Position numbers and translations under genes: made by a program
The notes under the pieces: model-generated
Told to the model about the DNA's origin: nothing
The model's database searches: none
The model's input: the letters and a program-made list of their open reading frames with translations, nothing else
Shown: piece by piece, positions 1-34,186 of the stretch
Layout of the letters: each line of letters begins with the position of its first letter
Position numbering within the stretch: position 1 is the first letter of the stretch
Origin: Clostridia bacterium
GTDB taxonomy: Bacteria > Bacillota > Clostridia > Oscillospirales > Acutalibacteraceae
Reading direction: 5' to 3'
Assembly (NCBI GenBank): GCA_017431035.1
Contig: JAFRLW010000006.1
Location: 1 to 34,186 of the forward strand
Length of the DNA: 34,186 nucleotides

Positions 1-2703
1 AATACCGCCGTTGATGATGATTGTGCTTTCGCAGTCTGAATATTTGCCGCCGCCGATACCTGCGCCGCCTTCATTACCGTGGGTTTCAATATAACCACCA
101 TTGATAGTAAGTCTGGTATCGCTGTATTTGATATCGATACCTGCGTTAGAGAAGGTTTCGTTCTTAATGATAAGTTTACCCATTGTTGCTTCATCCTGAG
201 ATTGGGCATAAATGGTCAGGCTGCCACTGCCGACATATATATGATTTGGAATGGTAATGGTTACGCCGTCTTTAATAATCAGGTGAATATTACCATAAAC
301 ATTTATATCATCATACTGCTCGTAGGTAACATCCTGATCGGCATAGAGCCAAACCGGATCATTATAACGCTCGTCATCCCAATCGTATTCGCTTCTCCAC
401 TCTCTCAAATCTTTTGAAATAGTTCTGTAATTTGTAGCATATTCTTCTGTGAAAGATCTGGTTTCGGAATCATATTTAAGATAGGAAGTGCCGTCTTTCG
501 AATAAACAGTAACTTCGCAGGTGGTTGTTTTATCATCGGAAGTATCTTCTGTGCCGTTGGTTGCGGTTGCTGTGATAACAGCGTTGCCCACGCCAACGGG
601 TACTACTTCGCCATTCCGGTCAACAGTTGCAACACTCTCGTCGCTGGAAGACCAAGTTACATTATCGCGTGAATCATAGGGGGCAACAGTCGGAATAAGA
701 TTTACATGATCAACACCGAGAGCGAGTTCCACCGATGCTTTATCTAATGTTACTCCGGTTACATCAGAGGGTACGCCGATATGAGCTCTGGCTACCTGGA
801 AAACTCTTGTTGCTTCTTCAATTTTGGTAACATCAATACGCGTATTATCACGGAATCCGTTACCGCTTACTACCATAATGTAATCTTCTCTTACGGTAAG
901 TTTGCCTGTGTATGCCACGAACTGAGCGCTTACATCAAGTGTACCGCCGTTTACGGTGATAGTCTCACTTGCTGCAATACCCTTGCCGGGATCCCAAGTG
1001 CCGCCCTGGGCGTTTACATAACCACCGTTTATTACAAATGCGGTGCAGACAATACCGCTGGTTCCGTGGAACTCATTGTCGCCTTTGGCTGAAAGCTTAC
1101 CGCCGTTTACGGTAACCGTATTTGCTGTTATAGCATCTTTACCACTCGGGGCAGATACTGTTACCGAACCGCTATGGATGGTTAAATCACCATTTCCGCT
1201 GATGGTCGGAGTAATCAGTTTAATGGTATCATCAAGCGAGGTACCGTAAACAGAAAGACTGCTGCCGCTCTTTATCTCGATTTCGTTCAAAACGTTTAAG
1301 GTTACACCATCGGCGATAACAAGATGAACATTACCGTTTACGGTGAGGCGATTATAATAGCTATTGTTGATCGTTATATCAGAATCAACATAATACCATT
1401 TATCTGTACCGATAGCACCCCAACTATAATCATCGGCATAAACCGGTGAATATGCGGTGGTCTTTTCGTTTACGAGTGTTTTGCTTTGTGCATCGTAAAC
1501 ATAATAGGAAATCTCATTCGGAATGAATACATTTACCGCACAGGTTGCCTCTTTGTCATCGGATGTATCTTCACTTCCGTTTGTTGCAATATAGCGGATG
1601 GTAGTTTTACCTACCGAAACAGGTGAAACTCTGCCATACTGGTCAACGGTTGCTATTTCCGGATTATCGGATACCCATTTATAGGTTTTGTAGGAAGCAT
1701 TATCGGGGCCCAAAGTGCCTGTAAGAACTACGGGCTTACGATAAAGGTTTACATCAATATCGGTTTGATCAAGCTGTGCTTCGCTTACATGAACCTGGGT
1801 TACGGTAACCACACAGGTGGCTGTTTTATCATCGGAAGGATCATCGGGTGTGCCGTTTATCGCAGTAGCGGTAATTGTCGCCGTACCTTCCCAAATACCC
1901 CTTACGGTGCCGTCTTGGTCAACAGTGGCAACCGCCGGGTTATCGGAAGTCCAAACAACATCGTCGGCATATCTGTATGAGGTATATTCCGGAACCGTGG
2001 TGTAAGAAAGTTTTTCTGAATTGCCGTTTGCCGCAAGTTCCATGCTTTCTTTATTAAGTGTTATCTTTTCAATGTCAAGAACCGTTACATTGACTGTGCA
2101 GGTTGCGGTTTTATCATCGGACGTATCGTCCGGTGTGCCGTTAGTGGCGGTTACGGTAATGGTTGCCGTGCCGAGATTAACGGGAGTTACTACACCTTTC
2201 TGATTAACCTTTACAATATTTTCGTCACTTGATGACCAAACTATCGTTTTATCGGAAGCGTCATCCTCCAAAACAGTTGCTTTAAGCGTATCGGAAGGAC
2301 CGTTATAAGTCAAGCCAAGTGTTTCGTGGTCAAGTGTTACGCCCGAAATATTGACATATCTTACCGTTACAACGCAGACAGTGGTTTTATCATCGGCAGT
2401 AGTTTCCGTTCCGTTGGTAGCAGTGATGGTAATGTTTGCCGTACCTGCCACACCGGGAGTTACTACGCCTTTGTTATCAACTGTTGCGACATCTGTGTTG
2501 TCGGATTCAAATTTAAGCCAATCAAATGTGTTGTAGGAAGCTTCAGCAGGTGCAAATACTGTATTGATTGTACCTGTAGGTCCGTTTACTTTAAGCTCCA
2601 TCGGCTCTGCCGTGATATCTGCCACGGAAACAGCTTCGCGAATAATAACATTCCAACAGCCTCCAGGATTTCTTACAGGATTGGTGGGATTTTCGTTATT
2701 TCC
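1..2703 (-). CDS. Continuation of the Big_2/beta-helix surface protein, shifted frame, runs off window
   Basis: The minus strand from about 2703 to base 1 is open for some 900 codons without a stop. It has no start of its own and simply continues the protein that begins at 4868. It encodes Big_2 domains at about 2360-2630, 2085-2350, 1800-2080 and 1530-1797, a third beta-helix-like module (about 770-1510), another Big_2 domain (about 506-765) and a fourth module (1-485) cut by the window edge. Big_2 hallmarks recur in every copy: W-S-S-D, VATVD, G-x-VTP, and an acidic hairpin such as NGTPDDTSDDKTATC. The restored junction (LAG-NNENPTNP) aligns with the same place in module 1 (KAG-NIVEE), which supports a single protein of more than 1,620 residues. 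No C-terminal anchor is visible in the window. Confidence 0.85.
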
Positions 2704-4868
2704 GCAAGAACAACCAGCTTATCGGCAGTGTTCAGCGTGCCGGAAATCGCTGGGTAAACATTAACACGGTCGTGATAACCTTGTGCGGAAACCGTACCAT
2801 TGTTTACAGTTATGGTGCCAGACATTCCAACAGCCCAATAGTCACCGGGCGTTGCCGTAACATCGCCGCCGTTGATGGTAATATTACCATCCAAACCACG
2901 GCCGCCGAAACCACCTGATGCAGAAATTTTTCCGCCGTTAATGGTAATGTTACCTCCTGTGCCAAGAGAGTAATGATAACCATCACGATAATGACCAAAT
3001 CCTGTGGTTAGTTTACCGGCAGTTTCTGCATTTTCAGACTGCGAATAAACCGTCAGACTATTGCCGGAATTAATGGTAATGCCGACATTTGCTTTCATTG
3101 TAACGCCGTTCTTGAGGATTAAATGGACGTCACCGAGAACAGTCATTCTGCCTGCAAAGGCTAAATCGTGGTCAACATAGTACCAGTGTTCCTCGCCCGC
3201 CTCGCCGAGAACAGCAATGTTGTTTGAAAAAGCCGTGTAGCCTGTAATGGTATCTAAACTGTCAATAAGAGTTGTGTAATCCTCGGTTGATTTTTGAGTA
3301 AAGCTGTCTGTATCTATATTATATTCAAGATATGAAACCGCAGCGGGTTTAGTTACCGTAACCGTGCAGGATGCAGTCTTGTCGTCTGACGGGTCGTCAG
3401 GCGAGCCGTTATCAGCTGTGTAAGTGATGACAGCAGTACCTACCTGACCCGGAGTTACGATACCGTTTTGGTCAACTGTTGCAACGCTTTCGTTGTTGCT
3501 TGACCAAACTGTTGATTTATATGATGCGTTATTCGGTCCGAGATCCGGGACGAGTTTTGCCGGATAACCGTTTGTTTTCATCTCAATGTTTGAATAGTCA
3601 ACTGTTACGCCGGAAACATCAACAACGCTCAGCGTTACCGTGCAAGTAGCTTTTTTGTCGTCAGATTTATCGTCAGGTGTACCGTTATTTGCAGTGGCAG
3701 TGATAGTCGCAGTGGCTACCTGACCGGGAGGTATAGCTCCTGGAGTCACCTTGCCGTTTGCATCAACTGTTGCAATGCTCTCATCGCTTGATTCCCATGT
3801 TACATAGCGTCCGTCGTTAAACGTAGCGTCGCTCGGTGTAAATACGGGAGTAAGGGTTGATGAATCTCCGCTGACATTCAAATTAAGCGTTGAGGCAATG
3901 GATAATCCTGTAACAGGAACAAGGTTGCGAATACGAACCTTTGCCTGATCGCCGTAGCCTCCAACAAGTTTCATCTCTTCGACAATGTTGCCCGCTTTCA
4001 TATACAAATCATCGGCAACTTTAAGGCTTCCGCCGAATGCTTTACCGTGATTTTGAATGGCATAAGCTTCAAGATCGCCGCCATTGACGGTGATATTACC
4101 ATAGCCGTAATTCGGTGCACAACCGATGCAATAGCCCCAGTTGTCATTATCGCCGTTTTGGGCATAAACATGGCCGCCGTTTAATACGAAGTTACTGTTT
4201 ACACCGCCGATAGCTTCGGGCTGACCGGGGCCGGTGTATAGGTTGCCCATACGGGAATATGCATAAACTTCGCCGCCGTTTACGGTAAGCAAACCGCCGC
4301 CGCCACAGTCAATACCTACTCTGTTTCTTCCGGCTTGACCTGTAACTCTACCGCCGTTAATGGTAAGGCTGGCGCCGTTAACATCAATGCCGGGCTGGCC
4401 TGTTCTGCGGCCGAAATATTCACCTTCGCCGCAAGTACCGTTAGAGTAAAGCTCACCCATATTAGAACCGGTGGACTGAGCATAAATGGTAAGACTGCCG
4501 CCGCCGTAAACCTTGATACCGAAAGCACCAAAACTTACTTTAACGCCATCCTTAAGAACAAGGCGAACATCACCGCGGCAATTCATATAATAATAATCAT
4601 CGCCCCAAGTGCTCGGTGTGTTGAAAATATGGTTTTTTTCAGCAACATACCACTTGGTTTCGCCTTCTGTGCCCAAATTCCTCTGGCCGGTGTATGATTC
4701 ATACTCTGTACATGTCGCTTCGGTGAACTCACCGGTTTCGGCATTGTAATCAAGGTATGAAACTGCATCTGCCGCATTTGCGGTAAGTGTCAAACTATAA
4801 AATAGTGACACAAACATCGCAAGGCAAAGAACAAGGCTTGTAAGTCTTTTTGCTGTTTTTTGCTTCAT
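2673..4868 (-). CDS. Secreted Big_2/beta-helix surface protein, N-terminal part (frameshifted)
   Basis: This is the 731-residue first part of a giant exported protein. A clear signal peptide (basic MKQKTAKR, hydrophobic core, ANA-A cleavage near residue 32) sends it through Sec. Residues about 36-315 and 508-722 are two copies of a module starting YL(D/E)YN, then GDV(R/H)L(V/I)LK(D/N)GV, SLT(I/V)Y(A/S)QS and repeated xITINGG turns, typical of parallel beta-helix carbohydrate-binding or adhesin proteins. Two Big_2 Ig-like domains lie between them (about 318-415 and 416-505), each with SIATVD/SVATVD and G.VTPG. The start has a good RBS (AAAGGAG, 8 bases upstream). The frame ends at 2673 after an unrelated 8-residue tail, because one base seems missing near 2702. 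The same protein continues in another frame down to base 1. Function is unknown; cell-surface adhesion or glycan binding is inferred. Confidence 0.85.
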   Translation of the reverse strand: MKQKTAKRLTSLVLCLAMFVSLFYSLTLTANAADAVSYLDYNAETGEFTEATCTEYESYTGQRNLGTEGETKWYVAEKNHIFNTPSTWGDDYYYMNCRGDVRLVLKDGVKVSFGAFGIKVYGGGSLTIYAQSTGSNMGELYSNGTCGEGEYFGRRTGQPGIDVNGASLTINGGRVTGQAGRNRVGIDCGGGGLLTVNGGEVYAYSRMGNLYTGPGQPEAIGGVNSNFVLNGGHVYAQNGDNDNWGYCIGCAPNYGYGNITVNGGDLEAYAIQNHGKAFGGSLKVADDLYMKAGNIVEEMKLVGGYGDQAKVRIRNLVPVTGLSIASTLNLNVSGDSSTLTPVFTPSDATFNDGRYVTWESSDESIATVDANGKVTPGAIPPGQVATATITATANNGTPDDKSDDKKATCTVTLSVVDVSGVTVDYSNIEMKTNGYPAKLVPDLGPNNASYKSTVWSSNNESVATVDQNGIVTPGQVGTAVITYTADNGSPDDPSDDKTASCTVTVTKPAAVSYLEYNIDTDSFTQKSTEDYTTLIDSLDTITGYTAFSNNIAVLGEAGEEHWYYVDHDLAFAGRMTVLGDVHLILKNGVTMKANVGITINSGNSLTVYSQSENAETAGKLTTGFGHYRDGYHYSLGTGGNITINGGKISASGGFGGRGLDGNITINGGDVTATPGDYWAVGMSGTITVNNGTVSAQGYHDRVNVYPAISGTLNTADKLVVLAEITKIPPIL

Positions 4869-4954
4869 TAAAAGTTTCTCCTTTCACGCTCGTTTTAAAA
4901 GGGCTGATTATATGTTTTTTAATTGGTTTGTAACTTATGACACAAATAAAACAG

Positions 4955-5040
4955 AGATCCCGTTTGCGGAATCAGACCCGGTCAGCTAACGGGTTTCACC
5001 ATCGCGCATCGAATAGGTGTTCATCAGCGTATCACCGCTC
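4955..5040 (-). ncRNA. Candidate structured leader RNA (class not recognised)
   Basis: Read on the minus strand, the island could fold into GATTCCG-CAAA-CGGGATC (4956-4973) and CCCG-N9-CGGG (4977-4993). It could also form one of two competing pairings that use the CACC/GGTG elements between 4997 and 5036. It would lie about 90-170 bases upstream of the surface-protein start, inside its probable 5' leader. Part of it recalls SAM-I (GTGAAACCCG) or, on the plus strand, ydaO (GTCAGCTAAC), but the conserved cores of those classes are absent. Orientation is uncertain. Confidence 0.3.
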
Positions 5041-5199
5041 CATTGAATGACCAAACAAATGAAACAAACCGTTCCCTTTTAATAATATTTCAACCGCCTT
5101 AATTTTCCCATATTTTAAACCTCTTTTCAAGTGCGGTTGCCGGATTGGAAACCTCCGCGATATCAAAAATTTTAAAAATCTGTTGACAATTCCTTGCGT

Positions 5200-5228
5200 T
5201 TGCTCAATTTATCAGGTAAACTTATAAC
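5200..5228 (+). promoter_or_regulatory. Weak candidate promoter for the two-component operon
   Basis: TTGCTC (5200-5205) and TATAAC (5223-5228) are 17 bases apart, which gives a leader of about 22 bases before the ATG at 5257. A better -35, TTGACA (5183-5188), has only AATTTA at the right distance. Either could be used, so this is a low-confidence choice between two weak promoters. Confidence 0.35.
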
Positions 5229-5256
5229 AGTAGATTTACAGGGAGCGATAGTATAT

Positions 5257-5853
5257 ATGATTATGCTTTTTGCAGAAGTCCTTAAAAAATTGCGAAGAAA
5301 AAAAGGGCTCTCACAGAGTGATATCGCAAAGCAAATGTATGTTACCAAATCCACGGTATCCCGGTGGGAAAACGGTACACGCTTACCCGACGCCACTATG
5401 ATATCTCGCCTTGCTGAAATCTTGGATGTGGACGTCAATTATTTGCTCTACGCCACCACCGAGAGAGACGAATCCCCCAACATCATTATGGTGGATGATA
5501 ATGCCGTCATCTTAAACGGCGGTCTGCCTGTCATAAAAAAGGTTCTGCCGAACGCTAGAGTCACAGGCTTTACAAAACCGTCTGAGGCGATAGATTTTGC
5601 AAAACAAAACCGTGTAGCCCTCGCTTTTTTGGACATTGAGATGGGAGCGGTCAGCGGTTTAGACGTTTGCAGAGAACTTCTTGAAATCAATCAACATACC
5701 AACGTCGTGTATCTGACCGCATACAGCAATTATTCTCTTGACGCATGGGAGACCGGAGCATGCGGATTTATGCTTAAACCCATAACAGTCGAAGCGATCA
5801 AAACCCGACTTGACAAATTGCGCTTTCCTTTTCTTTTAGGAGGCGAGAAATAA
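5257..5853 (+). CDS. XRE-family HTH / response-regulator receiver fusion protein
   Basis: Residues 4-62 are a Cro/C1-type HTH (LRRKKGLSQSDIAKQM...TKSTVSRWENG). Residues about 72-190 are a CheY-like receiver domain with the acidic pair in MVDD, phosphoacceptor Asp in FLDIEM, the Thr in YLTAY and the conserved Lys in MLKPI. The DNA-binding domain therefore comes before the receiver, the reverse of the usual OmpR, NarL or LytTR order, and no other output domain is present. The ATG at 5257 is preferred over an upstream TTG at 5194 because AGGGAG lies at 5240-5245. The stop overlaps the start of the following kinase gene (TAATG), so the two are translationally coupled and very probably cognate. 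The divergent surface-protein gene is the likely target, by inference only. Confidence 0.85.
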   Translation: MIMLFAEVLKKLRRKKGLSQSDIAKQMYVTKSTVSRWENGTRLPDATMISRLAEILDVDVNYLLYATTERDESPNIIMVDDNAVILNGGLPVIKKVLPNARVTGFTKPSEAIDFAKQNRVALAFLDIEMGAVSGLDVCRELLEINQHTNVVYLTAYSNYSLDAWETGACGFMLKPITVEAIKTRLDKLRFPFLLGGEK

Positions 5854-6314
5854 TGACGAATTTGACATATATCATTGATTCCCTCGTAGCAGGCGCTTTG
5901 CTTACGATGATGTTGATCGGAATTGCATTTTCGGCTTTTATGCCGGCGCTTGATAAGTGGAACAGGCGATTTTTTATCACCTTATTTTCTCTGCTGTTTT
6001 TATGCGCCGTAACTTGCTTACTGTCTATGATTTTCTACGACGATCCCGGAAAAGCAACATTAGAAAAATTTATTTATGTCTTTGAATCGTTGTTTATGTC
6101 GGTGCTGATTTTTATGCCGACGATCTTTCTTTTGCATTGCTCGCACGAAGAATTAAAACACAGTGCGCTCTTCTTTGCGATGACAATACTGTTGGGCATA
6201 TACATAGCAATTCTTATAATTGCGCAGTTCACCGATGTTTTCTACTATGTTTCGCCTGATAACCGCTTTTCTACGGACCACTTTACAAATTGTCTTTGGT
6301 TCCGCTTGTCTTAA
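5853..6314 (+). CDS. LytS/YesM-like sensor histidine kinase, N-terminal membrane part (frameshifted)
   Basis: This is the membrane half of a sensor kinase. About four hydrophobic segments are visible (residues about 8-30, 40-62, 74-95 and 107-128). RBS AGGAGG lies at 5839-5844, and the ATG overlaps the stop of the XRE-receiver gene. The frame reads sensibly to about residue 139 (YYVSPDNRF), then becomes an unrelated tail ending at 6314. One T added to the TTTT run at 6267-6270 would give F-F-Y-G-P-L-Y-K-L and join it in frame to the kinase part that follows. The restored protein would be about 421 residues. Whether this is a real mutation or a sequencing error cannot be told from one sequence. 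Confidence 0.7.
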   Translation: MTNLTYIIDSLVAGALLTMMLIGIAFSAFMPALDKWNRRFFITLFSLLFLCAVTCLLSMIFYDDPGKATLEKFIYVFESLFMSVLIFMPTIFLLHCSHEELKHSALFFAMTILLGIYIAILIIAQFTDVFYYVSPDNRFSTDHFTNCLWFRLS

Positions 6315-7117
6315 TCATGATTTTGAACATCGCAGGCGTAATCACAAGGCGAAAAAAACTATTCAAAAAGCATTTTTCTGCGCTCCTTATCTATCTTTTT
6401 CCGATGACGGCTGCGATCATCATTCATATGTTCATCCCGGTTGAATTATTTGTTGTATTCGGTATGGCGCTCCTTGTGATGATTATGTTTGGTCTGATTC
6501 TTTTAGATAATATGGAACAGTACGCAAAACAGCAACAGGAGATTGTCAATCAACGTGCCAGCGTTATGATGCTCAAGATGCGTCCCCATTTTATTTACAA
6601 CACAATGACAACCATCTACTACCTGTGTAAACAGGATGCGGATAAGGCGCAACAGGTCATCATGGATTTCACTAATTATCTGCGACAGAACTTCAATGCT
6701 ATTGCAAGCGAGGACGCCGTTCCTTTTGCCGACGAGCTGAAACATACGCAATCATATCTCGCCGTAGAAAAGGCACAACATGAGAACAACCTTTTCGTGA
6801 AGTATGATACGCCGTTTACGCATTTTCGCTTGCCGCCGCTAACCCTGCAACCGCTTGTTGAAAATGCCGTCAAACACGCTATGGACCCAAACGCAGGACC
6901 TCTTACCGTTTTTATCCGGACACAGCAAACGGACAAGGGTGTCTTTATTACCGTAGAGGACAATGGCAAGGGCTTTGACCCCGACGATAAACATAAGCCA
7001 CATCCCGCCCTTGATAACATCGAAAGCAGACTCAAACAACAATGCGACGGAGAATTGAAAATCGAGTCTGCACCCGGAAAAACAACCGTTACGTTATTTA
7101 TCCCGCAAAAATCATAA
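6290..7117 (+). CDS. LytS/YesM-like sensor histidine kinase, C-terminal catalytic part
   Basis: This frame holds the last membrane segments (about residues 3-20 and 28-70), then a His_kinase (PF06580-type) dimerisation domain with the phosphoacceptor His in MRPHFIYN, and an HATPase domain. The N box is VENAVKHAM and the G box is DNGKGF. The next motif reads PALDNIESRL, where relatives usually have GL.N. It has no RBS or ATG of its own at 6290 (the first codon is TTG), so it is the continuation of the upstream frame after a lost base near 6268. Kinases of this family normally pair with LytTR or AraC-type regulators; here the coupled partner is an XRE-receiver protein. The signal sensed is unknown. 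Confidence 0.8.
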   Translation: MSLVPLVLIMILNIAGVITRRKKLFKKHFSALLIYLFPMTAAIIIHMFIPVELFVVFGMALLVMIMFGLILLDNMEQYAKQQQEIVNQRASVMMLKMRPHFIYNTMTTIYYLCKQDADKAQQVIMDFTNYLRQNFNAIASEDAVPFADELKHTQSYLAVEKAQHENNLFVKYDTPFTHFRLPPLTLQPLVENAVKHAMDPNAGPLTVFIRTQQTDKGVFITVEDNGKGFDPDDKHKPHPALDNIESRLKQQCDGELKIESAPGKTTVTLFIPQKS

Positions 7118-7235
7118 AAAAGATTATCAAATACACAGTTCTGCACCAAATGCATTTTCTTTCTATGCAAAATGCTGACTTCGCCACACGACAAAACCGT
7201 TTTCTTAATAAGGGACGAAGCATATTAAATCTATA

Positions 7236-7275
7236 AAAAAGCACAGGCAATTATTAAAATTGCCCGTGCTTTTAT
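7236..7275. terminator. Bidirectional intrinsic terminator
   Basis: AAAAAGCAC-A-GGCAAT pairs with ATTGCC-C-GTGCTTTT across a short AT loop, with one A/C mismatch. A and T runs flank both sides, so it can end both the kinase transcript and groEL readthrough. Confidence 0.75.
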
Positions 7276-7361
7276 TATTTGATATTTGTCTAAAAACTAT
7301 TTTTGTTTCGGCAGGAGTAACCACCTGCCCTATCTTATGATAGATATTATATTATAGACAA

Positions 7362-7384
7362 GCGGACGGTCAAAAACCGCCCGC
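7362..7384 (-). terminator. Hairpin downstream of groEL
   Basis: GCGGACGGT pairs with ACCGCCCGC (one mismatch) around a CAAAA loop, 38 bases past the groEL stop on the minus strand. The following sequence is not a clean T run, so it may be a 3' stabiliser, with termination at 7236-7275. Confidence 0.5.
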
Positions 7385-7421
7385 CATCTACTATCTGTTT
7401 ATCTGATATCTATAATCCGGC

Positions 7422-9357
<1,936 letters not shown>

Positions 9358-9391
9358 AAAAAACATCTCCTTAAAAATCTTACTATATAAA

Positions 9392-9419
9392 ATTATACTA
9401 CTAAAAAATTAAAAGTCAA
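9392..9419 (-). promoter_or_regulatory. groESL promoter
   Basis: Minus-strand TTGACT (9414-9419) and TATAAT (9392-9397) are separated by 16 bases. This is a good vegetative sigma-A-type promoter, with a leader of roughly 25 bases to the groES RBS. Confidence 0.8.
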
Positions 9420-9430
9420 GTAAAGTCAAA
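9414..9430 (+). promoter_or_regulatory. CtsR-like operator overlapping the groESL -35
   Basis: AGTCAAG-TAA-AGTCAAA is a tandem heptamer with a 3-base spacer. It matches the CtsR consensus (A/G)GTCAAA-NAN-(A/G)GTCAAA at all but one position. It overlaps the -35 element, the expected place for a repressor. No CIRCE (TTAGCACTC-N9-GAGTGCTAA) occurs between 9358 and 9453. Confidence 0.65.
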
Positions 9431-9453
9431 AAAGTTAATTTTTTATTAACAAA

Positions 9454-10362
9454 TTAAGGCAACTTAATGCCTGCCGGAAGTATAAAGTTTACGGCATCTT
9501 TTACAATGGAAAACTTCATATTTGCGGTTTCGATAATCTCGCCGTCAAGGTTGACCGGTATAGGCTTATCAGACCAAAACTCCATACTGCCGCACTGCTT
9601 CAGGTGGCAAAACGGAAGTGAGGCGTGTTCACCCTTTTCATAAAGGGATAAAAAGGACGGAACTTTCAGTTTGCTTATAGTATCAACGAGGGTAAAATCA
9701 AGTACTTTGTCATAGGGTACAGCCTTTGGCGCACTCATATATCCACCGCCGTAATACGGGGCGTTTGAGAGGGCGGCGAAAAGGCAGTCGGCTTCTACGG
9801 GGTTTTCACCGTCGACCGACACTTTTATCTTGACACCGAGCCTTTTAACAAGATTTTTTACTATGGCGAGTTTATAGGCTATAGGTCCTGTAACAAGGGG
9901 CCACTTTTTGAAAATAATCATATCCCTTGCGACCATGGCGTCCATACCGACCGAGGCTCCGTTAAGGCAATAGGTATCCCCCGCCTTTATAACGTCCATA
10001 CGTACGATTTGTCCGTTTGTTTGAGCGCCTATATCAAAAAACTTTTGCTTGTTTTCGTTTCCGAAAAACTTGAGAAAATCGTTTGCCGAGCCACAGGGTA
10101 TAACGCCGAGGTTCACGTTATCGTGTCCGATAATTCCGTTTAGAACTTCAAGCACGGTCCCCTCTCCGCCGCAGGCAAAAATATTGACCGCATCATTTGT
10201 CTTAGCACTCTTTTTTGCGATTTTTGTTGCGTGACCTTTGGAGTTTGTATAGATTATTTCATAATTATCGCTGAGGCCAAAATAATCTTTGACGCTTTGC
10301 TCGGCCTTTTTTTGAAAAATATTTTTTCCTGCCGTGGGGTTTAGAATAAATATGTTTTTCAT
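9454..10362 (-). CDS. Diacylglycerol/lipid kinase, DagK/YegS family
   Basis: Predicted soluble ATP-dependent lipid kinase (DAGK_cat domain in the first 130 residues) that would phosphorylate diacylglycerol or a related lipid for phospholipid recycling. Motifs: N-terminal NPTAGK, then CGGEGTVLEVLNG, and IPCGSANDF. The catalytic GGDGT signature reads GGEGT here, a conservative change. The 302-residue length is normal. Its ATGA start overlaps the stop of the RlmL-like methyltransferase gene, so the two are translationally coupled. The substrate cannot be set from sequence, so no gene symbol is given. Confidence 0.88.
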   Translation of the reverse strand: MKNIFILNPTAGKNIFQKKAEQSVKDYFGLSDNYEIIYTNSKGHATKIAKKSAKTNDAVNIFACGGEGTVLEVLNGIIGHDNVNLGVIPCGSANDFLKFFGNENKQKFFDIGAQTNGQIVRMDVIKAGDTYCLNGASVGMDAMVARDMIIFKKWPLVTGPIAYKLAIVKNLVKRLGVKIKVSVDGENPVEADCLFAALSNAPYYGGGYMSAPKAVPYDKVLDFTLVDTISKLKVPSFLSLYEKGEHASLPFCHLKQCGSMEFWSDKPIPVNLDGEIIETANMKFSIVKDAVNFILPAGIKLP

Positions 10363-11498
10363 TCCGCTTTATCTCCCGTATTCTTAAAATACATATAAAG
10401 TTGGCATTTTATCATTCCGTTATATAGTTTTCTACGCTTGTCCGCTTCTCTTCCGAAACACTTTTCAAAATCATCATCAGGGCTTATAATAAAGTATTTT
10501 TTGCCGTTTTGACGGATAAACTTTTCGCCCATAACTTTATAGAGTTCCTCAGCCTGTTTTACGTCAAGCAACCGTTCGCCATAGGGCGGATTTGTGATGA
10601 GAAGCATTCTCTCTTCCGGCAATTTGAAATCACGAATATCGGATACGGCGGCTTTGACATATTTTTCGACGCCGGCTTTTTTAGCGTTATGAAGGGTTAG
10701 TTCCACCGCCGATTTATCTATATCAAAACCAAATCCCATAAAATCAACGTTTTGTATGATATTATCTCTTGCTCTCGCCCTTTCCTCCTGCCAGACTTTA
10801 GGCGGTATAAAGCCGAACTTTTCGGCTGTAAAACTGCGGGACAGTCCCGGCGCCCTTTTAGTCGCCATAAGCGCCGCTTCTATAAGTATTGTACCGCTTC
10901 CGCAAAACGGGTCATAGATGGTAGTATCGGGGAAAATACGGGCGGTATCGCACATAGCCGCCGCAAGAGTTTCTTTAAGGGGCGCTTCGTTGCTGTTTCT
11001 TCTGTAACCCCTTTTATGCAGTCCCTCTCCGCTTGTATCAATACCTATTGTGACGGTATCGTTAAGTATTGAAAAGCGGATTTTGACGGTGCTTCCCGTT
11101 TCACTAAACCAGGAAATGTTATATTTTTTTGAAAGCCTGTTTACAATGGCTTTTTTAATAATAGACTGACAGTCGGGAACACTTTGAAGTTTAGATTTAA
11201 GCGAAGAGCCTACAACCGGAAAGGCGTCATCTCTTGCAATAAAGTTTTCAAAAGGTATCTCGGTCACGTTATCAAAAAGTTCCGTGAAACTTATAGCCCT
11301 AAAGGTTTTAAGGTTTATGAGTATTCTCTCTGTAAAACGGGAGTTTATATTCGCACGGGCAAGGATATTAAGGTCGCCGCTAAAAAGCACCCTGCCGTTT
11401 TCGGCACGGACGTTATCTGCGCCCATTCTCTTTAATTCTCCTGCCGCAATACCCTCAACGCCGAAGACAGTCGGCGCAAAATATTCATAACTGCTCAT
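10359..11498 (-). CDS. RlmL-like 23S rRNA guanine N2-methyltransferase (THUMP + UPF0020)
   Basis: Class I SAM-dependent RNA methyltransferase. Residues about 45-155 form a THUMP RNA-binding domain. The rest is a UPF0020/RlmL-type Rossmann methyltransferase with the FxGSG motif I (YDPFCGSGTILIEAAL) and the catalytic motif IV TNPPYGERL. Family members modify 23S rRNA at the N2 of guanine (G2445 in E. coli), but the exact target here is inferred. The 379 residues match the single-domain Firmicutes form rather than the bifunctional E. coli enzyme. The ATG has RBS AGGTGG and lies only about 15 bases after the T run of a terminator, so expression probably depends on readthrough. Confidence 0.9.
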   Translation of the reverse strand: MSSYEYFAPTVFGVEGIAAGELKRMGADNVRAENGRVLFSGDLNILARANINSRFTERILINLKTFRAISFTELFDNVTEIPFENFIARDDAFPVVGSSLKSKLQSVPDCQSIIKKAIVNRLSKKYNISWFSETGSTVKIRFSILNDTVTIGIDTSGEGLHKRGYRRNSNEAPLKETLAAAMCDTARIFPDTTIYDPFCGSGTILIEAALMATKRAPGLSRSFTAEKFGFIPPKVWQEERARARDNIIQNVDFMGFGFDIDKSAVELTLHNAKKAGVEKYVKAAVSDIRDFKLPEERMLLITNPPYGERLLDVKQAEELYKVMGEKFIRQNGKKYFIISPDDDFEKCFGREADKRRKLYNGMIKCQLYMYFKNTGDKAE

Positions 11499-11516
11499 TT
11501 TTTATCCACCTGAAAA

Positions 11517-11537
11517 AAGCGGTCACAAAGACCGCTT
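11517..11537 (-). terminator. Intrinsic terminator after the S1 protein gene
   Basis: AAGCGGTC-ACAAA-GACCGCTT is a perfect 8-bp stem. On the minus strand it is followed by a run of Ts. It lies between the S1 gene stop (11543) and the methyltransferase start (11498), with no room for a separate promoter. Confidence 0.85.
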
Positions 11538-11542
11538 AATAT

Positions 11543-12004
11543 TTATTTTGAACCGCCACGCCTTGGGCGCTTGGTTTCAACATTTTTTCTTTTTAAGTCA
11601 GAAAACTTTTCATCACTCGTTGCTTTGAAGCGGTTCATCATCTCTTCAAAACTTTGTGACTCACTCTTTTGAGGGGTCCAGACATAAGAACTGTCGATAG
11701 TTTGAGTCTTTGGCTGAAACTTTGCTTTTTTCTCACGAGGTTTCTTTTCGTTATTATCCTTTTCCCCATCAGGATTGGCTTTTTTTATACTGAGTGATAT
11801 TTTTCCGTCGTCCATAATGGACAATATCTTCATTTTGAAAGTGTCGCCCACTTTACAAAACTCATTTATATTATTTACAAAAGTATTGGCAACCTCGGAT
11901 ATATGAACCATACCGGACTTACCCTCTCCGATATCTGCAAAAACACCGTATTCTTTAATACCGGTGATTTTTCCTTCCACTATATCCCCAACGTTAAACT
12001 GCAT
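11543..12004 (-). CDS. yabR: S1 RNA-binding domain protein (YabR-like)
   Basis: Residues 1-72 form one S1/OB domain (VGDIVEGKITGIKEYGVFADI...SGMVHISEV...VGDTFKMKILSIMDDGKISLSIKK). A charged, low-complexity linker (about 76-105) and a short C-terminal segment rich in Lys and Arg follow. It lies directly after divIC, the position of yabR in Bacillus. The protein probably binds ribosomes or mRNA; its exact role is not established. The RBS GGAGG lies 13 bases from the ATG, a little long. The downstream terminator marks the end of this sporulation/division block. Confidence 0.85.
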   Translation of the reverse strand: MQFNVGDIVEGKITGIKEYGVFADIGEGKSGMVHISEVANTFVNNINEFCKVGDTFKMKILSIMDDGKISLSIKKANPDGEKDNNEKKPREKKAKFQPKTQTIDSSYVWTPQKSESQSFEEMMNRFKATSDEKFSDLKRKNVETKRPRRGGSK

Positions 12005-12029
12005 AAACGGTAATTATCCTCCAAAGACT

Positions 12030-12311
12030 TTATTTTATTTCCTTATATATCTCTTCTCCCGGATAGGCGTATCCAAACCTCTCCCTTGCGGCTTTTTCAA
12101 TAATCGCCTTTTGCGAACCGTCAGCGAGGAGAGCTTTGTATTCTTCTATCTGGGCTTCGGTAGTTTCCTTTTTGAGTTCTAATTCTTTAAGGGTTGCGTA
12201 ACTCTCGTCAAGGTCGTTCCAAAGGCCTATAAGGGTAAAAATCATATAAACAGAAAGTGCAATAACCATTAGTCTTAAAAAAATACTGGCTTTTCTTTTT
12301 TTAACCGACAT
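12030..12311 (-). CDS. divIC: Septum formation initiator DivIC/FtsB family
   Basis: A short bitopic membrane protein: a basic N-terminus (MSVKKRK), one transmembrane helix (about residues 10-28), then an extracytoplasmic coiled coil (ESYATLKELELKKETTEAQIEEY) and the family C-terminus ARERFGYAYPGE. DivIC works with FtsL and DivIB in the divisome. The ATG at 12311 is chosen because AAGGGTGA lies about 9 bases upstream; an in-frame GTG at 12335 lacks this support. It overlaps the end of yabQ by 11 bases, the same order as in Bacillus (yabQ-divIC-yabR). Confidence 0.93.
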   Translation of the reverse strand: MSVKKRKASIFLRLMVIALSVYMIFTLIGLWNDLDESYATLKELELKKETTEAQIEEYKALLADGSQKAIIEKAARERFGYAYPGEEIYKEIK

Positions 12312-12798
12312 TTGCCTTTTCACCCTTCTTTTCACATTTTTCCCTATTATACAACACTGTGTGCCCTTTTTTCAAGAGTTTTTTATACACCTTACTAAAA
12401 TAAGTTTTTATAAAGTTTATTCCCGATATTATTTTTCGGCAAAGTGCGGCGTTCAACTTTGAAACAAACGATAAAAGTTTCAAAATAAACGACCAAAGTT
12501 TTATAAATAGCCAAAGGGTTATTTTTGAAAAGATTATTCTGAAAAGCACAAAGCCTAAAAGTATGCCGAGTATTACATATCCCCTTATTTCACCATAGGT
12601 GAGCGCCAAAAGCAGCAAAAACGTGACTACTCCGCTAAGCGCAAAAAAAAGAAGGTCAGAGAAAAAATAAAAGAGTGTTTTTGAACGAAAGCAGTAGCGA
12701 AAAGCCCTTAAAAAATCATAGCAAAGACAAAAAATACCGCCAAGCGATAAAGAATACAAAAGGTTTATTATTTGCCCTTTATTGCTTATTTCCCACAT
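12301..12798 (-). CDS. yabQ: Spore cortex biosynthesis membrane protein YabQ
   Basis: YabQ is an integral membrane protein of the mother cell needed for spore cortex formation in Bacillus. The 165 residues show three to four hydrophobic helices in the first 105 residues, with the family motif FCLCYDFLRAFRY near residue 22. A basic amphipathic C-terminal tail follows. It starts right after the yabP stop and overlaps divIC. Its presence argues that the organism makes, or descended from cells that made, endospores. Confidence 0.92.
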   Translation of the reverse strand: MWEISNKGQIINLLYSLSLGGIFCLCYDFLRAFRYCFRSKTLFYFFSDLLFFALSGVVTFLLLLALTYGEIRGYVILGILLGFVLFRIIFSKITLWLFIKLWSFILKLLSFVSKLNAALCRKIISGINFIKTYFSKVYKKLLKKGHTVLYNREKCEKKGEKANVG

Positions 12799-12799
12799 A

Positions 12800-13075
12800 T
12801 TATTTCAGTATCCTCGAAATAAAGCCGCCGCCGCTTTTATCTCCCATATAAACTGCGGCGTGGATTTTGCCTTCAGCGGTCAGGTCGCCTGTTTCGGTAT
12901 TAAAGGAAGAAATACGCATATTATCCCCTTTTATCGTGATTTTACCGAGTGCGGAACTCAAAAGAACGGTCTCTTCATCAAAGGACAAAACCTCTTTAAC
13001 TCCCGAAACGTGTATTTTTGACCTGTTTTCGATTATAATGTTTTGCAAAGTATTGTTTTCATATTTTTCCGCCAT
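12800..13075 (-). CDS. yabP: Sporulation protein YabP
   Basis: YabP is a small protein paired with YabQ and expressed in the mother cell during sporulation. The sequence shows the YabP/YqfC fold pattern: HVSGVKEVLSFDEETVLLSSALGKITIKGDNMRISSFN, then a short Gly-rich tail. The ATG at 13075 (MAEKYENN) is used, not the GTG at 13090, because the GTG lies inside the RBS GTGAGGTG. It is 91 residues long. It lies between rqcP and yabQ, as in other spore formers. Confidence 0.93.
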   Translation of the reverse strand: MAEKYENNTLQNIIIENRSKIHVSGVKEVLSFDEETVLLSSALGKITIKGDNMRISSFNTETGDLTAEGKIHAAVYMGDKSGGGFISRILK

Positions 13076-13116
13076 AAAAAAACACCTCACTAATAAATAT
13101 TAGCAAGATGCGTTTT

Positions 13117-13362
13117 TTATACTGAAATTAGTTTATAAAGCAGGTCGGCATCATCTTTTTTTACCGTTTCTTTTACTGCGGTAACCTCAAGACTTACCGC
13201 TTTTTCACCAAAAGAAATGGTGATTTTATCCCCTACTTTAACATCGTATGAGGCACGTGCCTTTTTCCCGTTTACCGAGACCCTGCCCGCATCGCAAGCC
13301 TCGTTAGCAACGGTGCGCCTTTTTATAAGGCGGGATACTTTAAGATATTTATCAAGTCTCAT
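13117..13362 (-). CDS. rqcP: RqcP/YabO, S4-domain ribosome quality-control protein
   Basis: An 81-residue Hsp15-type S4 RNA-binding domain: MRLDKYLKVSRLIKRRTVANEACDAGRVSVNGKKA, then VKVGDKITISFG. RqcP acts with RqcH on stalled 50S subunits during alanine tailing. It follows HU and precedes yabP, the usual Clostridia and Bacillus arrangement. The RBS is weak and the ATG lies about 15 bases after a GC-rich hairpin that follows the HU gene, so expression may depend on readthrough from HU. Confidence 0.92.
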   Translation of the reverse strand: MRLDKYLKVSRLIKRRTVANEACDAGRVSVNGKKARASYDVKVGDKITISFGEKAVSLEVTAVKETVKKDDADLLYKLISV

Positions 13363-13376
13363 AACACTTAAAACAT

Positions 13377-13396
13377 AGCCGCCCTTGCGGGCGGCT
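13377..13396 (-). terminator. GC-rich hairpin between HU and rqcP
   Basis: AGCCGCCC-TTGC-GGGCGGCT is a perfect 8-bp stem located 12 bases after the HU stop. The T tract after it is only TTTT and is offset by three bases, so it is likely a partial terminator that lowers rqcP/yabP expression relative to HU. Confidence 0.65.
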
Positions 13397-13407
13397 CCAT
13401 TTTTTAA

Positions 13408-13683
13408 TTATTTACCAACAGCGTCTTTGAAAGCTTTACCTGCTTTGAATACAGGGTTCTTAGAAGCCGGGATTTTGATGGTCTGTTTGGTCTGCGGGTT
13501 GATACCGGTGCGAGCTTTACGTGCACGAGTTTCAAATGTACCAAAACCTACGAGCTGAACTTTCTTGCCTTTTTTAAGAGTCTCAACTACAGAGTCGATA
13601 ACTGCGGCAACAGCTTTTTCAGCCTCTTTTTTCTTAAGACCTGCTTTTTCTGCAACTGCTAATACTAATTCTGATTTGTTCAT
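13408..13683 (-). CDS. hup: DNA-binding protein HU
   Basis: HU is the dimeric nucleoid-associated protein that bends DNA. The 91 residues begin MNKSELVLAVAEKAGLKKKEAEKAV and contain the DNA-binding arm with GFGTFETR.ARKARTGINPQT and IPASKNPVFKAGK. The ATG at 13683 is preceded by AGGAGG; the upstream in-frame extension to 13716 is not needed. It has its own promoter (13781-13809) and a hairpin after it, fitting its need for higher expression than the sporulation genes that follow. Confidence 0.97.
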   Translation of the reverse strand: MNKSELVLAVAEKAGLKKKEAEKAVAAVIDSVVETLKKGKKVQLVGFGTFETRARKARTGINPQTKQTIKIPASKNPVFKAGKAFKDAVGK

Positions 13684-13780
13684 AATTGAACCTCCTGTTT
13701 TTTTGTGTGAAAACACACTTGGTTTTAAGCAAGTTGAACACTCACGAAACCTTTGTATGTGTTCTTTAACTTACTATCTA

Positions 13781-13809
13781 TTTTTACCATACTTTAGCAA
13801 AAAAATCAA
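13781..13809 (-). promoter_or_regulatory. Candidate HU promoter
   Basis: TTGATT (13804-13809) and TAAAAA (13781-13786) are 17 bases apart, with an upstream TGG that extends the -10. The stretch resembles the cls promoter (both have GCTAAARTATGGTA around the -10). The leader then carries a small GTGTG-AAAA-CACAC hairpin at 13705-13718, close to the HU RBS. Confidence 0.5.
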
Positions 13810-13863
13810 TAGTTTTATAGCAATTTTATCAAAAAAAGTTCATTTTTTTGACGTTTTTTAACT

Positions 13864-15618
13864 TTATTTGACAATTTTCAGCTTTTTTAGCGCCCCATAA
13901 ACCTTTTCACCTTTAGGAAGCGTCATAACATCTTCTTTATTTATAACCTTGAAAACGGCTATTGCAAGAAGATACATAACGCCTGCAACGGCTATTGAAA
14001 GAAGCGTTTGAAGTTTTAACGGCAGCGCCGTATAGGCTAACAGTTTTTCACTTGCTACCGCCGAAAATCCGCAAACAAGCGCCGCCATAAACGGTTTTAA
14101 AAGCATTGATACAATATCGAGTTTTACTCCCGAATATTTTACAAGGCAAATAAAGTTTGCAAGACAAATATAAACGTAGAAAGCGCCTGTACTTATCGGA
14201 ACGCCTTTTATATTTATATAAGGATTACCTACAAGTATAACGTTGAAAACAATTTTTACAACTGCGCCTATGGCTATGTTTATAAGGGGTACACGCTCTT
14301 TGCCTATAGCCTGAAGCATATTGACAAGCGGAACACTTATTCCCCCTAAAATAGCGCTGATGCCGAGTATTCTAAGATTAGGCGCCGCTATATCTATGGA
14401 AACGGGGTCGCTATAAAGCAGAGAAAGTATCCCTTTAGGTATCGCCATAATTCCTATTCCGCAGGGCATGGCGATAATAGACACCGTTCTGAACATAGTT
14501 TGTATATTTGACTTTATTTCGGCTTTATCTTTTTTGGTAAATGCGGTGGCAAGTACCGGAATAGCGCTGACGCCAAGCGAAGAAGTCAAAACGGGGATAA
14601 GATTAAAAATTGAGAAAGCGTATCCCCTATGGCAACCGTATAATGCGTTTGGCAAATCCTTTGTAAGCGAGAACTTTGCGCCCGACTTTGCCGCCATGGC
14701 GGTTTCGGAAGTGATAAGCGCTTTATAGGTCGTTTCAAAATAGCCCGGATGCTTTACAATTGCGCTGGTGAGCCTTTTTTGCACCATCATAACGTCAATA
14801 AGGCTTGTAACGTTTGTAACAAGTGCGCCGAGCACTATAGGTATTGCAATGACAATAAGGCTCTTTAATATTCTTTTTCCGCTTTCCGCCTCAGGCGAGG
14901 TTTCGATATAACTTTTCGGCAGGGTCTTTTTTGAAAAGAACTTGTATTTTAAGAAAAGATAGAGCGTACCCATAGCACTGCTGATAGATATACCAAGCAG
15001 CGACGCCGCAGCAGAAAGTGAATAACTGCCTGTTTTTGCAAGGGTGATATAGGCAAAAGAAAGACCGAAAGCGAGTTTTCCAAAGGCTTCTATAACCTCG
15101 CTGACTCCTGTGGGAGTCATATCGCCCATACCCTCAAAATATCCCCTATATGCCGACATAATACAGCAAAAGACAAGCGAGGGGGATACGGCGATTATTC
15201 CCGGCAAAACGCCTTTGTTAAAGAAATGAAGACTTATCTCTTTTCCAAATACCGTAATAGCGTAATCGCCCGTGAATAAAAAGGCGAGTCCGAACATTAT
15301 TATAAAACCGACCGAGCCGGTCACAAGAAAGACCTTAAAAGAGACGTTAAGTATCTTTTTTACGTCTTTATATCTTCCCACCGCCGCTTTTTCGGCGACA
15401 AGTCTTGAAATGGCTACAGGCAGTCCCGCAAGGGCTATTGTATAAATGGGAACGTACAAATCATATGCGGTGGCATAATAGCCCATTCCCCGAGAGGATA
15501 GCAGGTTTGTAAGCGGTATTCGGTAAACGGCGCTTATCACCTTTGCAATAGCAGTAGCAACAAGTAGAACAAAAGTACCCTCAAGGAAAGTTTGTCTTTT
15601 CCGTTTAGTTTCGCTCAT
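13864..15618 (-). CDS. SpoVB/YabM-family polysaccharide flippase (MATE/MOP superfamily)
   Basis: An integral membrane protein with about 14 hydrophobic segments over 584 residues, the normal size for the MVF/SpoVB lipid-linked oligosaccharide flippases. Family features include FLEGTFVLLVATAIAKVISAVYRIPL at the N-terminus and RGMGYYATAYDLY. SpoVB and YabM export peptidoglycan or cortex precursors; which role applies here is not clear, though its position just before the HU-yabO-yabP-yabQ cluster matches yabM. The ATG at 15618 has RBS GCGAGG; the longer TTG start at 15648 is less likely. It overlaps the nucleosidase gene by 14 bases. No strong terminator follows, only an A/T hairpin at 13829-13851. 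Confidence 0.9.
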   Translation of the reverse strand: MSETKRKRQTFLEGTFVLLVATAIAKVISAVYRIPLTNLLSSRGMGYYATAYDLYVPIYTIALAGLPVAISRLVAEKAAVGRYKDVKKILNVSFKVFLVTGSVGFIIMFGLAFLFTGDYAITVFGKEISLHFFNKGVLPGIIAVSPSLVFCCIMSAYRGYFEGMGDMTPTGVSEVIEAFGKLAFGLSFAYITLAKTGSYSLSAAASLLGISISSAMGTLYLFLKYKFFSKKTLPKSYIETSPEAESGKRILKSLIVIAIPIVLGALVTNVTSLIDVMMVQKRLTSAIVKHPGYFETTYKALITSETAMAAKSGAKFSLTKDLPNALYGCHRGYAFSIFNLIPVLTSSLGVSAIPVLATAFTKKDKAEIKSNIQTMFRTVSIIAMPCGIGIMAIPKGILSLLYSDPVSIDIAAPNLRILGISAILGGISVPLVNMLQAIGKERVPLINIAIGAVVKIVFNVILVGNPYINIKGVPISTGAFYVYICLANFICLVKYSGVKLDIVSMLLKPFMAALVCGFSAVASEKLLAYTALPLKLQTLLSIAVAGVMYLLAIAVFKVINKEDVMTLPKGEKVYGALKKLKIVK

Positions 15619-16312
15619 AGCCGACCTCGCTTTCAACAATGGCTTCAAGCGCCTTTACAAAAGATGCGACAAGGGTTTCGCCCTCGTTATTGTTCAGCTC
15701 TCTGTAATCGGTGCCTGCGTCTTCTCCGGCGTTATCGGAGATACGGCGCAAAGTGGCAAAAGGTATATTCGCCCTATGACAAACCGAGGCTATAGCGGCG
15801 GTTTCCATATCGCAAGAGTTAGCCTTAAAGTTTTCTCTTAGATGTCTTCTTGTTTCATCGTCACATATAAAACTATCTCCGCAAACCGCAGTAGAGCCTA
15901 CTTTAGCGGATAATGTATGCCCTATAATATTAGACAGTTTTTCATCGGCTTTATAGATATAATCCTGCCACGGTTTTTCTGAGGGTTTATAGCCTATACC
16001 GGTGAGGTCAAAATCGTGTTCTATAAAGGTGGTGGGAACTATAAGTTCTCCCTTTTTTACACCGGATATACCGCCTGAAAGGCCGTAGTTCAATATAATC
16101 TCGGCGCCGTAGCTTACAAGAAAAGCGGCAGCTGTGGCGGCGTTGACCTTTCCTATGCCGCAAAACGCAGCATAGACATCGCTATCGCCCACCTTAAACT
16201 CTACGCCTTTTATACCGAAAATAAAGCGGTCTTTTATTTCCCTCGCTATTTTTGTAAGAGGGGTATATTCCTCAATATCGGCTATGACAACGCCGATTTT
16301 TTTATAACTCAT
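15605..16312 (-). CDS. mtnN: 5'-methylthioadenosine/S-adenosylhomocysteine nucleosidase
   Basis: MTAN hydrolyses methylthioadenosine and S-adenosylhomocysteine to adenine plus the thioribose compound, clearing SAM by-products. The PNP_UDP_1 fold is recognisable. Expected catalytic positions are present: the Glu of ADIEEYTPL, the purine-binding Glu of SCDMETAAIA and the Asp of RRISDNAG. The 235-residue length is normal. It lies 9 bases after the zinc-ribbon gene and overlaps the flippase, in a long co-directional run. The RBS is weak, so coupling to the upstream gene is likely. Confidence 0.93.
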   Translation of the reverse strand: MSYKKIGVVIADIEEYTPLTKIAREIKDRFIFGIKGVEFKVGDSDVYAAFCGIGKVNAATAAAFLVSYGAEIILNYGLSGGISGVKKGELIVPTTFIEHDFDLTGIGYKPSEKPWQDYIYKADEKLSNIIGHTLSAKVGSTAVCGDSFICDDETRRHLRENFKANSCDMETAAIASVCHRANIPFATLRRISDNAGEDAGTDYRELNNNEGETLVASFVKALEAIVESEVGYERN

Positions 16313-16321
16313 AATATATCC

Positions 16322-16684
16322 TTAAAAGTCTATTTTCTCACCGCAAACATTGCAGAAGTTTGCGCTTTTATCCTGAGCGGCACCGCATTTAGGACAAACA
16401 ACGCAGTCTTTAAGGCTGCCGAGAGCGGTGTTGAGTTCCGCCTCTTTATCTTTTTTCTCTTTAATATCGGCTATGATTTCTTTAACCTCTTCGGGTATAT
16501 CCTCACCGTCTTTTATTTGGTTATAATAGATTTCTCCGAGTTTTTCATAATCTTTTTTAACCTTTGAACGAACAGAGGCTATCTCATACTTTAATTTTCC
16601 GGCGTTTATTACCTCGCCTGTTTTCTTTGAAACAACGTCAAATACTTCTTTGGTTTTATTAACCGCATCATCAAAAAATTCCAT
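16322..16684 (-). CDS. Coiled-coil protein with C-terminal zinc ribbon
   Basis: A 120-residue protein of unknown function. Residues 1-90 are highly charged and helical (VSKKTGEVINAGKLKYEIASVRSKVKKDYEKLGEIYY), likely coiled coil. The C-terminus holds a four-cysteine zinc ribbon, CPKCGAA...FCNVCG (about residues 98-116). Similar small proteins are common in Clostridia, but their role is not known. RBS GCGAGGT is good. It lies between hemZ and the MTA/SAH nucleosidase within the recJ-relA operon. Confidence 0.85.
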   Translation of the reverse strand: MEFFDDAVNKTKEVFDVVSKKTGEVINAGKLKYEIASVRSKVKKDYEKLGEIYYNQIKDGEDIPEEVKEIIADIKEKKDKEAELNTALGSLKDCVVCPKCGAAQDKSANFCNVCGEKIDF

Positions 16685-16721
16685 AATAATACCTCGCTTT
16701 TTATTTCGTTATATTAAACAC

Positions 16722-18176
16722 TTACCGTGTTTTTTTATAAAAATCTTTTATCTCTTTTTTTCTTTCCATCAAAACGGAAAAATCTTTTATATATTCGTAT
16801 GGGTATTTATAGTTAAATATCCGCTTTATCTCGTCCTTGCTCTTTAGTTTAGTCACAGCCGAAGCACCGGCGGCAAGAATAGTATGAGTTTCGTCCATAA
16901 TAAATACGTTATAAAGTCCCTCATATCCTCGCTTTGCATAACCTACGTTTTCAAGGTTGCCGAGCGTTTTGCTTTGCCTATATGTATAATAAGGCAAAAA
17001 CGAATATTTAGCAAGATAATTTCGGGCAAGTTTTACTGCCTGTTCACAAAAGGCTTTATCAAAGTTGTCTGTTTTTTCGCCTTTTATACTTATGTCAGAC
17101 GCTCTTTTTTGCGAGAGAGCGTGCACCGTGACGCTTTCGGGAGAAAGGCGGCATATTTTACTAAGAGTATTAGAAAAACTTTCTATATCGTCTCCGGGCA
17201 GTCCTGCTATAAGGTCGCAGTTTATATTATCAAAGCCTACTTCTCTTGCAAGTAAAAAGGCATCGGTGAACTGTTTTGCGGTGTGCCGTCTGCCGATATT
17301 TTTGAGAACTTTGTCAGACAGCGTTTGCGGATTTATACTGATTCTGTTCACCCTGTGTTTTTTTATAACCTTAAGTTTTTCTATATCTATTGTATCGGGG
17401 CGCCCCGCCTCAACGGTAAACTCTAAAAGATTATCTAAATCAAAGTTTTCTTCTATCGTGGTAAGAAGTAAATCAAGTTCGGCAGGCGATAAGGTTGTAG
17501 GCGTTCCGCCGCCTATATATACGGTTTTAAGTTTAAGCCCCGCTTCATCTGCCGTTTTTGAAATGATAAGCAGTTCTTTTATAAGATAACCTATATACTG
17601 CGGTATAAGTTTTTTTGCGCTTTCAACCGAGTGGGAAACAAAAGAGCAATAAGAACACCGAGAGGGGCAAAACGGAATAGAAACGTATAGGCTGTATTCC
17701 GTAAGGTTTGTGGAAGCAATAATACTCTCTTCCCTACTTGCAACCTCATCGGAGAGGTTTATTTTTTCATCGCTTACAAGGAGTTTGTTTCTAAAATACT
17801 CCTGTGCGTTTTCTTTGCCCATTTCCCTCACTTTTGAAAGATACAGCCTTGCCGGTCTGACACCTGTCAGTATCCCCCACGGCGGAGAAAAGCCGGTTAG
17901 CACCGATAACGCCTTATATAGCATAACGGCAGCGTTTCGCTCTATCTCGTTCGGGCTTTCGGTTTTATTGGCGATGACCTTATCCACAATAGAACTGCCT
18001 AAATAAGAAAGCGCCATTTTAAGTATCGTTTTTTCTTCTTCTTTCTCTTCCGAAAAAACTATGTCGGCTTCCTCTTCTGAGTTTGTAACGGTTATCCTAT
18101 CAAACGGAAAAAAGAGCCTTGCCGTTTTTTCAAACTCGTAATTAAACTTTTTATTTAGCAAATTGACTATTTTCAT
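16722..18176 (-). CDS. hemZ: Radical SAM protein HemZ (coproporphyrinogen dehydrogenase-like)
   Basis: A radical SAM enzyme of the HemN/HemZ family. The [4Fe-4S] motif CPSRCSYC lies near residue 168, and the SAM-binding YIGGGTPT motif follows near 220. An N-terminal region of about 160 residues is typical of HemZ. The Bacillus protein is linked to anaerobic coproporphyrinogen III oxidation, though activity of HemZ in strict anaerobes is doubtful and it could have another radical SAM role. Its ATGA start overlaps the MBL hydrolase stop. The relA-dtd-MBL-hemZ order is conserved in Clostridia. Confidence 0.9.
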   Translation of the reverse strand: MKIVNLLNKKFNYEFEKTARLFFPFDRITVTNSEEEADIVFSEEKEEEKTILKMALSYLGSSIVDKVIANKTESPNEIERNAAVMLYKALSVLTGFSPPWGILTGVRPARLYLSKVREMGKENAQEYFRNKLLVSDEKINLSDEVASREESIIASTNLTEYSLYVSIPFCPSRCSYCSFVSHSVESAKKLIPQYIGYLIKELLIISKTADEAGLKLKTVYIGGGTPTTLSPAELDLLLTTIEENFDLDNLLEFTVEAGRPDTIDIEKLKVIKKHRVNRISINPQTLSDKVLKNIGRRHTAKQFTDAFLLAREVGFDNINCDLIAGLPGDDIESFSNTLSKICRLSPESVTVHALSQKRASDISIKGEKTDNFDKAFCEQAVKLARNYLAKYSFLPYYTYRQSKTLGNLENVGYAKRGYEGLYNVFIMDETHTILAAGASAVTKLKSKDEIKRIFNYKYPYEYIKDFSVLMERKKEIKDFYKKTR

Positions 18177-18793
18177 AATTCTCTAAGATATGGATTTATT
18201 ATCTTTTCTCGTCCTATAGTTGTACTCTCATCATGACCGGGGTAAACCACGATATTATCGTCAAGGCTTTTTAGTTTTTTAAGCGATTTTTCCATATCGG
18301 CAAAAGAAGCGGTCGGCAAATCGGTACGCCCTATTGAACCGCAAAAAAGGGTATCGCCGGTAAAGAGTGCATTATCAAACAAAAAGCAGGTGCAACCGCT
18401 TGTATGCCCCGGTGTAAATATGGCTTTAACCTTTTGTTTGCCTACATAAAAGGTACTGTCATTTTCTAAAATAATATCGGTCGTTACGGTAAAAGGATTT
18501 CCGTATGAAGCGGAAAGGTTGATATTTGTATCTATCAGTCCCTTTGCGGTATTAGAACTTGCGGCTATTTTAACGCCCGTCTTTTCTCTAAGCATATCAG
18601 CACCCATAATATGATCGATATGCGGATGAGTAATGAGGATGAGTTTTTGTTTTTCGGCGTTTTTATGGAAAAAGTCGATTAGCGAATTATCAAAAACTCC
18701 GGGGTCGATAACAACGGCAAAATCCTCACCTGAAACTCCGTAACAGTTTGAATCATACATTGTTTTGCCCTTTAAGAGTATTTCTATATTCAT
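18173..18793 (-). CDS. MBL-fold metallohydrolase, glyoxalase II-like
   Basis: A 206-residue metallo-beta-lactamase fold hydrolase. The metal-binding THPHIDH motif lies near residue 60. The later His in TPGHTSGC, the Asp of LFTGDTLF and the His of VYPGHD complete a dinuclear zinc/iron site. Relatives (YqgX type) cleave hydroxyacyl-thiols, but the substrate here is not known. The ATG at 18793 forms an ATGA overlap with the dtd stop; an upstream GTG at 18814 would place the start deeper inside dtd. It belongs to the relA-dtd-MBL-hemZ coupled run. Confidence 0.92.
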   Translation of the reverse strand: MNIEILLKGKTMYDSNCYGVSGEDFAVVIDPGVFDNSLIDFFHKNAEKQKLILITHPHIDHIMGADMLREKTGVKIAASSNTAKGLIDTNINLSASYGNPFTVTTDIILENDSTFYVGKQKVKAIFTPGHTSGCTCFLFDNALFTGDTLFCGSIGRTDLPTASFADMEKSLKKLKSLDDNIVVYPGHDESTTIGREKIINPYLREL

Positions 18794-19257
18794 ACCTGTT
18801 TTCCCTTGTTCCACGTATTGGTATCGAGGATTATAGTCACCGGACCGTCATTTATAAGGCTTACTTTCATATCGGCGCCGAAAACGCCTTTTTCAACACG
18901 TTTTACACCGTATTCTCTCAGTTTTTCCATATACTTTTCATAAAAAGCGTTTGCCTTTTCACTTTCCATAGCCTTTACAAACGAGGGGCGGTTGCCTTTT
19001 TTGGTATCGGCGGCAAGGGTGAACTGCGAAATACAAAGCACCTCACCTAAAGTATCGAGAATAGAAAGGTTCATCTTTTCGTTTTCATCCTCCATAATAC
19101 GAAGACTAACCGTCTTTTTTGCAAGGAGGTCTATTTCTTTTTCGCTGTCGCCCTCAACTGCGCAAAAAAGTATCATATAACCGTTTTCGCATTTCCCGAC
19201 AACCTTTCCGTCCACCGAAACGGACGCCTTAATAACACGCTGAATAACCGCTTTCAC
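18790..19257 (-). CDS. dtd: D-aminoacyl-tRNA deacylase
   Basis: Dtd removes D-amino acids (and glycine mischarged onto tRNA-Ala) from tRNA, protecting translation. The 155 residues match the family. Motifs SQFTL (catalytic Thr region) and the Gly-cisPro motif in NDGPVTIILDT are intact. The start overlaps the relA stop as ATGA, and its stop overlaps the MBL hydrolase gene in the same way. relA and dtd are neighbours in most Bacillota. Confidence 0.96.
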   Translation of the reverse strand: MKAVIQRVIKASVSVDGKVVGKCENGYMILFCAVEGDSEKEIDLLAKKTVSLRIMEDENEKMNLSILDTLGEVLCISQFTLAADTKKGNRPSFVKAMESEKANAFYEKYMEKLREYGVKRVEKGVFGADMKVSLINDGPVTIILDTNTWNKGKQV

Positions 19258-21452
19258 TGCAAAACCCTCTCTACGTTTATAACGCCGTCAATCTTTTCAA
19301 AACGAGATATTATATTCTTTAGGTGCTCAACACTCTCGGCGTTTATGGTTAAAACTATAATGCTGTTTCCGCCTTTTATATTTCTCGCATTAAGCGAATG
19401 AACGGCAAGACGCATATTATACGCTACGTTCATAACATCGCCTAAAAGTCCCTCTCTGTCTATAGCGGCGATTTGTATAGTTGAAGCAAAGCCCGACCCC
19501 TCTTTGTTAATCCAATGCGCCGGTATCCAGCGTCCGGGATCTTCGGCAAGGGATATATCACGAGGTACGTTTTTGCAATCTCTTTTGTGGATGGAAACTC
19601 CGTGTCCCCTGGTGATAAAGCCTATTATATCGTCACCGGGAAGCGGAGCGCAGCATTTTGATAGTTTGATAAGGCAGTTATCAATACCCTCTACAACAAC
19701 GCCCTCACTTGAAGCAGCGGTTTGCTTGGCTTTAATATCCTCAAAGGTGTGAAGTTTATCATCGCTATGCATTTTTTGATAATCTTCACGGAGTCTCGGC
19801 ATAATCTTTGAAAGCAGTATTCCGCCGTAACCGATAGCGGCGTAAAACTCCTCAATGTCATTAAAGTGGTATCTTTTTACGCTCTCGTCAAGCAGTGCTT
19901 CCATTTCTTCATCGTTTTCAAAATGCATATTCTCTCTACGCATTTCTCTATCGATTTCACTCTTGCCGGTTTCAATATTCTCGGCTCTCTTTTCCTTTTT
20001 GAACCACTGTTTGATTTTTGCTTTTGCCGAACTTGTGACGGCGATATTAAGCCAGTCTCGGCTCGGTCCTCTGCCGGCGGCGTTGCTGGTCAAAATCTCA
20101 ATAACTTCACCGGTTTTAATCTGGTGGTTAATGGGTACGATTTTTCCGTCCGCTTTGGCGCCTATCATCTTTATACCGACGGCGGAGTGTATCGCAAAAG
20201 CGAAGTCAACCACCGTAGAGCCTACGGGCAGGTTGATAATATCTCCCCTTGGTGTAACGGCAAATACATCCTCTTCCGAAAGGTCGATTTTTATACTTCT
20301 GACAAGGTCGGTTGCATCCTCTACCGACTCGTTATCCTCAAGTATTTGTCTTATCCAGGCAAGACGCTTTTCCATTTTTTCGTCATTTCGGCTGATGTTT
20401 TCTTTATATTTCCAGTGCGCCGCAATACCGTATTCAGCCGTGTGGTGCATTTCAAAGGTTCTGATTTGTATCTCAAAGGGAAGCCCCTCTCTGCTTATAA
20501 CGGTGGTATGAAGCGACTGATACATATTGGGCTTTGGCGTTGAGATGTAGTCTTTGAACCTATTGGGTATCGGTCTGAAAAGGTCGTGCATAATACCGAG
20601 AACGTTATAACAGTCGGAAACGGTATCGGTTATTATACGAATAGCGTATACGTCATATATCTCGTCAAAGTCACGCCCTTGAAGATACATTTTTCTATAT
20701 ATGCCATAGACCGATTTTACACGGCTTTGGAAGGTCATATGAGTATTCGGCATCTCTTTTCTGACGCGTTCCTCAGTGCGCTCTTTAAGTTCTTTCATTA
20801 TTATATCTCTTTGCGGTTTTTGAACTTTAAGGAGGCTTTCTATCTCGTCATAGGCTACGGGGTCAAGGTGTTTTATGGATATATCTTCAAGTTCTTCCTT
20901 GACCGGTCTGATACCGAGTCTGTGGGCGATAGGCGCATATATTTCAAGGGTTTCAAGTGATTTTTCCCTCTGTTTAGCCTTTGGCACGGCGTCAATGGTG
21001 CGCATATTGTGGAGTCTATCGGCAAGTTTTATGATAATAACCCTTATATCCTTACCCATAGCAATGAGCATTTTTCTAAGGGATTCCGCCCTCTCCTCTT
21101 CCTTTGAAACGATGTTATTGAGCATTCCTATTCTCGTAACACCGTCAACAAGAAGCGCCACGTCATCTCCGAACATTTTTTTGATGTCGTCTACACTCGC
21201 CTTTGTATCTTCGACAACGTCGTGCAACAAAGCGGCGGCAACCGACTGTGAGTCCATACCGAGAGATATGATTATTTTGGCAACGTTAAAGGGGTGAATA
21301 TAATAGTCTTCATTTGTCCAGCGCTTTTGTCCTTCGTGCGACTGTACGCAGTAATAAAACGCCTTTTTTATAAGGTCCAAATCGTACTTTCCGCCCTGTT
21401 CTTTGAGGCAGGTTAGCAGTTCGTTATAATCTCTGTCCCAGACTTCGTTCAA
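19254..21452 (-). CDS. relA: Bifunctional (p)ppGpp synthetase/hydrolase RelA/SpoT (Rel)
   Basis: A full-length 732-residue Rel enzyme that makes and degrades the stringent-response alarmone. The HD hydrolase domain has the AALLHDVVEDT motif near residue 77. The synthetase domain (about 240-370) has SRVKSVYGIYRKM, YDVYAIRII, TPKPNMYQSLHTTV and EYGIAAHW. A TGS domain follows (about 400-460), then a conserved-cysteine zinc-finger region (LSKCCAPLPGD) and a C-terminal ACT domain. Both catalytic halves look intact. Its ATGA start overlaps the recJ stop. Confidence 0.98.
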   Translation of the reverse strand: MNEVWDRDYNELLTCLKEQGGKYDLDLIKKAFYYCVQSHEGQKRWTNEDYYIHPFNVAKIIISLGMDSQSVAAALLHDVVEDTKASVDDIKKMFGDDVALLVDGVTRIGMLNNIVSKEEERAESLRKMLIAMGKDIRVIIIKLADRLHNMRTIDAVPKAKQREKSLETLEIYAPIAHRLGIRPVKEELEDISIKHLDPVAYDEIESLLKVQKPQRDIIMKELKERTEERVRKEMPNTHMTFQSRVKSVYGIYRKMYLQGRDFDEIYDVYAIRIITDTVSDCYNVLGIMHDLFRPIPNRFKDYISTPKPNMYQSLHTTVISREGLPFEIQIRTFEMHHTAEYGIAAHWKYKENISRNDEKMEKRLAWIRQILEDNESVEDATDLVRSIKIDLSEEDVFAVTPRGDIINLPVGSTVVDFAFAIHSAVGIKMIGAKADGKIVPINHQIKTGEVIEILTSNAAGRGPSRDWLNIAVTSSAKAKIKQWFKKEKRAENIETGKSEIDREMRRENMHFENDEEMEALLDESVKRYHFNDIEEFYAAIGYGGILLSKIMPRLREDYQKMHSDDKLHTFEDIKAKQTAASSEGVVVEGIDNCLIKLSKCCAPLPGDDIIGFITRGHGVSIHKRDCKNVPRDISLAEDPGRWIPAHWINKEGSGFASTIQIAAIDREGLLGDVMNVAYNMRLAVHSLNARNIKGGNSIIVLTINAESVEHLKNIISRFEKIDGVINVERVLQ

Positions 21453-23464
21453 AAATCATATCCCCCTTTCGTGAGTTTTTTGTATGTAGAAGACAAATTA
21501 AGGTCGGTTTTAGCGCTGTTTTCGGCAACACATAACACGCCGTCATTTTCTTCTATAAGATTTAGTTCTTTTAACACGGTTACGGCTATAACGGTTTTGG
21601 CATAGCCCATATCCGACAGATGTTTGTTATATATACGCTCTTTAAGGCTGTTATCGCTTTTTATCTCTTTGAAGATAACGCCTATTTCCTCCCTCGAGGG
21701 CAGCAAAAGCGTTTTGTTTATACTGATATCTTTGAAAAAGTCCTCAAGAGCGGTTTTTTCCGTAAAATATGCTTCTTCATAGTCACCCGACATCCTGATA
21801 GCCTTTATAAATACAGACAAAGTGTACCTATCACGGAACAAATTAGCGTCGAGGCTGACGGCTATATCAACCGTATCGCCTAAAGAGAACGGGAACTTCG
21901 CCCTTGTTTTGTTAAAGAGAAGCGCATCAAAAGAAGTGTCCCCTTTTATAAAATGAAGTTTCAGGTGTTTTCCGCCGGACAGTTCACTTATTCCCTTTAG
22001 TGTCACGCCCATAAGGGCAAAAAGCGGAACGGTATTACTGTTTCCGAAGGGTTCAAGTGTTTTTATGGCGTGAGCCATATCTACCGAAAGCGCCGACGGA
22101 TTAAGTTTGAAATCTATATTAAGCGTGGGATAGGTGACCTCTGTTTTGTAGGCATAATCGTTTATGGCTTTTCTGAAATCAGACACCTTGCCGTCTTCAA
22201 GGGTTATTCCCGCCGCTTGAGAATGTCCGCCATAGCGCACAAGATGTTCTTTTGCCGCAACTATTGCGTCAAAGAGGTTAAATCCCTCGTAACTTCTACC
22301 CGAGCCGTGAACCATATCACCGCTGTTTGAGAGTACGATAGCCGGTTTTCCGTAGCGCTCGCATATTCTCGAAGCGACAATTCCCGTAACGCCTAAATGC
22401 CAGTTTTCGCCCTTTACAACAATAACTCTATCGTTTTGGTAGCCGTTATTTTCTATAATGCCAAACGCCTCTTCGCTAATCTCACGCTCGGTAGTTTGAC
22501 GGGCGGTATTATCGGCGTCTATATCGTTAGCGAGGTTTAGTGCGGTTAACATATCGGTGCATAGCAGCAGTTTCAGCGCCTTATTAGCGGAACTCATTCT
22601 GCCGGCGGCGTTTATTCTCGGTGTGACTGCAAAAGAGAGGCGATTAGAGGTTATGGTCTTGCGGTCAACTCCGGCGGCGTTAAGTATAGCCGAAACGCCG
22701 ACAGAGGGGTTATGCATAATCTTTTTTATTCCCTCTCTGACTATGGCACGGTTTTCGTGTACAAGAGGCATAACGTCGCCTATAACCGCTATCGCCAAAA
22801 GGTCGGCATATCTGCCTATCATTTCTTCGGGTTCTTTATCGTCAAGCACGGCGCAAAGCTTAAAAGCAACCTCAGCGCCGCAAATATCCTTAAAACTGCT
22901 CATACAGTCTATACGTTTCGGGTCCACTATCGCCGCCGCAGGAGGCAAAATCTCCGGCGGAATATGGTGGTCGGTCACAACAACGGTAAGACCCAAACCG
23001 TTTGCATACTCTATCTCTTCATAGGATGAAATACCGTTATCAACAGTTATGATAACCTTGACGCCCTCACTGTTTAGTTTGTCAATAGCCGCCTTATTCA
23101 TACCGTAACCCTCGTTTAAGCGGTCGGGTATGTAGGTGGTGACTATGGCGCCCCTGCCTGACAGGTAGTCATACATAATGGCGGTGGATGTCACACCGTC
23201 GCAATCATAGTCGCCATACACGGCTATTTTGTCGCCCGCTTCTATGGCGGCGTTTATAATATCGGCGGCAAGGGTGATATCGGCAAGTTCTCTCGGGTCG
23301 GTAATGTAGCACTCACGTGAAAGATACTCTTCAAGTTCGTATGAGTCTTCTATTCCACGTGCAACCGAAATAAGCGCAACAAAGGGATCAACGTCGCACT
23401 CTGCTGCAATATTTTTTGCCAATTCTCTATCGGGTTTTCCTATTACCCACTTTTTTATTGCCAC
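21449..23464 (-). CDS. recJ: Single-stranded-DNA-specific exonuclease RecJ
   Basis: RecJ is the 5'-3' ssDNA exonuclease of RecF-type recombination and mismatch repair. DHH-family motifs are clear: VYGDYDCDGVTSTA near residue 80, VVTDHHIPP near 164, and the DHHA1 motif HLGVTGIVASR followed by GSGRSYEGFNL and GGHSQAAGI. An OB-fold and C-terminal region complete 671 residues. It starts at GTG (23464) with AAGGA 9 bases upstream and a good promoter at 23505-23533. It heads an eight-gene run ending with the flippase at 13864, where most junctions overlap or nearly touch. Confidence 0.96.
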   Translation of the reverse strand: MAIKKWVIGKPDRELAKNIAAECDVDPFVALISVARGIEDSYELEEYLSRECYITDPRELADITLAADIINAAIEAGDKIAVYGDYDCDGVTSTAIMYDYLSGRGAIVTTYIPDRLNEGYGMNKAAIDKLNSEGVKVIITVDNGISSYEEIEYANGLGLTVVVTDHHIPPEILPPAAAIVDPKRIDCMSSFKDICGAEVAFKLCAVLDDKEPEEMIGRYADLLAIAVIGDVMPLVHENRAIVREGIKKIMHNPSVGVSAILNAAGVDRKTITSNRLSFAVTPRINAAGRMSSANKALKLLLCTDMLTALNLANDIDADNTARQTTEREISEEAFGIIENNGYQNDRVIVVKGENWHLGVTGIVASRICERYGKPAIVLSNSGDMVHGSGRSYEGFNLFDAIVAAKEHLVRYGGHSQAAGITLEDGKVSDFRKAINDYAYKTEVTYPTLNIDFKLNPSALSVDMAHAIKTLEPFGNSNTVPLFALMGVTLKGISELSGGKHLKLHFIKGDTSFDALLFNKTRAKFPFSLGDTVDIAVSLDANLFRDRYTLSVFIKAIRMSGDYEEAYFTEKTALEDFFKDISINKTLLLPSREEIGVIFKEIKSDNSLKERIYNKHLSDMGYAKTVIAVTVLKELNLIEENDGVLCVAENSAKTDLNLSSTYKKLTKGGYDF

Positions 23465-23504
23465 TTTTTATCATCCTTACATAGTAACCCATTTTATCAT
23501 TTAC

Positions 23505-23533
23505 ATTATACCACTACTATATAAATTTTACAA
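23505..23533 (-). promoter_or_regulatory. recJ-relA operon promoter
   Basis: TTGTAA (23528-23533) and an extended -10 TGGTATAAT (core 23505-23510) are 17 bases apart on the minus strand, about 40 bases upstream of the recJ GTG. Confidence 0.75.
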
Positions 23534-23550
23534 TATTTTATTATAAAATA

Positions 23551-23582
23551 AAGAGGGGTCGAGTGTTTATCGACCCCTCTTT
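23551..23582 (-). terminator. Intrinsic terminator after the 44-residue peptide gene
   Basis: AAGAGGGGTCG and CGACCCCTCTT form a perfect 11-bp stem with a 9-base loop. On the minus strand TTTATTTTAT follows. It ends the cls transcript 13 bases beyond the small gene and separates it from the recJ promoter. Confidence 0.9.
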
Positions 23583-23594
23583 GATATTTTGCTG

Positions 23595-23729
23595 TTACTT
23601 GTCGTCATCGGCATCAAAATAAATGACGTCGGGTTGACGGTTTTTCATCCGTTCAACTATTTTAAGAATTGAATAAACGGCGATAAGAGCCGTAGAAATG
23701 GCGCTTATTGTCTTAAAAAAGTTTTTCAT
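23595..23729 (-). CDS. 44-residue membrane peptide downstream of cls
   Basis: A short frame, ATG at 23729 and TAA at 23595, with a good RBS (GAAAGGAAA). The product begins MKNFFKTISAISTALIAVYS, one predicted transmembrane helix of about 20 residues, followed by a charged tail (VERMKNRQPD) and an acidic end (DADDDK). It starts 13 bases after the cls stop and ends just before a strong terminator, so it is the last gene of a two-gene cls transcript. Function unknown. The RBS, spacing and position all support a real gene; it may help or regulate cardiolipin synthase, by inference only. Confidence 0.75.
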   Translation of the reverse strand: MKNFFKTISAISTALIAVYSILKIVERMKNRQPDVIYFDADDDK

Positions 23730-23742
23730 AGCGTTTCCTTTC

Positions 23743-25293
23743 TCACATAAAGGGGGCAAACAAATTAAGCAGCCAACACTTAAATCGATAAGCCGCCGGT
23801 TTTTTATGCCATCCTTTTGCGGTTATTTCTTCACAATTTTCAAGTATTTCGAGTATATGATCTCTTGCATCTTTTACGGCATCATTTTTATACATCCAAG
23901 CGCCGCATTCAAAGTGCAACGCAAAACTTCTGTAATCCATATTGACGGTGCCGATAGTGGCAACCGAGTCATCCGACACAAATATTTTCGAGTGGATAAA
24001 GCCGGGTTTGTATTCAAAGATACGAACGCCGTTTTCAAGCAGTTCGAGATAATTATACTGAGTAACGGGATGAACGTACCATTTATCAGGATGAGAGGGT
24101 GTAATTATTCTGATATCAACGCCTGATTTCGCCGCCATTTTAAGCACCTCTCTCATAGTATCGTCTATGATGAGGTATGGAGTGCAAATATATACATATC
24201 TTCCGGCGCCGCTGATAATACGGACATATATACCTTTGCCGGGATTTCTCAAATCAAGGGGGCTGTCGCTATAAGGTTGTATATACCCCGAGGCGCCCTC
24301 AACCTTTTCGTTTTTTATAAGTTTTGCTATATCGGTGCGTATGCCTGTTGTAAACTCCCACATAGTGCAAAACATAACGAGAAAGCTTGTCACCGCCGGT
24401 CCTTTTATTATCGTAGCGGCATCCATCCAATAGCCGAAACGCTCTATTTGGTTTATATACTCATCGGCGAGATTAAGTCCGCCGGTAACGGCGGTTTTTC
24501 CGTCTATAACAGCAATTTTTCTATGGTCACGGTTATTCATAAACAAATTAAACGACGGTCCTATTTTATTGAATATGGCCACCTTTATACCGTGTCTTTT
24601 AAGCCGTCTTATAAAATCTTTGCGTTGCCGCTTTATAGAGCCGAAATCGTCAAAGATTATTCGAACATCTATCCCTCTTTCCGCTTTCTTTACAAGTATA
24701 TCGTAAATACTGTCCCACATAACGCCGTCGGCAATTATAAAGAACTCCAAAAAGATATATTCTGTTGCGGCATTTAACTCCTCTAAAAAGCGGGGTAAAA
24801 AGACTTCGCCGGGTGAAAGATACTCCGCCGTAGAGTCTTTATAAAGCGGATAGTTAGACTCCCTTGTAAGATAGTCCGCCTCAGTGGCTTTTTGGGGCTC
24901 TATGACGTGTAATTCCTCGTGAACGGCACGGTCGTCCGGAAGCGCAAATCTATAGTGACTCTCACACTCGTTCATCTTTTTCCTGAAAAAAGGAGTAATC
25001 CTCGCCCCGCCCCAAAACAGATAGGCGCAAATGCCGAAAATCGGGAAAATAAGGATAAGTATTATCCAAGCGGTGTTATATATCCTATACCCTCGCCTGT
25101 TTACAAGAAAAATAACAAGTATTATACCGGCTATCTCCTGCAAAGTATATATCACGGCATAATCATAAATATTATAAAGCAGAGTGAAAAGAAAGATAAT
25201 CTGAAACAAAATAAGAATTGCCGAAACTATAATTCTTGTTTGTATCGGAATACCACGTTTGTTTTTAACGGCAGTTTTTGAAGTGTTTTTCAA
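23743..25293 (-). CDS. cls: Cardiolipin synthase (phospholipase D family)
   Basis: Makes cardiolipin from two phosphatidylglycerol molecules at the membrane. Two N-terminal transmembrane helices (about residues 22-65), a third hydrophobic segment near 75-95, and two PLD HKD motifs: HRKIAVIDGKTAVTGG near residue 257 and HSKIFVSDDSVATIGT near 436. The 516 residues are normal for ClsA. The start is a TTG, accepted because AAGGAGGGG lies just upstream. It has its own promoter (25320-25347). Confidence 0.95.
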   Translation of the reverse strand: MKNTSKTAVKNKRGIPIQTRIIVSAILILFQIIFLFTLLYNIYDYAVIYTLQEIAGIILVIFLVNRRGYRIYNTAWIILILIFPIFGICAYLFWGGARITPFFRKKMNECESHYRFALPDDRAVHEELHVIEPQKATEADYLTRESNYPLYKDSTAEYLSPGEVFLPRFLEELNAATEYIFLEFFIIADGVMWDSIYDILVKKAERGIDVRIIFDDFGSIKRQRKDFIRRLKRHGIKVAIFNKIGPSFNLFMNNRDHRKIAVIDGKTAVTGGLNLADEYINQIERFGYWMDAATIIKGPAVTSFLVMFCTMWEFTTGIRTDIAKLIKNEKVEGASGYIQPYSDSPLDLRNPGKGIYVRIISGAGRYVYICTPYLIIDDTMREVLKMAAKSGVDIRIITPSHPDKWYVHPVTQYNYLELLENGVRIFEYKPGFIHSKIFVSDDSVATIGTVNMDYRSFALHFECGAWMYKNDAVKDARDHILEILENCEEITAKGWHKKPAAYRFKCWLLNLFAPFM

Positions 25294-25319
25294 ACTATCC
25301 CCTCCTTTTCATATTTATT

Positions 25320-25347
25320 ATTATACCATATTTTAGCAAAATATCAA
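25320..25347 (-). promoter_or_regulatory. cls promoter
   Basis: TTGATA (25342-25347) and extended TGGTATAAT (core 25320-25325) are 16 bases apart on the minus strand, starting a leader of about 15-20 bases before the TTG start and its RBS. Confidence 0.7.
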
Positions 25348-25356
25348 CATAAGAGA

Positions 25357-25384
25357 AAAACCGCAAGCGGAAACTTGCGGTTTT
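25357..25384 (-). terminator. Intrinsic terminator after transaldolase
   Basis: AAAACCGCAAG-CGGAAA-CTTGCGGTTTT is a perfect 11-bp stem ending in a T run on the minus strand. It separates the dehydrogenase/lplA/transaldolase block from the cls promoter. Confidence 0.9.
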
Positions 25385-25396
25385 AAGACTAAATAA

Positions 25397-26047
25397 TTAT
25401 TTCGGAACTTTTTCCCAGTCTTTAAGGAAACCTGCAACTGCACGGTCGGTATTGGGATTTGCTATCATCTGGTTAATAACCTTAAACGGCATAGTCGCAA
25501 TATCAATACCCATACGGGCAAGTTCGGTAACGTGAACGGGATGACGAACAGAAGCGGCAACGATTTTGGTATCAATACCCTGAGCGTCAAAGATTTCTCT
25601 GATGTCGGCGCAAAGGTTAAGTCCGTTTTCACCGATATCGTCAAGTCTGCCTACAAAGGGGGCTACGAAAGAAGCGCCCGCATTGGCGGCAAGAATAGCC
25701 TGAGTAGCGGCAAAGCATACGGTTACGCAAACTTTAATTCCTTTTTCGGACAATGCTTTAACGGCTTTAAGTCCCTCCGGTAAAGCAGGGATTTTTACAA
25801 CAATGTTGGGGCTTTTTGCCGCAAGGGCAAGTCCCTCTTTAATCATACCCTCAGCATCAAGGGCTAAAACCTCGGCAAATACAAGGGTCTCTTCCCCCAT
25901 AACGTCAAGGATTTCACCGAGAACGTCATCAAACTTTTTGTTCTCACGGGAGATGATAGAGGGGTTGGTGGTAACGCCGGTAATGGCGCCCATTTCGTAG
26001 GCTTTCTTGACTTCGTCAATATTAGCGCTATCAAGGAAAATACGCAT
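25397..26047 (-). CDS. Transaldolase / fructose-6-phosphate aldolase family
   Basis: A 216-residue short-form transaldolase (MipB/TalC type, as opposed to the 320-residue classical TalB). The Schiff-base Lys is in NIVVKIPAL; the N-terminus IFLDSANIDEVKKA and TGVTTNPSI are diagnostic. Short members act as transaldolase in Bacillota and as fructose-6-phosphate aldolase in E. coli; the two cannot be separated here with certainty. It starts 13 bases after lplA with RBS AAGGAG and is the last gene before a strong terminator. The link with a DeoR-controlled dehydrogenase suggests shared control by sugar state. Confidence 0.93.
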   Translation of the reverse strand: MRIFLDSANIDEVKKAYEMGAITGVTTNPSIISRENKKFDDVLGEILDVMGEETLVFAEVLALDAEGMIKEGLALAAKSPNIVVKIPALPEGLKAVKALSEKGIKVCVTVCFAATQAILAANAGASFVAPFVGRLDDIGENGLNLCADIREIFDAQGIDTKIVAASVRHPVHVTELARMGIDIATMPFKVINQMIANPNTDRAVAGFLKDWEKVPK

Positions 26048-26060
26048 TATAATTTACTCC

Positions 26061-27038
26061 TTATACAAATAATTTTATTAAATCGGATATACTGCATCCT
26101 TTAATAAACAAATCTACATCGGTTTCCTTTAATGCGGCATTGATTTTCTCGCCGCTATGCTCAACACCGATTAGTTTTTCTTCCAGAAGTTCTATCGGCA
26201 TACTGCCGAAAAAATCACCGTGGATTTTAATATCGCAAATACAACCGTTCTTAACGTTAAATGCGACGTTTACTATTCCAAACGGGAACTTTTCTTTATT
26301 GTGATATGTATATTCAGGCGAAGTGCCGTAGTTCCAGGAAAATGTGGAATATTTATTGCTTTTAAGTTCGTTTATGGCGGCAATTTCTGCGCTTTTGAAC
26401 TCTCTTACTTTACAATTATACCTTTTTATCATAAAAGTTTCAAGACCTTTTATAAAGGTTTCTACCGGCATTTTGTCTTTTATATGTTCGGCAATATTTG
26501 TCACCCGTCCCGAAACCGATTTTATACCTTTGCCGCTGATTTTGGCTTTGTCTACTTTAAGGGCTTTTTGAAGCACAGTTAAATCGGTTGAATAGAGTAT
26601 GCACCCGTGGTGCATAATGTTATCACCTTTAACACACTGGGCGTTGCCCATAATCTTTTTGCCGAAAAGCAAAACGTCGTTTCTGCCGGAGAGTTCCGCC
26701 TTTAGACCAAAAGTAGCGAGATAGTCGATAATATCTTTTGTAAAGCGTTTATAGTTTGCGAACTTATCGCCCTCGTTTTTTTCTATATAGGTATAGTTCA
26801 CGTTTCCGAGGTCGTGGTAAACCGCACCTCCGCCGGTCAGCCTTCTTATAACGGAAATACCGTTTTTCTCGCAATATTCACGGGAAATCTCGGCAGGAGT
26901 AGACTGATTTACACCCACTATCACGGCAGGACTGTTGCGCCAAAGCATAAAAATACTCTCTTTGGCGTTTTTTATAAGATATTCTTCCGCCGCTAAATTA
27001 AAAGCGGGGTTATGGTTTTCGTTAATTATAATAATCAT
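26061..27038 (-). CDS. lplA: Lipoate-protein ligase A
   Basis: LplA attaches lipoic acid to E2 and other lipoyl domains. Motifs: NHNPAFNLAAEEYL at the N-terminus, RRLTGGGAVYHDLGNVNYT (lipoyl-AMP binding) and the Lys in LFGKKIMGNAQ. The C-terminal accessory domain is present, giving 325 residues. The ATG at 27038 fits family N-termini; an upstream TTG at 27065 would start inside the terminator hairpin. There is no clear RBS, and the ATG is only about 6 bases after the T run of the terminator that follows the E1 gene. Translation must rely on readthrough or an unusual start. Its place behind E2-E3-E1 explains its job. Confidence 0.92.
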   Translation of the reverse strand: MIIIINENHNPAFNLAAEEYLIKNAKESIFMLWRNSPAVIVGVNQSTPAEISREYCEKNGISVIRRLTGGGAVYHDLGNVNYTYIEKNEGDKFANYKRFTKDIIDYLATFGLKAELSGRNDVLLFGKKIMGNAQCVKGDNIMHHGCILYSTDLTVLQKALKVDKAKISGKGIKSVSGRVTNIAEHIKDKMPVETFIKGLETFMIKRYNCKVREFKSAEIAAINELKSNKYSTFSWNYGTSPEYTYHNKEKFPFGIVNVAFNVKNGCICDIKIHGDFFGSMPIELLEEKLIGVEHSGEKINAALKETDVDLFIKGCSISDLIKLFV

Positions 27039-27050
27039 AATTTCAAAAAA

Positions 27051-27080
27051 AGGATACGCAGTCAAAAGGCTGCGTATCCT
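27051..27080 (-). terminator. Intrinsic terminator between E1 and lplA
   Basis: AGGATACGCAG and CTGCGTATCCT form a perfect 11-bp stem with an 8-base loop. On the minus strand TTTTTTT follows directly. It lies 6 bases past the E1 stop and ends just upstream of the lplA start codon. Confidence 0.92.
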
Positions 27081-27086
27081 GAAGTT

Positions 27087-29561
27087 TTATACGCCTTTTT
27101 TAGCTTTGCGAATTTGTTCGGTGGGCGTGTAGTTTTTGGTAGAAACGTGTCCCTTTAAGGGGATAAGTTTCTCGTTTATTGCGTCAAGTATCCAGGATAC
27201 CTGCGGGAAGAACTCAGCATCATACTCGAAGGGAGGTGTGATCCAGTTTTCAGCGCCGACAATTGCCGGAGGTGCATCGAGGTAGTCGAAGCAGAGTTCG
27301 GAAATGTTGTGTGAGAAGTCATTAAGAACAGAGCCACGTGTTACCGCATCACTTGCAAGGAGGATCTTGCCGGTCTTCTTAACCGACTCAATAACCTTTT
27401 CATAGTTGAACGGGGTAACGCTTCTTGCGTCAATAACTTCAGCGGAAATACCGTATTTCTCTTCCAAAACTTTAACGGCATCCATTACACGATAAAGGGT
27501 TGCGCCTATAGTAAGGATAGTGATGTCTTTACCCTCTTTCTTGATATCAGGCTCGCCGAAGGGTATCTCATAGCTACCGGTCGGAACGCCTTCTTTATGG
27601 AAACGCTCGCCCATATCGTATATTCTCTGGCTCTCGAAGAATACAACCGGGTCAGTACCGTTAAGAGCGGTGGTCATAAGACCCTTTGCATCATAAGGAG
27701 TAGCCGGGAAGCAAACTTTAAGTCCGGGGATATGGTTACAAAGTGCGGTCCAGTCTTGTGAGTGCTGAGCGCCGTATTTAGAACCAACCGAAACACGAAG
27801 AACAACCGGCATTTTAAGGCCGCCTGCAGACATTGCCTGCCATTTAGCGAGCTGGTTGAATATTTCGTCACCGGCACATCCGATAAAGTCGGCATACATA
27901 AGTTCAACAAGCGCACGACCGCCTGCCATACCGTAACCAACGGCAGAGCCTACGATAGCGGACTCTGAAATCGGAGCGTTGAAGAGTCTGTGATAAGGAA
28001 TAGCCTCAGTAAGACCACGATATACGGAGAATGCACCGTTCCAATAACGAACGTCCTCGCCGTATGCTACGAGGGTAGGGTCCTCATAGAACTTATCAAG
28101 GATAGGCTCAAAGAGTGCATCACGGATAGAGAATACTTTAGCCTTTGAATACTCTTTGCCTTTTTCATCATAAGCATAACGAGCCTTGTTCTTTATCTGC
28201 TGAACACGGGGGTTCTCCTCTTTGGTGAGCCATACGTCAGGCTTATCATCGGAAAGTTTTTCAGCCTTTTCGTTAGAGAACATAAAGTTCTCGATAAAGT
28301 CGGGATGCTCATTATAATCGGTATAAGGAGAGATCTCGAGGTCGGAAGCGAGTTCAAACATAGCACGGTTGCGCTCTGCGGCAACTTTTTGTGCTTTTTC
28401 TATATCCTTCTTGGTTGCAGCGCCTGCTTTGATAAGGTCAGCAGGATAAGCAACGATAGGATCGTGTGCCTGCCACTCTTCAAGTTCCTCTTTTGTTCTG
28501 TAGGACATAACGTCAGAGGTGGAGTGACCTGAAAGTCTGTAGGTAACAACGTCGAGAAGTACCGGACCCTCGCCGCTCTCGGCAATAGGTTTAACACGGC
28601 GATAAGCGTCGATTAAAGCAAGCGGGTTCCAACCGTCAACACGTTCAGCGTGCATCTGGTTTTTAGCCATAGCGCCAAGACGGGCAAGTTCACCATAAGC
28701 CATGGTCTCGCCTTTTGTCTGACCGCCCATACCGTAACTGTTGTTGTTGAAGTTATAGATTATCGGCAAGCCGCCTTTGTAGCCGTCTTCCCAAAGTTCT
28801 CTATACTGGTCCATATTAGCAAAGTTCATTGACTCATAAACAGGACCACGAGCAGCCGCACCGTCACCGGCATTGGCTACGATAACACCTTTTTTCTTAT
28901 TGCACTTTTTGAAGAGTGCAACACCGGTACCAACAGGTGCCGAGCCGCCAACGATAGCGTTGTTCGGATATATACCGAAAGGCAGGAAGAAAGCGTGCAT
29001 TGAGCCGCCGAGACCACGTGAGAAACCGTTGTCTTTAGCAAAAAGTTCAGCCATAAGACCATAGAGGAAGAAGTCTCTTGCAAGGTCTTTAGTGTTTTTT
29101 GCGGTAGATTTTTCTTTGATAAGTTTGTATATTCTTCCGCCCTGAACGCTTTCCATAATCTCGGTAAGTTTCTTATCAGACATCTTACGGATGCAGGAAA
29201 GACCCTTTGCGATAACTTCATGGTGACTACGGTGAGTACCGAAGATAAAGTCGTTCTCGTCAAGCAAATAAGCCTGACCTACGGCGGTAGCCTCCTCACC
29301 TATTGCAAGGTGGGACGGACCGGGATAAGTAAAGTCTTTTCCGTTGTAGTTTGCTTCAAGTTTGATAGTTTGAAGCATGGTTTCAAACTCACGGATAGCG
29401 AGCATATCTTCATAGATACCTAAAAGGTCTTTTTTAGTGAAGTTGCCCTCTTCGAGTTCCTGTTTGATGGTTTTTTTGTACTGATTTACGGGAATGTCGG
29501 TAAACTTGATTTTGCCGGCTTTTCTCATTTCGTCATGATGTACAAATTGATTTTTTGGCAT
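27087..29561 (-). CDS. 2-oxoacid/acetoin dehydrogenase E1, fused alpha and beta subunits
   Basis: An 824-residue thiamine-diphosphate E1 with the alpha subunit (about residues 45-400) fused to the beta subunit (about 475-800). The alpha part has THRSHHE, the ThDP motif GDGAAARG ... NFNNNSYGMG near residues 230-275, and the phosphorylation-loop motif YRLSGHSTSD. The beta part has VAYGEDV and SESAIVGSAVGYGMAGGRALVE, and ends with the transketolase C-terminal domain. The linker of about 75 residues is charged. The order E2-E3-E1 is unusual. Substrate (pyruvate, branched-chain oxoacid or acetoin) is not clear. RBS AAAGGAG is strong. Fused E1s are known, but most anaerobes use ferredoxin oxidoreductases instead. 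Confidence 0.95.
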   Translation of the reverse strand: MPKNQFVHHDEMRKAGKIKFTDIPVNQYKKTIKQELEEGNFTKKDLLGIYEDMLAIREFETMLQTIKLEANYNGKDFTYPGPSHLAIGEEATAVGQAYLLDENDFIFGTHRSHHEVIAKGLSCIRKMSDKKLTEIMESVQGGRIYKLIKEKSTAKNTKDLARDFFLYGLMAELFAKDNGFSRGLGGSMHAFFLPFGIYPNNAIVGGSAPVGTGVALFKKCNKKKGVIVANAGDGAAARGPVYESMNFANMDQYRELWEDGYKGGLPIIYNFNNNSYGMGGQTKGETMAYGELARLGAMAKNQMHAERVDGWNPLALIDAYRRVKPIAESGEGPVLLDVVTYRLSGHSTSDVMSYRTKEELEEWQAHDPIVAYPADLIKAGAATKKDIEKAQKVAAERNRAMFELASDLEISPYTDYNEHPDFIENFMFSNEKAEKLSDDKPDVWLTKEENPRVQQIKNKARYAYDEKGKEYSKAKVFSIRDALFEPILDKFYEDPTLVAYGEDVRYWNGAFSVYRGLTEAIPYHRLFNAPISESAIVGSAVGYGMAGGRALVELMYADFIGCAGDEIFNQLAKWQAMSAGGLKMPVVLRVSVGSKYGAQHSQDWTALCNHIPGLKVCFPATPYDAKGLMTTALNGTDPVVFFESQRIYDMGERFHKEGVPTGSYEIPFGEPDIKKEGKDITILTIGATLYRVMDAVKVLEEKYGISAEVIDARSVTPFNYEKVIESVKKTGKILLASDAVTRGSVLNDFSHNISELCFDYLDAPPAIVGAENWITPPFEYDAEFFPQVSWILDAINEKLIPLKGHVSTKNYTPTEQIRKAKKGV

Positions 29562-29582
29562 AATTATCTCTCCTTTATAACC

Positions 29583-30953
29583 TTATATCATAAATAGTGC
29601 TTCACGGATTATCTCACAAACGCTGGGATGCGGGAAAACAAGTTCCTTGATATCTTCAATGCGAAGTTCCGTTTCTATCATAAGACCTGCGCCGTAGATA
29701 ATCTCGGAAGAATAATTTCCTATCATATGAACGCCTAAAAGACGGTTGTGAGCGGTATCAACTACGAGTTTGCATATTCCGTCTCCGCCCTCGTTCTCGG
29801 CAACGTAACGGCCGGAGAACATCATAGAGGTGGTAACGGTTTTAACCTCATAGCCTTTTGCTTTGGCTGCTTCTTCGGTAAGACCTACCGACGCAACCTC
29901 AGGGTTGGTATAGATAACCGACGGAATAGCGTTATAACGCATAACGTCCTTTTTGCCGGTTATGTTATTAACGGCAACTTCACTCTCACGGTAAGCGGTA
30001 TGAGCAAGCATAAGCACACCGTTAACGTCGCCGGTAGCATAAAGGCCGGAAATATTGGTTCTTCCCTGTTCGTCGGTCTTTATTGCCGCACGGTCCATCT
30101 CAACGTGAAGGTTTTCAAGACCAAAGCCCTTGGTAACGGGGCGACGGCCTATTGAAATAAGCACCTTGTCGGCAGGGGCTTTATTTAACTTGCCGTTTTC
30201 TTCATACTCAACGTAATCGGTGCCGACAGAGGTAACCTTGCAACCGAGTTTGAAAGTAACGCCTTTTTTCTCGTAATTCTTTTTGAGTATTTCGGAAATC
30301 TCACGGTCGGTATTTCCTGCGATATGGTCAAGCATTTCGATAACGGTAACTTTACTGCCTACCGAATTGAAATATGAAGCCATTTCAAGACCGATAACAC
30401 CGCCGCCGATAACAACTAATTTTTCGGGGATTTCCTCAAGGTCAAGTATCTCACGGTTGGTAAGACCGAAACCGCTTTCAACCGACTCTCTAAGTCCCGG
30501 TATCGGGGGAACTACAGCCTCAGAGCCGGTAGCGATTATAAGTTTTTTACCTATGTATTCTTTACCGTCAGCCTCAAGTTTGAAGCCCTCTTCGGTTTTG
30601 CCGATTATATTGCCGTGTGCCATAACTACGTCAACTTTATTCTTTTTTAGTTGCATACCTACGCCTGAAACAAGGGTTTTTACAACCTTGTTTTTACGGG
30701 CAACAACTTTTTTCTGGTCGATAGAAGCGCCGGTGGTTGTTACACCGTAAGCCTCTCCGCCGCCGTTGGCGTGTTCAAATATTTTAGCGCTGTTCAAAAA
30801 TGTTTTTGAGGGAACGCAACCTTCGTTAAGACAAACGCCGCCAAGCGCACGCTCTTCTATAACAAGGGTTTTAAGTCCGGCATGTCCGGCACGTTCACCT
30901 GCAAGATATCCGGCGGGGCCGCCGCCGAGTACGATTAAATCATAAGTTTCCAT
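29583..30953 (-). CDS. lpdA: Dihydrolipoamide dehydrogenase (E3)
   Basis: A flavoprotein that reoxidises dihydrolipoyl-E2 with NAD+. FAD-binding GGGPAGY near residue 11, redox disulfide GGVCLNEGCVPSK (Cys41 and Cys46), NAD-binding VVIGGGVIGLEMASY, and second FAD motif GLYATGDV. The C-terminal catalytic His-Pro is in FPHPSVCEII, where most E3s read HPTLSE. The 456 residues carry no N-terminal lipoyl domain. RBS AAGGAG. It is 13 bases after E2 and 21 before E1, clearly in the same operon. Confidence 0.97.
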   Translation of the reverse strand: METYDLIVLGGGPAGYLAGERAGHAGLKTLVIEERALGGVCLNEGCVPSKTFLNSAKIFEHANGGGEAYGVTTTGASIDQKKVVARKNKVVKTLVSGVGMQLKKNKVDVVMAHGNIIGKTEEGFKLEADGKEYIGKKLIIATGSEAVVPPIPGLRESVESGFGLTNREILDLEEIPEKLVVIGGGVIGLEMASYFNSVGSKVTVIEMLDHIAGNTDREISEILKKNYEKKGVTFKLGCKVTSVGTDYVEYEENGKLNKAPADKVLISIGRRPVTKGFGLENLHVEMDRAAIKTDEQGRTNISGLYATGDVNGVLMLAHTAYRESEVAVNNITGKKDVMRYNAIPSVIYTNPEVASVGLTEEAAKAKGYEVKTVTTSMMFSGRYVAENEGGDGICKLVVDTAHNRLLGVHMIGNYSSEIIYGAGLMIETELRIEDIKELVFPHPSVCEIIREALFMI

Positions 30954-30966
30954 ATATTTTTACTCC

Positions 30967-32289
30967 TTATTTCGCAAGAAGAAGATCTATGTTCTCAAGG
31001 TTTGTGCAAAGTTCTTTAAGGAACAATGAAGCCGGTGCGCCGTCAACCGCCCTGTGATCGTAAGTAAGGGAGAGTCCCATAGCGGGATAGGTGGTTATCT
31101 GACCGTCAACCGTACGAACACGCTCAACCGTAGCGCAAAGACCCAAAATACCGGTCTGAGGCGGGTTAATAACGGGGGTAAAGCTCTCAATGCCCATTGT
31201 GCCGAGGTTAGAAACGGTGAAGGAAGCGCCATGAAGAAGATCGGGAGAAACCTTACCTGCTTTAGTGTCGGCTATTATCTCTTTAGACTTTTTGGAGATT
31301 TCGAGCAAAGACATCTTGTCAGCGTTAAAGAGGGTCGGAACTAAAAGACCTCTGTCGGTATCACAAGCAATACCGATATGAACGCCGTTGAAAAATCTCA
31401 TTTTATCATCTAAAAGATGTGCGTTAAGCGATCTATGGTTTTTGAGTGTACGGGACACCGCATAAATGATGATATCCGAAATGGTAATACCGTTTACGCC
31501 GAGCGCCTCGCCCTTTGTTTTGAGAAGTTTTCTGTAGTTAATAAGCGCAGTAGCGTCAAACGAAGTGTTGTTTGTAAGCTGAGCCATAGTAGAAAGTGAA
31601 GTGGTCATTGAACGGGCAATAACCTTTCTTACGTTTGAAAGCGGCTCGTCAACATATTCAGGCTCGGCTACGCCGGACTCTGCTGTCGCACCGTTTGCAA
31701 GGTCGCCTACAGTTACTCTGCCGCCGATACCCGTACCGGTAGCGTTTGCGGCACCTGCCTCACCGAGAGCGGCTTTTGTAAATACCTTGCCCGATTTAGC
31801 GGCTGCCTCTATATCTTCGGAAACTATTCTGCCATAAGGACCGGTTCCTGCAACCAAAGCGGGATCCACGCCGAGTTTCGCAGCAAGGCTACGTGCACGG
31901 GGAGAAATCTTTATCATTTCGCCCTCGGCTCTTTTAACCTCAACTACGGGAGCCTCAACCTTTTCCTCTGCCTTTTCTTCTGCCTTGGCGGGCTCTTCGG
32001 GAGTTTCCTCTTCTTCCTCGTTTTTCGGAGCGAACTCACTATAATCTTCGCCCTCTTTGCCGATTACGGCAACATTTGTAAGACAGGGTACGTCATCGCC
32101 TTCACCGGCGAAGATTTTGATAAGTGTACCGTCTACCTTTGCTTCTTCTTCAACCGACGCTTTATCGGTCTCATAAGCAAAGAGTACATCGCCCTGCTTT
32201 ACGGCATCGCCTTCTTTTTTATACCATTTTGTGATAACACAGCTTTCAACCGTGATACCTACTTTAGGCATAAGAACACCAACAGCCAT
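30967..32289 (-). CDS. Dihydrolipoamide acyltransferase (E2)
   Basis: The core of the complex. One lipoyl domain (about residues 1-78, lipoylated Lys43 in ETDKASVE), an acidic/Ala-Pro linker, a peripheral-subunit-binding domain (KISPRARSLAAKLGVDPALVAGTG near 130-165), a flexible linker, and a catalytic domain with the active-site TYDHRAVDG near residue 410. Length 440. It starts 48 bases after deoR with AAAGGA about 10 bases upstream. Family members use acetyl, branched acyl or acetoin-derived groups; the substrate cannot be read from these motifs. It needs LplA, encoded downstream. Confidence 0.96.
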   Translation of the reverse strand: MAVGVLMPKVGITVESCVITKWYKKEGDAVKQGDVLFAYETDKASVEEEAKVDGTLIKIFAGEGDDVPCLTNVAVIGKEGEDYSEFAPKNEEEEETPEEPAKAEEKAEEKVEAPVVEVKRAEGEMIKISPRARSLAAKLGVDPALVAGTGPYGRIVSEDIEAAAKSGKVFTKAALGEAGAANATGTGIGGRVTVGDLANGATAESGVAEPEYVDEPLSNVRKVIARSMTTSLSTMAQLTNNTSFDATALINYRKLLKTKGEALGVNGITISDIIIYAVSRTLKNHRSLNAHLLDDKMRFFNGVHIGIACDTDRGLLVPTLFNADKMSLLEISKKSKEIIADTKAGKVSPDLLHGASFTVSNLGTMGIESFTPVINPPQTGILGLCATVERVRTVDGQITTYPAMGLSLTYDHRAVDGAPASLFLKELCTNLENIDLLLAK

Positions 32290-32322
32290 TTATATCAATC
32301 CTTTCAAAAAAATTGTTTATCT

Positions 32323-32338
32323 AAAGCCTTTCGGCTTT
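32323..32338 (-). other. Small GNRA-type hairpin between deoR and E2
   Basis: AAAGCC-GAAA-GGCTTT on the minus strand, just after the deoR stop, forms a 6-bp stem with a GAAA tetraloop. No T run follows, so it is more likely an mRNA stability or processing element than a terminator. Confidence 0.45.
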
Positions 32339-33111
32339 TATACGGATATAACCTCTACCCCGGCGTTTTTTGCCGCCTTCAAAAACTCTTCGTCAAACTT
32401 GGCGTCGGAAATTAAAACGTCTATCTCTTTAAGAAGAGCAAAGGTAAAAGGCAAACTGTGACTGAGTTTTGAAGAGTCCATCAAAACTATAACCTTATTC
32501 GCCTTTTTCACAACGGCACGTTTAACCTCATACTCGGTATAATTACCGCAGGAAAAACCGTCATACGCCGAGCCGCCTACCGGCGCCATAAACGCAACGT
32601 CTATGTTCACGTTTTTGACAAAGTTCAGTGCGTGGGCTCCCGAAACGGATAGATTGTTGCGGTTGATTATTCCGCCGATAAGGTTTACGGTGGGGTTGTA
32701 TTTTTTAAGTATCTCAATAGCGATATTAGGTCCGCTGGTCAAAATACTCAAATTGACGTCGGGAAGTATTTTTGCAAGTTCCATAACGGTGGTGCCGCTA
32801 TCAAGAAAAACGCTTCTCCCCGTTTCAATAAAAGAAAGTGCTTTAAGGGCAATTTTTCTTTTCGCCTCAAGATTTTGGGTCGCACGGCGACTGTAAATCT
32901 GTTCGGTAGCAGTAAAATCAACGCCCGAAAACCTCGCACCGCCACGTATCTTTATGGCGTAGCCGTCTTTTTCAAGACTGTCAAGGTCACGGCGAAGAGT
33001 CATAGAAGAGAGGTTTGGGAATTGCGCTTCTAAATCTTTCAAATATACAACACCGTTTTCACGGAGTATTTTCTTTATAATTTCACGACGCTCGTCTCCC
33101 ACTCTTCTCAC
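32338..33111 (-). CDS. DeoR-family transcriptional regulator
   Basis: N-terminal winged HTH (ERREIIKKILRENGVVYLKDLEAQF...SSMTLRRDLDSLEKDGYAIKIRGGA) followed by the DeoR C-terminal sugar-phosphate sensor domain (KRKIALKAL, VFLDSGTTVMELA, LTSGPNIAIEIL, NLIGG). The sensor's DSGTT and GG motifs are intact. Start is one of three GTGs (33120, 33111, 33102); 33111 follows AAAAGG with suitable spacing and is used here. It is the first gene of the E2-E3-E1 operon, so it most likely controls that operon, probably by repression relieved by a phosphorylated sugar. Repeats next to its promoter may be its operator. Confidence 0.92.
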   Translation of the reverse strand: MRRVGDERREIIKKILRENGVVYLKDLEAQFPNLSSMTLRRDLDSLEKDGYAIKIRGGARFSGVDFTATEQIYSRRATQNLEAKRKIALKALSFIETGRSVFLDSGTTVMELAKILPDVNLSILTSGPNIAIEILKKYNPTVNLIGGIINRNNLSVSGAHALNFVKNVNIDVAFMAPVGGSAYDGFSCGNYTEYEVKRAVVKKANKVIVLMDSSKLSHSLPFTFALLKEIDVLISDAKFDEEFLKAAKNAGVEVISV

Positions 33112-33144
33112 CCTTTCCACCTTTTATATTATTATTATAGTTTA

Positions 33145-33173
33145 ATAGTACACTACCCCGTGATTTTTGTCAA
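33145..33173 (-). promoter_or_regulatory. deoR-dehydrogenase operon promoter
   Basis: Perfect TTGACA (33168-33173) and TACTAT (33145-33150) with a 17-base spacer on the minus strand, about 35 bases upstream of the likely deoR start. Confidence 0.85.
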
Positions 33174-33177
33174 GAAA

Positions 33178-33240
33178 AAATTAACATTTTTTTGTTATTT
33201 TTCACATAAATTAACATTTTGTAACAAAAATTAACATTAT
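33178..33240. repeat. Three AAATTAACATT repeats upstream of the deoR promoter
   Basis: The same 11-mer starts at 33178, 33208 and 33228, so the copies are 30 and 20 bases apart, whole helical turns. They lie immediately upstream of the -35. Between them are further TTGTTA/GTAACA elements. DeoR-type operators often contain TGTT/AACA cores, so this is a candidate operator array. Confidence 0.5.
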
Positions 33241-33250
33241 AACAAAAAAA

Positions 33251-33279
33251 TGTCCGATGTCATATACTGACATCGGACA
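33251..33279 (-). terminator. Intrinsic terminator after trxA
   Basis: TGTCCGATGTCA-N5-TGACATCGGACA is a perfect 12-bp stem followed by seven Ts on the minus strand, 5 bases past the thioredoxin stop. Confidence 0.93.
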
Positions 33280-33283
33280 CGGA

Positions 33284-33592
33284 TTATTTGAACAAGGCTT
33301 CTATATCTTCTAAGGAACAATAGCCCACACGCTGAGCGAAAACCTCGCCGTCACGCAGAGCAAAAAGAGCCGGAATGCTTGAAACACTGAACGTATCGGC
33401 AAGTTCGGGTTGCTCATCAACGTTTACCTTGCCAACTTTAATATCGTCATGAGTATCTGCAAACTCCTCAACAACGGGAGAAAGCATACTGCACGGTCCG
33501 CACCATTCAGCCCAAAAATCCAAAAGCACCGGTGTGCCGGATTTTAATACCTCGTCTACAAAATTATCCTTTGTGATTACTACCTCGGTCAT
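33284..33592 (-). CDS. trxA: Thioredoxin
   Basis: A 102-residue thioredoxin with redox site WCGPC (Cys31 and Cys34) in DFWAEWCGPCSMLSPVVEEF, and the cis-Pro motif SSIPALF in place of the usual SIPT. It reduces protein disulfides in the cytosol. It begins 6 bases after the FTR-like gene, with the RBS inside that gene's end (AAGGAT). The pairing indicates that electrons may come from ferredoxin through the FTR-like protein, in addition to or instead of NADPH. Confidence 0.96.
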   Translation of the reverse strand: MTEVVITKDNFVDEVLKSGTPVLLDFWAEWCGPCSMLSPVVEEFADTHDDIKVGKVNVDEQPELADTFSVSSIPALFALRDGEVFAQRVGYCSLEDIEALFK

Positions 33593-33598
33593 AACAAC

Positions 33599-33799
33599 TT
33601 ATCCTTTCGTTTTATAATAAAGCATACAATGACAATAACCCTCAAAGTCGGGGTCGGCTATTTGTTCCCTGAACTCTTTGCACATACATTTGGTCTCAGG
33701 TATTCTCTCACGCCTGCAAGGGCAATATCCGCCGGTTTTTTTAAGACCCTCTTTAATAACGTTTACAACCTTTTCGTCACTATTAAGTGTTACTGCCAT
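33599..33799 (-). CDS. Compact ferredoxin:thioredoxin reductase-like catalytic subunit
   Basis: A 66-residue protein with six cysteines in three pairs: CPC (26-28), CMC (38-40) and CHC (56-58), followed by MLYYK. This matches the FTR beta chain (FeThRed_B), whose cysteines hold a [4Fe-4S] cluster and a redox disulfide that passes electrons from ferredoxin to thioredoxin. Spacing is CPC-X9-CMC-X15-CHC instead of the chloroplast CPC-X16-CPC-X8-CHC, and the chain is much shorter than the usual 110 or so residues. ATG at 33799 has RBS AAGGTG; the TTG at 33820 is rejected. No variable (alpha) subunit gene is nearby. Confidence 0.85.
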   Translation of the reverse strand: MAVTLNSDEKVVNVIKEGLKKTGGYCPCRRERIPETKCMCKEFREQIADPDFEGYCHCMLYYKTKG

Positions 33800-33829
33800 A
33801 TTTTTCACCTTATCTTTCAATAATTTATA

Positions 33830-33925
33830 CTAAGCGGCAGTGCCGGTATAAAGGGCTATTGCCAAAATACCGATAACCAGTGCCGCTACAAGTACTATAC
33901 TGCAAACACGAACAAATAACTTCAT
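33830..33925 (-). CDS. 31-residue membrane peptide
   Basis: A tiny frame from ATG at 33923-33925 to TAG, with RBS AGGTGAG just upstream. The peptide starts MKLFVRVCSIVLVAALVIGI and is almost wholly hydrophobic, a single transmembrane helix with a basic N-terminus. It is the first gene after the operon promoter and is followed 30 bases later by the FTR-like gene. Function unknown. It could also be a leader peptide, but it has no regulatory codon run. Confidence 0.6.
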   Translation of the reverse strand: MKLFVRVCSIVLVAALVIGILAIALYTGTAA

Positions 33926-33942
33926 TTTCTCACCTGAAATAT

Positions 33943-33948
33943 ATTATA
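33943..33948 (-). promoter_or_regulatory. Candidate -10 of the peptide-FTR-trxA operon
   Basis: Minus-strand TATAAT at 33943-33948, about 20 bases upstream of the 31-residue peptide start. A -35 is not obvious (TGAAAA at 33966-33971, 17 bases away). Confidence 0.5.
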
Positions 33949-33998
33949 TACGTATATTATCATATTTTTCACATTTTTGCAAGTCTTGATAAGTTTTG

Positions 33999-34027
33999 TT
34001 GCATTTTTGTGTGATAATCGTTATAAT
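33999..34027 (+). promoter_or_regulatory. Plus-strand promoter reading out of the window
   Basis: TTGCAT (33999-34004) and a perfect TATAAT (34022-34027) with a 17-base spacer. It faces right, opposite to the trxA operon, and would start a transcript at about 34034. Confidence 0.65.
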
Positions 34028-34033
34028 TGATGA

Positions 34034-34186
34034 AAGATGGCTTATCATCGGTAAGGACAAAATGGTTTTGGAGGGCAAAACTTCCGTTCCTTTTTGCCTC
34101 AAAGCCTTGATATACGCCGGTATATCGGCGTTTCTCGGCTTCAAGGAAGCAAAAGTTTTGTCTTCTACAAAACTGCTTCGCACCTG
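34034..34186 (+). ncRNA. Hairpin-rich transcript candidate at the window edge (partial)
   Basis: Downstream of the plus-strand promoter the sequence folds well. TTTTGC (34092-34097) pairs with GCAAAA (34149-34154), AAGCC (34102-34106) with GGCTT (34137-34141), and CGCCG with CGGCG inside (34115-34130). A second, strong hairpin is GAAGC-AAA-AGTTTTGT ... ACAAAACT-GCTTC (34146-34179), which shares bases with the first. Both strands show open frames here without good RBS, so coding is not favoured. It may be a small RNA or one copy of a dispersed repeat. The end lies outside the window. Confidence 0.35.

Follow-up and report, generated by a model that had tools for sequence, protein, structure and literature searches.

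LytS/LytR-type two-component systems (HPK8, PF06580) have a kinase core of PF06580 and HATPase_c, a multi-pass membrane sensor and an adjacent response regulator, and all three features recur at the locus described here. At the PRM promoter of phage lambda, the CI binding site adjoins the -35 element, and RNA polymerase is recruited by CI at its own promoter. The present locus comes from a gut bacterium, Clostridia bacterium (Acutalibacteraceae; GCA_017431035.1, contig JAFRLW010000006.1), and the window, that is, the whole stretch of DNA analysed, covers positions 1-34,186 of the forward strand (34,186 nucleotides). In it, regulator and kinase genes on the plus strand are divergent from a large surface-protein gene on the minus strand. 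Two features exclude the pair from the LytS/LytR group: neither the LytS membrane domain (5TM-5TMR_LYT) nor a GAF domain matched any of 70 related kinases at E 0.01, and the regulator carries an N-terminal XRE domain instead of a C-terminal LytTR domain. We consider it likely that the pair forms a local, essentially single-target two-component module, which would activate the adjacent surface gene from a palindrome at its -35.

The regulator-kinase pair and its surface-protein neighbour

The regulator (5257..5853, + strand; 198 aa) joins an N-terminal HTH_3 domain (residues 9-63, E 3e-17, above the Pfam cut-off) to a C-terminal Response_reg domain (residues 76-185, E 3e-16), and its Pfam matches comprised HTH domains and Response_reg and nothing else, LytTR being absent. 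The receiver holds the acidic pocket, phospho-acceptor Asp, Thr/Ser and Lys of two-component receivers (D80, D81, D126, T154 and K174). No variation was seen at D80, D126, T154 and K174 in 40 aligned regulators, out of 79 that were readable, or in a separate set of seven; D81 was invariant in the same 40 and is N in one locus (L012). Among the chains listed at E 1e-5, no solved structure matched over both domains. No title or abstract among the literature matches listed dealt with XRE-receiver regulators of this kind, which is weak evidence, as long lists of matches were covered as far as 15 entries and most subscription journals lay outside the search.

The kinase gene follows in two frames, of which the first (5853..6314, + strand) encodes the N-terminal part of the membrane region and the second (6290..7117, + strand) the remainder, together with a His_kinase domain (PF06580) bearing an MRPHFIYN box and a HATPase_c domain; the H-box and ATPase domain expected of a cognate kinase are therefore present, although divided between frames in this copy. 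In five relatives having the kinase it is a single frame of 420-456 aa, and split kinases were also seen in L067, L103 and L107. Relatives were taken as the best 80 of 462 confirmed stretches from one scan, a sample biased to close relatives; counts refer to a first set of 84 related loci, to which a further set adds up to 19. The kinase adjoins the 3' side of the regulator in 83 of the 84 loci and in 19/19 further ones (one of which, L168, lies on the same contig as L063). The gene pair that the original prediction described thus exists and is conserved; lack of a conserved neighbourhood in relatives, named there as grounds for rejection, was not what we found.

Our reading of the kinase as LytS-type is narrower than first proposed. 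The core supports it, with PF06580 in 70/70 kinases and HATPase_c in 69/70, but no Pfam family covered the membrane part consistently over the 70. These kinases were picked from 80 loci for a full frame holding the RPH motif, so the invariance of that motif is partly by choice. A simple hydropathy rule, also used to call signal peptides, gives the relatives' kinases about seven membrane helices. Domain make-up and the conserved pairing are established at the level of sequence.

The divergent gene starts at 4868 on the minus strand and is likewise divided. Its first frame (2673..4868, - strand; 731 aa) has a signal-peptide-like N-terminus, Gly-rich beta-helix-like repeats and Big_2 domains; the second (1..2625, - strand), in a different frame, encodes at least 875 aa of Big_2 repeats and a Cthe_2159 stretch, its end being cut by the contig start. 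A protein of more than 1,620 residues in a single frame, as proposed initially, was consequently not recovered, whereas its character as a Big_2/Cthe_2159-like repeat protein with a signal-peptide-like start was borne out. Big_2 repeats matched in both pieces (Pfam, E 1.2e-19 and 1.1e-47), and PF14262 (Cthe_2159) matched once, in the second frame (E 1.8e-7; 31.1 bits against a cut-off of 25.8), over profile positions 111-203 of 262. Two further repeat stretches had no Pfam model above cut-off, and a PDB sequence search with the first piece returned a single weak match, BglH (E 9e-5), within the Big_2 region. The protein may bind a surface or glycan, carbohydrate binding being suggested by the Pfam name.

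Across the 84 loci, neighbour classes (assigned by eye and motif, with a partial Pfam check) comprised a divergent surface-type protein with a signal peptide in 18, a GGDEF protein in 25 and various genes, including enzymes, in the remainder. An exported protein of at least 500 aa was the upstream neighbour in 12/76 loci, compared with 20/667 other genes at the same loci, so that the surface-protein arrangement exceeds chance by this crude rule, the rows being related to one another. The surface proteins tested shared no Pfam domain common to all. We therefore reject the giant Big_2/beta-helix protein as a fixed partner: given the mix of surface, GGDEF and enzyme neighbours, the giant adhesin is one version of an interchangeable partner, and the exact combination first proposed as one system stands for its conserved neighbourhood but not for its partner.

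The predicted operator and promoter spacing

The intergenic region (4869-5256) had been described as GC-rich and structured. Neither property was found: GC content ranged from 0.29 to 0.52 per 100-nt window, and the RNA fold z-score was -0.14. At gathering thresholds, no Rfam family matched the window. What the region does contain is a predicted palindromic operator, GTTGCCGGATTGGAAAC, of 17 bp (5136..5152, centre 5144), recognised by its conservation in relatives. The palindrome exceeded the 99% shuffle threshold in 81/102 loci (L063 and L168 counted twice; L171 dropped as identical to L170). In the first 84 loci it lay proximal to the regulator in 62/63 divergent arrangements, 2/18 co-directional ones and 2/3 without upstream information. 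Of the co-directional loci, 16 have no proximal site; the flank is missing in three of them, and in 12 of the remaining 13 the site lies upstream of the first gene. Nine of these 12 have a promoter, at 13-14 bp, that is directed into that gene. The site thus usually moves and turns with a co-directional neighbour. The palindrome was missing in 3/18 further loci (L175, L178 and L184, of which L178 is a surface-protein locus), and other loci without a site were L100 (divergent) and L053. A profile trained without surface-protein loci recovered 20/23 of those loci, the profile having been seeded with a consensus drawn from the full set of loci. We rejected an RNA hairpin as the general meaning of the palindrome because its arms often fail to pair, as would be expected if a protein bound half-sites of two types: positions 4-14 were complementary in 36/93 copies and positions 5-13 in 41/93.

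Recognition-helix residues 31 and 36 of the regulator covary with operator letters at mirror positions. Where residue 31 was R, operator position 2 was G in 70/74 cases; where it was K or N, that position was T in 17/17; and R36 occurred with C5 in 77/80. For R31/G2, the largest set of independent pairs found comprised 14 in the same direction, none opposite and one without difference, on a receiver-only, weakly supported tree whose well-supported branches leave three independent pairs. One of ten control residues (residue 22) was also one-way, at 9 to 0 with 17 without difference. The relevant recognition-helix positions are, we assume, equivalent to Q28 and Q33 of the 434 protein and go with the outer and the fourth base. 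A palindrome with mirror-symmetric residue-base covariation is the pattern anticipated for a dimer site, and we predict one here.

The predicted -35 of the surface gene (TTGAAA, 5125..5130, - strand) begins 14 bp from the operator centre, and its predicted -10 (GAAAAT, 5102..5107, - strand) lies 17 bp from the -35. The 14-bp spacing is preferred: the distance between the operator centre and the first base of the neighbour's predicted -35 is 14 bp in 42/61 scored loci and 13-15 bp in 49/61, a count that included some loci irrespective of neighbour orientation. In the 42/61 geometry, about 49 nt separate the operator centre from the predicted start, and the operator, upstream of the -35, overlaps neither -35 nor -10.

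The exact operator pattern occurs once in the 1.48-Mb assembly containing the window. A genome-wide regulon was not supported, as up to two mismatches gave 74 matches in the window's genome compared with 116 for a reversed control; such counts are limited to the patterns used, and more diverged sites would escape them. When a related pattern was sought in three relatives, the exact match fell at the module in G067 and only away from it in G224, and G048 had none. With this match in G224 and second sites near the module in L077, L099 and L107, targeting is not absolutely single. The palindrome, the covariation, the 14-bp spacing and the lack of another exact match in the assembly together favour a circuit dedicated to the adjacent gene, a proposal that gains support here for the local circuit, its exact combination of genes not being fixed.

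Proposed activation and competing explanations

In the mechanism that we propose, the kinase would sense a cue and phosphorylate Asp126 of the receiver, and the N-terminal XRE domain would bind the palindrome (5136-5152) as a dimer. Because the site adjoins the upstream edge of the predicted -35 (5125-5130, - strand), binding there most likely serves to recruit RNA polymerase, as with lambda CI, and would thereby switch on one large protein for surface or glycan binding. We infer phosphorylation control, the signal, the ligand of the surface protein and activation over repression from these features; a position beside the -35 suggests activation, though it is compatible with repression too.

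Whether the window copy still operates is a separate matter, and one that leaves the proposed activation in the relatives untouched. The kinase and surface genes are interrupted by one frame change each, so the copy may be inactive, and a pseudogene remnant is a possibility that we hold to be real but doubtful. The frame changes in two adjacent genes and the window's end branch (0.36 against 0.031 for its sister) fit decay. However, compared with the nearest relative of the window locus (L041), the regulator has a dN of 0.136 against a dS of 1.05, and the kinase halves have a dN of 0.146 against a dS of 0.54 and a dN of 0.127 against a dS of 1.07; the operator and predicted promoters are still present, and split kinases recur in the three other loci named above. 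Metagenome assemblies often carry frame errors, and the two frame changes may equally reflect such an error.

Repression is unlikely in our estimation. Unphosphorylated XRE-receiver protein sitting on the palindrome would block the divergent promoter until phosphorylation released it, an arrangement in keeping with the many stand-alone XRE regulators that are repressors, with the best NCBIfam match of the regulator (the phage repressor RstR, at 54 bits below the cut-off of 80) and with a site bordering the -35, where steric hindrance is possible. The common geometry, however, places the site upstream of the -35 and clear of both promoter elements, and the 14 bp stay constant across -35/-10 spacers of 16-18 bp, which fits polymerase contact better than blockade.

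That the palindrome serves the regulator-kinase operon only, the neighbour merely adjoining, is highly improbable: although the site centre lies at a median of 102 nt from the regulator start codon (65/81 within 80-130 nt) and a candidate -35 of this operon (TTGACA, 5183..5188, + strand; same position in L041) stands 38 nt from the site in the window, regulator-side -35 distances are scattered (the commonest, 28 bp, in only 7/54) where neighbour-side distances cluster at 14 bp, and in co-directional loci the site usually goes with the neighbour.

Meaning and relation to known systems

Extending activation of the adjacent gene beyond the window, we give roughly even chances to a broader interpretation, in which such loci are two-component cassettes of a plug-in kind, insulated from one another and apparently undescribed, that are common among Bacillota of the ruminant gut and also occur in metagenome-assembled genomes labelled Actinomycetota or Chloroflexota. 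In each, a membrane kinase whose sensor part bears no family name would drive an XRE-receiver that activates one adjacent gene much as lambda CI does. The cassette would have been recruited both for attachment (giant surface proteins, a pilus-like locus) and for c-di-GMP enzymes, the copies being insulated by a simple code between residues 31, 35 and 36 and operator positions 2, 4 and 5 with their mirrors. If true, the DNA site, promoter geometry and target gene of an unannotated signalling family could be read from sequence and tested directly, and the operator with its -35 spacing could locate targets across many gut genomes, one scan having confirmed 462 related stretches. The residue-base code could also provide orthogonal activator-promoter pairs, and uncharacterised giant surface proteins of ruminant-gut bacteria would be tied to a defined sensor, the kinase cue offering a handle on the timing of attachment.

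Among other described families, carbohydrate-binding Cthe_2159 beta-helix proteins and surface proteins with Big_2 resemble the neighbour, which has Big_2 in both pieces and one Cthe_2159 match above cut-off, but the resemblance covers only part of the protein. XRE-output response regulators also unite HTH_3 and Response_reg in one protein, yet here the DNA-binding domain comes first. Regulators of the lambda CI/434 type share the predicted dimer on a short palindrome and a site beside the -35; in contrast to their multi-site switch, the regulator described here would act mostly from one site, under the control of a receiver and kinase.

Genes of the window and spread of the module

The regulator gene (5257–5853, plus strand) encodes a protein of 198 residues, with HTH_3 at the N terminus (E 3e-17) and a receiver at the C terminus (E 3e-16); receiver domains number 5 across the genome. 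It is followed on the same strand by a kinase gene (PF06580 and HATPase_c) lying in two pieces in different frames (5853–6314 and 6290–7117). The divergent surface gene, on the minus strand, begins at 4868 with a signal-peptide-like start and is likewise in two pieces, the first of 731 aa (2673–4868) and the second of at least 875 aa (1–2625), cut by the contig start. Both pieces carry Big_2 repeats (7 of the 11 Big_2 matches of the genome fall in this gene), and one Cthe_2159 match exceeded the cut-off. The ten proteins tested past the kinase belong to housekeeping classes (GroEL, a DAGK/YegS lipid kinase, RelA/SpoT and RecJ among them). The window makes up all of contig C16, one of 44 in a 1.48-Mb assembly that is 95% complete.

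Regulator matches (E 1e-12) were present in 22 of 149 genomes and were full-length in 7 of those 22, the window's own counted in all three numbers; the rest matched the receiver or HTH alone. Five of the six relatives with a full-length regulator have a single-frame kinase next and a divergent exported-type protein (2485, 1176 and 2274 aa where complete, two cut by contig ends), and the sixth regulator lies on a 3.1-kb contig bearing neither. A search across the family turned up 22 full-length places, spread over 16 of 398 genomes, the window's again included, with up to three copies per genome (genome G199), and the module is therefore patchy. Among named genomes, scanning confirmed 462 relatives. 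The 80 best were used; by depositors' own labels these comprise 72 Bacillota and 3 each of Actinomycetota and Chloroflexota, with 2 lacking a phylum, and the host, where printed record titles name one, is a ruminant. These 80, the window and loci L038, L039 and L040 form the set of 84 loci. A whole, cut or split kinase is directly downstream of the regulator in 83 of them, all but L039, and likewise in all 19 of the 19 additional loci that the family search yielded. Of these additional loci, L168 lies on the same contig as L063; in a comparison covering the rest except L171, none shared regulator DNA with the 83 relatives fetched.

Operator and promoter geometry

In dyad and k-mer counts over the 250 nt preceding the regulator gene, the top signal was GTTCCA-GAA-TGGAAC with its variants; a second k-mer, CCCCTTGAAA, is the neighbour's -35, adjoining the operator. 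The 17-bp profile passed the 99% shuffle threshold in 81 of 102 loci, a total in which L063 and L168, on one contig, both count and L171 is left out, with a median of 18.9 bits versus medians of 8.7–9.6 for the same fitting on shuffled sequences. When trained without surface-protein loci, it recovered 20 of 23 of them, including the window; those missed were L063 and L168 (one contig) and L178. Among the 84 loci, the operator precedes the regulator in 62 of the 63 whose neighbour is divergent (all but L100), in 2 of the 18 whose neighbour is co-directional and in 2 of 3 lacking neighbour information. The 16 co-directional loci that lack it there include 3 with no flank; in 12 of the remaining 13 it stands upstream of the first gene (exception, L053). 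It was also found in 15 of 18 further loci, being absent from L175, L178 and L184.

The window operator, GTTGCCGGATTGGAAAC (5136–5152), has no second match within 3 mismatches in the 34 kb of the window (0.09 expected), and no other exact match to a looser pattern occurs in the assembly. A related pattern in three relatives matched exactly once in G067, at the module, once in G224, elsewhere, and nowhere in G048. Across the 1.09 Mb of the loci, sites scoring 15 bits or more numbered 76 at the expected place and 17 elsewhere (versus 11 in one shuffle). Some loci carry a further site, with a 14-bp promoter in L077, L099 and L107 and without one in L066. The second operators at L077 (3385), L099 (6395) and L107 (7459) have letters near the locus's own and their own -35 at 14 bp, pointing to possible further local targets.

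Of 74 loci evaluated on the neighbour side, 61 have a good promoter; the best -35 begins at exactly 14 bp from the centre of the operator in 42 of these 61 and at 13–15 bp in 49, a count that some loci entered without a check of the neighbour's orientation. Regulator-side distances are scattered: 54 of 81 loci evaluated have a good promoter there, and the commonest distance (28 bp) occurs in 7 of the 54. Where the operator lies upstream of the first co-directional gene, a 13–14-bp promoter points into that gene in 9 of 12 loci; in L083 and L099 it faces the other way, and L118 lacks it. This 14-bp geometry predicts a surface-gene -35 (TTGAAA, 5125–5130) and -10 (GAAAAT, 5102–5107), both on the minus strand, and would thus place the operator centre about 49 nt upstream of the expected surface-gene start.

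The surface gene (2625–2673) and the kinase (about 6290) each show one reading-frame change; the kinase is in a single frame in the five relatives having it among the six with a full-length regulator. Between the two changes, the regulator, operator and predicted promoters appear intact. The frame changes may reflect either decay of this copy or assembly error. The longer end branch of the regulator (0.36 versus 0.031 for its sister) would fit decay, whereas against it stand the retained operator and predicted promoters and a dN low relative to dS versus the nearest relative, L041, in the regulator (dN/dS values 0.136/1.05) and both kinase pieces (0.146/0.54 and 0.127/1.07).

Residue-base covariation

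In the 93 loci with an operator, residue 31, where the recognition helix begins, covaries with operator position 2 (R with G 70, T 3, A 1; K with T 8; N with T 9; P with T 1; Q with G 1) and mirror position 16 (R with C 71, A 3; K with A 7, C 1; N with A 9; P with A 1; Q with T 1). Residue 36 covaries with position 5 (R with C 77, A 3; K with G 3, C 2; N with T 2, A 1; and, for rare residues, H with A 2, Y with A 1, S with T 1, G with A 1). Mutual information, with symmetry not supplied, ranked 31 with 2 and 16 at the top, then 36 with 5. We take these residues to be equivalent to contact residues of the 434 repressor. On the best tree built from the receiver only, which is weakly supported, the largest set of independent pairs for R31 and G2 had 14 agreeing in direction, 0 opposed and 1 showing no difference, and the set for R36 and C5 had 7, 0 and 1; 3 pairs are left on well-supported branches alone. 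Nine of ten control residues went both ways, and residue 22 gave 9, 0 and 17 (without difference). The G199 copies (L168, L177, L181) carry differing operator letters, which fits what insulation would require.

Neighbouring genes and predicted regulation

Upstream-neighbour classes among the 84 loci, assigned by eye and motif, were GGDEF in 25 (15 divergent, 10 co-directional), a cut GGDEF look-alike in 2, surface-type exported in 18 (several truncated where the contig ends, so that their lengths are lower bounds), small membrane protein in 4, amidohydrolase in 4, no information in 3 and others in 28, one of these a possible GGDEF by script, read by eye as mechanosensitive-channel-like. Pfam bore out GGDEF in all 3 proteins examined for it and confirmed one case each of STAS-HAD, SpoIIE, amidohydrolase and HlyD. 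An exported protein of 500 aa or more is the neighbour in 12 of 76 loci, versus 20 of 667 other genes. The 9-row group of the regulator tree that holds the window has a surface-type neighbour in 8, and this trait changed at least 8 times across the tree. Surface-type partners vary in kind: one of 2485 aa bears a dockerin, another BspA-type LRR with InlB-type repeats, and another SpaA with an LPXTG-like end below cut-off, and 6 of 9 others scanned had no Pfam match at E 1e-4. Large divergent exported-type proteins with no match at this threshold are those of L042 (2–9805, minus strand), L056, L044, L072, L061 and L052 (up to 3268 aa, cut).

In L176 (G224) the module adjoins a pilus-like locus of two divergent exported-type proteins (1052 and 498 aa), a pair that looks pilin-like by eye; both bear a hydrophobic stretch at the C terminus. 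The cut 1719-aa exported-type protein of L063 (1–5157, minus strand), from a goat-gut Clostridia MAG, has a ubiquitin domain (PF00240, E 3.5e-19) at residues 1425–1493, unexpected for a bacterial surface protein. The divergent small membrane proteins of L043, L048, L051 and L075 (about 217–219 aa where complete) start with MYLYLSLA, and the one tested, from L048, had no Pfam match. The GGDEF-motif protein of L089 (3–2024, minus strand) continues without a stop into acidic repeats, as a real fusion or a chimeric contig.

The receiver pocket is intact, with N replacing D81 in one relative, L012; together with a kinase neighbour in nearly every locus, this implies that the regulator is under phosphorylation control. 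The kinase, whose membrane part no Pfam family covers consistently, would phosphorylate the receiver, and the phosphorylated regulator at the operator would then activate the neighbour gene. We regard such activation as likely, our confidence being slightly lowered by the three loci without a site (L175, L178, L184) and the G224 match. In the main rival reading the regulator represses its neighbour instead. The palindrome abuts the -35 at a preferred distance although the -35/-10 spacer ranges from 16 to 18 bp, and lambda CI activates from a position abutting the -35; this likeness favours activation. Domain content suggests a role for the surface protein in attachment or glycan binding.

A description of such regulators was not found at title and abstract level, with incomplete journal coverage, and among the PDB matches listed at E 1e-5 no chain aligned over both regulator domains. 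In general terms the module is a two-component system. As read from sequence, it appears to stand apart in that its regulator begins with the XRE domain, its sensor is unnamed and its target is local, and in a putatively readable residue-base code. Its operator position may be likened to the activating position of lambda CI beside the -35.
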